Shown here: piece after piece, positions 1 through 64,000 of the stretch
Numbering within the stretch: the first letter of the stretch is position 1
Layout: the number at the start of each line of letters is the position of its first letter
Assembly (NCBI RefSeq): GCF_022693705.1
Contig: NZ_CP094288.1
Coordinates: 884,443-948,442, forward strand
Direction of reading: 5' to 3'
Length of the DNA: 64,000 bases
From: Infirmifilum sp. NZ
GTDB taxonomy: Archaea > Thermoproteota > Thermoprotei > Thermofilales > Thermofilaceae
Notes under the pieces: model-generated
Told to the model about the DNA's origin: nothing
Seen by the model: the letters and a program-made list of their open reading frames with translations, nothing else
Databases searched by the model: none
Made by a program: the position numbers and the translations under genes

Positions 1-615
1 GTTTTCGTGCGGGAAGTTTTAGAGGAGTATGGACTTGGTCCCAACGGAGCTATTATCGCCGCGGTCGATATGTCTATAGAGCATCTTCCTTCACTGGACA
101 GGAGCATAGACGATGCTCCGGAGGGCTACGTTCTCATAGACACGCCGGGTCAAATGGAGCTCTTCACATTCCGGCAAAGCGGTGGTATAATCATTAACTC
201 CCTTTGTAAGCCTAGCCGGAGGTGCGCTTCGGTATTCATTTTAGACGCCTCCCTTTCTTCGGATCCTTACAACCTAGTATCTCAGATATTTCTCGCTGCT
301 TCTGCATTCTACCGCTTAAGACTACCACTCGTAGTTCTGCTAAACAAGATGGACGTGCTTAGCGATGCCGATAGACAGAGAGTCTCCGAGTGGCTCTCGA
401 ATCCGGAGATGCTTGAAGAGGAAATTTCCAGGATGCCCAGGGATTACGACGCGCACTTCTCAAGGAGCGTTACTCGCTTGCTCCTAGACTTCCTCGACAT
501 TATTCCCGTAGTGATGGTTTCTGCGAAGAAAAGCCAAAACTTCGAAGAAGTTTACTTCCACCTACAGCAAATATACATGGGTGGTGAAGATTTCGAGTTA
601 ACCGTTAGGGATTAG
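1..615 (+). CDS. GPN-loop GTPase, 5'-truncated by the window edge
   Basis: This is the C-terminal part of a GPN-loop GTPase. The diagnostic GLGPNGA loop is about residues 9-15 from the first GTG, followed by the G3 motif DTPGQME and the G4 motif NKMD. The P-loop (G1), which lies upstream of the GPN loop in this family, is missing, and the frame is open to base 1, so the gene starts outside the window. Family members form dimers and, in eukaryotes, assist assembly of RNA polymerase II; the archaeal role is not settled. The stop codon overlaps the stop of the convergent next gene by a few bases. Confidence 0.93.
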   Translation, partial: VFVREVLEEYGLGPNGAIIAAVDMSIEHLPSLDRSIDDAPEGYVLIDTPGQMELFTFRQSGGIIINSLCKPSRRCASVFILDASLSSDPYNLVSQIFLAASAFYRLRLPLVVLLNKMDVLSDADRQRVSEWLSNPEMLEEEISRMPRDYDAHFSRSVTRLLLDFLDIIPVVMVSAKKSQNFEEVYFHLQQIYMGGEDFELTVRD

Positions 616-1310
616 TCAAAAAATTCAAGGATGCGCTCTAGTGAGGGGTTCGACGTAATGTATCTACCTACAACGTAGATATCAGCGTCGATTAATGCTC
701 TGACTTCTCGCACGAGTTGCGGGGTTAAGCCTCCTGCAACGGCCACCTTAGAAGCCGGTAGAATCCCCCTAATGTACTCCACCACACCCACTATATCCTT
801 GAAGAACTCCTCAGCCGACCTCCCCCTTTCTTCGTCAATGCCCCGGTGGAACTCGAACACAAGCTTATCCTCCGGGAAAGATAAGTTACGCACAAGCGAC
901 GTAACTACATCGGCACGCGCTTTTAGGTCTGTGACACCTATAAAATCGACGACGACGCTCTTGCTACGCTCCATAGCGACTTCTAAAACGGACCTAATGG
1001 TGGATCTTGGAGCCATAGCGAGAACCGACACGCTGTCGGCAAAGAAGTCAAAGGCCAAAGAGGCCTCTAGCCTTCCCACGTCAGCTATTTTCAAGTCAGC
1101 CATCAAATGGGTGCCTGGAGATGAGAGCTTCAGCTTCGGGAGTATGGACAGCCCAAAAAGTTTAACAAGAGGGGTTCCTGCCTCGACTATTAGCCTCTCA
1201 CAGCTGAGAGCTCCACTACGGCAAGCACTGTTCACGGTGCTTGCAATTTTTAGAGCCTGAGCTTCGTCTGTAACGTCGATAGCGATTTGCAAGGAGTATG
1301 GTTTTGCCAT
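612..1310 (-). CDS. 3-hexulose-6-phosphate synthase / OMP decarboxylase superfamily protein
   Basis: A 232-residue TIM-barrel protein of the orotidine-5'-phosphate decarboxylase superfamily. Visible landmarks are the N-terminal strand LQIAIDV, an EAGTPLVK segment, the phosphate-sugar and metal motif ADLKIADVG with the expected D-x-K-x-x-D spacing, and the C-terminal phosphate-binding segments VAGGLTPQ and VVGRYIT. The EAGTPL and VVGR-IT signatures resemble 3-hexulose-6-phosphate synthase more than true OMP decarboxylase. In archaea that enzyme converts fructose-6-phosphate-derived hexulose phosphate to ribulose 5-phosphate and formaldehyde, supplying pentoses. No hexulose isomerase gene is adjacent, so the exact reaction is inferred. 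Confidence 0.8.
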   Translation of the reverse strand: MAKPYSLQIAIDVTDEAQALKIASTVNSACRSGALSCERLIVEAGTPLVKLFGLSILPKLKLSSPGTHLMADLKIADVGRLEASLAFDFFADSVSVLAMAPRSTIRSVLEVAMERSKSVVVDFIGVTDLKARADVVTSLVRNLSFPEDKLVFEFHRGIDEERGRSAEEFFKDIVGVVEYIRGILPASKVAVAGGLTPQLVREVRALIDADIYVVGRYITSNPSLERILEFFD

Positions 1311-1506
1311 ACAAAAGGAGTTGCCCCTACGCTGAAAAATTAACGTTGCGGCTTTTGAGTGCTGACTAGAAGTCAGATAAACAATTATGATATGATTGAA
1401 TCAGACAAGCACCGCTCCGGCACTCTCACAGCTTTGGGCCCACAATTCAGAGTTAGGTTCAGAGAGCTTGAGTGGAGACAGGAAAACTAGTAAGAATTTG
1501 AAGGCA

Positions 1507-2457
1507 TCACTGCTCCTGTAAGTTGCGGTTCAGCATATTAAACTCGAAGAGGAGTTTAAACTCATCCAAGGATAGCGCTTCTCCTCTCTTGTACTTTTCG
1601 TAAGCCTCTAAGGCCTTTCCATAGAGCAGTTTCTTACGCTCCTCCAGGTGCTGTGAAAGCTCCTTAGCTTTCAGTAGCACTGAGACTCTCTCCAGCTCCT
1701 CGCGTACCGCTCTCTCTTCTTGGAGGAGCGTTAGAAGCTCCTGGTGGTAAGCGTTTGCTTTCTCCCTAATGCTGTCTCTCTCCTGGCGAAGGTTTTGAAT
1801 CTTCTGGAACAGCTCATCGCGCTGAGCTTTCAGCTTCTGCACCTCCTCCTTCACCTTCAGATACTCTGACACGATCTGTTTAAGCTGCTCGCTAACCTGC
1901 GCTATCTGCTCTTTCAGTTGAGGAATGCGTTGCCTAGTTTCCTCAATCTTTGCCCTAAGTTCATTGAGGTGTTTTACATTAACGTAAATGGATTCCAGGC
2001 TTCTGATCTTGTTTATTATGACCTTTTCAACCTCGGGGGGCAGAGTCATTGTTTGGTACTGCCACTCTAGTTGCTCTATTCTGCTTCTAAGCTCGTCTTC
2101 ATCGTAGTTCTTAGATCCCAGGAAGCTTCTAAGTGCCTTATACTCGCCGTTGAGTTTCTTTAACTCTTCACGGGCTTTGTTCAACTCGTCGATGAGCTTC
2201 TTTCGCTCCTCGCGCGTAGAGACAAGCCTATCGTAGAGTTCCTTCTTTTTCTCTATAAGCTGGGAGAGCTGCTGACGGAGCTGTAAGAATTGTTCACGGA
2301 GGTTTTTAATCTCGGCCGAGAGTTTTTTCACCTCACTGTTGGCAATATCTCTATTTGAGCGCGTCTCTGAGATTTTCGCATCCAGCTCTTGAAGCTTTCT
2401 TCTGAGCTCATGGAATTGCTGCCGCAATGCCTGAATGTCCTCGTCGACTATTGTCAT
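1507..2457 (-). CDS. Archaeal coiled-coil protein, COG1340-type
   Basis: A 316-residue protein that is almost entirely charged heptad repeats (Q, E, K, L, R). A short break near residue 140 (TMTLPPEVEKVIINKIRSLE) divides two long coiled coils, an arrangement I recognise from the uncharacterised archaeal coiled-coil family COG1340. There is no signal peptide or membrane segment, so it should be cytosolic. The gene stands alone; its start is preceded by an AT-rich CTTTAAATAAG element near 2518-2528 on the minus strand, a plausible TATA box. The function is unknown, and low sequence complexity makes remote homology unreliable. Confidence 0.8.
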   Translation of the reverse strand: MTIVDEDIQALRQQFHELRRKLQELDAKISETRSNRDIANSEVKKLSAEIKNLREQFLQLRQQLSQLIEKKKELYDRLVSTREERKKLIDELNKAREELKKLNGEYKALRSFLGSKNYDEDELRSRIEQLEWQYQTMTLPPEVEKVIINKIRSLESIYVNVKHLNELRAKIEETRQRIPQLKEQIAQVSEQLKQIVSEYLKVKEEVQKLKAQRDELFQKIQNLRQERDSIREKANAYHQELLTLLQEERAVREELERVSVLLKAKELSQHLEERKKLLYGKALEAYEKYKRGEALSLDEFKLLFEFNMLNRNLQEQ

Positions 2458-2563
2458 ATAGTCACCGTACGTCCAAGCGAGTTTCGTTGCGCGTGCATGA
2501 AGCCTTATGCCACTCCTTATTTAAAGTTATGTCCTTAAAAACGTTTACTTAGTTACCTGGATC

Positions 2564-3433
2564 TCATATACCCACAGTTAACTCGGCCTCTTCAGTAATC
2601 TGTTTCAAGACCCTCCTGATAGTGAGTGTAGAAACATTGGCCGACTTTGCGACGATATCTTGGCTAAGCTTAAATCCCAGCATTTTAATAAAAAGATAGA
2701 CCGTTGCACCGGCAACTCCTGATGGCTTAACCCCCTGAAGTATCTTCGCTAGGCTATCAGCAGTTTTCGCTAGAACATGCATCGGCATATCGCTGAGAGG
2801 GTTCTCTCTTTTACCACTACGTTGACTTTCAATTCTCAACCTGCTTAAGATGGATGGCAAGTGCTCACTTGGTTTGCGCACGGCCCTGGTCTTGGCAGGT
2901 TGAATGTAGCCTTCTTTAACGAGTACCCGGTACGTTCGGTAAACCTTTCTGACATCTGCACCAGCTATTCTCTCTAGCTGGTTCTGCGTCAAGGTGACGT
3001 TCGGGTATCTCTTCAGGACGTAAAAAAGTAGAGTTGCGATGATGAGCTTGTGGCTTCTGCCTTTCAGACCACCAGCTTTCCTTATTTCTCCGAACAGTCG
3101 CTCAACTTCTGTCATGACGTAACCTGGGATGTTGAACTCTCTTTGGACCTGCGAAAGGTAAGAAGAGTACTCTCTGTTCTTGCTGGATTCGCGGGATAGT
3201 TCTCGGCTCCCTAATAAGTGTTTGATGCTTATAGCCCTTGGAGTTGTGTCCGGGTTCTTGGGCATTCTTTCACTGTGGACCTTCCTCAAGTACTCTTCCT
3301 GGGACCGAGGCTTTAGCGGCTCTGCGACAGGACCGTAAATATAGCCACAAACAGGGCAAACGTACTCACCAGTTTCCGGGTTAAACATGGGAGGAGTTGT
3401 TGTACCGCAATTCGGGCATCTATTTCCTGCCAC
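2564..3433 (-). CDS. tfb: Transcription initiation factor B (TFB)
   Basis: Archaeal TFIIB homologue. It recruits RNA polymerase to TBP-bound promoters. The N-terminal zinc ribbon is CPNC...CPVC near residues 6-29, followed by a charged B-finger/linker and two cyclin-fold repeats (about 95-190 and 190-285), the second containing the helix-turn-helix around SQDIVAKSANVSTLTIRR. I place the start at the GTG at 3431-3433 because a strong GGGAGG ribosome-binding site lies just upstream and the zinc ribbon then begins at residue 6, as is usual. The frame stays open to an ATG at 3529, but that would bury the start inside gar1. It overlaps the end of gar1 by 14 bases and is probably co-transcribed with it. 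Confidence 0.93.
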   Translation of the reverse strand: MAGNRCPNCGTTTPPMFNPETGEYVCPVCGYIYGPVAEPLKPRSQEEYLRKVHSERMPKNPDTTPRAISIKHLLGSRELSRESSKNREYSSYLSQVQREFNIPGYVMTEVERLFGEIRKAGGLKGRSHKLIIATLLFYVLKRYPNVTLTQNQLERIAGADVRKVYRTYRVLVKEGYIQPAKTRAVRKPSEHLPSILSRLRIESQRSGKRENPLSDMPMHVLAKTADSLAKILQGVKPSGVAGATVYLFIKMLGFKLSQDIVAKSANVSTLTIRRVLKQITEEAELTVGI

Positions 3434-3701
3434 GGCCCTCCCCGGCTCTCTTCTTGCCCGCGTGTCTTGGATTTCCCTTCCAGTAGAGAACCTTCCCGAT
3501 AAAGGCTTCCGGCTTCCATCGGCTCTCATCTACTTTGACCAGAACAAACGGCGAGTTAACAGGCCCTATTACATCATAGACATAGCCTACTACCGCCATT
3601 TTCTCATCGTAAACCTTTTCCCCAGGTACCGGAACTTCTTTGGCCTCTACCAAGAGGTTTTTGTTCCGCGTAAACAGCCTCACCTTGCCTATAGGCCTCA
3701 T
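3420..3701 (-). CDS. gar1: H/ACA RNP protein Gar1
   Basis: A 93-residue Gar1 homologue, part of the H/ACA pseudouridylation RNP with Cbf5, Nop10 and L7Ae. The beta-barrel core reads from RPIGKVRLF through PVPGEKVYDEK and GYVYDVIGPVNSPFVLVKV, matching the Gar1 pattern, and the tail is basic (GKKRAGEGRGRK). The ATG at 3701 is chosen over upstream in-frame starts because archaeal Gar1 proteins begin directly at this strand and GAGAG lies just upstream. It is divergent from nop5 and sits upstream of tfb, an arrangement common in archaea. Confidence 0.88.
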   Translation of the reverse strand: MRPIGKVRLFTRNKNLLVEAKEVPVPGEKVYDEKMAVVGYVYDVIGPVNSPFVLVKVDESRWKPEAFIGKVLYWKGNPRHAGKKRAGEGRGRK

Positions 3702-3766
3702 AGAAACTCTCAGAAGACAGGGAGTTACGCACCTAAATCGATTTCGCCTCAAAGTGCGGAGAATTA

Positions 3767-3779
3767 TTTATATTATGCC
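3767..3779 (+). promoter_or_regulatory. Probable nop5 promoter TATA box
   Basis: The sequence ATTATTTATATTA lies in the 102-bp divergent gap between gar1 and nop5. Its centre is about 30 bases before the nop5 ATG, giving a transcription start within a few bases of the start codon. It is AT-rich on both strands and may also serve gar1, though the distance to that start (about 70 bases) is longer. Confidence 0.6.
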
Positions 3780-3803
3780 ATCGTTAATCTCCAGAGTGGC
3801 ACC

Positions 3804-5033
3804 ATGGCTAAAGCATACTTGTTGCTAAACCCCCTTGCTGTATACTTGCTCGATGAGGGGGGAGAGGCTAAAACGTTCTACAAGCTGTACAGAGATGATA
3901 TCTCCCGAGAAAGATATCTTGAGCTCCTCTACGATATGGAACAAGGAAAATTACCAGAAGAGATCCTGGAGTTTATTGCAAGAAGCGTTGAACCCGGAGA
4001 CGAGCTGGTCGTTGAGGACAGCGATCTGGGGAGGTTCATCTCATCTAAGCTAAAAGATGTTAAGGTAGTACCTGCAGCTGGAAACGAGGTAATGCTAAAA
4101 GCTAGGGAAAACATAGCAAATCTCATCGAGACGTCTCTCGGAGTGAGCGCACAAAAATATTACAGTTTGCTCCACGAGTTGACGCTTCAGCTAACTCGGT
4201 TAAAGGTTAAGGAAGTTGCCGAAAAGCGGGACCTGTTCGTCGCCCAAGCGATCAACGCGCTGGATGATGTAAACAAGACAATCAATCTGTTCGCCTCTAG
4301 GGTTCGAGAGTGGTACAGCCTGCACTTCCCAGAGCTAGATGAGCTTGTAGATGAGCATGAAGACTATTTCAGAATCGTCAGCAACATAGGATTCAGAGAC
4401 AAGATAACTAAGGAGAAGCTACTCGAAATTGGATTGAAGGAGGACCTAGCTGAGAAGATAGCGAACGCAGCTAAGTCCAGCATGGGAGCAGACCTCACGG
4501 AATTTGACCTCGAGGCGATCCGCCTTATATCAGACACAGGTCTCAGACTCTATGCAGTTAGACGTAGCCTTGAGAGGTACATCGACGAGGCAATGTACGA
4601 AGTCGCACCGAACATCAGGGGACTTGTAGGCTCGTTGCTGGGAGCGAGGCTCATTTCACTAGCTGGTGGCTTGGATAAGCTTGCCAAGCTGCCTGCCAGC
4701 ACAATCCAGGTTCTGGGGGCTGAAAAGGCGCTTTTCAGGGCGCTAAGGTACGGTGCAAAGCCGCCTAAGCACGGCGTAATTTTCCAGCACCCCTTGATCC
4801 ATAAATCCCCGAAGTGGCAAAGGGGAAAAATCGCTCGAGCCTTAGCTGCCAAACTAGCTATAGCAGCACGCATAGATGCATTTTCCGGTGAGTACCGCGC
4901 TGACGAGCTCAGGGAAGATCTTGAGAAGAGGGTTGAAGAGATAAAAACGCTATACGCCAAACCCCCAGCTAAACCTGAAAAAACCACTAAAGCTAGAAAG
5001 GGTGGTAAACACCATAAGGGTGGTAGAAGATGA
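3804..5033 (+). CDS. nop5: C/D box sRNP protein Nop5 (Nop56/58 homologue)
   Basis: The scaffold protein of archaeal C/D box sRNPs, which binds L7Ae-bound sRNA and recruits fibrillarin for 2'-O-methylation. The protein has about 409 residues: an N-terminal fibrillarin-binding domain ([16 protein letters not shown]), a central coiled coil, the NOP domain around 265-320 with the signature [20 protein letters not shown] and the following [14 protein letters not shown], and a lysine/glycine-rich tail. The ATG at 3804 begins the family N-terminus; the frame is open further upstream, but only through the divergent gar1 promoter region. The stop overlaps the fibrillarin start as ATGA, indicating a translationally coupled operon. 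Confidence 0.96.
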
Positions 5034-5731
5034 TCAGAGCGCTGAAAGTTAGAGAACATGAGGAGTTTCCCGGAGTCTACGTGGTAGACTTTGAGGACGG
5101 GAGCAGCAAGCTTGCTACGATTAACCTAGCGCCTGGAATCAAGGTCTACGGGGAGCAACTTGTCAGCATTGGAGGCAAGGAGTACAGGATCTGGAATCCC
5201 TATAGAAGCAAGCTTGCTGGAGCAATATACAAAGGCCTAAAGACGAATCCCATTAAACCAGGTACCAAGGTGCTATACTTAGGGGTGGCATCAGGCACCA
5301 CTCCAAGCCACGTTTCGGACATTATTGGGCCATCGGGTGTTCTATACGGAGTAGAGTTTGCTCCAAGGGTGATGAGAGAGTTCATCGAGAAAGTTGCCGT
5401 CCACAGGAGCAACGTGATACCACTCCTAGCAGACGCCAGGTTTCCATCGAAGTATGCACACTTCGTTGAGGCGGTAGACGTCATTTACGCCGACATAGCT
5501 CAACCCTTCCAAAGCAAGTACGTTGCAGACAACGCTGACATGTTTCTAAAGAAGGGTGGGTGGATCATGATGGCAATAAAAGCGATGAGCATCGACGTAA
5601 CAAAAGCACCGTCTGAGACCTACAAAAGGGAAATGGATGAGCTAGAACGCCGCGGGTACAAAGTTAAGGAATCTTTACACCTCGAACCATACGACGAGGC
5701 GCATGCCTTCGTCGTTGCCCAGAAGCTATAA
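5030..5731 (+). CDS. flpA: Fibrillarin-like rRNA/tRNA 2'-O-methyltransferase
   Basis: A 233-residue fibrillarin, the catalytic subunit of the C/D box sRNP. The SAM-binding motif [17 protein letters not shown] is near residue 82, followed by the fibrillarin signature YGVEFAPRV and the acidic motif YADIAQP. The C-terminal segment [15 protein letters not shown] is also typical. The start overlaps the nop5 stop by four bases. Together with L7Ae (54593-54976) and the sRNAs at 46803, 54358 and 60290, the window encodes a complete guide-methylation system. Confidence 0.97.
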
Positions 5732-6770
5732 GCACGCTGTGACAACAGTGGATATCGAACATTTAAAGAAAAGGATGGTACTAGTCAACCCAGATCCTCA
5801 TGTTCTCTTCGATAGAGCAGTTGAAGAGTGTAAACGACGCCCTCCACCTGCTCGGAGCGGGAAAAAACTAGAGGTGATAAAAAAAGACAGCCTGAGGTGC
5901 ATTGAGAGAGCTCACAGGTTCCTGGATGTGTATTTCGGAAGAGTAATCGAGACGTGCCCCTTTATCGAAGACCTTCATCCTCTTTTCCGCGAATTACTAC
6001 TCCTTAGCGTTAATGTAAATGACTATAAGGTATGCCTCTCTAGGTTAAACTCCTCGCGGAAAATTCTGCTTAAAATTTTTCGAGAGGAGGCAAGAAGGGT
6101 TAAATCGTCGGAGAGCCCAAAGGAGGTATTACTGGCGCGCAGAAGTTTTTTCGGAAGAACACTCTCGGTTCTGGAGACACTCGATAAGTGCTTAAAAGAA
6201 ATTAAGCTAGCACAGCAAGCGTTTCTGACGCTGCCAGAGCTCGACGTTAAGCTTCCTACCGTAGTGATCGCCGGAGCCCCTAACGTCGGCAAATCCACCC
6301 TGCTACGGGCGCTAACGAGAGCCAAGCCCAAGGTGAGTCCCTACCCTTTTACGACCAGAGAGCTTATAGTAGGTGTCCTCGAACGCAAAGGCTTAAAGAT
6401 ACAGCTAGTGGATACTCCCGGGCTTTTGGATACGCCACTCGAAGAGAAGAATAAAGTCGAGAAGCAGGCGGTACTTGCTATTAGGCATATCGCGTCCTTA
6501 ATATTCTTCGTGGTCGACCCGACCGAGTCATGTGGTTTTCCACTTGAGTTTCAAAAAACAGTTTACGACCAGCTATCCCTCAACTTTCCTGGTATAAAGA
6601 TTGTTAAAATTGCCAACAAGATAGACATCGCTACCAAAGAGCACGTCGAGAAACTTGAGAGAGTCTTCGCTTCCGCTGATTTCATACACGTGTCGGCTGA
6701 GAAAAAGCAGAACATCGAAAAGATATTCGAAGCCCTCGACTCGCACTTCTCCTTGCCCTATCAAGGTTGA
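5703..6770 (+). CDS. Nog1/Obg-like GTPase
   Basis: A 355-residue GTPase with an N-terminal helical domain of about 180 residues followed by a G domain: G1 [10 protein letters not shown]3 DTPG, G4 NKID and G5-like SAEK. The helical N-terminus before the G domain, together with the FTTRELIVG switch region, fits the NOG1 family, which acts in large ribosomal subunit assembly. The start is uncertain: an ATG at 5703 overlaps flpA by 29 bases and follows GAGG, a GTG lies at 5739, and an ATG at 5775 precedes [12 protein letters not shown], which resembles other archaeal N-termini. It follows nop5-flpA and is probably in that operon. Confidence 0.88.
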
Positions 6771-6775
6771 GGCGG

Positions 6776-7085
6776 AAAATTTCGAGCACAACTTGGTTCC
6801 AGCACTCCCCCGTGTTGAGACTATTTCCCGAAGAAAAAGGTTCCGGGAGCTGTTTGAGAAAACGACAAGTCAGTGCGGCCTCCAAGAGGCACGGCGTGGG
6901 CAGAGTAGCTGGCTAGAGAGAAACCCAGCCCGCGGTTGGTCTCCGCGCTTAGCGGCGCTCTCCGGCAACCCCGATAACCGCGGACAGGAGGCTTGCTAGC
7001 AATACCAACCTCGAGATACCCCAAAGACAGGGGATGGTGAGTAAGATTAAGGGAGACTGTGGGGAACAAAAGGGGATATAGGCTC
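6776..7085. other. 310-bp non-coding stretch rich in hairpins
   Basis: No convincing reading frame is present between the GTPase and aIF2-beta. The region has several inverted repeats: GCCTC/GAGGC with a 3-nt loop near 6879, GCTGG/CCAGC, CCGCGGTT (from 6931) with AACCGCGG about 36 nt later enclosing CCGC/GCGG, and CCCC/GGGG near 7019. This suggests a structured RNA or an extended 3' region. I found none of the conserved signatures of SRP RNA, RNase P RNA or a C/D box sRNA. Confidence 0.35.
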
Positions 7086-7517
7086 CTAGAATGGTTTTAC
7101 AGGCGAGATGGCTCCACACGCCATGCATTTGATCGACATAAGTTTCTTTTCCTTGACGAGCAGAGTATCTGGGCTCCCACAGACCGGGCACTTCACATAG
7201 TCATTAAAGAACCTTTCAAGGAGCTTATTTAGGAGCTGTGGCGATGTTTCGCCTTGAATAACGGCAACACCCTCCTCGTAGTACCCTGGGAGGGCCGTTT
7301 CCTTAAGGATATAGCGTAATAGAACCTGAGGTTCTCTGTTCAGAAGCTCTGCAACGTTCTTAAAATTCGTTATGTAGACCCTCTTGCCGGAGATGGTTAC
7401 CTCAAACCTCGGTAAAGTGAACCTTTCGCCAGAACTCTTAGGTCTCCGCCTTGGTAACAGCTTGTATGCCCGTTCAAGTAGCTCTTCATATGCTGGAAAG
7501 CTATCTTCTGAGGCCAC
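7086..7517 (-). CDS. Translation initiation factor aIF2, beta subunit
   Basis: A 143-residue aIF2-beta. It binds the gamma subunit as part of the ternary complex that delivers initiator tRNA. It shows the alpha-beta core (RFEVTISGKRVYITNF, NREPQVLLRYILKE) and the C-terminal zinc ribbon CPVC...CMAC at about residues 115-135. Translation appears to start at a GTG. It lies 31 bases downstream of GINS51 on the same strand and is probably co-transcribed with it. Confidence 0.95.
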   Translation of the reverse strand: MASEDSFPAYEELLERAYKLLPRRRPKSSGERFTLPRFEVTISGKRVYITNFKNVAELLNREPQVLLRYILKETALPGYYEEGVAVIQGETSPQLLNKLLERFFNDYVKCPVCGSPDTLLVKEKKLMSIKCMACGAISPVKPF

Positions 7518-7548
7518 GGTACTGGTACCAAGTATATCCTGATAAATA

Positions 7549-8109
7549 TTACCCTTTCAACTCGCCGGGGATCTCCTCCGCGTATCCTGAGGCAACCAGC
7601 TCCTTAGCTAGCCTTTTAGGCAGGTAAGCGACATCCCCTTTGCCGAATGGCCCTAGGCTTAAGTCGTGGTCGACGATCTTAGGATAAGGTTGTAGGAAGA
7701 ACACTAGAGTCTTTTCTTCCCTCTTTCTCGCTTGGGTGCTCCCTGCACTTCTGCCGGCGACCGAGACCCTCTCCTTCTCCTCTGTTCTTTGATACACCTG
7801 GGGATTAGCGTTGAAGGTCTCTAAAGCCGAGATAACTTTCTCAAGCACCTCTCTCTCAAGACGCGGAAGTGAATTAACATTCTGCTGGAAACTCCCTCGA
7901 TAGATGAGGCTGATCTCCTTAATTAGTCTGATGAGGAAAAGAGCCCTTAAGGTTGAAAGAGCAATTTTAACCGTATGCTCCACAGCACTCTCTCTGCGTA
8001 AGTACTCTACAACTTTCTCGTAGAAGTCCTGTTCCAAAATTTCTAGGTCGGCGTTTAACATCTCATTGATGAGCTTTGTGAAGATCGTTGCAAAGTCCAC
8101 TTCAGCCAC
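7549..8109 (-). CDS. GINS51-type replication factor (Sld5/Psf1-like)
   Basis: A 186-residue GINS subunit of the CMG replicative helicase. The N-terminal helical A domain is followed by a polar linker (about 108-130, rich in E, K, R, S) and the small beta B domain at the C-terminus, containing LQPYPKIVDHDLSLGPF and KGDVAYLP. The A-then-B order is the GINS51 (Psf1/Sld5) type. The partner GINS23 is at 55321 next to mcm, so the two subunits are in separate operons. The start codon is GTG; a TTTTAAAG box lies about 50 bases upstream. Confidence 0.88.
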   Translation of the reverse strand: MAEVDFATIFTKLINEMLNADLEILEQDFYEKVVEYLRRESAVEHTVKIALSTLRALFLIRLIKEISLIYRGSFQQNVNSLPRLEREVLEKVISALETFNANPQVYQRTEEKERVSVAGRSAGSTQARKREEKTLVFFLQPYPKIVDHDLSLGPFGKGDVAYLPKRLAKELVASGYAEEIPGELKG

Positions 8110-8349
8110 CGTTCTGCTCTATATGCGCTCTTTCCCAGTCTAGATCCCGCCGCGGCCCTTTAAAACGTTGCGCCGTTCCACGTCCAGAGGTTCCTCGCAT
8201 GCTTAATCCATCACGTATAATCCCAGCCTGGTTAAGGGGCGGAGCTTTTGGGGTCAGCACTGGAGGAAAGCGTTCTTGCCACGTGTTGTGCAGGAGGTTC
8301 GAGCTTGGGAAAGCGGTCATTTGAGGCGCGCTCCCAATAGGTGTGCTGT

Positions 8350-8919
8350 TTATCGCTTCGAGTTCTCGACGATGTTTTTAATGTCCTCTATCACCTTTGA
8401 ATCAATGCCTAGAAGCGACCTGTACTCGTTGGGTATGCTTTCAAGTGTTTCTCGGATTTCGTAGGGGAATACCGCCCACTCTTCTATCACGCGCACGAAA
8501 AAGTCAGGCCGAGTTTTCGCCCAAGGCTTTACATAGAGAGCAGCGCTTCTAACCTCTCCTGGATTATGTGCCGAGATGTATTTTAAAACGAAACTTAGGG
8601 TAGTCCCGCTGTCAACAATATCGTCGACCACGAGGACGGGTTTGCCTTGTACCTCATCACTATTGATGGAGCCTTCCAAGATTGGCTCTTTCGCTGCAGT
8701 TCCAATGCCTTCGTAGAGCCGTACAGAGACGTTGGCGATCCTGCGTATCGACAGGAAGTCGGACAGTAATCTGCCTACGACTAAACCTCCTCTGGCAACG
8801 ACTACTAGAAGCTCTGGATGAAAGCCGGCGAAAGCTATTTTCTTAGCCAACTCTAAGGTATCGTAGAAGAGCTCGCTCCAGGTGATTTTGCGTAATTTTA
8901 AGGTTCCGAAACTAGCCAT
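8350..8919 (-). CDS. Purine-type phosphoribosyltransferase
   Basis: A phosphoribosyltransferase of the COG2236/xanthine-guanine type. The PRPP loop is VLVVDDIVDSGTT (about residues 100-112) and the pyrophosphate-binding loop is VVARGGLVVGRLL (about 43-55). Such enzymes salvage xanthine, guanine or hypoxanthine with PRPP; the base cannot be read from sequence alone. Two ATGs are possible, at 8934 and 8919; I prefer 8919 because the 8934 start abuts an inverted repeat (8936-8955). The PRPP synthetase operon ends about 170 bases upstream at 9108, which fits a shared PRPP economy. Confidence 0.85.
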   Translation of the reverse strand: MASFGTLKLRKITWSELFYDTLELAKKIAFAGFHPELLVVVARGGLVVGRLLSDFLSIRRIANVSVRLYEGIGTAAKEPILEGSINSDEVQGKPVLVVDDIVDSGTTLSFVLKYISAHNPGEVRSAALYVKPWAKTRPDFFVRVIEEWAVFPYEIRETLESIPNEYRSLLGIDSKVIEDIKNIVENSKR

Positions 8920-8935
8920 AAAACGTAATCTCATA

Positions 8936-8955
8936 GGGCAAAAAAGTTTTTGCCC
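8936..8955. promoter_or_regulatory. Inverted repeat at the phosphoribosyltransferase start (possible operator)
   Basis: Arms GGGCAAAAA (8936-8944) and TTTTTGCCC (8947-8955) form a perfect 9-bp inverted repeat with a 2-nt spacer. It sits immediately upstream of the phosphoribosyltransferase gene on the minus strand. The position is where a repressor would compete with TBP/TFB, so an operator role is plausible but inferred. Confidence 0.45.
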
Positions 8956-9107
8956 CTAAGATTGCTCGAAAACGCTGCCTCTCGACTCTATTAGATCTCT
9001 AAGAATACAGAGCTTCACGACGCGTAATACGAAATATTCGTTTTGCTCAACAAGTTGTATTCCAGGATTTAGCTGATAACTCACGCCAACACATTAACAA
9101 ATGTCAA

Positions 9108-10091
9108 TCATGCATCTTCCTCGACACTACGAACGGTATCGTGAACAGCCTCCCTGCTATACATCTCCTCTAAAACGAGGAACGAGGCCTGTGGAGGTAT
9201 TAAACCTATTTCGGTGATTATCGCGGTCACCAGTGAAGGAGGAGTTACGTCGAACGAGGGGTTGAGCACCTTGAGCCTCGGGTTTTTGGCCAGAAAAGTT
9301 CCAGGAAGCACCTCAGCGGGCGATCTCTCCTCTATGACTACGGGCTCACCCCACACAGTGTAAGGACTAAACTTGTAAGTCTCTGTCGCCACGTAGAAGT
9401 CTGCTCCTCTTTCGCGCGCTATAAGAGCTATCAGGCTCGTTCCTATTTTGTTTACAACGGCGCCGTTAGCGGTCACCGTATCAGCGCCAACAATCACTTT
9501 GTCCACATCCTTTATGATACTCCTAACAGCGGAGTCGGGGATAATTGTAACTTCCACGCCTTTATCTGCTAGCATCCTAGCTGTTATGTAGCCTTGGAAG
9601 AGCGGCCGTGTTTCCGTTGCTATAACTTTAACCCTCTTACCCTGCCTGAAGGCCTCGCTTATTATCGACACAACTGCCTGGCTATTGCAGTGAGTCAGCA
9701 CAACCTCGTCGTCGTGCAACAGTCTACTTCCTATTTCCGCTATTGCCTCTACAGCTCTTTCGGAGTAAGCAATGAAGCTGTTAGCCCGCTCTACTACTAC
9801 TTTTTTGGCCTCTTCTACGCTTTGCGCGACGTTTAATCTAAATAACGGTGAAATAACGTAGCTGACGGCGTTGGGGAGCGAGACGGCTGTAGGCCTCGTT
9901 CTAACGATGTAGTCGGCTACGGACTTCATGTACCTCTTGAAGTCTTCCAGAGAGTCCCCGGAGTACTTCTCAGCCGATATCCGCAGGGCTAGTGCACCAG
10001 CTCTAGCGATTCTGCCAGCGCCCCTCACCCTCATGTCCCTGATGTCGCTGGCTATGCGCTCAGCTTCTTCGGGTATCCCATCAACCGCCAT
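9108..10091 (-). CDS. e2b2: Ribose-1,5-bisphosphate isomerase
   Basis: A 327-residue member of the eIF2B-alpha/M1Pi superfamily. Both catalytic positions known for archaeal ribose-1,5-bisphosphate isomerase are present: Cys135 in LTHCNSQAV and Asp204 in GADTVTANG. The enzyme makes ribulose 1,5-bisphosphate in the archaeal AMP/nucleoside degradation pathway that ends in type III RuBisCO; AMP phosphorylase and RuBisCO genes are not in this window. It overlaps the stop of the upstream paralogue by 11 bases and lies downstream of prs, so the operon concerns ribose phosphates. Confidence 0.9.
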   Translation of the reverse strand: MAVDGIPEEAERIASDIRDMRVRGAGRIARAGALALRISAEKYSGDSLEDFKRYMKSVADYIVRTRPTAVSLPNAVSYVISPLFRLNVAQSVEEAKKVVVERANSFIAYSERAVEAIAEIGSRLLHDDEVVLTHCNSQAVVSIISEAFRQGKRVKVIATETRPLFQGYITARMLADKGVEVTIIPDSAVRSIIKDVDKVIVGADTVTANGAVVNKIGTSLIALIARERGADFYVATETYKFSPYTVWGEPVVIEERSPAEVLPGTFLAKNPRLKVLNPSFDVTPPSLVTAIITEIGLIPPQASFLVLEEMYSREAVHDTVRSVEEDA

Positions 10092-11061
10092 AAGTCCCTA
10101 CCTTGGCCAGCGCAGTGAGAAGGTTTTCCAGAGGGGTCGGTTTGGGCGGCCATCCGTATAGGTCACGGACAGTCATTATCACAAAAGACGGGGCTACGAG
10201 GCCCTTCTCCGTTATTATCGCGTCAATGTATTCTGGCGGTGTTACGTCGAATAGCGGAGCCCTTACTTTTACGCCCTCGATCCCTCTCTGTGCCAAGTAG
10301 TTTTTGATCTCAGTGGTGTCTGCCTCAGGGATCTCGACGAGCCCTCCAACGAGGGTCTCGGGGCTGAATTTTAAAGTTGATGTGACGACGAAGACCCTGA
10401 CGCGCGCCTCGTGAGCGGCCAGTGCTATCTGGCTGGAGCCGACTTTGTTGACGTTAGCACCGTTGGCCGTCACGCTCTCGGAGCTCAGCAGAACCTTATC
10501 CACGTTCTTCATAACATAGCGCACTGCGGAGTCGACGATGAGTGTCACGTCGCAACCAATACCAGCAAGCTCTGCCGCAAGCCTAACTCCCTCGCTACCA
10601 GGCCTCGACTCGGTCACGATCACCCTGATCTCCTTCCCGCCTTTGATCGCTTTCTCGATAGTTTTTTTCACGAACACGCTGTACGAGGCGGTCAGAACAG
10701 TGTCGCCATCCTCTAGACGTTTCTCGGCTATGGAGGAGGTTTCCTCGACGGTTGCCTTGATCCTCTCCTTGATTTCCGCAACCTTCGACGACGCTTTTTC
10801 GAGAACGGATTCCGGCGACTCACCACTGTACTCGAGTACAGTTTTAGCGAGCTCACGTATGCTGTTAGCGAGAAGGGCAGAAGTGGGTCGTGCTCTCACA
10901 ATGTGCAGCGCCAGCTCAGCGAATTTATCGAGTCTCTTCTCGAGTGTGAGAGCCTCCAGCATTTTGTCCATCGCGTAAAATACGACCTCCGTCGAGCTGT
11001 GTATTCTCCCCGTTCTTATGTCCTCAACAACTCTCCCCCACTCCAGCATGCGAGTCCTCAT
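10081..11061 (-). CDS. eIF2B-alpha-like paralogue lacking isomerase catalytic residues
   Basis: A 326-residue paralogue of the adjacent isomerase, sharing VTESRPGSEG, VDSAVRYVMKNVDKV and VTANGANVNKVG. The catalytic Cys is replaced (LTASYSV, Ser126) and the catalytic Asp is Glu (SSESVTANG, Glu195). It therefore probably does not isomerise ribose bisphosphate and fits the aIF2B-alpha group, whose role (binding aIF2 or a regulatory sugar or nucleotide) is unsettled. It sits between prs and e2b2 with an 11-base overlap with the latter; a hetero-oligomer of the two is conceivable. Confidence 0.85.
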   Translation of the reverse strand: MRTRMLEWGRVVEDIRTGRIHSSTEVVFYAMDKMLEALTLEKRLDKFAELALHIVRARPTSALLANSIRELAKTVLEYSGESPESVLEKASSKVAEIKERIKATVEETSSIAEKRLEDGDTVLTASYSVFVKKTIEKAIKGGKEIRVIVTESRPGSEGVRLAAELAGIGCDVTLIVDSAVRYVMKNVDKVLLSSESVTANGANVNKVGSSQIALAAHEARVRVFVVTSTLKFSPETLVGGLVEIPEADTTEIKNYLAQRGIEGVKVRAPLFDVTPPEYIDAIITEKGLVAPSFVIMTVRDLYGWPPKPTPLENLLTALAKVGTYGG

Positions 11062-11115
11062 CTAGTAAAAAGATGCCGCATGCCGCGAATAAAACCTTCC
11101 GGTATTGGCTGCTCG

Positions 11116-12015
11116 TTACGGAGACATATCAATCAATGCATTGGCAATCGGCACCGCGACACTTACCCTGGCGAACTGATTTGCCACGCTATCTGTTGCT
11201 ACTATGTCTTTAACTCCGGCTGACACAATCTTAGCCTCAGCCCCTGCAACGAAGAGCCCATGGGTGCATGCGGCGATTATTTCTTCAACGCCGTATTCCC
11301 TTAAAGTTAGAGCCGCGGCTGCTATAGTAGTGCCAGTGCTAATGATGTCGTCCACTATCACCGCCTTCTTTACCTTGCTTACCTCGCCCCTTATTCTTAC
11401 ATCCTCATCCCCTTTTCTTTCCTTCTCCAACACAAGGTAATCGGCACCGATCTCCTTCGAGAAAATCTCGGCCCACTGACGCGCTTCCTCATCAGGGGCT
11501 ACAACAGTAAACCCTTCACCGTAGTTTTTGCTCACGTAGCGTGCTAGCTCCCCCATGCCTGACACGTTAATGGCTTTAATCCTGAATACCTCTCCAATGC
11601 TCTTAACCCTGTGCAGGTGCATGTCGACAGTTACCAACGCGGAGATGCCCAGCGCCTCCAAGAGCTCTGCGACGATGCTCAGGCTCACAGCTTCCCCAGG
11701 ACTGAACTCCTGATCCTGTCTAGCGTACGGGAAGTACGGCATTATCAGAATCACCTCGCGAGCACCGACCCTCGTAAGGGTTTTCACGGCGAGTACCGCC
11801 TCAATGAGTGCATCGTTGGGCCTTCGGCCCGAGCATATGGCTAGTGCTACCCTCTCTCCGCGAACTTCCTGCGGCACGCGCACGTAGAGCTCTCCGTCCG
11901 GAAACTCTCTCGTGACCAGAGGCTTAAACGTAGCCGCAAGGTGTCTAGAGAGCTCCATTGCAAGCCTGGTACAACCGCTTCCGGAGACCACCACCAGGTC
12001 TGTTCGAGGCTTCAC
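11116..12015 (-). CDS. prs: Ribose-phosphate pyrophosphokinase (PRPP synthetase)
   Basis: A 299-residue PRPP synthetase making PRPP from ribose 5-phosphate and ATP. Landmarks are TREFPDGELYVRV near 38, the flexible-loop segment MPYFPYARQDQEF, the metal-binding TVDMHLHR near 130, and the PRPP loop VIVDDIISTGTT at about 218-229. It lies 24 bases downstream of pop5 and 54 upstream of the eIF2B-like gene, so it belongs to a long minus-strand operon running from L15e to e2b2. Length and motifs are complete. Confidence 0.96.
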   Translation of the reverse strand: MKPRTDLVVVSGSGCTRLAMELSRHLAATFKPLVTREFPDGELYVRVPQEVRGERVALAICSGRRPNDALIEAVLAVKTLTRVGAREVILIMPYFPYARQDQEFSPGEAVSLSIVAELLEALGISALVTVDMHLHRVKSIGEVFRIKAINVSGMGELARYVSKNYGEGFTVVAPDEEARQWAEIFSKEIGADYLVLEKERKGDEDVRIRGEVSKVKKAVIVDDIISTGTTIAAAALTLREYGVEEIIAACTHGLFVAGAEAKIVSAGVKDIVATDSVANQFARVSVAVPIANALIDMSP

Positions 12016-12039
12016 GCCTCAAAAATCCCAGCTTAACTA

Positions 12040-12354
12040 TTATTGTTTTACCGGCGGGATGCTCACAGCTATCCTCATAGCTTTCCTAGATGTACCGGTT
12101 GTCTTAACGACGATAAACGAACACTCAGCGTCAAGCAAGAGCGATGCTCGGAGAAGCTTTACGCCCTCACGCTTGACCCGTAGAACGAAAACACCATTGC
12201 CTGTCGCGTACACGACTTTTGGAAGCGTCCGTGAGAGACCGCTAACCCCAAATAGGAGAAGAACGTAATTTTTCACGCGTTCTTCCACCTCCCTGGTCGA
12301 GGCTCTAACGTTTCTGCTTCTTACAACAAGGTACCTGTACTTGTTTTCCCTCAC
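12040..12354 (-). CDS. rnp2: RNase P protein subunit Pop5 (Rnp2)
   Basis: A 104-residue Pop5 homologue: the N-terminal strand RYLVVRSR, a central helix ending LLLFGVSGLSRT, then VVYATGNGVFVLRVKREGVKLLRASL, all typical. Pop5 pairs with Rpp30 to activate the catalytic domain of RNase P RNA for 5' maturation of tRNA. Its start overlaps the rpp30 stop by four bases, consistent with coupled translation of the two partners. Confidence 0.9.
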   Translation of the reverse strand: MRENKYRYLVVRSRNVRASTREVEERVKNYVLLLFGVSGLSRTLPKVVYATGNGVFVLRVKREGVKLLRASLLLDAECSFIVVKTTGTSRKAMRIAVSIPPVKQ

Positions 12355-13106
12355 CCTGCTTTACCCTCTACCCTCACACCTTCCACCGGTCGAATCCCCA
12401 GTCTTTTCTCAACGTTCTCGTTTAAACGCTGCTCAATAATCTTTGAAATAGAGGTAGCCACGAACGTGCCGTCCAGGTTCAGGACGAGCTCGGCGAAGGC
12501 TATGAGGGAGCGCGGATCCTTTATCCCCTTATCGCCGCTCGAAATAAGCACTGGGACCTTTTTTCGAGAGAAATTGCTCAGTAGACTTCTAATTGACGAG
12601 ATATTTTTGGCGAGAACTTGGGCGTCCTCCGCTAAGAGAGATGATGCTATCACTTCTACGAATTTTCCGTATCTCAGGATGTACTCGATGTCTCCTTTAT
12701 ACAGCTTCGGTGATATTAGGGGTTGCATTGTGACGATATCTACCCTACGATCCCTACTGGAAAATGCAGCAATCTCTCTCGATATAGCTTCAACCGATAC
12801 TAGGTCGCAGTAACCTCTGATACGAGGAAGCATTTTCTTCATCTCTACCTGCCCTAAACCGGTGAAGTGGCAACGGAGGTATACTCGGTATCCCACGCTT
12901 TGCAGGTCATCTATCATGGAGCGTAACTTTACCACGGCATCCTGGAGGGTTTTTGTGTCTAATTTTGGTGTGATACAAAAGCTGGGAATACAGGCGTAGT
13001 AACCAACCTCTTTCGCATGCATGTAAAGGTTTTCAAGAACTTCTCTGGAGGGGGTTTCGATCCTGCCACAAAATACATCGTGGTATCTCCTCTTACGCGA
13101 GCTCAT
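12351..13106 (-). CDS. rnp3: RNase P protein subunit Rpp30 (Rnp3)
   Basis: A 251-residue TIM-barrel-like Rpp30 protein; the motif CDLVSVEAISREIAAFSSR followed by RVDIVTM is characteristic. It forms a heterotetramer with Pop5, encoded immediately downstream. The start is set at the ATG at 13104-13106, which overlaps the upstream stop as ATGA; the frame is open to 13184 but that extension lies within the upstream gene. Cluster order L15e-COG1325-Rpp30-Pop5 is a known archaeal arrangement. Confidence 0.9.
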   Translation of the reverse strand: MSSRKRRYHDVFCGRIETPSREVLENLYMHAKEVGYYACIPSFCITPKLDTKTLQDAVVKLRSMIDDLQSVGYRVYLRCHFTGLGQVEMKKMLPRIRGYCDLVSVEAISREIAAFSSRDRRVDIVTMQPLISPKLYKGDIEYILRYGKFVEVIASSLLAEDAQVLAKNISSIRSLLSNFSRKKVPVLISSGDKGIKDPRSLIAFAELVLNLDGTFVATSISKIIEQRLNENVEKRLGIRPVEGVRVEGKAG

Positions 13107-13561
13107 AACCGTACTCCCTGCTCCTTCAGAACCCTCTCCAAGTCTTCGCTTCTCCGAATGTTCGGCTTTAACTTTATCACACATTTTATGACTTCATCCC
13201 CGCTACTGAGTTTAATGGAACCACGGTAGGCTTCCTGCTTGTCGAAGCGCAGGTACAGCCTACCCTTAGCGAAGCGCGATTGAAAGTCCTGAAGAACACT
13301 CTGCGTGTCCTTACTCGGCATTGACGAAAAAATGTGTAGAGCGATTTTATCAGCCTCCTGCTCACCGTAAATCACTCTGATGAGCAGAATAGGGTTACCG
13401 TAGAAGCCGTGCGTCACATGCTTCGTCATGGGAAGGTCGCTGACACTCCTTAGCTCTTCCGGTAGCAAATTAATTAAAGCCCGAAGAACGCGTTCTTCTT
13501 CTTCAGTCGCGTGAACAGAACACGAAAACTCAACGGAGACTGCGAGTCGCGATCTACTCAT
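13103..13561 (-). CDS. COG1325-type RNA-binding protein (exosome-associated superoperon)
   Basis: A 152-residue protein of the archaeal COG1325 family, noted in the literature as a predicted exosome-linked protein. The internal motif [13 protein letters not shown] and the C-terminal segment [15 protein letters not shown] are visible. It overlaps L15e and rpp30 by four bases at each end, so it is translated with them. The biochemical role is unknown; RNA binding is inferred from family and context. Confidence 0.78.
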
Positions 13562-14115
13562 TGGCTATTGGTCTCCTCGCCAGCCTGCTCTTCTAGCTTA
13601 GCCTTCTCCAGAATCTTGAGGAGCTTCTCACGGGTAACTCTATAATCCTTCCGCGTTTTAAAGCCGGAGATCCACCTTCTCTCGAGGTCCGACTTCACCA
13701 CAGGGTGGTTGGGGTCCGCCATAACGACCTCGTACCACTTGTACATTCCGTCCTCGCCTACCCAGTAAGAGCCTAGCACGACAAGGTTGGGGAATTTTCT
13801 AGCTGCCCTCTCCTCAGCTATCCACTGCGCACTTTTGTGAGGACTGTACCCGTAGACGCCCATTCTTTTAGGCCTTCTACCGCTATCTGGCCGGGGCCTG
13901 TTAAGGCCGCCCTTTCTGACACGAACCCTGACGATGACATAACCCTGCTTAGCCTTATACCCAAGTGCCCTGGCTCTGTTTATTCGAGTCGGCTTCTCTA
14001 CCCTTACCACGCTCGGCTCTTTTCTCCAGAGAATCAGCCTTTCCTTCATCAGCTTACCGTGCTCACCGCTCATCGGCCTTTTCCAGATTTCAGCTAGATA
14101 CTTCTGGTAGCCCAT
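13558..14115 (-). CDS. rpl15e: Ribosomal protein eL15
   Basis: Large-subunit protein L15e, about 185 residues. Conserved stretches include [33 protein letters not shown] and [19 protein letters not shown]. The ATG at 14115 is used because family members start with MGxYKY and AGGGTG lies upstream; an ATG at 14139 would add eight residues. It is the first gene of the minus-strand operon down to e2b2. The short region before it holds a broken HicB-like sequence (14140-14310). Confidence 0.95.
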
Positions 14116-14139
14116 GAACACCCTGGAGACGTGTATCAA

Positions 14140-14310
14140 CGGTGCTTTTTAGCTTTTCTATTGTCTCTTCCCATGTTTAACCCAAGCTTTCTCTTATCCC
14201 GAGGGTTAGGAAGGGGGAAAGGCAAGTGCACGAGCAGCACTCGTAAGCCAGGCTCGCAGTTGTCACACTGAGTGTGAAGATTAATCTTCAGCACGCACTC
14301 CAGCATAATG
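14140..14310 (-). pseudogene. Frameshifted HicB-like small protein, copy A
   Basis: Reading the minus strand from about 14306, one frame gives LKINLHTQCDNCEPGLRV and LLVHLPFPLPNPRDK; a shift is then needed to continue as [12 protein letters not shown], with a stop just before TWEE. The shape (a short beta-rich N-terminus, then [T/C]xEExxxKLK) matches the intact copy at 38532-38723 and the debris at 46095-46262. The pattern resembles HicB-type antitoxin folds; that family link is inferred. It ends about 25 bases before the L15e start on the same strand. Confidence 0.5.
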
Positions 14311-14466
14311 GCGGAGGTAAGCGGCGGGATCTGGGATCGCATGGCCAGGTGGCTCAAGGCGTGCTGGCTCGGCTACAGCGTCGAGGAAATGCTGTGCGGC
14401 AGGGACACTTCAAGGATGCTTAGGCCTGATCGACGCGGAGCCTTAGATGCCTTCTGTGGGACATGA
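14308..14466 (+). CDS. Small unknown ORF (52 aa), doubtful
   Basis: An ATG-initiated frame beginning MAEVSGGIWDRMARWL and continuing ACWLGYSVEEML, ending at a TGA at 14464-14466. It runs opposite to HicB-like copy A and overlaps its first bases. I recognise no family and see no clear promoter, so it could be a remnant or chance. It fills most of the gap between copy A and trm1. Confidence 0.25.
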   Translation: MAEVSGGIWDRMARWLKACWLGYSVEEMLCGRDTSRMLRPDRRGALDAFCGT

Positions 14467-14512
14467 CCGTGGCGATGCGACCACTTACCCTCGATCTGCA
14501 GAAATTGTTGCT

Positions 14513-15700
14513 CTATCGAGCTTGCCATGCCTCGAGTATGTCAGCTACATTCGCTGTGGTTCTAAAGCCCTTTTCGTCGAAGTGAGTTAGAGAGGAGGGG
14601 TACCCTTTCAGTGCTAGTTGTTCGACCAGCTGTCGAGCTGAGCGCTCCTCAGCCAGCTTATAAGTCGAGGCGACATTCTCGGTAGTGTAGTACAGTGGAG
14701 GCTTATCCCGCTCCTGGTCTATCTTTGTAGCTACGGATAATCCTTTCCTGCAAAGGTTCAGCTCAGCTTGACGAGCCATGTATTCCCGGGAGATCTCCTG
14801 GGAGGCTTCCGAATCCCACAGTTCTCCGATCCACACGGGGCCTCCAACTACCCACCCACCGCCTGCCAGACGTCCACCGCACATTTCGGAGGCTTGTGAC
14901 AGAACTACGAGCCGACGCTCGAGAGTCTTAGGGTTATAGAGGATAAAGCCCAAGTTTTCCTCCAGGAAACCGCTTCTCTCCTTCTTCTCAACGATCACGC
15001 AGACTCTAATGTGGTGGTCGAGATAATAGGAGTAAAAAGGCCTTATAACCCGCCCAAGCTTTGCCGCTTCGCGGGCAATAAAGTAGAGCAGCACTCTCAC
15101 GGCCTGCTCTCGAGAGAACTCAGCCTCTAGTGCTTTCGAAAAGTACTTTCTTATACAGGCCGAGGGATAAATCCCTAAAAGCGGGGGCAAATCCGTGGCA
15201 GTAGCGCACAGGAGTCCTCCATGCCTGACCGCTCTTAAAGCGGGGTGTATGAAGGGTGCAGGCGTACCAAATGGATCAAGGTCTACCACTTCGGCTTTCG
15301 TAGAGGCTAAAATTTCGTGAGCCTCTTTACTAAAAACCTTTACAACATCCGTGACACCGTTCAAAGCCACATTTTCCCGAGCTAGGAGGGCGGCCTTCGG
15401 GTCAACGTCATTAAGTATAACCTGTGATACACCTGGAACCTCGAGAACATAGCGTATTCCGCGAACACCTGTGCCCGACATAACATCGATTACAGAAACC
15501 TCCTTTCTCGCTGATAGTTTAACATACGCCGAGAGAATTACCGTTGAAAGATCCCTGGAGCACTTCATACGAGGGTTGTAGAAGACTGGAGCCCATGCCG
15601 GATCCACGAAGCCCCTGCTGTTTGCATACGATTTTAGATCGCAGTGACGTATAACGGCCTTCCCCTCTCTACTTTCGGTCAGCGGGCAGGGCTCGCTCAT
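14513..15700 (-). CDS. trm1: tRNA (guanine26-N2)-dimethyltransferase Trm1
   Basis: A 395-residue Trm1, which makes N2,N2-dimethylguanosine at position 26 of tRNA. The class I methyltransferase fold has VIDVMSGTGVRGIRYV near residue 80 and the catalytic VDLDPFGTPAPF near 137; the C-terminal domain with GGPVWIGEL and a late winged-helix-like region is typical. Start is ATG after a short leader. The gene stands alone on the minus strand between copy A and the COG1395 regulator. Confidence 0.94.
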   Translation of the reverse strand: MSEPCPLTESREGKAVIRHCDLKSYANSRGFVDPAWAPVFYNPRMKCSRDLSTVILSAYVKLSARKEVSVIDVMSGTGVRGIRYVLEVPGVSQVILNDVDPKAALLARENVALNGVTDVVKVFSKEAHEILASTKAEVVDLDPFGTPAPFIHPALRAVRHGGLLCATATDLPPLLGIYPSACIRKYFSKALEAEFSREQAVRVLLYFIAREAAKLGRVIRPFYSYYLDHHIRVCVIVEKKERSGFLEENLGFILYNPKTLERRLVVLSQASEMCGGRLAGGGWVVGGPVWIGELWDSEASQEISREYMARQAELNLCRKGLSVATKIDQERDKPPLYYTTENVASTYKLAEERSARQLVEQLALKGYPSSLTHFDEKGFRTTANVADILEAWQAR

Positions 15701-15761
15701 GAGGCAAGTCGCCGTTAACTTTTATGGATGGATGAAAGTCTTCATTTCTTGTCACGCTGAA

Positions 15762-16682
15762 CTACGAGGGAGCAGGTGCGCCAGACGCGGTTTTTCTCAG
15801 AAAACCCAGGATAACATCCCTTATCTTATCCGGGCTCTTCGAATACACGAACATTAGGCTCTCACCAGGGGCATCGTCCCGTTCGCCGGCTGACACCACT
15901 ATGAGCCTAGTTTTCGTGCTCTCCGACACCATGCGGGCAATATCCACTTCTTCTGACGTTGGATCCTTCTTTATCGCAACCTTAACCTGCGTACTTTCTC
16001 TAACGTACTTAACCCCAGCGTCGAATGGAGCCTTGTTGAATAGGAAATCGATAAAACCGTGCTCTCTGAGCTCTCTGAAGAGAGAGCGCAATAAGGCATC
16101 TCTCGGCTCCATCCTAGGTGCCTTAATCTTGTCGTTGAAGATTTCCTTCAAGGAGTCCGCTGAGGCTTTCTCAAAGATCTCGTCGCCGAACATCTCCTCA
16201 AGTTTTAGCGCCACATCTAGGCTAACGTCGCTTCGGCCTTCCTCGTAGTTAATTATGGTCCTGCTTGTAACTCCGACCATTCTCGCCAGTTCACCACGAC
16301 TAATCCCCCTTTTCTCGCGCATCTCCCTAAGTTTTGATCCTTTAATTTTCACATAGATGCCTCCGTGAGAAAGGTAGATCAATGGGATTTCAGCTCCAGA
16401 AACCATCGATTTAAACGTGTCTTGACTCAAAACGGGAAGGTTGTGGCGTGAATAAACTATGTTTTCCTCAAGCTTTTCGTTATCGATCCTTTCCGCCAAC
16501 ACGATCGGAAGAGCATCTAAAAAGTTTGCCATGCTTTTCAGAACACCTGCAGTGCTCGGTGAGATCGTCGAGGCGTCGTTGACCTCCTTGGTTATAATCA
16601 CCCTCTCGTTTCCCAGAATCACTATACTATCTAAGCAGTATTCCCGTTTTGGCAATCTAAGGTGGACTCTCTGTTCCTCCAT
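15762..16682 (-). CDS. COG1395-type archaeal HTH regulator
   Basis: A 306-residue protein with a central XRE/Cro-type helix-turn-helix at about 118-170 (LREMREKRGISRGELARMVG, then TSRTIINYEEG). The N-terminal ~110 residues and the C-terminal ~130 residues are alpha-beta domains shared by the archaeal COG1395 predicted regulator family. It is conserved in archaea but the target genes are unknown. It is divergent from the proteasome beta gene, with about 270 bases between them. Confidence 0.85.
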   Translation of the reverse strand: MEEQRVHLRLPKREYCLDSIVILGNERVIITKEVNDASTISPSTAGVLKSMANFLDALPIVLAERIDNEKLEENIVYSRHNLPVLSQDTFKSMVSGAEIPLIYLSHGGIYVKIKGSKLREMREKRGISRGELARMVGVTSRTIINYEEGRSDVSLDVALKLEEMFGDEIFEKASADSLKEIFNDKIKAPRMEPRDALLRSLFRELREHGFIDFLFNKAPFDAGVKYVRESTQVKVAIKKDPTSEEVDIARMVSESTKTRLIVVSAGERDDAPGESLMFVYSKSPDKIRDVILGFLRKTASGAPAPS

Positions 16683-16955
16683 GAATCCTGTTTTACTTAG
16701 GGGAAACTCCCTTTAAAAAGTTTCTACCACGGCCTCAAACTCGTAGGGCTAATATACCGTTACGGCGACTCATGATTGCCTCGAAGAGAGGGGCTGGCCG
16801 TTGAGGGGGCGCATGTGCCGGATGCAGCCAAGAGGGCTTTAGGGGCTCAGCGAAGCCCGAAACGGGGCTTTCCAGTTCCTTTTTCCTTGCACCTTCAAAA
16901 TGTTGCGGACCCAGTGCCTGAGACTTTCGACACGCTTATAGCTTACTTTTTGCTT
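16683..16955. other. 273-bp divergent intergenic region with stem-loop potential
   Basis: Between the COG1395 regulator and the proteasome beta start. A plus-strand frame is open from 16776 into the proteasome gene, but its translation resembles no protein and is probably not coding. A TATA-like TAATATA occurs near 16750, and the following sequence can form GGGCTT/AAGCCC around 16836-16860. A small RNA is possible but unsupported by known box motifs. Confidence 0.3.
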
Positions 16956-17582
16956 GTGAACAAGGTGGTTCAAACGTCTGCTGTTGAAGTCTTACCTGGA
17001 ACGACGGTGGGTGTTAGAGTAGCTGATGGAGTTGTGTTAGCGGCAGAAAAGAGAGTCTCCTATGGATTGTACTTGATGAGCAAGTCTGGGAAAAAGGTGT
17101 ACAGAATACTTGACAGAATGGGACTTGCAAGCGCAGGTTTAATGGCCGACATGCAGACTCTTGCAAGGATCGTTGAAGCCGAGATGAGGATCTACGAGCT
17201 AGACGCAGGTATAGCCCCTAGCGTGTGGACAGCCGCCAAACTGCTCTCCTACGTCCTCTATGAAAGGAGACTCTTCCCTTACTACGCAGAACTGATCGTT
17301 GGAGGAATAGACGAGACAGGATCACACCTGTACTCCCTAGACCCAATCGGAGCGATCATTGAGGATGATTATGTGGCTCTCGGATCTGGAACACAGTTGG
17401 CTATAAGCATCATTGAGAGTAACTACTCCAGTTCCATGTCGGTGGAAGACGCAGAGAAGTTAGCCATAAGGGCGGTTGAGGCCGCGATGAAGCGTGATGC
17501 TGCAAGCGGGGATGGGATTGACGTCTTGACGATATCGAGTAAGGGGACGTCAGAGAAATCCCTAGCGTGGCCTTTGCACTAG
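16956..17582 (+). CDS. psmB: Proteasome beta subunit
   Basis: A 20S proteasome beta subunit of about 208 residues. A short propeptide ends at Gly15, exposing the catalytic threonine in GTTVGVRVADGVVLAAEKR. The conserved Asp/Lys pair (VADG, EKR) and the SGT and SGDGIDVLTI segments are present. I choose the GTG at 16956, just after a CTTATAG box; the long upstream open frame encodes nothing family-like. The alpha subunit is at 61586. A second beta subunit is common in crenarchaea but is not in this window. Confidence 0.9.
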   Translation: MNKVVQTSAVEVLPGTTVGVRVADGVVLAAEKRVSYGLYLMSKSGKKVYRILDRMGLASAGLMADMQTLARIVEAEMRIYELDAGIAPSVWTAAKLLSYVLYERRLFPYYAELIVGGIDETGSHLYSLDPIGAIIEDDYVALGSGTQLAISIIESNYSSSMSVEDAEKLAIRAVEAAMKRDAASGDGIDVLTISSKGTSEKSLAWPLH

Positions 17583-17622
17583 GTTTTTAGGCTCACTCCT
17601 CCTTATAATTCCCTGAGTATTA

Positions 17623-19998
17623 ATGGCTAGTGAAGAGGTTTTCTGGATACTCGATGTGAACTACGAGGTTGTAGGAGGTATTCCAGAGGTTCGCCTTTGG
17701 GGGGTTTCCGAGAGCGGTGAGCGGATAGTCGTAATAGATCGCAGCTTCAGACCTTATTTCTACGTTCTCCCTTCCCAGAGAAAAGTGACAGACGATTTTT
17801 TGAGAAGAGTGCTTTCGAGCCTAAGTGGGGTTAAGACCCTTTCGGTTGAGAAGGTCGAGAGGAAATACTACGGAACACCTGTCGAGGCTGTCAAAGTTGT
17901 GCTGGCGGATCCTCGAGACGTGCCTAGAGCAAGAGAGCTCGTACCCAAGGCAATAGGCGTTGAAGAAGTCCTCGAGGCCGATATCAGGTTCTATATGCGT
18001 TACATGATCGACACCGGCGTTAAGCCTAGCTCGTGGCATATCGTTAAGGTTAAAGAGTTAGAGAGGAGCCGCGAGTGGAGAGTCGACAGGGCGTATCTCG
18101 CAGTTGAACCTCCGAAACCCATTGATGAACAGAGGCTCCCGAATCTTAAGATATACGCCTTCGACATTGAGTGCTACAATAAGTTTGGAGAGCCGAACCC
18201 AGACCGTGACCCCGTGATTTTAATCAGTAGAGCTACCCGCGAGGGAGTCGAAACCTTTGAGGCTGATGGAAATGATGACGAGAGGCTTATCCGCGAGTTT
18301 GCGAACGACCTCCTCTCTCAAGACCCCGATGTTATTGTTGGCTATAACAGCAATCGCTTCGACTGGCCATACTTGCTTGCACGCGCGCACAGGTCGAGGA
18401 TGAGGCTCGATGTGTCTCGAGGCGCTGGAGAGCCCGCCCAGAGTGTATATGGTCACTACAGCATTGTTGGAAGGGCAAACATAGATCTGTACGACTACGC
18501 AAGCGAGATCCCCGAGGTAAAGGTCAAGACCTTAGAAAACGTGGCCGACTACCTTGGAGTCGTTAAGAAGAGTGAGCGCATTCTAATAGATCCACTATCG
18601 ATTTACGAATACTGGGATGATCCATCAAAGAGAGACTTGCTGAGGCGTTACAACCGCGACGACGCTGTTAGCACGTTTAAGCTCGCTGAGGTTGTTCTAC
18701 CCTTCGCGGTGCAGTTATCGAGCTTGGTCGGGCTTCCTCTCGACCAAGTGTTCGCCGCATCTGTTGGTAATCGGGTAGAGTGGCACCTAATCCGTCAGGC
18801 CTTCCTTTACGGAGAGCTTGTTCCCAATGTTAAGGAGCGCCCCGAGGAAACGTACCGGGGAGCCATAGTCTTGAAGCCGAAGCCGGGCGTACACGAGAAT
18901 ATAGCGGTGCTCGACTTCTCTTCAATGTACCCGAACATAATGATAAAGTACAATGTGTCCCCTGACACGTTCGTGCCTCCGGGAGTTGATGTTCACCCCG
19001 ACGAGGTTTACACAGCCCCCGAGGTTGGCCACAGGTTCAGGAAAAACCCACCAGGCTTCTACGCAAAAGTGCTATCAAGCCTACTTGAAGCAAGGCGTCA
19101 AATAAGGGATCAGATGAAGCACTTGGACCCAAAAAGCGAGATGTACAGGATTTTGGACGAAAGGCAAAAGGCGATAAAGGTAGTGACCAACGCTACATAT
19201 GGGTATAGCGGTTGGAGCCTAGCTAGGTGGTATATGCGCGAGGTCGCAGAGGCAACAACGGCCTGGGGCCGCGAGCTAATTAAGAGCGCACTCGCCTACG
19301 CTCAGAAGATAGGCCTTTACGTGCTTTACGGAGATACCGACAGCCTGTTCGTCAAATACGACCGGGGTAAAGTAGAAGAGCTCATAAGGTTTGTTGAAAA
19401 GGAGCTAGGGTTCGAAATAAAGATCGACAAAGTTTACTCGAAAGTTTTCTTCACGGAGGCGAAAAAGCGGTACTGCGGTCTACTAGAAGACGGAAGAATA
19501 GACGTGGTCGGGTTGGAGGCGGTGCGCGGTGACTGGGCGGAAATATCTAAGGAAATACAGGAAAAAGTCATTGAGATCGTGTTACGCGAAGGGGATCCGT
19601 GGAAGGCCGTTGAGTACGTGCGAGCGATCATAAGGGATCTCGAGTTGGGCAAGATACCTATCTCGAAGCTAATCATATGGAAGACACTTTCAAAAAGTCT
19701 CGACGAGTACGAGGTGGACGCCCCGCACGTTAGAGCGGCTAAAGTGATGGTGAGCGCCGGTTGGAAAGTCGGTAAGGGATCGAAGATCGGCTATGTCATA
19801 GTAAAGGGAGGGGAACGGGTCTCGGAGAAAGCCCTACCGTTTTTCCTCGTTAAAAGCAACTCGGAGGTGGATGTAGAGTACTACGTTAAAAGGCAGATCG
19901 TGCCAGCCGCGCTACGAATCCTAGAGTACTTCGGGATAAAAGAAGAGCACTTCTACACGGGCAAAAGGCAGCAGACTTTGTTCGATTTCATGGGCTAG
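17623..19998 (+). CDS. polB: Family B DNA polymerase
   Basis: A 791-residue replicative-type DNA polymerase. The 3'-5' exonuclease motifs are YAFDIECYN (Exo I, about 175), VGYNSNRFDWPYL (Exo II) and YNRDDAVSTFKL (Exo III). The polymerase motifs are DFSSMYPNIM (A), KVVTNATYGYSGW (B) and YGDTDSLFV (C). The C-terminus RQQTLFDFMG is a good PCNA-interacting (PIP) box. All catalytic residues are intact, so the enzyme should be active and proofreading. Start is ATG with a CTTATAATT element about 20 bases upstream. Confidence 0.96.
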   Translation: MASEEVFWILDVNYEVVGGIPEVRLWGVSESGERIVVIDRSFRPYFYVLPSQRKVTDDFLRRVLSSLSGVKTLSVEKVERKYYGTPVEAVKVVLADPRDVPRARELVPKAIGVEEVLEADIRFYMRYMIDTGVKPSSWHIVKVKELERSREWRVDRAYLAVEPPKPIDEQRLPNLKIYAFDIECYNKFGEPNPDRDPVILISRATREGVETFEADGNDDERLIREFANDLLSQDPDVIVGYNSNRFDWPYLLARAHRSRMRLDVSRGAGEPAQSVYGHYSIVGRANIDLYDYASEIPEVKVKTLENVADYLGVVKKSERILIDPLSIYEYWDDPSKRDLLRRYNRDDAVSTFKLAEVVLPFAVQLSSLVGLPLDQVFAASVGNRVEWHLIRQAFLYGELVPNVKERPEETYRGAIVLKPKPGVHENIAVLDFSSMYPNIMIKYNVSPDTFVPPGVDVHPDEVYTAPEVGHRFRKNPPGFYAKVLSSLLEARRQIRDQMKHLDPKSEMYRILDERQKAIKVVTNATYGYSGWSLARWYMREVAEATTAWGRELIKSALAYAQKIGLYVLYGDTDSLFVKYDRGKVEELIRFVEKELGFEIKIDKVYSKVFFTEAKKRYCGLLEDGRIDVVGLEAVRGDWAEISKEIQEKVIEIVLREGDPWKAVEYVRAIIRDLELGKIPISKLIIWKTLSKSLDEYEVDAPHVRAAKVMVSAGWKVGKGSKIGYVIVKGGERVSEKALPFFLVKSNSEVDVEYYVKRQIVPAALRILEYFGIKEEHFYTGKRQQTLFDFMG

Positions 19999-20026
19999 GC
20001 AAGGCTACAAAGATATGTGAGGGGGC

Positions 20027-20680
20027 TTAAAGGAAGTCTATTAGAAGTATGTGAGCGTTGCTCGTTAGCTCATAAATCGTGTCGGAGCTGTCTTCAAGCA
20101 TCTCTGCGATGCTCAACAAAAGAAGCGACGTGCTGCTTGACACGTTTGAATCAAGGATGCTGAAGATCGTATTACGATAGAGGCCGTCAATTTTGTTCTC
20201 ATAGTCTGAGATCCTTCTTATATCCTCCAGTGCTTGAGGGGGGCTGGACTGAAGCCTGTTAAGAAGATCATCCATTGCGCTGAGCATCTGCTCGAGTTCC
20301 TGGCACATGTCCAGAAGGCCTGCCTGAATGTGTGCTGGCACAACCCAGTTTCGCTCAATGAGGAAGCTCAGCCTGTAAGTTATGCCGCTCAGCTTGTCTA
20401 TAACCTCCATTATGCGTGAGCCTATTCTGACCCACTCCTCCTTATGTTCAAGCACGCGCGAGATCTTGGAGAGGTAGGTTAGGTACTCTGTCTGAAGATC
20501 CTTTGTCTGGTTTTTAGCTGTCTGAGCGTGCTCTAGGAGCCTCTTCTGCTCCTCCCGTTGCGCGGGGTCGCTCAGACTTTTAAGCACTCTGCGAATGTCA
20601 CCGAGGATTTCCTGAGCGATAGTGAGCTCCCGGCGAAGTATAGAGATCAGCCTTGCGTCCGCTATAGACACATTGGACAC
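20027..20680 (-). CDS. DUF47/PhoU-like helical protein
   Basis: A 217-residue all-helical protein. The C-terminal motif YENKIDGLYRN and later LLSIAEMLEDSSDTIYEL match the metal-binding helices of the PhoU/DUF47 family, often linked to PiT phosphate transporters. No transporter gene is adjacent, so the usual link to phosphate uptake cannot be supported here. It is tightly followed upstream by a small conserved gene (20683-20949), suggesting an operon. Start is GTG. Confidence 0.75.
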   Translation of the reverse strand: MSNVSIADARLISILRRELTIAQEILGDIRRVLKSLSDPAQREEQKRLLEHAQTAKNQTKDLQTEYLTYLSKISRVLEHKEEWVRIGSRIMEVIDKLSGITYRLSFLIERNWVVPAHIQAGLLDMCQELEQMLSAMDDLLNRLQSSPPQALEDIRRISDYENKIDGLYRNTIFSILDSNVSSSTSLLLLSIAEMLEDSSDTIYELTSNAHILLIDFL

Positions 20681-20682
20681 CG

Positions 20683-20949
20683 CTAACCACCCGCTCTAGC
20701 CCTGACCGTGGCTATCGTGTAATCTGCGACGCCCTGCATTTTAAGCTCGTCGGTGTTACACCACACTTCGTTCGGCGGCACTTTATCGTTGGGTTGAGCC
20801 TGGAAATACAGCTTCTTCTTGCCCGCTATCACAACCTCGATGGCTGATGATATCCCCAGCTCCGCCATCATTGACGGATTCATGTAAGCCTTACCTTCAG
20901 GTACCTCGTCACGCCTTCTAAGCCTCAGCCTGCGCTCCTTCCTTTGCAT
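20683..20949 (-). CDS. Small conserved-looking protein of unknown function
   Basis: An 88-residue basic protein starting RKERRLRLRRRDEVPEG, followed by a beta-rich body (IEVVIAGKKKLYFQAQPND). I do not recognise a named family; a small beta-barrel such as a double-psi fold is possible from the strand pattern. It ends two bases before the DUF47 gene and follows the HerA-like ATPase by about 50 bases. The ATG at 20949 is preferred over the TTG just before it. Confidence 0.6.
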   Translation of the reverse strand: MQRKERRLRLRRRDEVPEGKAYMNPSMMAELGISSAIEVVIAGKKKLYFQAQPNDKVPPNEVWCNTDELKMQGVADYTIATVRARAGG

Positions 20950-21003
20950 CAAGACACCCTGGGAAAAACGATGGCTTGTAATATATTTTTACTTTTCACG
21001 CTC

Positions 21004-21975
21004 TTAAAGCCACTCCGACCGCCTTACCCTAATCTTTCTAACGCGACCGGGAGAAATCGCATAGACAACGCCTTTTCGGGAGGCTAGGCGTGCCTCGCCT
21101 ATTTCCTCTCTTTGGAGGCCGAGCTTCATCAAGTCCTGGGGGTTGGGATTATGAATGAGTATTAGCTGGCAGTTCCTCAAAACTCGCTCGGAAACATCAT
21201 CTACCCTCTGTGTTACAGCCACAAGCTGTTCCCCGAACTTTCGAAGCTCCAGGAAGAGGCGCTCGCCGATCGAGGGGGCTTCCCACTTCGCTTTGTACGG
21301 CACAACATTCCATGCTTCTTCAATAACGGTCACGTGCACAATGCGGTTTGAAACGCCTCTGTAGTAAACGGCGAAGTCGTACAAGTGCCTTAGCAGAACA
21401 AGGACTAGGAGGACTCTGTACCTTAAAGGCATAACACTTAGGTCAACCACGGCACTTTCATCGAAGAGAAAGTATGGAGGGTCATCCCCGTTTAAGACCT
21501 GCCCTAGGACCCCGTCGTTCAGAATTGCCAGCCGCCTTAGCAAAGCAGCCTTAATGTCGTAGTCTTTCCAGTCCTTGACGGGTTGCTCCTCTATTGCGGC
21601 AATTAGAGTTGAGAGTTTGAGCGGTGGTTTAATCTCGCGAAGGCTACGCTGAAGAAGATACCACTGAGGCTCTGAGAGCTGAAATACCTGTGAGAATAGA
21701 TCCACAACGAACTCAGGATCATGCTTTAGAGTCTCACCTCTTTCCAGGATATTCATCGAGAAGTTCTCGCCCGGAACATAGCGTTTAAGCCCTTTGTACT
21801 CTCCGTGCCAATCCAGTATCAGCACTTTTACACCTTTTTTAAAGTACTCCTCAACCAGAACTTTCGCGGTGTTTGTCTTGCCGCTGCCCGTAGGCCCCAC
21901 GATAAGAATGTGGCTCTCGGGTATCCGGAGCACGGAGGGCAAATACTTTGACAGGTTCACTTTGAGGGATTTCAC
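21004..21975 (-). CDS. HerA/VirB4-like P-loop ATPase
   Basis: A 323-residue ATPase of the HerA-FtsK superfamily. Walker A is GPTGSGKTNT (about 28-37), the strand-DWHGEY motif follows (LILDWHGEYKGL), Walker B is HVTVIEEAWN (about 222), and a downstream VAVTQR-type sensor segment is present. HerA relatives pump DNA during end resection or act in conjugation. There is no NurA gene beside it and the N-terminal HAS-barrel of true HerA is missing, so this is a paralogue of undefined substrate. Start is GTG. Confidence 0.82.
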   Translation of the reverse strand: MKSLKVNLSKYLPSVLRIPESHILIVGPTGSGKTNTAKVLVEEYFKKGVKVLILDWHGEYKGLKRYVPGENFSMNILERGETLKHDPEFVVDLFSQVFQLSEPQWYLLQRSLREIKPPLKLSTLIAAIEEQPVKDWKDYDIKAALLRRLAILNDGVLGQVLNGDDPPYFLFDESAVVDLSVMPLRYRVLLVLVLLRHLYDFAVYYRGVSNRIVHVTVIEEAWNVVPYKAKWEAPSIGERLFLELRKFGEQLVAVTQRVDDVSERVLRNCQLILIHNPNPQDLMKLGLQREEIGEARLASRKGVVYAISPGRVRKIRVRRSEWL

Positions 21976-22012
21976 GTTGAATTAAAGCTGTGAAAAATAA
22001 AAGCCGAAAAGA

Positions 22013-22450
22013 GTGCATAACAATGTGTTGCTAAACGGGTACGTCAGGGTGCTTCCTAAGGAAGTTAGCCCTGAGAACGTCGTTCGGGAAGGTCCTGTAG
22101 CTTTTTTAAAGCTGTCTCTCGGAGAGGTGGAAGTTAAGACGAGGAAGCTCTGCACAATAGGTTTTGTGACCAGTATACAGCGTGGTAGCACCTACACGGA
22201 CATTACCCTCGCACTGGAGAGCGGCCAGGTAACCGTAAGGGTTTGGGACACTCAGGGGGTGGGAGACCTCCTCGAGGGCCTTAAGAAGGACTCCAAGGTT
22301 CTCGTTTTCGGAGTTCTCAGGGAGTACAGGGAGCAGATATACATCTCGGCTGTCCTGCTAAGAGCTGTAACAGAGGAGGAAATCTCGAAGTTTAAGAGGA
22401 AGCTATTCGCGGACAGGAAAATCCTACTGAACATAGCCAAAAAACAATAA
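22013..22450 (+). CDS. OB-fold nucleic-acid-binding protein
   Basis: A 145-residue protein whose core resembles an RPA-type OB fold: TIGFVTSIQRGSTYTDITLA, VTVRVWDTQG, then VLVFGVLREYREQIYISA. A C-terminal helical segment follows. It starts with GTG close to an AAAAATAAAAG promoter element, and is divergent from the HerA-like ATPase. The next gene encodes a winged helix; in eukaryotic RPA32 these two modules are fused. Single-strand DNA binding is inferred. Confidence 0.72.
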   Translation: MHNNVLLNGYVRVLPKEVSPENVVREGPVAFLKLSLGEVEVKTRKLCTIGFVTSIQRGSTYTDITLALESGQVTVRVWDTQGVGDLLEGLKKDSKVLVFGVLREYREQIYISAVLLRAVTEEEISKFKRKLFADRKILLNIAKKQ

Positions 22451-22487
22451 TAGCAAGTTCTCGTGAAGAAATTCAGGGTGTCTCTCC

Positions 22488-22826
22488 ATGCCGGAGAAGA
22501 GGAAAAAAGAGGAAAAACAGCCTCAAGGAGTCGATTTGATGAAGTTTTTCTCGAGCCAGGAGGAACAACCCCAAGCTGCCGCGGGTTCTCGCCCTGCATC
22601 TCGAGAAGAAGCTCTCCTTACAGAAGAAGTGGAAAAACTCCTGCTTCAACGCATTAAGCAAGAACCCTCCGGTCTGACAAGAAGCCAGCTCTATGAATGG
22701 AGCAAGAAAAGAGGAGTCAACCCCGCCTCATTTTACAGAGCGTTAACATCCCTAATAGAGAAGGGGCTAGTTCAACGCAAGTTTGACTCAACCCGTGAAG
22801 AATACGTGTTTATAGCCGTACATTAA
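22488..22826 (+). CDS. Winged-helix protein downstream of the OB-fold gene
   Basis: A 112-residue protein with a charged, probably disordered first 45 residues (EKRKKEEKQPQ, SRPASREE) and a winged helix at about 50-110: IKQEPSGLTRSQLYEWSKKR, ALTSLIEKGLVQRKF, EEYVFIAV. It lies 37 bases after the OB-fold gene on the same strand. The pair recalls the OB plus winged-helix layout of RPA32, but split over two genes; it could equally be a transcription regulator. Confidence 0.65.
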   Translation: MPEKRKKEEKQPQGVDLMKFFSSQEEQPQAAAGSRPASREEALLTEEVEKLLLQRIKQEPSGLTRSQLYEWSKKRGVNPASFYRALTSLIEKGLVQRKFDSTREEYVFIAVH

Positions 22827-22883
22827 TGAATGATCCCGGTAGCCTATTGAGGCTTTCAACTCAGATCTATCCCCACACGAACC

Positions 22884-23213
22884 CTAGACTTTTGTGAAGC
22901 GCTTCTTCAGCTCCTTGTACTCCTCCTGCGGTACTTTCGACGCCTCCCTCTTACCGTCTTCAGTTAAATTGACCTCGTAACCGGTCATCGTGATGTAGCC
23001 CTTATCCCTCAAACCACGTATGGCTTCCGCGAAGCCCCCCACAACGCGCGCAAAGTTCGGGTTCTTCCTAGGCAAAAACTCCTCCGTAATGAACTCAGCT
23101 AGGTATTCCTCAGGTGCACTGCTCCCAGATTGATAATATATCTTGCCGCCGTACTCGTAATAGATGTACGCTAGTAAGAACCTTTCAACGCCGGTTAGAC
23201 TCAACTCCCCCAC
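22884..23213 (-). CDS. Hypothetical protein, winged-helix-like C-terminus
   Basis: A protein of about 109 residues from a GTG at 23213. The visible pattern GFAEAIRGLRDKGYITMTGY, VNLTEDGKREA is a typical winged-helix wing with 'LTEDGKR'. The frame is open further upstream but that part overlaps the tRNA-Gly gene and is not coding. An AGGAGG lies 13 bases before the GTG. I do not recognise a specific family. Confidence 0.6.
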   Translation of the reverse strand: MGELSLTGVERFLLAYIYYEYGGKIYYQSGSSAPEEYLAEFITEEFLPRKNPNFARVVGGFAEAIRGLRDKGYITMTGYEVNLTEDGKREASKVPQEEYKELKKRFTKV

Positions 23214-23375
23214 CCGACGTTTTTTCCGAAGCCTCCTATATTTACTTTTGCATCTATTCCTCTTCAAAAAAGGAAGATAGCCCTCAACCAGAGGTACTCG
23301 GATTGCCTCAATACAGGAAACTAAAGAACAAAAATAAATAGAGGTTCCGTAAATATAGAGGGAGTGAGAGAGGTA

Positions 23376-23449
23376 GCGGCCGTAGTCTAGTCTGGTAGGA
23401 TGGCGGCCTCCCAAGCCGCAGAACCCGGGTTCAAATCCCGGCGGCCGCA
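23376..23449 (+). tRNA. tRNA-Gly(CCC)
   Basis: A complete cloverleaf without intron. Acceptor GCGGCCG pairs with CGGCCGC, the anticodon arm is GCGGC-CTCCCAA-GCCGC with anticodon CCC, and the T arm is CCGGG-TTCAAAT-CCCGG. The discriminator is A and CCA is not encoded. AT-rich promoter-like elements (AAATAAATAG, GTAAATATAG) lie 20-45 bases upstream. Confidence 0.96.
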
Positions 23450-23499
23450 CCTGGCTCCCATCTTCTCCTCATTTTCCGACCCTTGAGCTACTGGATCTA

Positions 23500-23800
23500 T
23501 GAGCACCTCCGTGTAGCCCACAACAAATCGTGGCCAAGTTGCTCGAGCTAACCGAGCTGACGGGGATGCTTTAGCACCTAAGGCAGCCCCCAGGCCCATC
23601 ACCAGAGCCTTCGGCACCCGCAACCGGGGTACATCACCGTTGCGCTGGAGAGGCTCCGCTCAGCGGGCTTCGTGAAGGAGGCTGTCGTTGGCAACGCAAC
23701 ACTGAAGCCGAGCAAGGATGACGAAGAGCCTAAGGGGGCCAGTGGAAGGCAGAAAAGGAGGAGCAGTAAGGTGAATGCTTTTTATTGTGCACCGCAAAGA
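23500..23800 (+). pseudogene. Decayed coding remnant between tRNA-Gly and tRNA-Met
   Basis: In the plus strand one frame reads QIVAKLLELTELTGML, a stop, then a proline-rich linker (PPGPSPEPSAPATG); a one-base shift continues as GYITVALERLRSAGF and VKEAVVGNATLKPSKDDEEP, ending in a basic tail. This looks like the end of a protein with a stop codon and a frameshift. The family is not recognisable. No intact gene lies between 23450 and 23898. Confidence 0.4.
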
Positions 23801-23898
23801 CTCGCGCCAGGTAGTTTCGCGGAGAACGGGGGACCATGGAGTTTACGCTAATGTCATTCTCGCATGCCAAGCTGTTGAAGAAAAAACAATACAGATAG

Positions 23899-24003
23899 TG
23901 CCGGGGCCGGGATTCGAACCCGGGAAACTCCCGCATACCCCTAGGCAGGGGTATGTACCGGATTATGAGTCCGGCGCCCTAGACCAGGCTAGGCGACCCC
24001 GGC
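23899..24003 (-). tRNA. tRNA-Met(CAT), elongator type, with insertion in the variable region
   Basis: The RNA strand has acceptor GCCGGGG/CCCCGGC, a D arm, an anticodon arm CCGGA-CTCATAA-TCCGG (anticodon CAT) and T arm CCGGG-TTCGAAT-CCCGG. Between the anticodon stem and T stem are 34 bases instead of about 5; within them ATACCCCT and AGGGGTAT form a perfect hairpin. This is most simply an intron of roughly 29 bases at a non-canonical site. The overall sequence resembles elongator tRNA-Met, though tRNA-Ile2 (lysidine/agmatidine type) shares the CAT anticodon. Confidence 0.88.
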
Positions 24004-24045
24004 TCTGTGTTTCAAGACAACTCTGGGGAAAATATAATTCTTGCG

Positions 24046-24951
24046 CTAGAAGGTTACCCTGGAGGCGTAGATCTTCTGCTGTAGCTCATCGACAAACGTT
24101 TCAACGCCTTTCACCTGCGGTAATCGCGTCATGATGTCTCGCTCAGTCAATATCCCAACCGGTTTCTTCTCAGCGGAGACAACAACAACCGCTCCGATCC
24201 CGCGCTCCTTCATCCTCTTCACCGCCACACCCACATCGTCCTCAGGGCTCACCGTTACCACAGGCCTACTGGCGATGTAGGCTAAAGGTGTTTCATAGAC
24301 CCTCTGGGCATCACCGGCCCGAAGGGCTTTTAGCACATCATCCGAGGCGAGGAAGCCTAGAATATCTTTGACCGTGACTATACCCTGTAGCTCGCCTCCG
24401 GCTATGAGCGGTATGCGCCTGACTCTCCTCTCGCTCATAAGCTGAAGACCCATCCTGATGTTATCGCTGGGCGTAAGGCTGGCGAAAGGCTTAGTCATTA
24501 TCTCCTTCACCTTAACATGAGTCTCCACGTCAGCGAAAAGAGAAATTATGTGCCGCTCCGAGATGATGCCCACCAACACGCCGTCCCTGTTCACCACGGC
24601 CAAAGCGCCGACGCCTCGGTAAAGCATAGTTTCAACAATATCCTTGAGGCCAGCGTCCATGTAGACGAATGGAGGCTTGTAACTTAGCGATAAGGCATCA
24701 GTCTCTTCTAAGGCTTTGTATATATCGCCGCTGTAAGTCCCGACAACAATGTCTTTAAACCTCCTACCTCCCAAGAAGTCCACAAGATCGCGGACAGATA
24801 TCATACCAACAAGCTTACCATCATTGTCCACCAGCGGGCAGTGCCTGACACGCTTCGATGCCATTCCAATAAGTACCTCGAGAAGCTTCGAATCAGGCTT
24901 CAGGAAAAGAGCGGGAGGGTAGCGACCCACACCGATTTCAAACAGCTTCAT
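24046..24951 (-). CDS. Four-CBS-domain protein
   Basis: A protein of about 301 residues built from four CBS repeats, visible as recurring 'hPLVDNDGKLVGMISVRDL', 'AVVNRDGVLVGIISERH', 'RIPLIAGGELQGIVTVKDI' and 'VVVSAEKKPVGILTERD' units. CBS pairs bind adenine nucleotides (AMP, ATP, SAM) and regulate partner proteins or enzymes. No enzyme domain is attached and no partner gene is adjacent, so the ligand is unknown. The ATG at 24951 is preferred to the TTG one codon earlier. Confidence 0.88.
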   Translation of the reverse strand: MKLFEIGVGRYPPALFLKPDSKLLEVLIGMASKRVRHCPLVDNDGKLVGMISVRDLVDFLGGRRFKDIVVGTYSGDIYKALEETDALSLSYKPPFVYMDAGLKDIVETMLYRGVGALAVVNRDGVLVGIISERHIISLFADVETHVKVKEIMTKPFASLTPSDNIRMGLQLMSERRVRRIPLIAGGELQGIVTVKDILGFLASDDVLKALRAGDAQRVYETPLAYIASRPVVTVSPEDDVGVAVKRMKERGIGAVVVVSAEKKPVGILTERDIMTRLPQVKGVETFVDELQQKIYASRVTF

Positions 24952-25086
24952 CAAACATTACCTAACCCCTGGGGTTAAAATCTGTTATCTGCATAAGAGG
25001 TGTTCAACAATAAACGAAGATGTCAATGCAAGTGAGATGACAACCTCGAAGAAGACAAACGGAAATAAAAATATTGGAAAAATATC

Positions 25087-25114
25087 GCGCCGCGTAGGAG
25101 TTTTGTGCTCAGGC

Positions 25115-25128
<14 letters not shown>
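25087..25128 (-). repeat. 3' half of the pre-23S processing stalk (bulge-helix-bulge)
   Basis: On the RNA strand this pairs with 28202-28243. The outer helix is 15 bp (25087-25101 with 28229-28243), then a 3-nt bulge AAA (25102-25104), a 4-bp central helix GCAC/GTGC (25105-25108 with 28225-28228), and a 20-bp inner helix (25109-25128 with 28202-28221). This is a canonical substrate for the archaeal tRNA-splicing endonuclease. Confidence 0.93.
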
Positions 25129-28201
<3,073 letters not shown>

Positions 28202-28208
<7 letters not shown>

Positions 28209-28243
28209 GGTGTGAGCCTGATCTGCACACTCCTACGCGGCGC
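28202..28243 (-). repeat. 5' half of the pre-23S processing stalk (bulge-helix-bulge)
   Basis: Pairs with 25087-25128. The 3-nt bulge on this strand is AGA (28222-28224 on the plus coordinates), on the opposite side of the 4-bp central helix from the AAA bulge of the partner, as required for a bulge-helix-bulge. Confidence 0.93.
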
Positions 28244-28250
28244 TCATTAT

Positions 28251-28306
28251 CCCCATGCGCTCGCATGGGGCTCACGCCCTTCACCCAGGAGGCTGAGCCT
28301 CCTGGG
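28251..28306 (-). other. 16S-23S spacer: two hairpins, no tRNA
   Basis: The spacer between the two processing stems has only about 80 bases. It contains CCCCATGCG/CGCATGGGG (28251-28270) and CCCAGGAGGC/GCCTCCTGGG with a TGA loop (28284-28306). No tRNA cloverleaf is present, unlike the tRNA-Ala found in many euryarchaeal spacers. Confidence 0.85.
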
Positions 28307-28323
28307 TTGCATCCCAGATTAGC

Positions 28324-28344
28324 GTGAGGCGCGGTGCGCAGGCT
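28324..28344 (-). repeat. 3' half of the pre-16S processing stem
   Basis: A perfect 21-bp inverted repeat with 29893-29913 brackets the 16S gene, so the two ends of pre-16S RNA pair into a processing stem. I could not place a bulge-helix-bulge in it by eye. Confidence 0.9.
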
Positions 28345-28360
28345 TTTCGACCGGATCAAT

Positions 28361-29862
<1,502 letters not shown>

Positions 29863-29892
29863 CTGGCCGCGAGCGGGTGGAGCACCTAGATT

Positions 29893-29913
29893 AGCCTGCG
29901 CACCGCGCCTCAC
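29893..29913 (-). repeat. 5' half of the pre-16S processing stem
   Basis: Perfect 21-bp complement of 28324-28344, located about 30 bases before the 16S 5' end. Confidence 0.9.
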
Positions 29914-30098
29914 TTTCTTTTCCCCGAGAGTGCAGGCGCCCCCTCAGCGGCCGGCGCCAGTTTTCTCGGGGAAGCACTGTGTAGCCGTGGACGGAGGCCG
30001 CCTTTTCATTGGGAGAGGGATCCTCTCCCGCTAATCCAGGCGAGCCGCCGGTGTCCACGGCCGCAGTTTTAGTGGTTAATGGGGGTCTATTTAAACAT
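29914..30098 (-). promoter_or_regulatory. rRNA operon promoter and structured 5' leader
   Basis: On the minus strand a TGTTTAAATAGA TATA element lies at about 30087-30098, placing the transcription start near 30065. The leader then contains nested hairpins: GCCGTGGAC paired with GTCCACGGC, an inner GGGAGAGGATCCCTCTCCC, and CCCCGAGA paired with TCTCGGGG just before the 16S processing stem. No gene is encoded. The same TATA region faces the divergent secE gene. Confidence 0.65.
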
Positions 30099-30183
30099 TA
30101 CTCGCGGGAAGCTTCCTCTGCATCCCATCATCCAAAAAGGTTTTTATGGCATGCGCGCGTATGGGAGGAGAGGGTGGCTCTAC

Positions 30184-30456
30184 GTGAAAGTGCTCGACGT
30201 TTTAGACGACTGGGTGAAGGTCCTAAAGCTCGCCACTAAGCCATCGAGAGAGGAGTACAAGCTGACCTTAAGAGTAGTCCTCCTCGGTCTCGGGATACTA
30301 GGCACGATGGGCTTCTTCTTCCAGCTGGCAGGTTCCATGCTCGAGTTCGCCAGTATACAGGCTATACCGCGCGAGTACGCGCTTTTGGGAGGTCTAGTCG
30401 TCGGGGTTGTTATTCTCTTCACTGCGCTCTACCTGAGATCTCGAAGCGAGCTATAG
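30184..30456 (+). CDS. secE: Preprotein translocase subunit SecE (Sec61-gamma)
   Basis: A SecE homologue: the amphipathic helix DWVKVLKLATKPSREEYKLT followed by the conserved transmembrane helix LRVVLLGLGILGTMGFFFQL. It anchors the SecY channel in the membrane. Unusually a second hydrophobic helix (YALLGGLVVGVVILFTALYL) is present near the C-terminus. I choose the GTG at 30184, preceded by GGTGG; the frame is open upstream to 30079 and an ATG at 30151 is the alternative. It is followed directly by nusG, the usual archaeal order. Confidence 0.85.
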   Translation: MKVLDVLDDWVKVLKLATKPSREEYKLTLRVVLLGLGILGTMGFFFQLAGSMLEFASIQAIPREYALLGGLVVGVVILFTALYLRSRSEL

Positions 30457-30939
30457 GTGAGCTACGTGGAACAAGCTTCCGCAACGAAAGCAACGCGCTT
30501 CTACGCGTTCCGCGTCACGGCAGGGCAGGAGTACAACGTTGCGCACCTCCTGTACAACAGAGCTAGCAAGGGACAATACAACGTAGACTCCATAGTTGTT
30601 GTGCCGGGCGTGAAGGGGCTTCTCTTCATAGAGTGCAGAGCCCTCTACGAAGCCCAGCGGCTCGTGGCCGGTATGAAGCACGTGAGGGGGGCTGTAAGGG
30701 GAGCCATTAGCTTCAGCGAAATGGAGTCGTTCATAAAGCCCAAACCCGTGGTCGAGGCCGTCAGAGTGGGTGATCTTGTTGAGATAATTAGAGGCCCCTT
30801 CGCCGGAATGAGGGGAAAAATCATCAGCGTGGACCCGGCAAGAAACGAAGTTAAAGTGGAGCTCGCAGAGGCCGTGTACGTGTTACCTGTAACGATCAGC
30901 GCGGATGACATTAAAGTGGTGAAGCGAGCGGAAGGATGA
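30457..30939 (+). CDS. spt5: Transcription elongation factor Spt5 (NusG-like)
   Basis: A 160-residue Spt5: an N-terminal NGN domain (FYAFRVTAGQEYNVAHLL, VPGVKGLLFIEC) and a C-terminal KOW domain (VEIIRGPFAGMRGKIISVD). It binds RNA polymerase with Spt4 to aid processive elongation. The GTG start directly follows the secE stop; its own stop overlaps the next ATG. Confidence 0.95.
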   Translation: MSYVEQASATKATRFYAFRVTAGQEYNVAHLLYNRASKGQYNVDSIVVVPGVKGLLFIECRALYEAQRLVAGMKHVRGAVRGAISFSEMESFIKPKPVVEAVRVGDLVEIIRGPFAGMRGKIISVDPARNEVKVELAEAVYVLPVTISADDIKVVKRAEG

Positions 30940-32255
30940 TGCGGGAAGCATCGCCTCCTGTGCAGAACGCCGCACTAGACCTGCGCGCCTTGTTACAGTT
31001 CTACCGCTCTCAGAGCGAGATAATAGAGTCTCAGCGTAAGCTCGAGCTGGAGTTCGAGGTTGCTAGATTCATAAGAGACAGCCAGCCAACCCCGGTGGTG
31101 GCCGACACCGAGCGTGGACTTGTCGTGTCTAACCTCCTCGCCAGCCGTAAAGCCTTGTTCGAGGTCCTCGGAGTCCGCGATGACGCCGAGGCTTACTCGA
31201 AGATGGCCAGAGCCATGTCCTCCCCGCTTCAGATAAGCAACCTGACGACCCCCTCGTTAGTGTCGCTCGGTGACGACCTCCTCAGGCTACCGGTACCCAA
31301 GTTCTTCGAGAAAGATGGGGGTTACTACATAACGGCAGGGGTATTCATCGCCAAGGAGGTTGGCGGCAGGGCCGTCAACGCGAGCATACACAGGGCTATG
31401 ATCCTAGACGAGAACCACCTGGCGGTGAGGCTCGTTCCACGCCATCTTTATTACATGTTCACCCAGGCCGAGAAGAGAGGCATCGCGCTTCCCGCAGCGA
31501 TCCTGGTTGGAGCACCACCTGCAGTTTACGTGGCGGCTGCGTGCAGTCCGCCCTACGGTATTTACGAGGTAGAGGTCGCCAACACCTTAGCCGGTGGAGG
31601 GCTAGCTGGCACCTCAGACCTCCTCGAGGGTGTAGTGCTGCCGGTCCCGTCTGAAGTAGTTATACTCGGCGAGTTCTTGCCCGGTAAGCGCTCGAAGGAG
31701 GGTCCTTTCGTGGACATTCTCGGCACCTACGATGGGGTGCGCGAGGAGCCTGTTTTCCTGGTTCATGAGATTCTCACGAGGCAAACTCCGTACTTTTACT
31801 CCATACTCCCCTCGGGTTACGAGCACACCCTCCTCATGGGTTTCCCGAGGGAAGTCGCGATATGGGACGGCGTGAGCAAGGTTGTCCCCAAGGTTCACAA
31901 AGTTAGGCTACCTCCTTCCGGCGGCGGATGGCTCTACGCTGTAGTAAGCATAGACAAGAGCACCGAAGGTGACGCAAAAAACGCTATACTGGCCGCATTT
32001 GCGGCGCACCCCTCCCTAAAGATAGCCATCGTCGTTGATGGCGACGTCGATCCAGACAACCCGGAAGACGTCGAGTGGGCTATTGCGACCAGGATGCAGC
32101 CAGACGAGGATTTAGTCATCATTAGAGGGGCCCGGGGCAGCAGCCTCGACCCGTCGGCTGATCAAAAATCCCTCATAACCTCTAAGCTCGGCATTGACGC
32201 CACAAGGCCGCTAAGCAAGCCGAGCTGGATGTTTGAAAAAGCAAGAATACCCTGA
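30936..32255 (+). CDS. UbiD-family decarboxylase, probably anhydromevalonate phosphate decarboxylase
   Basis: A 439-residue UbiD protein using prenylated FMN. Conserved parts include RLPVPKFFEKDGGYYITAGV, NASIHRAMILDENHLAVRLV and the GEFLPGKRSKEGPFVDILGTY segment, which carries the Arg-Glu-type active-site region of the family. Archaea of this group use an UbiD enzyme to decarboxylate trans-anhydromevalonate 5-phosphate in the archaeal mevalonate route to isoprenoid lipids; that substrate is the best guess here. The start overlaps the spt5 stop by four bases. Confidence 0.85.
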   Translation: MMREASPPVQNAALDLRALLQFYRSQSEIIESQRKLELEFEVARFIRDSQPTPVVADTERGLVVSNLLASRKALFEVLGVRDDAEAYSKMARAMSSPLQISNLTTPSLVSLGDDLLRLPVPKFFEKDGGYYITAGVFIAKEVGGRAVNASIHRAMILDENHLAVRLVPRHLYYMFTQAEKRGIALPAAILVGAPPAVYVAAACSPPYGIYEVEVANTLAGGGLAGTSDLLEGVVLPVPSEVVILGEFLPGKRSKEGPFVDILGTYDGVREEPVFLVHEILTRQTPYFYSILPSGYEHTLLMGFPREVAIWDGVSKVVPKVHKVRLPPSGGGWLYAVVSIDKSTEGDAKNAILAAFAAHPSLKIAIVVDGDVDPDNPEDVEWAIATRMQPDEDLVIIRGARGSSLDPSADQKSLITSKLGIDATRPLSKPSWMFEKARIP

Positions 32256-32307
32256 GCCGTTCGGAACCCTGTGAGAGCTCGAAAGAGATGCTCAGTCGAA
32301 GGCAACT

Positions 32308-32688
32308 TCAGAACCTGTGAGTGATGCTTGCCTCGACGTTAGGATTTTCACTTTTAATGATCTCCAGTATCCAGAACCCAAAGACGTCCGCGCTTATACG
32401 CCCAACGCCTTTCTTCCTGGAAAACGCGACTTGAAGTGCGGAGCCGTCTTCTTCGGCACAAACCTCGAACGTCTCCCCCCACAGCCAACCGCCCTGGTGG
32501 GTGAGAGATAGCTTAAGTTCCCAGCAGTTCAAGCTCTTCACGACGCTTCTTACCTTAAGTTGCACGCTCACTACACCGTTCACAGTCTCTATGGGCACTA
32601 TGTTGCTAAAGCCTAATGCTCGCTTTAACGCGGCTTCCAGCTCTGCCTTAGTGCACCCTGTAACGCTAAAGACTGCTTTTTTAACCAA
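32308..32688 (-). CDS. Hypothetical protein, 126 aa
   Basis: An alpha-beta protein starting VKKAVFSVTGCTKAELEAAL, with alternating strands (VVSVQLKVRSVVKSL, WELKLSLTHQ) and a C-terminal helix VFGFWILEIIKSE. The pattern of one helix, several strands and a final helix could fit a START/SRPBCC-like fold, but I do not recognise a family. It is divergent from the PP-loop-like gene with 12 bases between the start codons, so they share a promoter region. Confidence 0.6.
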   Translation of the reverse strand: MVKKAVFSVTGCTKAELEAALKRALGFSNIVPIETVNGVVSVQLKVRSVVKSLNCWELKLSLTHQGGWLWGETFEVCAEEDGSALQVAFSRKKGVGRISADVFGFWILEIIKSENPNVEASITHRF

Positions 32689-32700
32689 CGCGCTCGCCCT

Positions 32701-33306
32701 ATGATCGTGGGCTCTTACACCACCCTGAAGAAAAGGTTTACGCGATCCCTCCGGGCTTTCAACCCCAGGCCAGATGACACCCTGGTTCTCGTGACGCTCG
32801 AGAACCTCCAGTCACTTCTCCTTTTGGAGTTAGCCATAAGCGTGGAGCAGGAGTACAACGTTGAAATGCATCACCTCCACCTAGGTGGAAGCCCGGACGC
32901 GTTCCGTGAGTTGGCGCTCCGCTCAAATCAGGTAGCTTCTAGCAGAAGCATCGATGGGGGCTTCACCACATACACAGATGTGAAGCTCGCCGTAGCTTCC
33001 CTTAGTGAGGATTACCCTCAAGCCCTTTTCCTGCTACCATTCACCGCTGACGACCTCGCTTGCTACTTTCTCAGGGAAGTACTCAGAGGCAACCTAGCTG
33101 GGCTCACCCTCGAGGCGACAACCCGCGTTGCCTACCCCCTCTACTCTACGTCGCTTCAGGAAATAGAGGAGGCCTACAGCAGCAACCATTTAAAGGCAAC
33201 TCTCATGACTGAGTGCAAACTCCTGAGGGAGCTTCAAGGCAGAGTATCCGCTCACGCTTTCGGAAGATTCTACGTGGACACTTTCGTTAAGGCTAGAGGC
33301 TCCTAG
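32701..33306 (+). CDS. PP-loop-like protein lacking the ATP-binding motif
   Basis: A 201-residue protein that looks like a shortened N-type ATP pyrophosphatase (TtuA/TilS-like). Where these have SGGxDS followed by a leucine-rich helix, this one has TLENLQSLLLLEL; later segments (EYNVEMHHLHLGG, FLLPFTADDLACYFLREVLRG, RVAYPLYSTSLQEIEEAY) follow the order of the tRNA-thiolase core. If correct, it has lost catalysis and could be a partner or RNA-binding relic. The family assignment is inferred from layout alone. It overlaps argF by 14 bases at the stop ends. Confidence 0.5.
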   Translation: MIVGSYTTLKKRFTRSLRAFNPRPDDTLVLVTLENLQSLLLLELAISVEQEYNVEMHHLHLGGSPDAFRELALRSNQVASSRSIDGGFTTYTDVKLAVASLSEDYPQALFLLPFTADDLACYFLREVLRGNLAGLTLEATTRVAYPLYSTSLQEIEEAYSSNHLKATLMTECKLLRELQGRVSAHAFGRFYVDTFVKARGS

Positions 33307-34231
33307 ACCAGTGCGGGTTGAGCAGGTACAAGAGCACGGCCTTCGAGGTATGCAGCCTGTTCTCTGCCTGGTCAAAAACCACGCTGTTGCCGCTCTCGAT
33401 GACGTCGTCGGTTATCTCTTCACCGCGGTGCGCAGGCAGGCAGTGCATCACGATGTAATCATCCCTGCCCACTTTTTTCAAAAGGTCTGAGTTCACCTGA
33501 TACCGTGGCAAGAACGCCTTGAGCCTCTCCTCTCGCTCCTTCTCCTGACCCATGCTCACGAAGACGTCCGTGTAAACGACGTCCACGTCTCTCACAGCCT
33601 CAGCGGGATCCTCGTAGATCTCTATCTTCGAGTAAACGTCGTCCCCGAGAACCTCGGGATCTGGCTCGTAGGCCTTCGGTGAGGCAACTCTGATCCTCGC
33701 GCCGAGCTTCACCCCCGCTATTGCAAGCGAGTTGAAGACATTATCCCTCCCATCACCGATGAAAGCTACCCTTACCCCGTCTACTCGCCCTTTCTTTTCC
33801 TTAATCGTCATGTAGTCAGCCAGGGCTTGCAAGGGGTGGTAGAGGTCGCTGAGCATATTTATCACAGGAACACGAGAGAACCTGGCCAGCTCTTCGAGGT
33901 CGGAGTGCCTGAAAACCCTAGCGGCAATGGCGTGGTGATACCTCGATAAAACCCTCGCAACATCCCTTACAGGCTCCCCGCGAGAAAGCTGAAGCTCCTG
34001 AGCAGAGTAGGTTATAGGTAGCCCCCCAAGCTCATACACAGCTACCGAGAAGGAGGCCCTTGTTCTCGTTGAGGGTTTCTCAAATATCAGAGCGACGTTG
34101 AATCCTGAGAGAAACGGAAGCACCGCCCTACCTTTCTGCCTCAACCTCTTTAACAGGATGGCGTCATCGATCAGGAGCCTAATTTCTTCGGCAGTATAAT
34201 CCTTTAGGGTCAGAAAATCTCTTTTAGACAC
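33293..34231 (-). CDS. argF: Ornithine carbamoyltransferase
   Basis: A 312-residue ornithine carbamoyltransferase producing citrulline from ornithine and carbamoyl phosphate. The carbamoyl-phosphate motif STRTR is near 54, HPLQALADYMT near 130, and the ornithine-side motif HCLPAHRGEEIT near 264, followed by FDQAENRLH. All active-site residues are intact. Start is GTG. No other arginine gene is adjacent, so it may act in biosynthesis or arginine catabolism. Confidence 0.96.
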   Translation of the reverse strand: MSKRDFLTLKDYTAEEIRLLIDDAILLKRLRQKGRAVLPFLSGFNVALIFEKPSTRTRASFSVAVYELGGLPITYSAQELQLSRGEPVRDVARVLSRYHHAIAARVFRHSDLEELARFSRVPVINMLSDLYHPLQALADYMTIKEKKGRVDGVRVAFIGDGRDNVFNSLAIAGVKLGARIRVASPKAYEPDPEVLGDDVYSKIEIYEDPAEAVRDVDVVYTDVFVSMGQEKEREERLKAFLPRYQVNSDLLKKVGRDDYIVMHCLPAHRGEEITDDVIESGNSVVFDQAENRLHTSKAVLLYLLNPHWSRSL

Positions 34232-34261
34232 AAACTCTCCCCCCGGCAGGAGTATAAAAAT

Positions 34262-35167
34262 CTAGTCGAGCAGGGAGTCAACGAAGTTCCTGTAGTCAAA
34301 TGGATGCAGGTCTTCGAGCCTCTGACCGGTCCCGACGTACAGGATAGGCCTACCCGTAGTATACACGATCGATAACACTACGCCCCCCTTGGTGTCAGCA
34401 TCGAACTTTGTAACTATACTGCCATCAAAACCCACTTCTTCAAAAAACGTCCTAGCCATCTCCACCGCATCGTTCCCGGTGAGCGCGTCTCCAACGAAAA
34501 CCCTAAAGTCCGGCTCAACCACCCTGATTATCTTCCTCATCTCATCCATCAGGTTTTTCCTAGTGTGCATCCGCCCAGCTGTGTCCACTAGTACAACGTC
34601 GAACCCTTGCCTTCTGGCCCTCTCGACAGCCTCATAGGCAACCGCAGCCGGATCGGCGCCGTAACCTAGGTTCACAAGGAACGCCCCGGACATGTTCGCG
34701 ATCTGGGACACCTGCTCGATAGCCCCAGCTCTGAATGTATCGGCGGCTGCGATCACTACCCTGTAGCCCTTTAACCTCAGACGGTAAGCAAGTTTTCCGA
34801 TCGTGGTGGTTTTTCCGTGGCCGTTCGGTCCCAGGAAAACAACCTTGTACGGCTCAGCTCCGCCTTTCCTGACCGAAACCTCACGCTCGAGGTCGAAAAC
34901 CCCAGCTCTTTCAAAAACATTCAGCAAAACGGCTTTAAGCTCTTCCCGGATGAACTCCGCAATGCTACTCCCACGTTTAACGCTTCGCCCCACCACCCTT
35001 TCCCGAAGCTGAGCAATAAGGCCCTCCGCGACCTCAAGGGCTACGTTGTTCTCCACGAGCTCTAGCAGAAGCTTAGATGAAGCATCGTCAAAGCTTTCAG
35101 GAGTTATTTCCTTATACGCCAAGGATCTGACAAACTCCCTGAAAACCCGTGAAAGCCCTTGCTGCAT
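34262..35167 (-). CDS. ftsY: Signal recognition particle receptor FtsY
   Basis: A 301-residue SRP receptor GTPase: an N-terminal helical bundle (to about 85), then the NG domain with G1 GPNGHGKTTT, the insertion-box motif AADTFRAGAIEQ, G3 DTAGR, and G4-type TKFDADTKGG. It docks SRP-ribosome complexes at the membrane. The acidic N-terminal extension of bacterial FtsY is absent, as in other archaea. It follows prefoldin alpha by six bases, the conserved archaeal order LX-pfdA-ftsY. Confidence 0.96.
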   Translation of the reverse strand: MQQGLSRVFREFVRSLAYKEITPESFDDASSKLLLELVENNVALEVAEGLIAQLRERVVGRSVKRGSSIAEFIREELKAVLLNVFERAGVFDLEREVSVRKGGAEPYKVVFLGPNGHGKTTTIGKLAYRLRLKGYRVVIAAADTFRAGAIEQVSQIANMSGAFLVNLGYGADPAAVAYEAVERARRQGFDVVLVDTAGRMHTRKNLMDEMRKIIRVVEPDFRVFVGDALTGNDAVEMARTFFEEVGFDGSIVTKFDADTKGGVVLSIVYTTGRPILYVGTGQRLEDLHPFDYRNFVDSLLD

Positions 35168-35173
35168 TGCGGG

Positions 35174-35569
35174 CTACCTTAACGCGGCCTGCAACTGTTG
35201 TAGTCTCTGGAGAATCTTGTTGAGCTCATCAACTCTTCTCTCGATGAGCTGCTGCAACTCATCCCTTCTTTGCTTCAGAAACTCCAACGTGTCGTTAAGG
35301 TCTTTCTCAACGAGGATGTTGGACCCGATGGATACGAGGAACTTGTCCTGCCTGTTTATAATAGCCCTGGCATAGACACCCGTCGATATAGGTATGAGGA
35401 TCTCACGCGAGTCGCCAAGCGAGCTTATGTTCTTCAGAGTCGCAACTGTTGAATCAACCTCCACGAGGAGATTCTGGGCAAGCGATATCTCCTTTTGAAG
35501 CTCCTCCGCTAGCTGAGTAAGCAAACCATACTCCTCAGCTAGACTTGCTCTTTCCTGCTTAGAGCTCAT
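35174..35569 (-). CDS. pfdA: Prefoldin alpha subunit
   Basis: A 131-residue prefoldin alpha: two long coiled-coil helices (about 8-45 and 88-130) joined by the beta-hairpin region with EILIPISTGVYARAIIN and FLVSIGSNILVEKDL. The hexamer with beta subunits holds unfolded proteins for the thermosome. It is in an operon with ftsY. A GCTATATTAAC element near 35616-35626 on the minus strand is a plausible promoter, so transcription may be separate from LX. Confidence 0.93.
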   Translation of the reverse strand: MSSKQERASLAEEYGLLTQLAEELQKEISLAQNLLVEVDSTVATLKNISSLGDSREILIPISTGVYARAIINRQDKFLVSIGSNILVEKDLNDTLEFLKQRRDELQQLIERRVDELNKILQRLQQLQAALR

Positions 35570-35878
35570 ATGAACCCTCTCGTCGCTTGTGACGGCAGAG
35601 CACTAATAAGGCTTTTCGTTAATATAGCCCATGCGTGGAAACCCCCTTCACGTGTTCCAGACCCCATCGAGACTTTCTGTGGCGCCCAGCAAGTAGCTTA
35701 GTGAGCGTGGGAGGAACTGGGCAAAAATCTCCGCCTATCCGCTCTACGTGCTAGCGCTTTCAGGTGTTTACCAAGGCTCATAGCGCCCACGCGGGGCCGG
35801 TCAACTTAAGCAAACCCTACGAGAAGCCAAGGCAAAAACGTGGCAAAGCGCCCATAAAAGCGATCGCTACCAAAAAGC
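35570..35878. other. 309-bp gap with an L31e-like fragment on the plus strand
   Basis: No intact gene lies between prefoldin and LX. On the plus strand 35800-35865 reads VNLSKPYEKPRQKRGKAPI and continues KAI; the spacing of L, P-R-x-K-R, K, I and I matches the start of ribosomal protein eL31, but no further L31e sequence follows. In many archaea rpl31e belongs to this gene neighbourhood, so a relic copy is possible. Other frames carry stops. Confidence 0.3.
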
Positions 35879-36136
35879 CTAGCGCGTATAAACCACGACT
35901 TTGTCTGAGGAAGCCAAGCTCTTAATGTAGTTGTCCTCGATCTCGTCTACACTAACCTCCTTCACGCTGTGTATTTTAATGTGGTTTCGTGTAACCTTGT
36001 GCCTGCTGCCTAAAACACTGTAAACCTTTTCCATGGCCTCACTCTCCTTAACTGCACGGACGTAGATTCTGAAACCCTGCCGCGCTCCGAGCCGGAGTTT
36101 CATCTCGCCACGGATTTCGAATGTCCTAGCAATCAT
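35879..36136 (-). CDS. rplX: Ribosomal protein LX (eL20/L18a-like)
   Basis: A small archaeal large-subunit protein of 85 residues: ARTFEIRGEMKLRLG, FRIYVRAVKESEAMEKVY, GSRHKVTRNHIKIHSV. The start at 36136 gives the normal family length; the frame is open to an ATG at 36184. It heads the conserved LX-pfdA-ftsY order, although here 309 bases separate it from pfdA. Confidence 0.92.
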   Translation of the reverse strand: MIARTFEIRGEMKLRLGARQGFRIYVRAVKESEAMEKVYSVLGSRHKVTRNHIKIHSVKEVSVDEIEDNYIKSLASSDKVVVYTR

Positions 36137-36432
36137 AGGTCTCTCGTTCTTCACCTCCAACTTCCTCAAAAACTTTTTGTCCACAACGGCGCTGTAGGAG
36201 GAACACGTTACAGTATACTTCTTTCGTGTTCAACACTACTTTCTCCCATTCATCAAGGGTTTATAGAGGTCATGGAGGGGGCGTTCGAGCACGACTTGGC
36301 TTGAGAAGTGTAACAACCAGTTTAAGGGGCGGGTGAGAGCGGAGAAAGAGGAGCGAAGAGCAGCAGGAGTAACTGGACAGCTCTGGTGTTTTGTGGCAAA
36401 CTTTTTAAGATAGCATTGCAAGCTCCCGTTGG

Positions 36433-36532
36433 GGGCCGGTCGTCTAGTGGGAGGATGCCGCCTTCGCAAGGGCGCGGATTCGAGGGGCTCCGAGAGCGGC
36501 GGTGGTCCCGGGTTCGAATCCCGGCCGGTCCA
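36433..36532 (+). tRNA. tRNA-Ala(CGC) with canonical intron
   Basis: Acceptor GGGCCGG pairs with CCGGTCC, giving the G3:U70 identity pair of tRNA-Ala. The anticodon stem is CCGCC (36458-36462) with GGCGG (36498-36502); the loop begins TTCGCA with anticodon CGC. A 28-base intron (about 36469-36496) follows position 37. The T arm is CCGGG-TTCGAAT-CCCGG and the discriminator A. A CTTTTTAAGA TATA box lies about 30 bases upstream. The 250 bases before it (36185-36432) hold no other feature I can support. Confidence 0.93.
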
Positions 36533-36660
36533 CTTTTCGGAGGTTTTCACTTTCAGCTTATTCGGCAAGGGTTTTTGTTGCTCTACAGTTATATTTCAAC
36601 TGTAGTGTGCGGGTTTCGAATGGTTAACGTAAAGACTCGACTGCGGGGTGTGAGGTGGTG

Positions 36661-36915
36661 ATGGTCAGGGAGAATGGCAACGTAGGTGTACTCTTCGTTG
36701 ATGGGAGTGAAGAGTCGAAGCGCCTGCTAGCAAAGCTGGCTGAAAACGGTCTTTCCGGCTTGATCGAGGTGGTTGACGTTTCGAAAAACAGCCTTAGGGG
36801 TTGGTTACTTCTTGAGTACGGGACCTCAGAGGTTCCACTATTAGTCACGGAAAAAGGGGTGCTCTCGGGTTCGAAGAGCATCGAGGAGTATATCAATAAG
36901 CTCCGTAAAAGCTGA
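36661..36915 (+). CDS. Glutaredoxin-like-fold small protein without CxxC
   Basis: An 84-residue protein with the strand-helix-strand pattern of the thioredoxin/glutaredoxin fold (VGVLFVDGSEESKRLLAKLA, LIEVVDVSKN, EVPLLVTEKGVLSGSKSIEEY) including a cis-Pro-like EVP before strand 3. The active-site CxxC is absent, so it is not a normal oxidoreductase. Of three in-frame starts the ATG at 36661 is favoured because GAGGTGG lies directly upstream. Function unknown. Confidence 0.6.
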   Translation: MVRENGNVGVLFVDGSEESKRLLAKLAENGLSGLIEVVDVSKNSLRGWLLLEYGTSEVPLLVTEKGVLSGSKSIEEYINKLRKS

Positions 36916-36946
36916 AGTTTTTTAATCATCTCGTAATTTTTGTGTC

Positions 36947-37456
36947 GTGCACGTAATAGTGGATGCTATCGTGTGGATTCTCCCGGCCTACTTTGCCAAC
37001 GGGGCCCCAGTTCTAACCGTTCATGTTATCCGGCGGGCTGGTTACCGTCCGCACCCCCTTGACTTTGGGGCCACATTCACAGACGGAAGGAGGGTTTTAG
37101 GAGACAACAAATCTATTGAGGGTTTCCTGGGCGGGGTTGCCGCGGGGACTGCAGGTGGAGCCCTGCTGCAGCTTTTCGGGCTGCATGACCTCTTGTCTGC
37201 CTTTGTGATGTCCATCGGGGCACTAACAGGCGACCTAGTAGGTGCGTTCGTCAAAAGGAGGCTGGGTCTAAGACCAGGAGACCCCGCTCCTCTTTTAGAC
37301 CAACTAGACTTTGTGGCGGGATCGGTGCTCGCCTACTGGCTTTACAAGCCACCGCCACTGGAATACGTTGTGGTGGTTGTTGTTCTAACGCCTCTTATTC
37401 ATCTAGTCACCAATGCAGTGGCGTACGTTCTGGGGATAAAAGACAGACCATGGTAG
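36947..37456 (+). CDS. carS: CDP-archaeol synthase
   Basis: A 169-residue integral membrane CTP:archaetidyl transferase. Conserved motifs are YFANGAPVL near 15, DFGATFTDGRRVLGDNKSIEGF, GALTGDLVGAFVKRRLGL and PLLDQLDFVAGSVL. It activates unsaturated archaeol for polar head-group addition. Four or five hydrophobic helices are visible. The GTG start follows an AGTTTTTTAAT element by about 30 bases, suggesting a leaderless transcript. Confidence 0.93.
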   Translation: MHVIVDAIVWILPAYFANGAPVLTVHVIRRAGYRPHPLDFGATFTDGRRVLGDNKSIEGFLGGVAAGTAGGALLQLFGLHDLLSAFVMSIGALTGDLVGAFVKRRLGLRPGDPAPLLDQLDFVAGSVLAYWLYKPPPLEYVVVVVVLTPLIHLVTNAVAYVLGIKDRPW

Positions 37457-37553
37457 CCTAAAAGCGCGTGGGAGACCCATCGTAGGCATCGAATCCGCGG
37501 GGGTAGATCAGCGAGGCATTGCTGAAGAAGTTACAGGCTCCGTTCCCGGCCCC

Positions 37554-38510
37554 TCAAACGCCAAGATCTTCGCAACGTATCCGCTTTTTCCTTAATGCCT
37601 CTAGGTACGACTGCGGGGGTGGGTCTGTCTCGTAGAGTAGCTTTCTGTGGGCCTCGAGAGGCGTGAAGCTCAGCCCGGCTATCTCACTGTAGAGATGGAT
37701 ATCCACTGCCGGTGAGATCTCGTCAATAACAGTTCGCCAGTTCGGGTCGCGGAGTATGTGATGCGATACGATGTTGATTCTCTTCACCCTTAAAGCCTTT
37801 GCGAGGTTCTCTAACCCTTTGCTTAACTTGTCCTTGCCCTTGTCTCCTAGGTAGGTCGGGGGACCACCGATTATGGCCACTTTGAAGCTCTCATTTAGCA
37901 AAACCACCAGCGCTTCATCGGAGACGGGTCCTTGGACGTCAGGCATGTAAGCCAGAATTGCCTCACCCCCGACGTACAACTTGAAGCAGGCAACCCAACC
38001 CAGTTTCTCATCCCCGTGAACTGCGATAAAGCTTTCGAGAAGCGTGTCGCCTACTTGCAGTCTCCCCGCGTCCGCGAGGACCACCCTAGCACCGCTCTTC
38101 GATTCTTCGAGAGCTTTGAAAAACTGCTGGGCTCGACGCTTCTGGTTGAAGTTTATGCTAGAGGTTGGTGACTTCGCAAGCAACGTTTTACCGGAGTAGA
38201 CCTCTAGGAATGTCTCCTCATCGGTGCACTCGTAAAGCGACTTATAGGGTGGTGTGTAGTGGTCCCGGTGGTAGTGCGACACCGTAACAACATCAGCCTT
38301 ACCCGCGTACTCCACGATCTTCTCTCTGAGCCTTCTCAGAGACCTGAACTCCTCCGGGTGCGGTGGCAGACCGTAACGAAGCGGTCCGAGGCTTATCCCA
38401 GCGTCGAAGAGAATCCTCGCGTCTGGAGTCTCAACGTATAGACTCATCGAGCGCACTCCTAGGCTTTCGTCCGCGATCGGCGTTATAGCCACTCTACCCA
38501 CTTTAAGCAT
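37554..38510 (-). CDS. UPF0282-type metallo-beta-lactamase-fold protein
   Basis: A 318-residue metallo-hydrolase of the archaeal COG2248/UPF0282 group. The metal site SHYHRDHYTP is near 80, with later ligands likely in AVHGDEK, PDVQGP and IVSHHILRD. The natural substrate is unknown. A HicB-like small gene ends 21 bases upstream on the same strand, so the two may be co-transcribed. Confidence 0.85.
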   Translation of the reverse strand: MLKVGRVAITPIADESLGVRSMSLYVETPDARILFDAGISLGPLRYGLPPHPEEFRSLRRLREKIVEYAGKADVVTVSHYHRDHYTPPYKSLYECTDEETFLEVYSGKTLLAKSPTSSINFNQKRRAQQFFKALEESKSGARVVLADAGRLQVGDTLLESFIAVHGDEKLGWVACFKLYVGGEAILAYMPDVQGPVSDEALVVLLNESFKVAIIGGPPTYLGDKGKDKLSKGLENLAKALRVKRINIVSHHILRDPNWRTVIDEISPAVDIHLYSEIAGLSFTPLEAHRKLLYETDPPPQSYLEALRKKRIRCEDLGV

Positions 38511-38531
38511 CGGCCCGTTCGACCCCTTCCC

Positions 38532-38723
38532 TTAGCGCCTATCACGGCATAGAAGTCGTAGCAGTGGTGCTTTTAGTTTTTCCCTGATTTCCTCCCGTGT
38601 TTGACCCACCGATTCCCCTGTTTCCCCGCGGGTTGGGAAGAAGTTGCAGGAGAGTGTTCGCGCAGCAACTGTGCAGTTTGGGTTTTTGCTGGCACAGCAT
38701 ATGTGAACGCTTATAACCCCCAT
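38532..38723 (-). CDS. HicB-like small protein, intact copy B (63 aa)
   Basis: An intact 63-residue frame starting MGVISVHICC, followed by ASKNPNCTVAARTLSCNFFP and QTREEIREKLKAPLL. The beta-rich start followed by an amphipathic E/K helix resembles HicB antitoxin folds; this link is inferred. No HicA toxin is present. It begins about two bases after the stop of the decayed gene 38724-39640 and ends 21 bases before the metallo-hydrolase. Two broken relatives are at 14140-14310 and 46095-46262. Confidence 0.5.
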   Translation of the reverse strand: MGVISVHICCASKNPNCTVAARTLSCNFFPTRGETGESVGQTREEIREKLKAPLLRLLCRDRR

Positions 38724-39640
38724 TCTATCGAGTGCTTCTGCGTCCTCGTAAAGCGGGCAGGTCGAGCCTCTCCAAGCCACCAGCCTCCCGCTTTACGGTC
38801 TGCAGGAGCTCGGAGGCCAGCCTAGCCTCCCGCCTCATCGCGCTGTAGGCTACGGCTACTGCCTCGAGTCGCCGACTCTCCTCCACGAGCCTCCACACAA
38901 GCTCCTTGAGTACTACCCTTTATACGAGGCGAGGCAGACTTCTCTAACTGTAGCGGTATCGCACCGAATGCAAATGATGCCAAGAAGGCCGCCTCGTCTA
39001 GGTACCCCTCAAGCTCCCCTCTGAGATCTCTAGGGCGCAGAGAGCCGCCAACAGTGAGATGTGTTTGTACCCCCTTTCCTTCTCGGCACGCTGGTGAGCA
39101 TTCTTTAAGACCTCGCAGGGGTTTACGGCGAGCCTGAAGGCGAGGGACGGCAACCAGGAGCCGCCTGGTCGAAAATGGCACCTTGCCCCCAATGGTGAGC
39201 CACCTCTCAAGGCCCTCGAGGAAGCAAGCCTCCCTTAGGGGGACTCCGCCGAGAGGTGTGTGCAGGCGAGGCCCACTAGGGTTGCGAAGTGGTAGCTGTT
39301 TTCCTTCGCAAGTTCTCTGAGCTCCGGATCGCTCGCAAGCGCATTGAAAAAAACCTCGACGGGTCTTCCCCTCTGCACCCGCCCTCAAAGCTCGCGCTCC
39401 TCAGCCTCTCCTTGCTAGCTCTCCAGGCTACTCTTATGCGGTACATCATCTCGAAAGGGTCGTCCGTGACGCTATTGGGCGAGAACTCCAGGTAGAGCCT
39501 CTTTGGCTCTCTCAGCAGCCTTCTCCTCTCCTTCTCGAGCTCCTTGACCCTCCTCCTGCAGTTCTCGAGGAACCCCTCTAGGTAGACAGCCTACCTCTCC
39601 ACCTACTCAGCTCGCTCTTCACCCAACTCCTCTCGCGTCT
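38724..39640 (-). pseudogene. Heavily frameshifted gene of unknown family
   Basis: Successive minus-strand frames give protein-like pieces in order: ENCRRRVKELEKERRRLL and PKRLYLEFSPNSVTDDPSE; FFNALASDPELRELAKENSY; CFLEGLERWLTIGGKVPF; AVNPCEVLKNAHQRAEKERG; YLDEAAFLASFAFGAIPL; VWRLVEESRRLEAVAVAYSA ending in LDLPALRGRRS and a TAG. At least five shifts separate them, so a gene of about 300 codons has decayed. I do not recognise the family. It directly precedes the HicB-like gene, and the pair was probably one operon. Confidence 0.6.
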
Positions 39641-39732
39641 GAATATCGTCAAGGGACGATCTACGACTGGTAAATAAGGCGGGTATGAATCTCCTCGTAC
39701 TAGGTATGATTTCCTCATACCATGGTTCTGGA

Positions 39733-40218
39733 CTAATCTCTTCTGACTTTTAGGTACGGGAATGGCTTCCCCGCGAGTCCGTATGCCAGTCTGAGCAGAA
39801 CCACTGCAATTATGGCTATCAGCGCTACCAAAAAGAGAGGATTAACAGCGAAAAATCCCTGGCTTAGTAGAAAGAAAAGTATGACCACACCGACTATGAA
39901 CGCTGGTAGCGATTCTACCAATAACGCAAGCGGGTGTACGCCAATCGTGTACTCTCCCTTACCGCTCTCGTACTCCCTCAGGAGCTGGTAGGCCAGGAGC
40001 CCCCTCCTGTTTAACCTGTAGCGCCCCAGCTCATCCTTCTCCAGCAGCTCTCTCATCGCGTTCAGGTGGTAGTTTAGCCTCCCCGTGCTGGTGAGACCCA
40101 GCTCCCTCATTATTTCGCTGTACTCCAAAGGCCCCTTCTCCGCCAAGAGCCTGACGATCCTCCTTCGCGTGGGATCCTTCAGGACCCTGAGGAGTTCCTC
40201 GGGCGAGGACATAAGCAC
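39733..40218 (-). CDS. ArsR-type winged-helix membrane protein
   Basis: A protein of about 160 residues: an N-terminal winged helix (LRVLKDPTRRRIVRLLAEKG, SEIMRELGLTSTGRLNYHL) and two C-terminal transmembrane helices (about 105-120 and 127-147), ending FPYLKVRRD. This is a membrane-tethered regulator architecture seen in archaea. A TAAATATC box (40243-40250) about 26 bases before the start implies a leaderless message, with a palindrome directly upstream of it. Confidence 0.78.
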   Translation of the reverse strand: MLMSSPEELLRVLKDPTRRRIVRLLAEKGPLEYSEIMRELGLTSTGRLNYHLNAMRELLEKDELGRYRLNRRGLLAYQLLREYESGKGEYTIGVHPLALLVESLPAFIVGVVILFFLLSQGFFAVNPLFLVALIAIIAVVLLRLAYGLAGKPFPYLKVRRD

Positions 40219-40255
40219 TACAAGGGCTAACCGCGATTAAGGGATATTTAGTTTT

Positions 40256-40275
40256 TTGACTGGAAAACTAGTCAA
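40256..40275. promoter_or_regulatory. Palindrome upstream of the winged-helix gene (possible autoregulatory operator)
   Basis: TTGACTGGAAAACTAGTCAA: arms TTGACT and AGTCAA surround a central AT-rich core. It lies just upstream of the TATA box of the winged-helix membrane regulator, at the BRE position. Autoregulation is an inference. Confidence 0.45.
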
Positions 40276-40307
40276 GGAAAAAGAGGGGCGATTATGCATA
40301 TACGGCA

Positions 40308-40541
40308 CTAATACCTAGAGACTAACCGCTTGGCTGGCCTCTCTAGCCTTACGCCCTCCATCCAGAGCAAGGCGGTGGGGACTCCGGCTAAAACAATGCT
40401 GTCTATCAGGAGCCTCGCTAGGAGGGAGTACACTACAAGGAGCGTCGTGCTGAAAGCGGCGTACGGCATAAGCCTGGGCACTACACTGCCGAGTAGCCCG
40501 ACGTAGACAGACATTAATGATTCCCCGTTTACCTTGACCAC
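40308..40541 (-). CDS. Small membrane protein, unknown
   Basis: A 77-residue frame with one or two hydrophobic helices (LMPYAAFSTTLLVVYSLLAR, IDSIVLAGVPTALLWM) and a basic tail RPAKRLVSRY. It lies 89 bases upstream of the winged-helix membrane regulator on the same strand and could be its partner. No family recognised; the ATG ten codons in is an alternative start. Confidence 0.45.
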   Translation of the reverse strand: MVKVNGESLMSVYVGLLGSVVPRLMPYAAFSTTLLVVYSLLARLLIDSIVLAGVPTALLWMEGVRLERPAKRLVSRY

Positions 40542-40560
40542 TTACTCGCCGGACGACTTC

Positions 40561-40800
40561 TCAGCTAAGCCCAGTCAGACAGGCACAGCGAGGCGCCAGG
40601 CCCCGGCCCCAGTTCCCGGCACGGCGACACCCACGGGGATGGGCTGCTTGCCGAGTGCCGCGCGCGGCGCGATGAGGGGATGTGCCCGCGGCAACACGAG
40701 CTGAAGGCCGCCCAACCGGGGCGGCCCCCGCAAGGGGACCCATGACCACCCCGCAAAGGGGCCCTCGGAAAAGTGAAGGGGGCAGATGAGCCAGGTGCGG
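40561..40800. other. GC-rich non-coding island with strong hairpins (candidate structured RNA)
   Basis: About 240 bases, clearly GC-richer than the flanking genes. Perfect stems include GGCCGCCC/GGGCGGCC (near 40708-40728), CCCCGCAAGGGG, CCCCGCAAAGGGG and GCCGCGCGCGGC. On the minus strand ATGCTTAAAG at 40804-40813 could act as a TATA box with a start near 40783. I see neither the UGUAA loop of archaeal SRP RNA nor the GAGGAAAGUC of RNase P RNA. Minus-strand frames of about 60-78 codons exist but look like low-complexity translation of GC-rich DNA. Confidence 0.4.
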
Positions 40801-40803
40801 CCT

Positions 40804-42396
40804 TTAAGCATCGCTGATAATCCTTGCCTTCCTCTGCTCGTGGTACCTGCGCCAGAGCTCCTGCAGTGTCGTGATGTCGTCGGGGCTCTTGTCTGGCCTT
40901 ATTCTCCTGATCCTCGCGAACCTCAAGGCAAGCCCCGAGCTATACCTCGGACTTCTCTGTATCTCCGAGTAGTCCACCTCGACCACAATCTGCGGCTTCA
41001 CGTGGACAACCCACCCCTCTTCACGCGTCTTCAGCTCCAACAGCTTCCTGGTCATTTCCTCAAACTCAGCGTCGGTTAATCCTTTGAAGGTCTTTCCGAC
41101 GACGACGAAGCCTCCTGTGTTCTCATCTCTAACTGCTAAGTAGTAGTCGCTGAGCCACCCGGCACGCCTCCCGTGCCCCCACTCAGCGGCAACTATCACG
41201 CAGTCAACCGTGTCGACTTTTTTCAGCTTCAACCACTTCTTTCCACGCACGCCCGGCTCGTAGTTCGACCCCGGTTGCTTGCACACAACGCCCTCGTGGC
41301 CTTCTCTAACCGCCTCCTCGTAGAAGGCTTCCAGCTCCTCCACACTCGAGACAAACTTCTGCCTTGCGAGAAGCTCTCCTTCCAGCGCGTCCTCCAGAAG
41401 GTTTCTACGCGTAACGTAAGGCTCGTCGATCAGCATTCTGCCGTTCAGGTAAAGTATGTCAAAGAAGTAGACCTGAAACGGGACACTCCTGAGGAAGCTT
41501 CTCAGCTCGTTTTTCCTTCGAAACCTGCGGGCCAGCTCCTGGAAGGCTACAGGCCTGCCTGCAACTACCCCCACGGCCTCGCCGTCCACCACTGCCGATT
41601 CCGCTTTCACGTGCTCACGCACCTTGTCAACAACGTCTGGAAGAAACTCCGTTATCCTGTGCATTCGCCTCGAGAAGATCTCAACCCTACCGTTCTTGAC
41701 GTGTACTTGCACCCGAACACCATCGTACTTGAACTCTGCTGAAGTGTAGCCCGAGTGTTCTCGTAAAACCTCTAGCGGACTGTACGCCATGTCCGCGAGC
41801 ATGGGCTTAACGGGCCTGAAAATCTCTAAACTCACACTCCTGATGTCTTCACGGGCGACGACTCTCCTAGCTAGCTCACCCAAATCCCCTAGTAACATGT
41901 ACCCCCTTCTAATCTCCTCCCCTGTGTAGCCTCCCACCTTGGCCAAAGACTCTAAAATAACCCCGACGTTAGCACCTATTCTAACCTCGCCAAAGAGCAT
42001 CCTTAGGAGGTATTCCACCTCTTCCTCGCTCATCCTCGAGAAGAGGCCGCGGAGAAGTATAAGCTTCCTCTCTCTGGCCCCCTCGCCGCTCGCCTTTGAG
42101 ATCCTGTCTAAGGTAGAGTACACTTCCTGAAGGGTCGGAGGCTCTCTCATGAGCGGTGCAATCCTGCTGTTCCTCAATTGCCGAATAGCATTAATTATGG
42201 TAGCATAACCCACACCTAACTCGCGCTCATCCCCCTCCGGGAAAACAAACCCCGCAAGAAACCTCGCCGCGAGAGCCGCCTCTTCCGGAGTCAGCCCTTG
42301 AAAGAAGCTGGTCAGCACCCTAACTTTCTCAATCCTGCTTCTCTTCTCCTCGACCTGCTTAGCCACCTTCACAAGGTCACTGAATGTCAAAGCCAC
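40804..42396 (-). CDS. lig: ATP-dependent DNA ligase
   Basis: A 530-residue ligase sealing nicks after Okazaki fragment maturation. The N-terminal DNA-binding domain ends near 205, and the adenylated lysine is in FKYDGVRVQVH (about residue 214); motifs IEIFSRRMHR, VDGEAVG, EGVVCKQP and KWLKLKK follow, then the OB domain ending with RFARIRRIRPDKSPDDITTL. All nucleotidyltransferase motifs are present. Start is GTG. FEN1, its partner in replication, is 230 bases upstream. Confidence 0.95.
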   Translation of the reverse strand: MALTFSDLVKVAKQVEEKRSRIEKVRVLTSFFQGLTPEEAALAARFLAGFVFPEGDERELGVGYATIINAIRQLRNSRIAPLMREPPTLQEVYSTLDRISKASGEGARERKLILLRGLFSRMSEEEVEYLLRMLFGEVRIGANVGVILESLAKVGGYTGEEIRRGYMLLGDLGELARRVVAREDIRSVSLEIFRPVKPMLADMAYSPLEVLREHSGYTSAEFKYDGVRVQVHVKNGRVEIFSRRMHRITEFLPDVVDKVREHVKAESAVVDGEAVGVVAGRPVAFQELARRFRRKNELRSFLRSVPFQVYFFDILYLNGRMLIDEPYVTRRNLLEDALEGELLARQKFVSSVEELEAFYEEAVREGHEGVVCKQPGSNYEPGVRGKKWLKLKKVDTVDCVIVAAEWGHGRRAGWLSDYYLAVRDENTGGFVVVGKTFKGLTDAEFEEMTRKLLELKTREEGWVVHVKPQIVVEVDYSEIQRSPRYSSGLALRFARIRRIRPDKSPDDITTLQELWRRYHEQRKARIISDA

Positions 42397-42626
42397 CGCG
42401 CACTAACCCGCTTTTCCAATCCTGTTCCACTATATTTTCTCAACGCCGCTCTCAGAGTTCTTTTTGTCATCCTCGGGCTTTCCCAAGCTAATTCCAATTA
42501 CCTCACCACGTTGGGGATCAGAAGCTGCTCTCGAAAGTAAAGTGGGAGCTACACACGTAGGGAGTTCATTAAAACCCTGCTTCCTCTATTTTACAGGAGC
42601 AGCGGGCAAGCTTATCTTTTCGCGTT

Positions 42627-43649
42627 CTACGCGAAACCGTTGAGCGTCAGCTGGCTCCTCCTACCCCAAACTATCCTAAGCCGCTCGATTAAGGTTCTCA
42701 CTCTACTCTCGGAGAACGAGTTCTCGTCCACTAGGAAGCGTTCAAGTTCGTCGTAAGCCGGCTCCTGAAACTCTAGACTGTAGCTCTCTTTGACGGGCGG
42801 GTTGAGGAAGATCTCGAGAACCTCCTCGTAGCCCGCTAGCTTCTCCCTGATGCTTCTAGGTAGCTGGTCAATGCTCCCGTACCTCTTTATCAATTGGAGG
42901 GCCTTTTTCGGGCCAACCCCCTTCACCCCTTCACTGTAGTCAGTGCCCACCAGGATCGCTATTTCGACGAGCTGGCGCCTCGATATACCCAACCTCTGGA
43001 GTACGCCCTCAAGCTCCACGAGCTCGGGTTCGAGCCTCCTCGCCACCCCCTTGCTTGGCAACCACTCTGTACCCGTAAGGGTTAGGTAGCGGAGTAGGCG
43101 TGGGGAGCCGTAAAGCAGAGCGTCCCAGTCGAGAGTGGCTACAGCCCACGCGTCGCCCTTAGATACCATGTAAGCGGCCTGAGCCTCTGCGTCGGCCGGA
43201 GCGTCCACTACAGGCCACCCCATAAGCTTGACGAGTTTCTTAGAGCTCTCTATCACCCACTCATCAACCTTCACGGCTACGACGGCCTTCGAGAACGCTT
43301 TCTCGTACTCGCCTCTGGCCAGCAATTCCCGCATCTCCTTCTCGGCTTTTTCCCGGATGAGTCTTCTCTTTGCAAGCTCACGCTGCTTTAGAGGTAGCGG
43401 TGGACCGTCAAAGACGAAGATGAAGTCACAGTGGTAATCGACTGCGAGCTTTGAGAAACGGGAGGCGAGGCCTACAAGGTGCGAAGTGACCTTTCTTTCC
43501 TTGTTCTCGAGAGGCTCGCCGTCGGGTCGGCGGATCAACGCGAGAAACTGGTAAATAGCGTTTAGAGCGTCCACGACCAGAGTCTTACCCCTAATCCCGC
43601 TTAGGCCTATTCTCAGGCGGGGGATTATGGGTGTAAGGTGCGTACCCAC
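42627..43649 (-). CDS. fen: Flap endonuclease FEN1
   Basis: A 340-residue structure-specific nuclease. Catalytic acids sit in VVDALNA, FVFDGPP, DAEAQAAY, TLDWDALLYG and VGTDYSEGVKGVGPKKA, the last being the helix-hairpin-helix region. The C-terminal QLTLNGF fits a PCNA-binding box. I choose the GTG at 43649 because FEN1 activity needs an N-terminal Gly right after Met (MGTHLTPIIP); the frame continues to a TTG at 43664. The GTG is 32 bases from a TATA box shared with the thioredoxin gene. Confidence 0.94.
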   Translation of the reverse strand: MGTHLTPIIPRLRIGLSGIRGKTLVVDALNAIYQFLALIRRPDGEPLENKERKVTSHLVGLASRFSKLAVDYHCDFIFVFDGPPLPLKQRELAKRRLIREKAEKEMRELLARGEYEKAFSKAVVAVKVDEWVIESSKKLVKLMGWPVVDAPADAEAQAAYMVSKGDAWAVATLDWDALLYGSPRLLRYLTLTGTEWLPSKGVARRLEPELVELEGVLQRLGISRRQLVEIAILVGTDYSEGVKGVGPKKALQLIKRYGSIDQLPRSIREKLAGYEEVLEIFLNPPVKESYSLEFQEPAYDELERFLVDENSFSESRVRTLIERLRIVWGRRSQLTLNGFA

Positions 43650-43675
43650 AGTTATTCTTTTCAAGGCGGCACATC

Positions 43676-43686
43676 GTTATATATTC
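43676..43686. promoter_or_regulatory. Shared bidirectional TATA box for fen and thioredoxin
   Basis: GTTATATATTC is nearly symmetric. Its centre (43681) is 32 bases from the fen GTG (43649, minus) and 33 bases from the thioredoxin GTG (43714, plus), the distance expected for leaderless transcripts on both sides. Confidence 0.65.
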
Positions 43687-43713
43687 TGGTGCTTGGATGT
43701 GGGGCTGCTGGAT

Positions 43714-44028
43714 GTGAGCGTGGAGCAGGCCGAGAATTACCTCAGAAGCATGAGAGTGGTGGTTTTAGACTTCTACGCGGAGTGGTGTATCCCCTGCAAA
43801 GCTGTCGAGGAGGTGCTCGACCAGGTCTCTAAAGCGTTCCGGTCAAGTACGGATGTCGCGTTCCTGAGGATAGATGTCGACAGGGATAAGAGGGCGGTAG
43901 AGAGGTTTGAGGTCTACGGTCTACCAACTGTGATAGTTTTCCAAAAAGGGTTAGAGGTGAGGCGGTTCACAGGCGTACCTAGGAACCTCGCCATCGAGTT
44001 AGCCAAGCTCATCAAAAGCCTATCCTAG
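43714..44028 (+). CDS. Thioredoxin-like protein (CIPC)
   Basis: A 104-residue thioredoxin fold protein with active site FYAEWCIPCKAVEE near 24-30 and the cis-proline loop YGLPTVIVFQKG near 69. The WCIPC site differs from the usual WCGPC, so redox potential may differ. The GTG at 43714 is chosen from its 33-base spacing to the TATA box; the GTG at 43699 is the alternative. It overlaps the convergent aIF1A gene by nine bases. Confidence 0.85.
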   Translation: MSVEQAENYLRSMRVVVLDFYAEWCIPCKAVEEVLDQVSKAFRSSTDVAFLRIDVDRDKRAVERFEVYGLPTVIVFQKGLEVRRFTGVPRNLAIELAKLIKSLS

Positions 44029-44349
44029 CAGTTCGTGGAGTTCTTTGAGCAGGCCCTTTCTCTCAAGCCTTTGAAGCTCCGTGGACGTGTATCGGTAGAG
44101 TATGTCTCCTCTATCAGGCTGAAAATCCCACGGCGCCACGAGAACAACATCCCCAACCCTCATCCACATCCTCTTTTTAAACTTCCCGGGAATTCTGCAG
44201 AGCCTAACCTTGCCGTCGCTGCAGAAGACCCTAGCCCTGTCGAAGCCTAGCAGCTGCTGGATAACACATAAAAGCGTTGTCTGCCCGTCGGGTAGCGGGA
44301 TTTCTGCTTCTTCTTCGCCGCGGGCATCGGCGTCTTTTTCTTTACTCAT
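44020..44349 (-). CDS. Translation initiation factor aIF1A
   Basis: A 109-residue aIF1A with an acidic N-terminal tail (KDADARGEEEAEIPLPDGQT) and the S1/OB fold: RARVFCSDGKVRLCRIPGKF, KKRMWMRVGDVVLVAPWDF, GDILYRYTSTEL. It binds the ribosomal A site during initiation. The gene is followed upstream by S6e, divergent spacing about 34 bases, same strand. Confidence 0.95.
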   Translation of the reverse strand: MSKEKDADARGEEEAEIPLPDGQTTLLCVIQQLLGFDRARVFCSDGKVRLCRIPGKFKKRMWMRVGDVVLVAPWDFQPDRGDILYRYTSTELQRLERKGLLKELHELLG

Positions 44350-44383
44350 ATGAGGTGCTGACGTTTCCCAAGCTTATAAATAT

Positions 44384-44752
44384 TTAGTTCTTTTGAGTGG
44401 CCTCTTCACCGTGCAAGACAACGAGGTTTATCTGAACTATGTCGTCTGTGATGGTATTACCCCTAACGTATTTGCGCCTGCGCTCGCCCTTCTCCCTCGG
44501 CCGGTAGCCTGGGGGCCCTGAGAGGAGAAAATAACCCTTCCTCGCTCCGGGAATGTCCGGCCTCATGGGCTCGCCCGCCCTTCCAGAGCCACCCCTTATC
44601 TGCAACTTAACGCCCGGCCTGCCGATGAGAGCTCCATCTACTATATCTCCGATTTTAAGCCCTATGAGTCTAGCGGCCTGGTCTCCCTTCACTTCCACCT
44701 GCTCAGCCTTACCGGTTGCAGGGTCAGAGATTACCAGCTTGAACTCAGGCAT
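44384..44752 (-). CDS. rps6e: Ribosomal protein eS6
   Basis: A 122-residue S6e: FKLVISDPATGKAEQVEV, GLKIGDIVDGALIGRPGVKL, RGGSGRAGEPMRPDIPGARK, YRPREKGERRRKYVRGNTI. The ATG at 44752 is chosen because GAGGT lies eight bases upstream and the family begins with MPxFKLVISDP; an ATG at 44782 is also open. The C-terminus lacks the long kinase-target tail of eukaryotes, as in other archaea. Confidence 0.95.
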   Translation of the reverse strand: MPEFKLVISDPATGKAEQVEVKGDQAARLIGLKIGDIVDGALIGRPGVKLQIRGGSGRAGEPMRPDIPGARKGYFLLSGPPGYRPREKGERRRKYVRGNTITDDIVQINLVVLHGEEATQKN

Positions 44753-44839
44753 ACTAAACCTCGTTATCGCCTCGAGGTGCACTTAAAAAGCTTTTTGCAA
44801 GTGTGAAGGCTTTATAACTACGACTGTGCAAGCTACCTC

Positions 44840-45010
44840 GTGGGCAGATCTTCCCACTCGAGAGATCTAGTAAAGGTAAACTTCCGGATCACTCAGAAGG
44901 AGCACGAAGAGATGCAGAGGCTCGTTGAACAAGGACTGTACTCCTCGATCTCCGAGCTCGTTAGGCACGCGATCGAGCTGCTCCTCGATGAGTACCTTGG
45001 ATCGGTATAA
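44840..45010 (+). CDS. Ribbon-helix-helix DNA-binding protein (56 aa)
   Basis: A short gene easily missed. From the GTG at 44840 it reads RDLVKVNFRITQKEHEEMQR then LVEQGLYSSISELVRHAIEL, ending EYLGSV before TAA at 45008-45010. The KVNFRIT strand, a first helix, then SSISELVRHAIEL is the classic CopG/Arc ribbon-helix-helix. A CTTTATAACT box centred at 44812 is about 27 bases upstream, implying a leaderless message. Its last 50 bases overlap the antisense 3' end of nmd3. It could be a regulator or an orphan antitoxin; no toxin gene is beside it. Confidence 0.75.
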   Translation: MGRSSHSRDLVKVNFRITQKEHEEMQRLVEQGLYSSISELVRHAIELLLDEYLGSV

Positions 45011-46064
45011 TATAAGCCTTCTCTCCCTCCCAATATATCTTCAGCCTTTCTTGGCTGGTCAAGAGCTCGGCGGCGTCTGGCGAGATTAAGCGCACTTCCA
45101 ATGTTCTGTAGGACCCCAGCTCCATAATCTGAATGAAGTCGCCGTGGGTAGATACGGCGATAGCTTCCGGTAGCTCGTCAACGTGCGCTAGAACCTCCAC
45201 TCTTGAGGTGAACTCATGACTCAGGTAGAGGCGCGTGACCGCGTAGCTTTCAAGGTTCAGCAACTCTACGTGCCTAGCAGTCACACCAAGCACGTAGAAG
45301 ACGCCACCATTGAACCTCACCACATCACCCGCCTTGAAGCTCGGGAGCAGGAGCCTTATTGTTCTCTTGTACTTCTCCCGCCCGCTGTCATCGATACCTA
45401 TGAGCTTAGCTGTCTCTAGGACCTCGACGTACATCCTGCGTGACAGCAATTCAGCAACCCGCCTGGCTGCACTGTAACTTGAGAAGTAGATGTCAAGCCC
45501 CTCCGGCTTCTCTTCAACCTCCACGGGAATAACGCTAGAGTCCCTTAAGGCGAGCTCCGAAATTCCTTCTTCAACCTGCTTAGCCAGCTCCCGGAGCTCT
45601 GACTGGGAAAATTTCCTGTCCTTAGCCCTCACCTGAACAAGAGCGGCCTTCTTCTTGGAGACCTGACCTAGACAAGCCTCACAGATAGTTCTCGCAACCG
45701 AGACACCGAGTACGTACTCCTCTACGTACTCGCCGGCGAGCCCCGGAAGAGCTTTACCCCTAACCTTGAGCGTCAGCAGCGAGAGGTCTTTAGATAACTC
45801 GGCCTCGACCCCGCTGACATAGCCTCTAAACCTCAGAAGCCTCGAAGCTTCCCGAGCGATTTCGACCTCCAGATCCCCGACGTCGGAGTGCCACTTACCT
45901 TTCCTGAATCTCAGCGCCCCACAGCTCCTGCAAACCTCCACCTCTAAGCGCTTTACTTTAGGCTCGGCGAGCGGGTGCTCTCTGCGGTAGCACTCTTCGC
46001 AAACACCTTCTACCAGCTTGTCGACACGCCTGCCGCAGACTGGGCAAATCAGCATTCTTTGCAT
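44961..46064 (-). CDS. NMD3-type ribosome export/maturation protein
   Basis: A protein of about 367 residues, homologous to the N-terminal part of NMD3, which binds 60S subunits. Zinc-binding pairs are CPVCGRRVDKLVEGVCEEC near 5-23 and CRSCG/ICEAC further on. The ATG at 46064 is used; the open frame extends to 46136 but those extra residues come from HicB-like debris (copy C). A GCTAAAAAGC element near 46096-46105 is a likely TATA box. The C-terminal 50 bases overlap the ribbon-helix-helix gene. Confidence 0.88.
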   Translation of the reverse strand: MQRMLICPVCGRRVDKLVEGVCEECYRREHPLAEPKVKRLEVEVCRSCGALRFRKGKWHSDVGDLEVEIAREASRLLRFRGYVSGVEAELSKDLSLLTLKVRGKALPGLAGEYVEEYVLGVSVARTICEACLGQVSKKKAALVQVRAKDRKFSQSELRELAKQVEEGISELALRDSSVIPVEVEEKPEGLDIYFSSYSAARRVAELLSRRMYVEVLETAKLIGIDDSGREKYKRTIRLLLPSFKAGDVVRFNGGVFYVLGVTARHVELLNLESYAVTRLYLSHEFTSRVEVLAHVDELPEAIAVSTHGDFIQIMELGSYRTLEVRLISPDAAELLTSQERLKIYWEGEKAYIIPIQGTHRGAARSRA

Positions 46065-46094
46065 GATTGTAGCAGTGATACTTTCCGGGTTAGT

Positions 46095-46262
46095 GCTTTT
46101 TAGCTTTGCCCTCACCTCCTCCACGCATTCCACCAAGCCTTGCCCTATTTCCCGTAGATCGAAGATATGAGGCAGATATTTTCAAGTGAGTGCGTAGCCA
46201 TCTTCAGCGCTTAGCCGTCACAACTTATGTGAATATCTACATCCGCACCTGGCAGTGTAGAG
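46095..46262 (-). pseudogene. Degenerate HicB-like sequence, copy C
   Basis: Minus-strand frames read ADVDIHISCDG, a stop, ALKMATHSLENICLISSIYG, then after a shift GQGLVECVEEVRAKLKST. The strand-rich start and the ECVEEVRAKLKST helix parallel copy A ([12 protein letters not shown]) and copy B (QTREEIREKLKAP). It ends about 30 bases before the nmd3 start codon on the same strand. No gene lies in the rest of 46065-46335. Confidence 0.5.
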
Positions 46263-46335
46263 ATGGTCTAGGTGAGAAGCAGGTCATGAGAAAGCGTCGC
46301 AGGAGAGTGGCTCAAGCTCGCCGGTCTTCGCCGGA

Positions 46336-46650
46336 CTATTCGAACGGCATTCTGAAAATCTGTATGTAAGGGATGCCGCCCACCTCGAGCACAGCTTCGG
46401 GCACTGTTGGAAAAATCCTGGCAAGGTACTCGATGCATGTCTTACCGAAGGCCGTGATGCTGTCCGCGCGCGCAAGCAAACTTTCAAGCTCAGGAGAGTT
46501 CGAGTCGACTAGAATCCCCCCAAAGAACTCCTCCGTAAACCTGATCTTTACTCTACCGTGGTTGACCTCGCTACCCAGCAAATCCTCGTCGCACATCGCT
46601 ACGACGGTGTAGCCACCGCTACTGTGAACCTTGACCGATATCCGCTTCAC
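46336..46650 (-). CDS. DUF424 protein
   Basis: A 104-residue archaeal DUF424 protein: ISVKVHSSGGYTVVAMCDED, LLGSEVNHGRVKIRFTEEFF, GGILVDSN, SITAFGKTCIEYLARI, VPEAVLEVGGIPYIQIFRM. The family is archaea-specific with unknown role. The GTG at 46650 is preferred because GAGGT lies nine bases upstream; the frame is open to 46698. Confidence 0.82.
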   Translation of the reverse strand: MKRISVKVHSSGGYTVVAMCDEDLLGSEVNHGRVKIRFTEEFFGGILVDSNSPELESLLARADSITAFGKTCIEYLARIFPTVPEAVLEVGGIPYIQIFRMPFE

Positions 46651-46802
46651 TGCAACCTCGTGAGGAGTTTCGAGTAGTAATGATAAAAACCTTAACATTA
46701 CCTCCTCGTACCTCCACCCCTTGACCAGCCAGAGAGCGACGGGGCGGGGCTAGAAGGGGGGGTCGACCAGTAAATGTTTAAAACCGAGCAGCCTATCGTT
46801 CG

Positions 46803-46858
46803 TGGATGATGAGGGTTGGTATTTACGACTGGTGAGTTGTGACATCAGGGCTGACTCG
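46803..46858 (+). ncRNA. C/D box sRNA (16S-targeting), overlapping the kaiC-like 3' end
   Basis: C box ATGATGA at 46806-46812 and D box CTGA at 46851-46854. A TGTTTAAAAC TATA box centred near 46779 is 26 bases upstream. The guide after the C box, GGGTTGGTATT (46813-46823), can pair over 11 bases (one G-U) with 16S rRNA at the 530-loop region (complement at 29358-29368). I found no target for the other guide by eye. The 3' end overlaps the stop of the convergent kaiC-like gene. Confidence 0.68.
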
Positions 46859-47699
46859 TCGCTACTATTTTGGATAGCTTGTCCCTCACAACAATTCCTT
46901 TACCCTGCACTATATCGAAAACGAAGATATCGGGGGGGACGGGGCGCCATCTCATCTTCCTTATGAAGAGGGTGCGGTAGAAAGTGTTCTTGACTCTCTC
47001 GAGCCCCAGCACGAAGACGCCTGCAGCCAGAAACTCCTCCACGCCGAAGCGGCTTAGGGCTGTGCTTCCAGTGGGTATCTCTGAGACTATGATGTTGGTT
47101 GTTCCGATCCTCTTTTCGAGGTTTATGATAAGGCTCTTAATATACTCGCGCGCCCACGCGACGTCTCCCTCATTCACCATAAGCGGGGCTATCGGATCGA
47201 TGACGAGCCTCCTAGCCTTTATTCTCACGGCCTCGCTTAGGATGCCGCTCACTATGGAATCCACTACGACGCTTGCAGGCTTGTTCTTTAGCTTCTCGAC
47301 GAAATCGGGCATTAGGGTGAGGACGCTGAGGAGCCCCTGGCTTATGAGCGACTCGATGTCCCAGCCGAAATCGTAGGCTCCTTTTGCGAAGTCCTCGTAG
47401 TCCTCGTCGACCAGCACGTAGATTCCTGGCTCACCCATCATAGCACCTTTTATCAAGAAAGTCATCGAGAAGAGCGTCTTGCCCGTGCCTGTCTCGCCCG
47501 TGACAAGGTAAGACCTCCCCCGCAGGAGCCCGCCAACCCTCTCGTCGAGGCCCTCAATCCCTGTTTTCACGAGCTCGTAACCCGCTCTGCCTCGCACAAG
47601 GTCTACGTGTTGCTCCTGCACTATCTCCTCCTGGACCGGAACAGGCTCAACTTGCTCCTCCTCTACGGGTGGTTGAACTTGCTTCTTACGGTTAAGCAT
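46845..47699 (-). CDS. KaiC/RadA-like ATPase
   Basis: A 284-residue single-domain RecA-superfamily ATPase of the archaeal KaiC-like group. A disordered acidic start (to about 38) is followed by Walker A GETGTGKTLF near 69-78, VLVDEDYEDF, the Walker B strand ARRLVIDPIAPLM, and TTNIIVSEIP. Family members are linked to signalling or archaellum regulation, but no such genes are adjacent. Start is ATG. Confidence 0.82.
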   Translation of the reverse strand: MLNRKKQVQPPVEEEQVEPVPVQEEIVQEQHVDLVRGRAGYELVKTGIEGLDERVGGLLRGRSYLVTGETGTGKTLFSMTFLIKGAMMGEPGIYVLVDEDYEDFAKGAYDFGWDIESLISQGLLSVLTLMPDFVEKLKNKPASVVVDSIVSGILSEAVRIKARRLVIDPIAPLMVNEGDVAWAREYIKSLIINLEKRIGTTNIIVSEIPTGSTALSRFGVEEFLAAGVFVLGLERVKNTFYRTLFIRKMRWRPVPPDIFVFDIVQGKGIVVRDKLSKIVATSQP

Positions 47700-47740
47700 T
47701 AATTCTTCTGCGTCCTTCCACGTTAATAAGTGAATCGGGC

Positions 47741-49276
47741 TTGGATGTAGCAGAGATCAACGCCGTGCGCAAGCGGTACCGGAGAGGGATGCTTAAAGTG
47801 GGGTTGATTTACCCTTCTTTCTACCGCGTAGCCGCCGACTCACTGGCTTTCCAGATGCTGTACTACTACCTCAACTCGCAGGAGGACGTCATCGCCGAGC
47901 GGTTCGTGCTTAACGACGACGGATCACCGCGGGTGGTTAGCCTCGAGAGCCAATCCCCCCTGAGATCATTCGACGTGGTGCTCATCTCCGTGCACTACGA
48001 GCTAGACTTTGCCAACATCTTACGCTTCATCTTAGCCTCAGCGCTACCTCTAAGATCCCGCGAAAGAGATAAGCCGCTCTTCATGGCTGGAGGCCCTCCC
48101 GTTATCGCGAACCCCACACCCCTGTCCGAGTACATCGACGTCCTCGCAGTCGGGGAGATAGAGGAGATCGTGCCTTCATTCCTAGACGCTCTCAGGAGCA
48201 CTCGAGATGAGAGGAAGGCACTTCTAGATAGCCTTGCTCCTGATAGGGGTTTCTACGTCCCCGAGCTCCACGAAGGTGAGGAGGTCTCGTTTATCTTCGC
48301 TCGAAGCCTCCTACGGGAGTTCCATCCAGTCGCTCAATTCCAGCCCGCTCAGGACCGTAACTGGAGGAGGCGCACGGCGATTGAGACAAGCCGGGGCTGC
48401 TTCAGAGGCTGCAGGTTCTGCCTCGAGGGTAGGATATTCAACGTGGTGAGGGAGAGAGATGTTGGAGATGTTATCGGCATAGCGCTCGAGGGCCGCGAGG
48501 CTAACGGGTCGTCCTTTGTGAAGCTCGTGAGCCTCTCCTTCTTCGACCACAGCAGGGCAGACAATATACTCGAGGCTCTCGTCGAAGAGGGCTTCGAATT
48601 CTCAGTGCCGAGCCTGCGGGCGGAGACGCTTAACGAGAAGCGGCTGGAGATGATAAGGCTTGGGGGCCAGAAGACCTTGACGGTAGCTCCGGAGACAGGG
48701 TCTAAGGAGCTCGCCATGCGGATAGGCAAGTACCTTAGCCTAGAAAGGGTCACCGAAGTTGCGCAAACAGCTAGAAAGTTGGGCTTCACAGGGCTCAAGG
48801 TCTACCTAATGGTGGGCCTGCCGGGGGAGGACGAGGGCAGCCTCGACGAGACTGTCTCCTACATACTCAGGCTTTCCGGCGCCAGCGGCTTTAAGGGTGA
48901 GAGAGAGCTCAAGATCACGGTTAGCCCGTTCGTGCCTAAACCCCACACACCCCTACAAGACCAGGCATTCGTGGGCCTGGAGGAAGCTAGGAGGCGGATA
49001 CAGTACCTCAGGAGGAGGCTTGCCGGGCTCGCAGACGTGAGAGCCTACGACCCGAGGCTTGCCCTGATTCAAACGGTCATCTCGCGTGGCGATGCGCACG
49101 TCGGAAAAGCGCTAGCCGAGTGGGCTAGGATAGGTGGGGGGCTTGGATCATGGCGCAAGGCTGTAGCCGGTGCCGGTCTCGATCTGAGGAAGTACCTAGG
49201 AGAGCAGCAACCCCCTCACCCGTGGGACTTCATCAGGCTGCAACCTAGGGCGATAAGGCTAAAGCTCTCTCAGTGA
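47741..49276 (+). CDS. Radical SAM protein with B12-like N-terminal domain
   Basis: A 511-residue protein. The first ~190 residues form a Rossmann-like domain as in B12-binding radical SAM proteins (VGLIYPSFYRVAADSLAFQM, LFMAGGPPVIANP, VLAVGEIEEIVPSF). The radical SAM cluster motif is SRGCFRGCRFC at about 221-231, followed by VAPETGS and a GLPGE loop. Such proteins methylthiolate or otherwise modify unknown substrates. The start may be the TTG at 47741 or a GTG at 47765. It overlaps the convergent HD gene by 18 bases. Confidence 0.88.
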   Translation: MDVAEINAVRKRYRRGMLKVGLIYPSFYRVAADSLAFQMLYYYLNSQEDVIAERFVLNDDGSPRVVSLESQSPLRSFDVVLISVHYELDFANILRFILASALPLRSRERDKPLFMAGGPPVIANPTPLSEYIDVLAVGEIEEIVPSFLDALRSTRDERKALLDSLAPDRGFYVPELHEGEEVSFIFARSLLREFHPVAQFQPAQDRNWRRRTAIETSRGCFRGCRFCLEGRIFNVVRERDVGDVIGIALEGREANGSSFVKLVSLSFFDHSRADNILEALVEEGFEFSVPSLRAETLNEKRLEMIRLGGQKTLTVAPETGSKELAMRIGKYLSLERVTEVAQTARKLGFTGLKVYLMVGLPGEDEGSLDETVSYILRLSGASGFKGERELKITVSPFVPKPHTPLQDQAFVGLEEARRRIQYLRRRLAGLADVRAYDPRLALIQTVISRGDAHVGKALAEWARIGGGLGSWRKAVAGAGLDLRKYLGEQQPPHPWDFIRLQPRAIRLKLSQ

Positions 49277-50473
49277 TTTTTTCAAGCACCCTCTGAGGCT
49301 CTCTGCGTACTCTGCTCTCGTATACACCCTAATTGCAGTGTAGACGTAGCCCGCTAGCTTCTCCAGCAGACTCCCCTGCAGCTCCGCGGCCCGCTTCACT
49401 TCCCCGTCCAGATCAAGCATTACTCTCGAGGGGTCTTTCATTGGGACAAGCTTGGGGGTATGGAGGAAAACCCATTCCTCGGGGGCAGGGCACTTGGCCA
49501 CGACATCGCTAAGCTCGTCGAGCGTGACACCCGACGCGTAGGGTGCCTCGAAGACCATGTGCAGGAACTCTCCTCTAAGGAACATGCGCGAGGCCTCCGC
49601 TAGCCAGCCCCCACTCCTGGAAAGATTCTTCATGATCTCTATCAGTGTGCAGTCGTCGAAGTAGCACCACCTCCCGCTCACGATAAGCTCTTTCGGTGGC
49701 TCAACAATGCTCCTCTCAGGCATCTCCTGGTAAATTCTCGCCAGGAGGGCCTCAAAGCCCGACACGTGTTTGTGGAAATAAACCCGCCGGAAAAGCTCCA
49801 GCCGCGTCAGCAGCAGGGCTTCCACTGCGGTCTCTGCGCTGGCTTTAAAAACAAGCTCCCACGCACCGTTGACCCTCACTAGCCTCGCGCTTCTGAGCAA
49901 GCGCTCGAGGTCAACCATGCGGTATGGCAAGCCGAGGTGGTGAGCGTCCCGCAAAAGATAGTCGAGCCGGTCCGCGTCGATCTCCGAGGCTATAATCGGC
50001 GAATACTTGTGCCTGCCGCTCAGGATTTCCAAGAGCTCAGGAAAATACTCGGCGACCTCGTCCCCCAGCATGCTACTTATAATCTCTCGGGTGAACCTCT
50101 CGTGGTCGCCTGGGAGCGCGTGGGAGAACGGCATGTGACCCACATCATGGAGGAGGCCGGCCAGACGAACTAGTTGCCTGCCATACGTGTCTTCGCCTAC
50201 AGCCGAGACGAATAACCTATCTGATAGGTGCATCGCCCCGAGCGAGTGGGATAGACGCGTGTGCGTGGCAGATGGATAGACGTGGTACGCCGGTCCCAGC
50301 TGCTTAATGCGGCTGAGCCGTGCGAGAGCGCAGTGGTGGAGAAGCCTTTCCTCAGTTTCCGTCAAGTCGATAAAGCCGTGAACTTCATCGTATATCTCTC
50401 GCGAAAACTTCACATGAGTGATGCTGGGAAGTGGAGGATAAGGTTTTCGCCTAAGGGAAAATTTATTAGCCAT
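49259..50473 (-). CDS. HD-domain phosphohydrolase (COG1078/dGTPase-like)
   Basis: A 404-residue HD hydrolase related to SAMHD1/dGTPases. Motifs are ATHTRLSHSLGAMHLSDRL, the HD site LAGLLHDVGHMPFSHAL near 115, and SEIDADRLDYLLRDAHH near 175. Likely substrates are dNTPs or nucleotides; not provable here. The ATG at 50473 is chosen, with GAGGG upstream; the frame runs on through the tRNA-Cys gene, which is not coding. Confidence 0.88.
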   Translation of the reverse strand: MANKFSLRRKPYPPLPSITHVKFSREIYDEVHGFIDLTETEERLLHHCALARLSRIKQLGPAYHVYPSATHTRLSHSLGAMHLSDRLFVSAVGEDTYGRQLVRLAGLLHDVGHMPFSHALPGDHERFTREIISSMLGDEVAEYFPELLEILSGRHKYSPIIASEIDADRLDYLLRDAHHLGLPYRMVDLERLLRSARLVRVNGAWELVFKASAETAVEALLLTRLELFRRVYFHKHVSGFEALLARIYQEMPERSIVEPPKELIVSGRWCYFDDCTLIEIMKNLSRSGGWLAEASRMFLRGEFLHMVFEAPYASGVTLDELSDVVAKCPAPEEWVFLHTPKLVPMKDPSRVMLDLDGEVKRAAELQGSLLEKLAGYVYTAIRVYTRAEYAESLRGCLKKSLREL

Positions 50474-50496
50474 AAAGCCCTCATTTAGGCGTGAGG

Positions 50497-50609
50497 GCCG
50501 GGGTGGCCGAGTGGTCAAGAGGCCTATGAGGCCTGACACGCGTCGGGCTGCAGTGGTACCTAGCCGGTGAAACCCGATTTTACCCCGGGTTCGAATCCCG
50601 GCCCCGGCT
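50497..50609 (+). tRNA. tRNA-Cys(GCA) with two probable introns
   Basis: Acceptor GCCGGGG (50497-50503) pairs with CCCCGGC (50602-50608), discriminator T as expected for Cys. The anticodon stem is TCGGG (50543-50547) with CCCGA (50573-50577); the loop begins CTGCAG, anticodon GCA. About 18 bases after position 37 (near 50554-50571) form a canonical intron. Between the D stem (GGC, 50521-50523) and the anticodon stem lie 19 extra bases, probably a second intron near position 25/26. The T arm is CCGGG-TTCGAAT-CCCGG. Confidence 0.82.
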
Positions 50610-50749
50610 CTACCGTGATTTCTCGGAGTCATGGAGAACCACATGCAAAACAAGGGTGCAATGAAGAATAATCTTGTTGCTATTGTATATAACATCGTTA
50701 CGTTCAAGTATAACGAAAAACTTTATAGTCTCGTCCTGCATTACCGGAG

Positions 50750-50860
50750 TGAGACTGCACGCGTATTCCGCCAGCAGAGAGCACCTCGAGCGTAAGACGG
50801 TGTACCGTCTGAAGCTATGAAAAGGTGTGTTAACTGGCGGGTACAGCGTGCAGTTTTCAC
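50750..50860 (+). ncRNA. Structured RNA or dnaG leader element
   Basis: A CTTTATAG box at 50721-50728 predicts a start near 50750. From there CTGCACGC (50755-50762) pairs with GCGTGCAG (50846-50853) and CCGCCAG (50768-50774) with CTGGCGG (50834-50840), leaving a small internal loop; inside are CACCT/AGGTG and GACGG-TGTA-CCGTC. The internal loop between two stems recalls an H/ACA guide, but I see no ACA directly after the lower stem. It could be a separate sRNA or the 5' leader of dnaG. Confidence 0.5.
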
Positions 50861-50887
50861 GCTCATCAAACACTGGGTGAAGTGAAA

Positions 50888-52150
50888 ATGGGTGGGTTAC
50901 CTGTAACTGCTAAGTACGTGATCAAAGCCCGAATGACGGTATCAGGGGTCGTAGAGAAGCACGACATAATCGGCGCTATATTTGGACACAGCGAGGGGCT
51001 ACTAGGGCGGGAGCTCGACCTTAGAGAGTTGCAAAAAGTTGGTAGGATTGGAAGGATAGAGGTAAGCACGCGGGAGCAGGACGGCAAGCTGATCGCGGAG
51101 ATCGAGATCCCCTCAAACTTAGACATGGCCGAGACAGCCATAATCGCCGCCACTATCGAGAGCATAGACAAGGTTGGACCCTACAACGCGGTTACGGAGA
51201 TCGTCGACATAGAAGATGTAAGGGCTGAGAAAAGGCGCAAAATCATTGAGCGCGCGGTAGAGCTATACAAGAAGCTGGCCAGCACAGTTCCCGAGTCTAA
51301 GGAGCTCGTAGAGGAGCTTCTCGAAAGGGTAAGGACAGCCGAGGTTATAGAGTGGGGAGAGGAGAGGCTCCCCGCGGGCCCAGAGGTTGATACCTCTGAT
51401 ACACTCATTATCGTCGAGGGTAGGGCTGACGTCCTCAACCTGCTTAAGCATGGGTACAGGAACGTGATAGCGATAGGCGGAGCGACGGTGCCCGCCAGTC
51501 TAAAGGAGCTCTGCAAAAAGAAGAAGGAGGTCATCCTTTTCGTGGACGGCGACAGAGGCGGTGAGCTCATAGCCAGAAACGCGCTCAACGTCTTAGACAT
51601 CGACTTCATCGCCAGAGCACCAAGCGGCCGCGAGGTTGAAGAGCTAACAGGTAAGGAGATCGCACGAGCCCTCCAAAACAAGGTGCCCGCGAAGGAGTTC
51701 TTGGAGAGTTTAGAGAGGGAGAGGAGGCAGACAAAGGAGGTTAAAGCGGAGGTTGTAATACCTCCGTCAAAACTGATCAAAGCCGCGAAGAACAACCCTC
51801 CGGTAGCAAAAGAGGTTTTCGTCCCTCAGGAAGTCGTGAACGCGATCGAGCAACTGAAGGGCACGCTTGAGGCTGTGATGTACGACAGTGAGTGGAGGGA
51901 GATAGCGCGTGTGCCAGTGAAAGAGGTCGTGGACAAGTTAAAGGACCTCGACGGTGTCGCGCATATTGTACTGGACGGGATAATAACTCAAAGGCTCGTA
52001 GACACGGCCTTTTCAAAGGGCGTTAAAACGCTGATTGGTGTTAGAGTGGGCGAGATTATCAGAAAGCCTGAAGACCTTACGATAGCAACCTTCCAACTCG
52101 TTAGGCCTTTACAGAACGAGAGCTCAGAACAGCAACAAAGTAGCTCATAA
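50888..52150 (+). CDS. dnaG: DnaG-like primase (archaeal)
   Basis: A 420-residue archaeal DnaG with the Toprim domain: LIIVEGRADVLNLLKHG near 176, then the acidic LFVDGDRGGE near 222. Archaeal DnaG is associated with the exosome and also has primase activity. The N-terminal part KYVIKARMTVSGVVEKHDI, GAIFGHSEGLLG is typical. The ATG at 50888 has GGTGA seven bases upstream; a GTG at 50882 is the alternative. The C-terminus is rich in Q and S. Confidence 0.94.
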   Translation: MGGLPVTAKYVIKARMTVSGVVEKHDIIGAIFGHSEGLLGRELDLRELQKVGRIGRIEVSTREQDGKLIAEIEIPSNLDMAETAIIAATIESIDKVGPYNAVTEIVDIEDVRAEKRRKIIERAVELYKKLASTVPESKELVEELLERVRTAEVIEWGEERLPAGPEVDTSDTLIIVEGRADVLNLLKHGYRNVIAIGGATVPASLKELCKKKKEVILFVDGDRGGELIARNALNVLDIDFIARAPSGREVEELTGKEIARALQNKVPAKEFLESLERERRQTKEVKAEVVIPPSKLIKAAKNNPPVAKEVFVPQEVVNAIEQLKGTLEAVMYDSEWREIARVPVKEVVDKLKDLDGVAHIVLDGIITQRLVDTAFSKGVKTLIGVRVGEIIRKPEDLTIATFQLVRPLQNESSEQQQSSS

Positions 52151-52312
52151 TAGGTGCATTTCTTCATCTTTCCGCTCAGGTCAGTCTAATCATCGCCGGG
52201 TATACTACTACGTCTTAAGGCTTAAAACCTTGCTTGTTCTTCACCGCGGACACGCCTGATGACCGCGTAAACAATATATTGATGGTTGCGTGTGAGCGTC
52301 AGGTGCTTGGCT

Positions 52313-52492
52313 ATGCCAAAGATGGTGTATTGCAACTTCTGCAAGAGGCCTATCAAGCCTGGAGAGGGGTTAATGTACGTACGACTAGACGGCACTGTGG
52401 AAAGGTACTGCTCTTCTAAGTGCTTCAAAAGCGCTGTGAAGCTACACAGGAACCCGAGGAGGACAAAGTGGGTTATAAAGAGCGCGCAGTAG
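52313..52492 (+). CDS. rpl24e: Ribosomal protein eL24
   Basis: A 59-residue L24e with a treble-clef zinc site: [17 protein letters not shown], then [20 protein letters not shown]. The ATG at 52313 is preceded by AGGTG; the frame opens further upstream. A CAATATATTG element near 52272-52281 is a likely TATA box. Its neighbour aIF5B is 53 bases downstream. Confidence 0.94.
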
Positions 52493-52545
52493 GGATTATC
52501 TGATTCAAAATGCTGTAACTTACGCGGGATATAACGTGGTTCGCA

Positions 52546-54348
52546 ATGGAGGCTTCTCATGACAGCTATATTAGGGCTCCTATTGTTGTCGTACTCGGAC
52601 ATGTAGATGCGGGAAAAACTACTCTCCTGGATAAGATCAGGGGCACAGCTGTCGCGAGGCGAGAACCGGGAACGATGACACAGCACATAGGGGCTTCATT
52701 CCTTCCGTGGAAGGCTCTCGAGGAGATCTCGGGCCCCCTCCTCAGCCAGCTACGGGTGGAGATAAAGATACCCGGCTTTCTCGTTATCGATACACCAGGT
52801 CACGAGGCCTTCTCCAACCTGCGGTCACGGGGGGGAAGCATCGCGGACATAGCTATCCTGGTAGTGGACGTTCAGAGGGGTTTAGAGCCGCAAACGTTCG
52901 AGTCTATTGAGATTCTCAGAAGCAAGCGCGTTCCCTTCGTCGTCGCCGTGAACAAGATCGATAGGATACCCGGCTGGAAGAGCAACCCGGATAGGCCTTT
53001 CATAGAGTCAGTGAGGCTGCAGGATGAAAACGCGGTTTTGAGGCTCGAGGAGAACCTCTCGTACATCATTGAGCAGTTCAGGTCTATAGGGTTCCGCGCA
53101 GACAGGTACGACAGGATAAAGGATTTCACCAAAGTGCTGGCGCTCGTTCCCGTAAGTGCCTTGACCGGTGAGGGACTTCCCGACCTCCTGCTGGTTTTGG
53201 CAGGGTTGTCGCAACGCTTCCTCATAAAGAGGCTAATCGCAAAGGTGGCTCCCGCCCGTGGCGTCGTCCTGGAGCTCAAAGAGGAGGTTGGTTTGGGGAC
53301 AACTGCCACAGTGATAGTGTACGATGGAGTGCTGAAGAAGGGAGATCTTGTGGTCGTTGGGGGTCTCGAGAAACCCATAATTACCCGCGTGAGGCTCCTT
53401 CTGATGCCAAAGCCTCTCGACGAGATGCGCTCACCCGAGGACCGCTTTCTTGAGGTCGACAAAGTATTCGCCGCGGCAGGAGTTAAGGTTGTGGCGGAGG
53501 GGCTTGACGCCAGTGTTCCGGGTGCTCCCTTGATAGTTGTTCCGAACGAGGAGAGTGTGAGCCAGGCTGTCAAAGAGGTTCAGGAGGAGGTTCAGGCCAC
53601 GAGGTTTCAAAGAGACATCGCAGGGGTTGTCGTGAAGGCAGACACCCTGGGGACACTCGAGGCTCTCGTTGGGTACTTGAAGAAGAACAACATACCGGTC
53701 AGGCTTGCCGATGTCGGCCCTGTCGCCAAGAGAGATGTTGTTGAGGCCAGCTTCGTTAAAAGCCTTGACCCGGCCTTAGCTGCGATACTCGCTTTCAATG
53801 TCAAGGTTTCCCCGGAGGCTCGCGAGGAGGCGGCGCAGAAAGGTGTTCCGATTTTCACAGAGCGCATAATTTACAGACTGGTGGAGGACTACATGAAATG
53901 GCACCTTGAGCAGAGACAGCTTGAAAAGAAAAAGCTCTTCGAAAAAATCACTCCACCCGCGGTCGTCCAAATACTTCCGGGATACGTCTTCAGGCGAAGG
54001 GATCCCATAATAGTAGGCGTTCGCGTCGTTGCTGGCAGGCTAAGACCCGGCGTTAGGTTGATCACAAGGGATGGTAGAGAAATAGGCGACGTGATGCAGA
54101 TAAGAGAGCATGACCGGGTGTTGGAGTCGGCTGAAGAGGGCGCCGAGGTTGCCATATCAATTAGGAGCAAGGCCATGGTGGGCAGGCAGGTAGATGAGGG
54201 AGACTACCTCTATACCGATATACCCGTAGACGAGATTAACCTTCTGCTGGAGAAGTACTCTAGCGATCTAACAGAAAATGAGAAGGAATACCTTAGAAAA
54301 CTCCTCAAGTTCAAGCTGAAGCTGGCCAGCGAGATAGAATTCCCTTAG
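52546..54348 (+). CDS. infB: Translation initiation factor aIF5B (IF2)
   Basis: A 600-residue GTPase that joins ribosomal subunits. G1 GHVDAGKTTLLD is near residue 18, the switch segment TMTQHIGASFLP follows, G3 DTPGHEAF near 82 and G4 NKIDR near 136. Domains II-IV follow with AGVVVKADTLGTLEALV and the C-terminal TVVQ-like VVQILPGYVFRRRDP. Length is normal for archaeal aIF5B. Confidence 0.96.
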   Translation: MEASHDSYIRAPIVVVLGHVDAGKTTLLDKIRGTAVARREPGTMTQHIGASFLPWKALEEISGPLLSQLRVEIKIPGFLVIDTPGHEAFSNLRSRGGSIADIAILVVDVQRGLEPQTFESIEILRSKRVPFVVAVNKIDRIPGWKSNPDRPFIESVRLQDENAVLRLEENLSYIIEQFRSIGFRADRYDRIKDFTKVLALVPVSALTGEGLPDLLLVLAGLSQRFLIKRLIAKVAPARGVVLELKEEVGLGTTATVIVYDGVLKKGDLVVVGGLEKPIITRVRLLLMPKPLDEMRSPEDRFLEVDKVFAAAGVKVVAEGLDASVPGAPLIVVPNEESVSQAVKEVQEEVQATRFQRDIAGVVVKADTLGTLEALVGYLKKNNIPVRLADVGPVAKRDVVEASFVKSLDPALAAILAFNVKVSPEAREEAAQKGVPIFTERIIYRLVEDYMKWHLEQRQLEKKKLFEKITPPAVVQILPGYVFRRRDPIIVGVRVVAGRLRPGVRLITRDGREIGDVMQIREHDRVLESAEEGAEVAISIRSKAMVGRQVDEGDYLYTDIPVDEINLLLEKYSSDLTENEKEYLRKLLKFKLKLASEIEFP

Positions 54349-54357
54349 AATCACTTA

Positions 54358-54416
54358 AAAATTCAGTTCATGAATGGCTCGTCACCGCTAGGCACTCGGC
54401 AAACTCATCATCTAGG
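54358..54416 (-). ncRNA. C/D box sRNA targeting two 23S sites
   Basis: On the minus strand: C box ATGATGA (54405-54411), D box CTGA (54363-54366), and a C'-like GGTGACG in the middle. A CTATATAAAGC TATA box centred near 54438 is 26 bases upstream of the C box. The D guide contains CCATTCATG, identical to the complement of 23S at 26081-26089; the D' guide contains TTTGCCGAGT, identical to the complement of 23S at 26353-26362. Two guide matches make this a strong call. Confidence 0.85.
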
Positions 54417-54449
54417 AAGGGTTTCCTCGCGGCTTTATATAGTTTTGCC

Positions 54450-54530
54450 GCATTCGGGTTGACTCGATGCAGGGAGCTGCTTGAATCGAGGGTTCTGCGA
54501 GAGCAGTTTCTGTCACCTAGAAAAAAAATC
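54450..54530. other. Paired hairpins between the sRNA and rpl7ae
   Basis: CTCGAT/ATCGAG enclosing GCAG-GGAG-CTGC (from 54465), then CTGC-GAGA-GCAG with a GNRA loop. The bidirectional-looking TATA at 54433-54443 could also drive a plus-strand transcript starting here. No box motif was found. Confidence 0.3.
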
Positions 54531-54592
54531 AAAAAACTTATAAGCTGGGGGAGAGCTAGTGGTGGCGAAAAGATGAGCGATCGGTGAGCGAT

Positions 54593-54976
54593 ATGTCGAA
54601 AAAGCCGTTTTACGTGAAGTTTGAAGTACCGCCCGAATTAGCCGAGAAAGCATACCAGGCTCTTTCAACTGCAAGAGAGAAGGGGGGGAAGATAAGGAAA
54701 GGTGTTAATGAAACAACGAAAGCCGTCGAGCGCGGGCAAGCAGTGCTCGTCCTAATTGCAGAGGACGTGGATCCACCGGAAATTGTTGCACACCTGCCAC
54801 TACTGTGTGAGGAAAAGAAGATACCTTATGTCTACGTACCGTCGAAGGAAAGGCTTGGCAAGGCTGCTGGCATCAACGTGGCTGCTTCCGCAGCGGCGAT
54901 AATAGAACCCGGGGAGGCTAAAGGGCTGGTGGACGAGATAGCACAGGAGGTTAACAAGCTGAAGGTATCAGCCTAA
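54593..54976 (+). CDS. rpl7ae: Ribosomal protein L7Ae (kink-turn binding)
   Basis: A 127-residue L7Ae, a subunit of ribosomes, C/D and H/ACA sRNPs and RNase P. The RNA-binding signature [20 protein letters not shown] is near 33, then [20 protein letters not shown] and [17 protein letters not shown]. The ATG at 54593 has GGTGA upstream; the GTG at 54584 is the alternative. A CTTATAAG box is near 54537-54544. It precedes S28e, the usual archaeal order. Confidence 0.96.
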
Positions 54977-55045
54977 GGTTTTTCTACCTGCTCTCTATAG
55001 TAAATTTTAAAAGCGGCGTGCTACAAGTGGGATTCTGGGAAAAAC

Positions 55046-55264
55046 ATGGCTGATAAGTGGAGCGACGCTACTCCTGCAGAGGTTGTGCAGATCATTGGAA
55101 GGACGGGCGTGACCGGAGAAGTGACACAGGTCAGAGTGCGCGTGCTCGAAGGCAGAGACAAGGGCAGGATTCTCACCAGAAACGTTCGAGGGCCTGTGAG
55201 AGTTGGGGACATAGTTCTCCTGCGGGAAACAGAGCGTGAGGCAAGGAAGCTTGCCACTCGGTAA
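55046..55264 (+). CDS. rps28e: Ribosomal protein eS28
   Basis: A 72-residue S28e with the typical strands [20 protein letters not shown] and [20 protein letters not shown], ending [10 protein letters not shown]. It follows L7Ae by about 70 bases. In many archaea L24e and Ndk follow; here L24e is upstream (52313) and GINS23 follows. Confidence 0.95.
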
Positions 55265-55320
55265 TACAGTTTTACTACAGTATAACTACATTTTACTTTC
55301 GGTGTTTTCAGAGTGAAAAA

Positions 55321-55899
55321 TTGATAGGAGTGGATGCTGAAGCATATACCGTGATTGTCGCGGAGCTTGCTGAGACCCTCTTCTACTCGAATGTAGAAGT
55401 GCCGTTGGTGGTGATCAAGGATAGCACGGAGAACATAGCCGGGTTAGAGCTTAAGCTTAAGCAAGGTGCAAAAACGAGGTTACCCTACGTCTACGCGATG
55501 GAGCTGATCTCCAAGGGCATAGCCCAGATAGATTTCGAATCCATGTCTGAGGTCCAGAACATGAAGAAGGTGTGCTGGAACGAGGAGAAGTCCGAGGGGT
55601 TACTGCCATTGGAGGAAGGCTTCTACCTAAAGCTGAGGTTATATGTTTCTTACCTTAAAAGCGAGGTCGAAAGGGGGAACCGGGCTAAAGAGGCGGAATT
55701 GAAGTCCGTGAGGATCCTGTTCTCGGATCTCCTGAGTCTCAGGCTGAAGAAGATTGTGAGGCTAGCGCTGGCGAGCCAGCATCCCGAAAGAGAGAAGATG
55801 AAAAACATGACGCTCGAGGAACAAGTCCTCTACGCGCAGCTTTGCAACGCGATAAACTCCTGGGTTGAATCGATGAGAAAGCTCGTAGGGGTTGCTTAG
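55321..55899 (+). CDS. GINS23-type replication factor
   Basis: A 192-residue GINS subunit of the Psf2/Psf3 type: a small N-terminal beta B domain, then GAKTRLPYVYAMELISKGIA near 49, followed by helices to the C-terminus. B-then-A order distinguishes it from GINS51 at 7549. It lies two bases before mcm, so helicase and GINS are co-expressed. The start is a TTG at 55321 or a GTG at 55330. Confidence 0.88.
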   Translation: MIGVDAEAYTVIVAELAETLFYSNVEVPLVVIKDSTENIAGLELKLKQGAKTRLPYVYAMELISKGIAQIDFESMSEVQNMKKVCWNEEKSEGLLPLEEGFYLKLRLYVSYLKSEVERGNRAKEAELKSVRILFSDLLSLRLKKIVRLALASQHPEREKMKNMTLEEQVLYAQLCNAINSWVESMRKLVGVA

Positions 55900-55901
55900 A
55901 C

Positions 55902-57995
55902 ATGGGAGCGCAGGTTGTAGTCCAAAGCATCCCCCTCGTTGAGCAGATAATAGAGTTTTTCAAGGACTTCAGGAGCGCAGATGGCCGTGAGAAGTATCGA
56001 GAGCTCATCAGGCGGATGAGCGCCGAGAACAGCATCTCGCTCGTCGTGGACTTCGAGGATATACTGAGCTACGATAAAACCCTCGCTGACGCATTGATAG
56101 AAACGCCCGCAACTTTTCTCGAGGCGGCTTCGAAGGCCGTGTACGAGGTCATGGCCATCGAAAACGCAGAGTATGCACAGCGGGTTAAAAACTTCCATGT
56201 TAGAGTAAGAGGTCTGCCCGAGAACCTTCACGTCAAGATAAGGGATATACGGGCTAAACACCTGGGGAAGTTCCTAGCCGTAGAGGGGATCGTCACGAAA
56301 ATCTCTCCAGTTAAGCAGGAGCTGATAGAGGGTGTTTTTAAGTGCAAGACGTGTGGCTTCGAAGTCTCTGTTAAGCAGGAGCCAGAGGGGTTCACGAAAC
56401 CGTCTGTTTGCCCAAGGTGCGAGGAGGAGGGAAGAAAATCCCAGGGGTTTGTCCTAGAGGTGGAGAAGAGTACCTTTGCGGACATCCAGAAGTTTGTGCT
56501 ACAGGAGAAGCCCGAGGAGCTTCCTCCGGGTCAGCTACCCAGATCCATCGAGGTAGTGGTTCGTGAAGACCTTGCCGATATCGTGCGTCCAGGCGACAGA
56601 GCCACGGTCATCGGATTCGTGAGAGTAGAGGAGGACAAAAAGCTCCTAAAAAGTACTCCTCCAATCTTCCACTCATACATCGAGGCAAATTACATTGAGG
56701 TTGCAACGAAGGAAAGTTTAGACGTCGAGATTACACCCGAGGACGAGAAAAAAATCCTTGAGCTGTCCAGGAGGAGCGATATAGAGGAGCTCGTGCTCAA
56801 CTCCATAGCCCCATCCATATACGGTTATAAAGAGATCAAAAGAGCAATTGCACTACTGCTGTTTGGCGGCGTGCCCAAAATCTACCCCGACGGCGTAAGG
56901 GTCAGGGGCGACATACACGTTCTCTTGATAGGCGACCCTGGAACCGCTAAGAGCCAGCTCCTCAGGTATGTTGCCGGCCTAGCCCCCAGAGGAATATACA
57001 CGTCCGGTAAGGGGGCTTCGGCAGCCGGTCTTACCGCTGCGGTTGTCCGTGAGAAGAACTCTGGGGAATTCTACCTCGAAGCTGGTGCCCTGGTTCTAGC
57101 GGACGGCGGCGTAGCTTGTATAGATGAGTTCGACAAGATGGAAGCTAGGGACCGGGTTAGCATTCACGAAGCAATGGAGCAGCAAACCGTGAGCATTGCA
57201 AAAGCAGGTATTGTAGCGACCCTCAATGCCCGCGCCTCCATCCTAGCAGCCGCAAACCCCGTGTTTGGGAGATACCTGCCTGGAAGGAACATATCCGAGA
57301 ACATAGACCTGCCAGTAACCATCCTCTCGAGATTCGATCTGATATTCGTTATAAAGGATGTCCCCGACCGAGAGAGAGACAAGGAGCTCGCCCAGTACGT
57401 CGTGGACTTCCACGGTGAAACTTACCCTGATTTACTCAGCAAGACGATCCCAGCGGATCTGCTGAAGAAGTACATAGCCTATGCCCGGAAAAACGTCAGG
57501 CCGAAGCTATCGCCGGAAGCCAAGCAGAAGATTGTAGACTACTATGTTGCGATGAGGGCGAGGAGCGAGGACCCGAACTCCCCAATCGCCATAACTCCGA
57601 GGCAGCTGGAGGCCCTAATACGACTGGCTGAGGCGAGGGCTAGGCTTCATCTCAGGACTATCGTCACCAGCGAAGACGCGGACGTAGCAATAGAACTGAT
57701 GGAATACTTCCTGAGAAACGTTGGCATCGACACAACGACGCGCACGATAGACATCGACACGATCATGACCGGTCAACCTAAGTCTCAAAGGGAGAAGCTC
57801 ATAGCTGTCCTAGACACGATAAAGTTCCTTGTTAGGGAGAACAACGGTGAATGCGTAAGCATCGAAGACGTGATGAAAGAGGTGGCGGCGAAAGGGATCG
57901 ATGAACGCTTTGCCAAAGAGGTTATCGAGAAATTCACTGAAAGTGGAGAGTTGATGGAGCCTAGAAAAGGATGTATTAAGCCCGTTAACCTTTGA
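55902..57995 (+). CDS. mcm: Replicative helicase MCM
   Basis: A 697-residue MCM. The N-terminal domain has the zinc site CKTCGFEV...CPRCEEEG near 150-175; the AAA+ domain has Walker A GDPGTAKSQLLR near 346, Walker B CIDEFDKME near 405 and the arginine-finger ILSRFDLIFVI. The C-terminal winged helix (after about 620) ends GELMEPRKGCIKPVNL. All helicase motifs are complete; it forms the CMG core with GINS. Confidence 0.97.
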   Translation: MGAQVVVQSIPLVEQIIEFFKDFRSADGREKYRELIRRMSAENSISLVVDFEDILSYDKTLADALIETPATFLEAASKAVYEVMAIENAEYAQRVKNFHVRVRGLPENLHVKIRDIRAKHLGKFLAVEGIVTKISPVKQELIEGVFKCKTCGFEVSVKQEPEGFTKPSVCPRCEEEGRKSQGFVLEVEKSTFADIQKFVLQEKPEELPPGQLPRSIEVVVREDLADIVRPGDRATVIGFVRVEEDKKLLKSTPPIFHSYIEANYIEVATKESLDVEITPEDEKKILELSRRSDIEELVLNSIAPSIYGYKEIKRAIALLLFGGVPKIYPDGVRVRGDIHVLLIGDPGTAKSQLLRYVAGLAPRGIYTSGKGASAAGLTAAVVREKNSGEFYLEAGALVLADGGVACIDEFDKMEARDRVSIHEAMEQQTVSIAKAGIVATLNARASILAAANPVFGRYLPGRNISENIDLPVTILSRFDLIFVIKDVPDRERDKELAQYVVDFHGETYPDLLSKTIPADLLKKYIAYARKNVRPKLSPEAKQKIVDYYVAMRARSEDPNSPIAITPRQLEALIRLAEARARLHLRTIVTSEDADVAIELMEYFLRNVGIDTTTRTIDIDTIMTGQPKSQREKLIAVLDTIKFLVRENNGECVSIEDVMKEVAAKGIDERFAKEVIEKFTESGELMEPRKGCIKPVNL

Positions 57996-58009
57996 CGGGA
58001 AGCTAGGAA

Positions 58010-60214
58010 ATGAGCGCTCAACTAGACCTACTCCTGGAGTACTTCCCACAGAGCATCGTAGAAACCTTAGTTAAGAGGCTAGGCTTAACCCAGCTCTACC
58101 CCACGCAGGTAGAGGCTATAAAAAGCGGGGTCCTGGACGGCCAGGACATTGTCCTATCCGCACCAACAGCTTCCGGTAAAACACTCGTGGCCGAGCTAGC
58201 CATGTTGAAGGCGCTAACGAAAGGTGGGAAAGCGCTCTATATGGCTCCTTTGCGGGCTTTAGCTTCTGAGAAATACGACGAGTTCAGCACGTTTTTCGGC
58301 GCATTCGGTTACAAGACGGCGATAAGCACAGGAGACTTCGACAGCGACGACCCGTGGCTCGAGAAGTACGACGTTATAGTGACCACAAACGAGAAGGCCG
58401 ACAGCCTCCTACGCCACAAGGCCAAGTGGTTCGACAGACTCACCCTAATAGTGGCGGATGAAATACACCTTCTCGGTTCTGACAGACGTGGAGCGACGCT
58501 CGAGGTTTTTCTTACGAGAGTGAAGCTCATGCCTAGGAAGCCGCAGTTACTCGGCCTCAGCGCGACGATCGGAAACCTCGAGGAGCTCGCGGAGTGGTTG
58601 CAGGCTAAGCCTGTGAGGGTGGATTGGAGGCCTGTACCACTCAAGGAAGGTGTGTACTACAACGGTGAAGTGTTCTACAGCGATGGTTCTTCCGTATCCC
58701 TTGAAGATCGCGGAAGCCCGTTGTACGACTTGGCGCACGACACCCTTAGAGACGAAGGTCAGATGCTCGTGTTTAGCCCTACCCGCCGATCGGCAGTTAG
58801 CGACGCGAAGAAGCTGGCCGCTGTAACCCTCAAGTTCATGAAGCCCCAAGAGTCCCGCGCTGTTCGGGATGTTATAGCTAAACTTAAATCGATTTACGCC
58901 GACAAGGTGACTCTCGAACTTCTAGCCTTGCTGCCGAGGGGCGTCGCATTCCACCACGCCGGGCTTGGATCGGAGGCTAGAAGCGTTGTTGAGAAACTCT
59001 TTAGGGATCGCTTAATCAAGGTTGTGGTAGCGACCCCCACCCTTGCCGCAGGTGTAAATCTCCCTGCGAGACGAGTGGTGATAACCGACTATAGAAGGTT
59101 TAACGTGGAGATGGGCTACTACGAGAAAATACCGGTCATGGAGTACAAGCAGATGGCAGGTCGCGCGGGGAGGCCCCGCTATGACGAGGAGGGCGAGGCA
59201 ATTCTCATTGCACGTTCCCTGCAGGAGCTGGAGTTCTTGTTCAATGAGTACATAAACGCGAAGCCTGAGAGGTTGCAGTCGCAGCTTTCCTCGGAGCCGA
59301 TTCTTCGTTCTCACATTCTGTCAATTATAGCTACCTCAGATCAGGTCAGGAACATCTCCCAGCTTGAGAGGTTCCTCACTAGTTCCTTTTATTCGCATCA
59401 GAACAAGGACTACTTTTACATAGTCGAGCGGGCTAAGCTCGTCCTCAAGAGGCTCGCCAGCGCCGGCTTTTTGGAGATAAACGGAGAGAACATCGTTCCC
59501 ACTCAGCTCGGTATAAGGGTAGCTGAGCTCTACATCGACCCATTGACAGCAGTTCAAGGTCTCGAGTTCTTTAAGGCACGAGAAAGCGCTAGCGCTATAG
59601 CGTACCTGTTCCTTATTTCGAGGACCCCCGACGCCCAGACCGTCCACGTAAGGCGTGGAGACGAGGAGTGGCTGGAGGAAAAGTTAAAGGCGAAGGCCGG
59701 GGAGCTGGGCTTCGAGACCCCGGACGACGAGGTTGAGTATGAGTTTTTCCTCCAGCAGTTTAAGACCGCTTTACTCCTCGAGGACTGGATAAACGAGGTT
59801 CCAGAAGATGTGATTGTGGACAGGTACGATGTGGGGCCGGGCGACATATACTCCATCACGCTCACAGCTCAGTGGATCGCTTTTGCTCTCGCAGAAATAG
59901 CTAGACTTTCGGGATACAGCGCCCACTCCGTCAACCTCGGTGTGCTCAGCAAGCGAATCGAGCACGGAGTCAAGGAAGAGCTTCTAGAGCTCGTATCCCT
60001 TAAAGGTATTGGGCGTGTGAGGGCTCGAAGCCTCTACAGCCACGGCTACAGATCTCTAATAGACCTGGTCGCAGCTTCCGAGGAGCAACTGGCCAGAGTT
60101 CCTGGAATCGGAAAAGCACTCGCAAAAGCAATCAAAAAGCAACTTTCCGCCGATGAAGAAGTCGAGGTTCCACACGAGCGCACCCTGAGCGGTCTCGACC
60201 TATACCTAGACTAG
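58010..60214 (+). CDS. Hel308-type Ski2 helicase
   Basis: A 734-residue superfamily 2 helicase of the Hel308/Hjm group, acting on stalled replication forks. Motif I is APTASGKTLVAELAM near 44, motif II DEIHLLG near 148, then TPTLAAGVNLPARRV and motif VI QMAGRAGRPRYD. A C-terminal ratchet domain and a final helix-hairpin-helix (LKGIGRVRARSLYSHGY, VPGIGKALAKAIK) match the family. It is 14 bases after mcm. Confidence 0.94.
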   Translation: MSAQLDLLLEYFPQSIVETLVKRLGLTQLYPTQVEAIKSGVLDGQDIVLSAPTASGKTLVAELAMLKALTKGGKALYMAPLRALASEKYDEFSTFFGAFGYKTAISTGDFDSDDPWLEKYDVIVTTNEKADSLLRHKAKWFDRLTLIVADEIHLLGSDRRGATLEVFLTRVKLMPRKPQLLGLSATIGNLEELAEWLQAKPVRVDWRPVPLKEGVYYNGEVFYSDGSSVSLEDRGSPLYDLAHDTLRDEGQMLVFSPTRRSAVSDAKKLAAVTLKFMKPQESRAVRDVIAKLKSIYADKVTLELLALLPRGVAFHHAGLGSEARSVVEKLFRDRLIKVVVATPTLAAGVNLPARRVVITDYRRFNVEMGYYEKIPVMEYKQMAGRAGRPRYDEEGEAILIARSLQELEFLFNEYINAKPERLQSQLSSEPILRSHILSIIATSDQVRNISQLERFLTSSFYSHQNKDYFYIVERAKLVLKRLASAGFLEINGENIVPTQLGIRVAELYIDPLTAVQGLEFFKARESASAIAYLFLISRTPDAQTVHVRRGDEEWLEEKLKAKAGELGFETPDDEVEYEFFLQQFKTALLLEDWINEVPEDVIVDRYDVGPGDIYSITLTAQWIAFALAEIARLSGYSAHSVNLGVLSKRIEHGVKEELLELVSLKGIGRVRARSLYSHGYRSLIDLVAASEEQLARVPGIGKALAKAIKKQLSADEEVEVPHERTLSGLDLYLD

Positions 60215-60289
60215 TCAACGCTCCCTGTCATACGATCTATTTCAAAGCATGCATAATGTAAAAGCATAAGTGCATCTGCTACACCCCTA

Positions 60290-60348
60290 TGATTGATGAT
60301 GAAAAAACGCCGACAGAGGGGTGACGATCAGGAGTACCTCTGACGTCG
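60290..60348 (+). ncRNA. C/D box sRNA targeting 16S
   Basis: C box ATGATGA (60296-60302), C'-like GGTGACG (60320-60326) and D box CTGA (60340-60343). The D guide contains CAGGAGTACC, identical to the complement of 16S at 29219-29228; by the N+5 rule the predicted target is the A of GGUACUCC. An AATGTAAAA element lies about 30 bases upstream. No rRNA match was found for the D' guide by eye; it may target tRNA. Confidence 0.8.
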
Positions 60349-60382
60349 TAGCGGTTTATAAGGACGCTCTCTGTTGGGCTTC

Positions 60383-61555
60383 GTGTCTGCGCAGGAAAGG
60401 TTGATACGCGAGGGGATGAGAAGGTATCTTTCGAGGTTTTATGACCCTGCTTACATCGATGCGTTAGAGGAGGCTCTTCGTCGTCCAGGTTCTCGGTACT
60501 TTTTCCGCGTGAACCTCCTGAAAGCGGATCCTGTGGAGGTTGTGTCGAGGCTGAGAGAGGAGGGCTACGAAGTCCACATGCATCCAGCTGTTAGAGAAGC
60601 TATCTACGCGCGAGTCACAGGACCCAACAGTGTCCATTTATACAGGGGGAGAGTGGTGGTAGATTGGAACACTGCCGAGAGCGTTTACGTCGGGGCAAAC
60701 GTTTACGCGCCGGGAGTCCAGAGGGTTATAGGAGCTGAAAAAGGCGATTTCGTCACGGTGGTGACCCCGAGCGGGCAACCAGTTGCGTCTGGGGTCCTAG
60801 AGATAAGCCCCGATGAGATATTCAGGGAAAGACGGGGGATCGCGGTGAGGGTGTTGAATTCCGTGTTTAAAGCTCCTTCGCTGCGGGAACATCCACTGCA
60901 TAAGGAGGGCTTAGTGTACCATCAGAGCCTGCCAAGCATGGTTGCGGTTAGGCTTCTGAATCCCGAGCCTGGTTGGAGAGTATTGGATATGTGCGCTTCT
61001 CCAGGCGGGAAAGCGACCCACGCAGCTATCCTCATGGAGGATAAGGGGGAGGTTATCGCTGTGGACAGGTCGGCTAGGAAGGTTAGGGTCATTGATGAGA
61101 ACGCGGCCCGAATGGGGCTCAAATCCGTTAAAACAATTCAATACGACTCCCGGTACATCACGGACGTCCTAGACACAGGTAGTGTTGATGCCGTTATACT
61201 GGACCCCCCTTGTACCACTCTAGGTGTGAGGCCGAAGCTGCGCTACACGAGGGATAGTGCTGACGTTCACAGGCTTGCAGAGTACCAGCGTCAGTTCATT
61301 ACCGAGGCTGCTAAGGTTCTAAGGAAAGGGGGGCTACTACTCTACACCACCTGTACTCTAACACCGCACGAGAACGAGATGAATGTGCTTTTCTCGATGA
61401 AATTAGGTTTTAGGCCACTCAGGATTAACCCTCCTCTTCTTCTGCGTAAACCTTTACTGGGGATAGAGGGGACCGTGTTCGACCCCGTGTACAACGACAC
61501 CCCTGGCTTTTTCATCTCGCTGATGAGGCTCGAGGAGAGGCAACAATGTTATTAA
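60383..61555 (+). CDS. RNA (cytosine-5)-methyltransferase, NSUN/RsmB type with PUA domain
   Basis: A protein of about 390 residues. A PUA domain (about 75-150, with VYVGANVYAPGVQRVIGAEK) sits inside the N-terminal half, followed by the Rossmann methyltransferase with VLDMCASPGGKATHAA, the motif IV LDPPCTTLGVRP and the catalytic motif VI TTCTLTPHENE. It makes m5C in tRNA or rRNA. The GTG at 60383 lies about 25 bases after a GGTTTATAAGG box, implying a leaderless transcript; the TTG at 60374 is an alternative. Confidence 0.92.
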   Translation: MSAQERLIREGMRRYLSRFYDPAYIDALEEALRRPGSRYFFRVNLLKADPVEVVSRLREEGYEVHMHPAVREAIYARVTGPNSVHLYRGRVVVDWNTAESVYVGANVYAPGVQRVIGAEKGDFVTVVTPSGQPVASGVLEISPDEIFRERRGIAVRVLNSVFKAPSLREHPLHKEGLVYHQSLPSMVAVRLLNPEPGWRVLDMCASPGGKATHAAILMEDKGEVIAVDRSARKVRVIDENAARMGLKSVKTIQYDSRYITDVLDTGSVDAVILDPPCTTLGVRPKLRYTRDSADVHRLAEYQRQFITEAAKVLRKGGLLLYTTCTLTPHENEMNVLFSMKLGFRPLRINPPLLLRKPLLGIEGTVFDPVYNDTPGFFISLMRLEERQQCY

Positions 61556-61585
61556 GGGCCTCTCCGTTAAAAGGTGGGTGATTGG

Positions 61586-62299
61586 ATGTTCCCAGCAGCA
61601 CCCATGGCTGGGTATGACAGGGCTATAACGATATTCAGCCCCGAGGGCAGGCTCTACCAGGTCGAGTACGCATACGAAGCGGTGAAGAGGGGGATGACGG
61701 CTCTCGGGGTCAAGGCCTCCGACGGTGTCGTGCTGGCGGTCGAGAAGCGTAGCGCATCCCCCCTTGTAGAGGGCACCGAGAAGATAAAGAAGATAGACGA
61801 TCACGTCGGCGTGGCTTTCGCTGGGCTATTCGGGGACGCCCGCGTCCTAATTGACCAGGCCCGCGTCTACGCTCAAACCCACCGCTTGGTTTACGGCGAA
61901 CCCGTACCCATAGAGCTTCTTGTAAAACGCATCTGCGACATCAAGCAGGTGTACACCCAGCACGGCGGCGTTAGACCTTTTGGCGTAGCTTTTCTCTTTG
62001 CAGGCATCGATAGGAAGGGGCCGCATCTCATCCAAACAGATCCCGGTGGAACCTACTTGAGATGTAAAGCTAGGGCTATAGGAGCAGGTGCCCAGAAGGC
62101 GCTGGATCTCTTCACAAAGGAGTACCACGAAGATATGAAGATAGACGAGGCAGTGCTACTTGCACTGCGGGGTCTGAGGGAGGCCATGGAGGAGGGCTTC
62201 ACGGCCGAGAACATAGAGCTAGCCAAAATAGACATATACGAGAAAAGCTTCAAGATATTCAGCCCAAGCGAGGTAAGCGCCCTCATCGCAAAGCTTTAG
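61586..62299 (+). CDS. psmA: Proteasome alpha subunit
   Basis: A 20S alpha subunit of about 237 residues: the N-terminal gate helix [20 protein letters not shown] then [10 protein letters not shown], and [20 protein letters not shown]. It has no catalytic Thr. The ATG at 61586 follows GGTGAT; a GTG at 61574 is possible. It is followed by SBDS, rrp4 and rrp41, the conserved archaeal exosome-proteasome superoperon. Confidence 0.96.
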
Positions 62300-62349
62300 G
62301 CACACAAGTATTTATTTACAAACCCTGCTTTTGCTTTTTTGAGGCCGTT

Positions 62350-63054
62350 ATGTCGAAGAAGAAACTAAGCATTGCGAGGCTCGAGAAAGGTGGAAAGAGG
62401 TTTGAAATATTCGTCGACGCCGAGAAGGCCTGGGCGCTGAAAAACGGCGAAAAGATCAACGTTAGGGAGGTTGTCGAGGGAGAATTCATTTACTCCGACG
62501 CGAAACAAGGGCTAAAGGCTTCAGAAGTTGACCTCAAGAGGGTTTTCGGTACTTTGGATCCCTACGCGATAGCTGAGACTATTATAAAGAAAGGAGAGCT
62601 CCTGCTGACAGCCGAACAGCGCCGCGAGCTCATCGAGTCGAAGAGGCGCCAGATAATTGAGTTCCTGTCGCGTAACACGATTGACCCCAGGACGAACACC
62701 CCTATTCCCCCCAAGAGAATTGAACTCGCGCTCGAGGAAGCAAAGGTGAGCATCGACCCCTTTAAACCAGTCGAAGTGCAGGTGAATGACGTAATAAAAG
62801 CCCTGCGAATGATCCTGCCGCTAAAGGTGGCAAGAGCAATAATGGCTGTTAACATCCCGGCACCCTACGTAGGGAAAGCCCACAGCGCGCTTTCCAAATT
62901 CGGCAAAATCCTGCGGGAAAGCTACTCCTCCGACGGCTCGCTGAATGCTGAGCTCGAGATACCTGCCGGGATGCAATCATCTCTCATGGAGCTAGTCGCA
63001 AGCCTCACGAGAGGCCAGGGAGAGGTTAGGTTGCTACGAACAGAGCAGGTGTGA
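62350..63054 (+). CDS. SBDS ribosome maturation protein
   Basis: A 234-residue SBDS homologue: the N-terminal domain [20 protein letters not shown], the helical middle domain with [20 protein letters not shown], and a ferredoxin-like C-terminus. In eukaryotes SBDS releases eIF6 from 60S subunits. A TATTTATT element lies about 40 bases upstream. It is four bases before rrp4. Confidence 0.95.
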
Positions 63055-63058
63055 GCAG

Positions 63059-63757
63059 ATGACCTTGTACGTGAAAGACAGGCAAATTGTCATCCCGGGG
63101 GACCCCATCGGCGAGCAGGGTAAATTCAGCATAGAAGGCCACGTGTACCGCGTCAACAAGAAGTTTTTCTCCAAGGTCCTCGGCGTTGTTTACATCGATC
63201 CAGACCGCAAAATTGTGAGGGTCATTCCACTCAAGGGCAAATATATTCCAGTTGAAGGGCACAGAGTCGTCGGGAAGGTCGTCGAGGTGGGACTCACTAA
63301 CTGGATCGTCGACATAAACTCTCCCTATGAGGCCATCCTCCCCGTTAGCGAGGTTACGTCAAAACCAGTTAACATATCTAGAAACGAGCTGGCCAAGATA
63401 CTTGACGAGGGTGATCTTATCCTTGCAAAGGTGGTATCTTTCGATTACACAAAGGACCCTGTCATCAGCATCAAGGAATCCAAACTTGGAAAGATACCCA
63501 AGGGCTCCCTCGTGGAGATAAGCCCTCAGAAGGTTGCCAGGATAATCGGAAGGAAGGGATCCATGGTGTCGCTAATCGAGGAAATGCTAGGAGTAAGGCT
63601 CATCGTCGGCCAGAATGGCAGGATAGTGGTCGTCGGCGATGATCCCTTAAAAGAGGAGATAGCTGTGCTTGCAATAAAGAAGATCGAGGCAGAAGCCCAT
63701 ATAACCGGTCTCACAGATAGAATCAGGGAGTTTATAGAGTCGAGGTTGAGAGAATGA
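63059..63757 (+). CDS. rrp4: Exosome cap protein Rrp4
   Basis: A 232-residue Rrp4 with an N-terminal beta domain ([20 protein letters not shown]), an S1 domain ([20 protein letters not shown]) and a C-terminal KH domain ([27 protein letters not shown]). It caps the Rrp41/42 ring and guides RNA in. Its stop overlaps the rrp41 start as ATGA. Confidence 0.96.
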
Positions 63758-64000
63758 CAAAGGCGAAAAATGTGAAACTGATCGACGAGAACGGTAGGAG
63801 GACGGATGGTCGCTTACCAGATGAGATGCGGCCGCTGAGGGTTGAAACCGGTGTTTTAAAAAATGCGGACGGCTCCGCATACGTGGAACTAGGAAACAAC
63901 AAGGTTGTTGCCGCCGTCTACGGCCCTCGAGAGGTCACACCTAGACATGAGGCGCTGAGCGATAGGGCTCTTCTGAGGTGCAGGTACGCGATGTTACCCT
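63754..64000 (+). CDS. rrp41: Exosome RNase PH subunit Rrp41, 3'-truncated by the window edge
   Basis: The first 82 codons of Rrp41: [20 protein letters not shown], then [31 protein letters not shown]. This matches the N-terminus of the catalytic exosome subunit, a phosphorolytic 3'-5' RNase. The frame is open at base 64000. Confidence 0.95.

Follow-up and report, generated by a model that had tools for sequence, protein, structure and literature searches.

The 64,000-nt window that we analysed (the whole stretch of DNA under study, from an archaeal genome of 1,829,130 bp in a single contig) very probably carries, on its minus strand, a gene for an archaeal C/D box sRNA that has two guides and would be transcribed on its own, as predicted from its sequence. 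In kind this sRNA is ordinary, a conventional archaeal rRNA-methylation guide for which Rfam 15 has no family. The initial annotation had proposed a C/D box sRNA with both guides directed at 23S rRNA, and this proposal is borne out by the boxes, the complementarity, the homologues, the guide-target covariation and the position of the promoter. For the sRNA at 54363-54411 the comparative evidence is far stronger than the chance statistics. A purely visual reading of the sequence had found a small-RNA gene missed by Rfam, and a C/D sRNA family is added that is kept across the Thermofilales and beyond, with covariation between guide and target. Otherwise, the sRNA would be an everyday part of ribosome biogenesis in a hyperthermophile.

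Box architecture, promoter and genomic context

A scan for box architecture identified, on the minus strand from 54411 to 54363, the succession ATGATGA-GTTTGCCGAGTG-CCTA-GCG-GTGACGA-GCCATTCATGAA-CTGA (Table 1). The element has the hallmarks of a C/D sRNA, namely a RUGAUGA C box, a CUGA D box and internal C' and D' boxes at guide-length spacing, and the mature RNA probably extends over about 54358-54416. The C box, D box and C'-like box that had been claimed without a strand are all present on the minus strand. A plus-strand reading was ruled out, since boxes, guides and promoter all lie on the minus strand. A strong terminal stem was not found in the sRNA of this species (CCTAG / AATTT); many archaeal C/D sRNAs lack a terminal stem. 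Homologues of family f44 have a conserved GGCC/GGCC terminal stem.

The TATA box begins about 30-31 nt upstream of the C box. It had been described as lying at the right distance, and its position is common to the homologues: across 30 of them, the A+T content peaks at 0.75-0.81 between -35 and -26 upstream of the C box, with values of 0.43-0.59 in the other upstream bins and of 0.24 across the five bases that directly precede the C box. Transcription is predicted to start at or just before the C box.

The flanking genes encode aIF5B, which is 99% identical to that of Thermofilum sp. NZ13, and L7Ae. The three proteins L7Ae, Nop5 and fibrillarin are all encoded within the same window as the sRNA. 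The L7Ae gene has a TATA-like element, CTTATAAG, and its leader is about 25 nt long (54530-54596, plus strand). No k-turn was detected in this leader, where no fold was better than those of shuffled sequences (z -0.4); Thermoproteales have been reported to be without an l7ae 5' UTR (PMC5539422).

Separately, we observed a second C/D sRNA candidate at window positions 60296-60343 on the plus strand, with the arrangement ATGATGA AAAAACGCCGA CAGA GGG GTGACGA TCAGGAGTACCT CTGA. Its D guide matches 10 nt of 16S rRNA at 635-644. In the related genome G004, the homologue of this second candidate stands directly upstream, in tandem, of the copy of the 54363-54411 sRNA.

Table 1. The sRNA gene, its 23S rRNA targets and the associated protein-coding genes, in window coordinates.
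Feature	Position	Strand	Basis
C/D box sRNA from C box to D box (49 nt)	54363..54411	-	architecture scan and homologues
C box ATGATGA, exact consensus	54405..54411	-	architecture scan
D' guide GTTTGCCGAGTG, 12 nt; TTTGCCGAGT pairs 10 nt with 23S	54393..54404	-	complementarity and homologues
D' box CCTA, degenerate; TTGA/CTGA in most relatives	54389..54392	-	homologue alignment
C' box GTGACGA, 1 mismatch to RTGATGA	54379..54385	-	architecture scan
D guide GCCATTCATGAA, 12 nt; CCATTCATG pairs 9 nt with 23S	54367..54378	-	complementarity and homologues
D box CTGA, exact	54363..54366	-	architecture scan
TATA box CTATATAAAG, sRNA promoter	54433..54442	-	sequence; A+T peak in 30 homologues
23S target of D' guide, ACUCGGCAAA; predicted Cm at window 26359	26353..26362	-	complementarity, alignment
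23S target of D guide, CAUGAAUGG; predicted Um at window 26087	26081..26089	-	complementarity, alignment
L7Ae, k-turn-binding C/D sRNP core protein, divergent neighbour	54593..54976	+	Pfam PF01248, E=1.5e-31
aIF5B/IF-2 gene, convergent neighbour, ends 15 nt beyond D box	52546..54348	+	Pfam
Nop5 domain, core sRNP protein	4260..4937 (G000:C1:888702-889379)	+	PF01798, E=1.1e-76
Fibrillarin, C/D sRNP methyltransferase	5048..5722 (G000:C1:889490-890164)	+	PF01269, E=4.9e-101

Target sites in 23S rRNA

The Rfam scan of the window located the archaeal 23S rRNA at 25121-28209 on the minus strand, together with 16S rRNA and tRNAs, and returned no small guide RNA. The two longest matches of the sRNA to rRNA are 10 nt and 9 nt long, and each covers the N+5 nucleotide; the exact complementarities of 10 and 9 bases put forward in the initial annotation are confirmed at exactly 26353-26362 and 26081-26089. 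Alignment with MG1655 rrlC places the D' guide match at 23S 1848-1857, with C1851 (E. coli 1672) as the predicted site, and the D guide match at 23S 2121-2129, with U2123 (E. coli 1967) as the predicted site. The N+5 nucleotides named beforehand, the C in ACUCGG and the U in the D guide target, are therefore the right ones. The register of the D' guide is fixed by the relatives, which carry a canonical CTGA or TTGA at the position of CCTA. For the same reason we rejected an alternative register in which the D' box would be CTAG, one base later, with N+5 on U1850.

In the Rfam consensus structure of the archaeal LSU, both targets fall within one single-stranded junction of domain IV, the one that helix 61 closes. 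They are about 270 nt apart in sequence and close in secondary structure, the arrangement of a long-range double guide of the chaperone type. The region of domain IV around the helix-61 junction is a hotspot of archaeal methylation (PMC4644070).

We also noted that in three genomes (G016, G377 and G107; L201, L202, L229, L230, L234 and L235) the 23S match is split at the same position by about 140-580 bases. The split corresponds to window 26126/26127, near E. coli 1927/1928, and falls between the two sRNA targets. It is probably a site of archaeal 23S introns.

For a random 12-nt stretch of the window, a Watson-Crick run over N+5 of at least 10 nt has a probability of 0.013, and one of at least 9 nt a probability of 0.061. 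The chance of less than 1 in 200 that had been quoted for the 10-base match was somewhat optimistic, because several offsets count; what stands is the rarity of the combination, with a probability still around 1e-3 for both matches within intact boxes. The box architecture itself occurs twice in the real window, compared with about 0.005 times in a random strand of 59 kb, and no double guide match appeared in sets of 60 and 200 random strands.

Conservation and guide-target covariation

A DNA search of relatives, in which the sRNA was used together with its flanks, found strong matches for the most part within the 50-60 nt of the sRNA. For the homologue search, we used a sequence-only model (R1). 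Matches to R1 were found in 20 of the 27 Thermofilales genomes searched, and in 18 of these 27 the match was full length with E <=2.2e-12 (<=1.7e-12 in all except G024, at 2.2e-12). One of the two remaining matches, in G021, retains the D' guide and has a different D guide. The other is in G010, a genome of the same family, where the two guides occur in separate sRNAs. At the level of the phylum, full-length homologues are present in families f44, f39, f46, f47 and f66, full-length matches extend to other classes, and most of the other matches span one guide only.

An alignment of 16 homologues shows that both guide cores and the C, C' and D boxes are kept, with free drift elsewhere. The D' core, T or C followed by TTGCCGAGT, occurs in all 30 full-length homologues (as TTTGCCGAGT or CTTGCCGAGT), and its distance to the D' box is constant. 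The two nucleotides that precede the D box vary in identity (AA, GA, CT, CG, TG and others) and number exactly two in nearly all 30 homologues; since the length of this spacer is fixed, N+5 stays on the same U. The comparison with related genomes suggested in the initial annotation thus showed that the Thermofilales and further classes of the phylum keep both guide cores, the boxes and the spacing from guide to box.

The genes around the sRNA differ between genomes. Within the compared set, only G005 shares the position adjacent to aIF5B, and the G004 copy lies about 1.1 kb beyond the aIF5B gene. Because the neighbourhoods differ, it is the RNA rather than the locus that is conserved, and the conservation is not carried by a neighbouring gene.

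In several homologues (L127, L130, L131, L128 and L153), the D'-C' spacer has grown into a short hairpin, with examples such as TAGCC-GAGA-GGCTA and CCC-TAGA-GGG, which turns the internal k-loop into a capped k-turn.

Guide-target pairing finds its decisive support in a base change in the 23S target that is matched by a base change in the guide. The Thermofilales have the target CUCGGCAAA (CGGCAAA) and the guide TTTGCCGAG (TTTGCCG), and in G171, G166 and G240 (f44), G128 (f39) and G156 (f46) the target is CUCGGCAAG (CGGCAAG) and the guide CTTGCCGAG (CTTGCCG). In the three other families, 23S was found for these five genomes, all of which show the change, and the guide fits the target in every one of the 15 genomes where both were seen. 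A guide that pairs with its target would be expected to carry T opposite a target A and C opposite a target G. The covariation may go back to one evolutionary event that related families then inherited. An apparent second case in G120 (guide TTTACCG) was discarded, as its 23S has CGGCAAA, which makes the pair a mismatch and not a covariation.

Proposed mechanism and alternative explanations

We propose that the sRNA would form a k-turn at C/D and a k-loop at C'/D', and that the folded RNA would bind L7Ae, Nop5 and fibrillarin. In the assembled particle, the D' guide would direct 2'-O-methylation of 23S C1851 and the D guide that of U2123, the methylated nucleotide in each case being the one paired five bases upstream of the box. 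The weakest step would be methylation by the D' guide in this species, given a D' box that has drifted to CCTA, and the D' half may be less active here. The D' box is degenerate in the species of the window, in the same-species genome G061 (CCTA) and in G005 (CCAA), as opposed to the TTGA or CTGA of most other relatives. These boxes could also be taken to mean that the sRNA is degraded here, its D' box decayed and only the D guide active. We consider this improbable, since the D' guide core is perfectly kept, the C' box is good, and G022 and G024, which have CCTA or CGTA at D', also keep the guide core. Still less credible is a chance resemblance in an intergenic spacer from which no RNA is made, an explanation that we regard as extremely unlikely: a single guide match is not rare at the probabilities given above, but no double match arose in 260 random strands, and the element is conserved without synteny and with guide-target covariation. 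It is also very unlikely that the element is a cis-regulatory k-turn that would sense L7Ae and act on the adjacent L7Ae gene. Its place between the aIF5B and L7Ae genes would suit such a role, as would the precedent, from Sulfolobus and other archaea, of an L7Ae that autoregulates its own mRNA by way of a k-turn in the 5' UTR (PMC5539422). However, the element is on the opposite strand, with its own promoter, upstream of the promoter-like region of L7Ae; the other genomes examined have it away from L7Ae, and its guides match rRNA.

A different function for the same RNA is possible, if somewhat unlikely: the guides might serve mainly as a folding chaperone for 23S domain IV, with methylation secondary or partial. 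One target closely follows the 5' strand of helix 61 and the other closely precedes its 3' strand, so that pairing with both would bring the sides of the junction together. The presence of both targets in one helix-61-closed junction despite their separation in sequence is consistent with this role. So is the precedent of Tte sR51 and Iho sR114, whose guides join roughly the same two 23S regions and for which a chaperone role has been proposed (Dennis et al. 2015, PMC4644070, Table 3), and so is the retention of the two-guide pairing in 18 Thermofilales genomes and in other classes. On the other hand, both guides hold closely to the N+5 spacing, which would be expected if methylation is important, and the guides are found in separate sRNAs in Sulfolobales-like genomes and in G010, which argues that the bridge is dispensable in those genomes. 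The separate guides of G370 and G120 also speak against a chaperone role, as does the combination of the D' guide with other guides in G041 and G048. Selection on the guide pair itself, with one RNA bridging the sides of the helix-61 junction during assembly, seems unlikely to us. The lineages with separate guides (Sulfolobales-like genomes and G010) would constitute a natural experiment on bridging versus methylation, and guides on one RNA or on two would offer a clean comparison for double guides as rRNA folding chaperones.

Relation to known guide RNAs

As a conventional methylation guide, the reading that we prefer, the sRNA resembles known archaeal C/D box sRNAs in its C, D', C' and D boxes, its two 12-nt guides, the N+5 rule, its size, and the presence of L7Ae, Nop5 and fibrillarin in the genome. 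It differs from them in its guide pair, which is outside every Rfam 15 family, and in having its own TATA box, a feature of only about 20% of archaeal C/D sRNA genes according to the passage of PMC7994747 that cites Tripp et al. 2017. The likeness to T. tenax sR51 and I. hospitalis sR114 is in guides that join roughly the same two regions of domain IV, whereas at least one predicted methylated position differs, as estimated from E. coli anchor positions only and not from guide sequences.

Yeast snR75 (RF01185) has a guide that holds CCAUUCAUG and pairs, in a sub-threshold alignment, with the same 23S/25S segment. In contrast to the present sRNA, its guide-to-D-box distance puts N+5 on a G three nucleotides upstream. 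Given this shift and a match below threshold, the resemblance does not count as homology by the criterion tested. The existing Rfam C/D families (sR3, snoPyro_CD and others) were rejected as well, the best score being 15.9 bits against gathering thresholds of about 40, and no Rfam C/D family matched the homologues of the sRNA above threshold. A weak sR38 match in the L7Ae coding region was judged to be due to chance. Our literature search for the guide sequence returned only irrelevant papers.

Outside the one-RNA arrangement, G370 (L203/L204) and G120 (L205/L206) have the two guides in two sRNAs that share a strand and are separated by about 3-4 kb, a layout that suggests splitting or joining of guide modules. 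In G041 and G048, the D' guide is joined with other guides, even in the D position. The occurrence of the D' guide with varied partners or on separate RNAs is in keeping with the shuffling of guides that Dennis et al. describe (PMC4644070).
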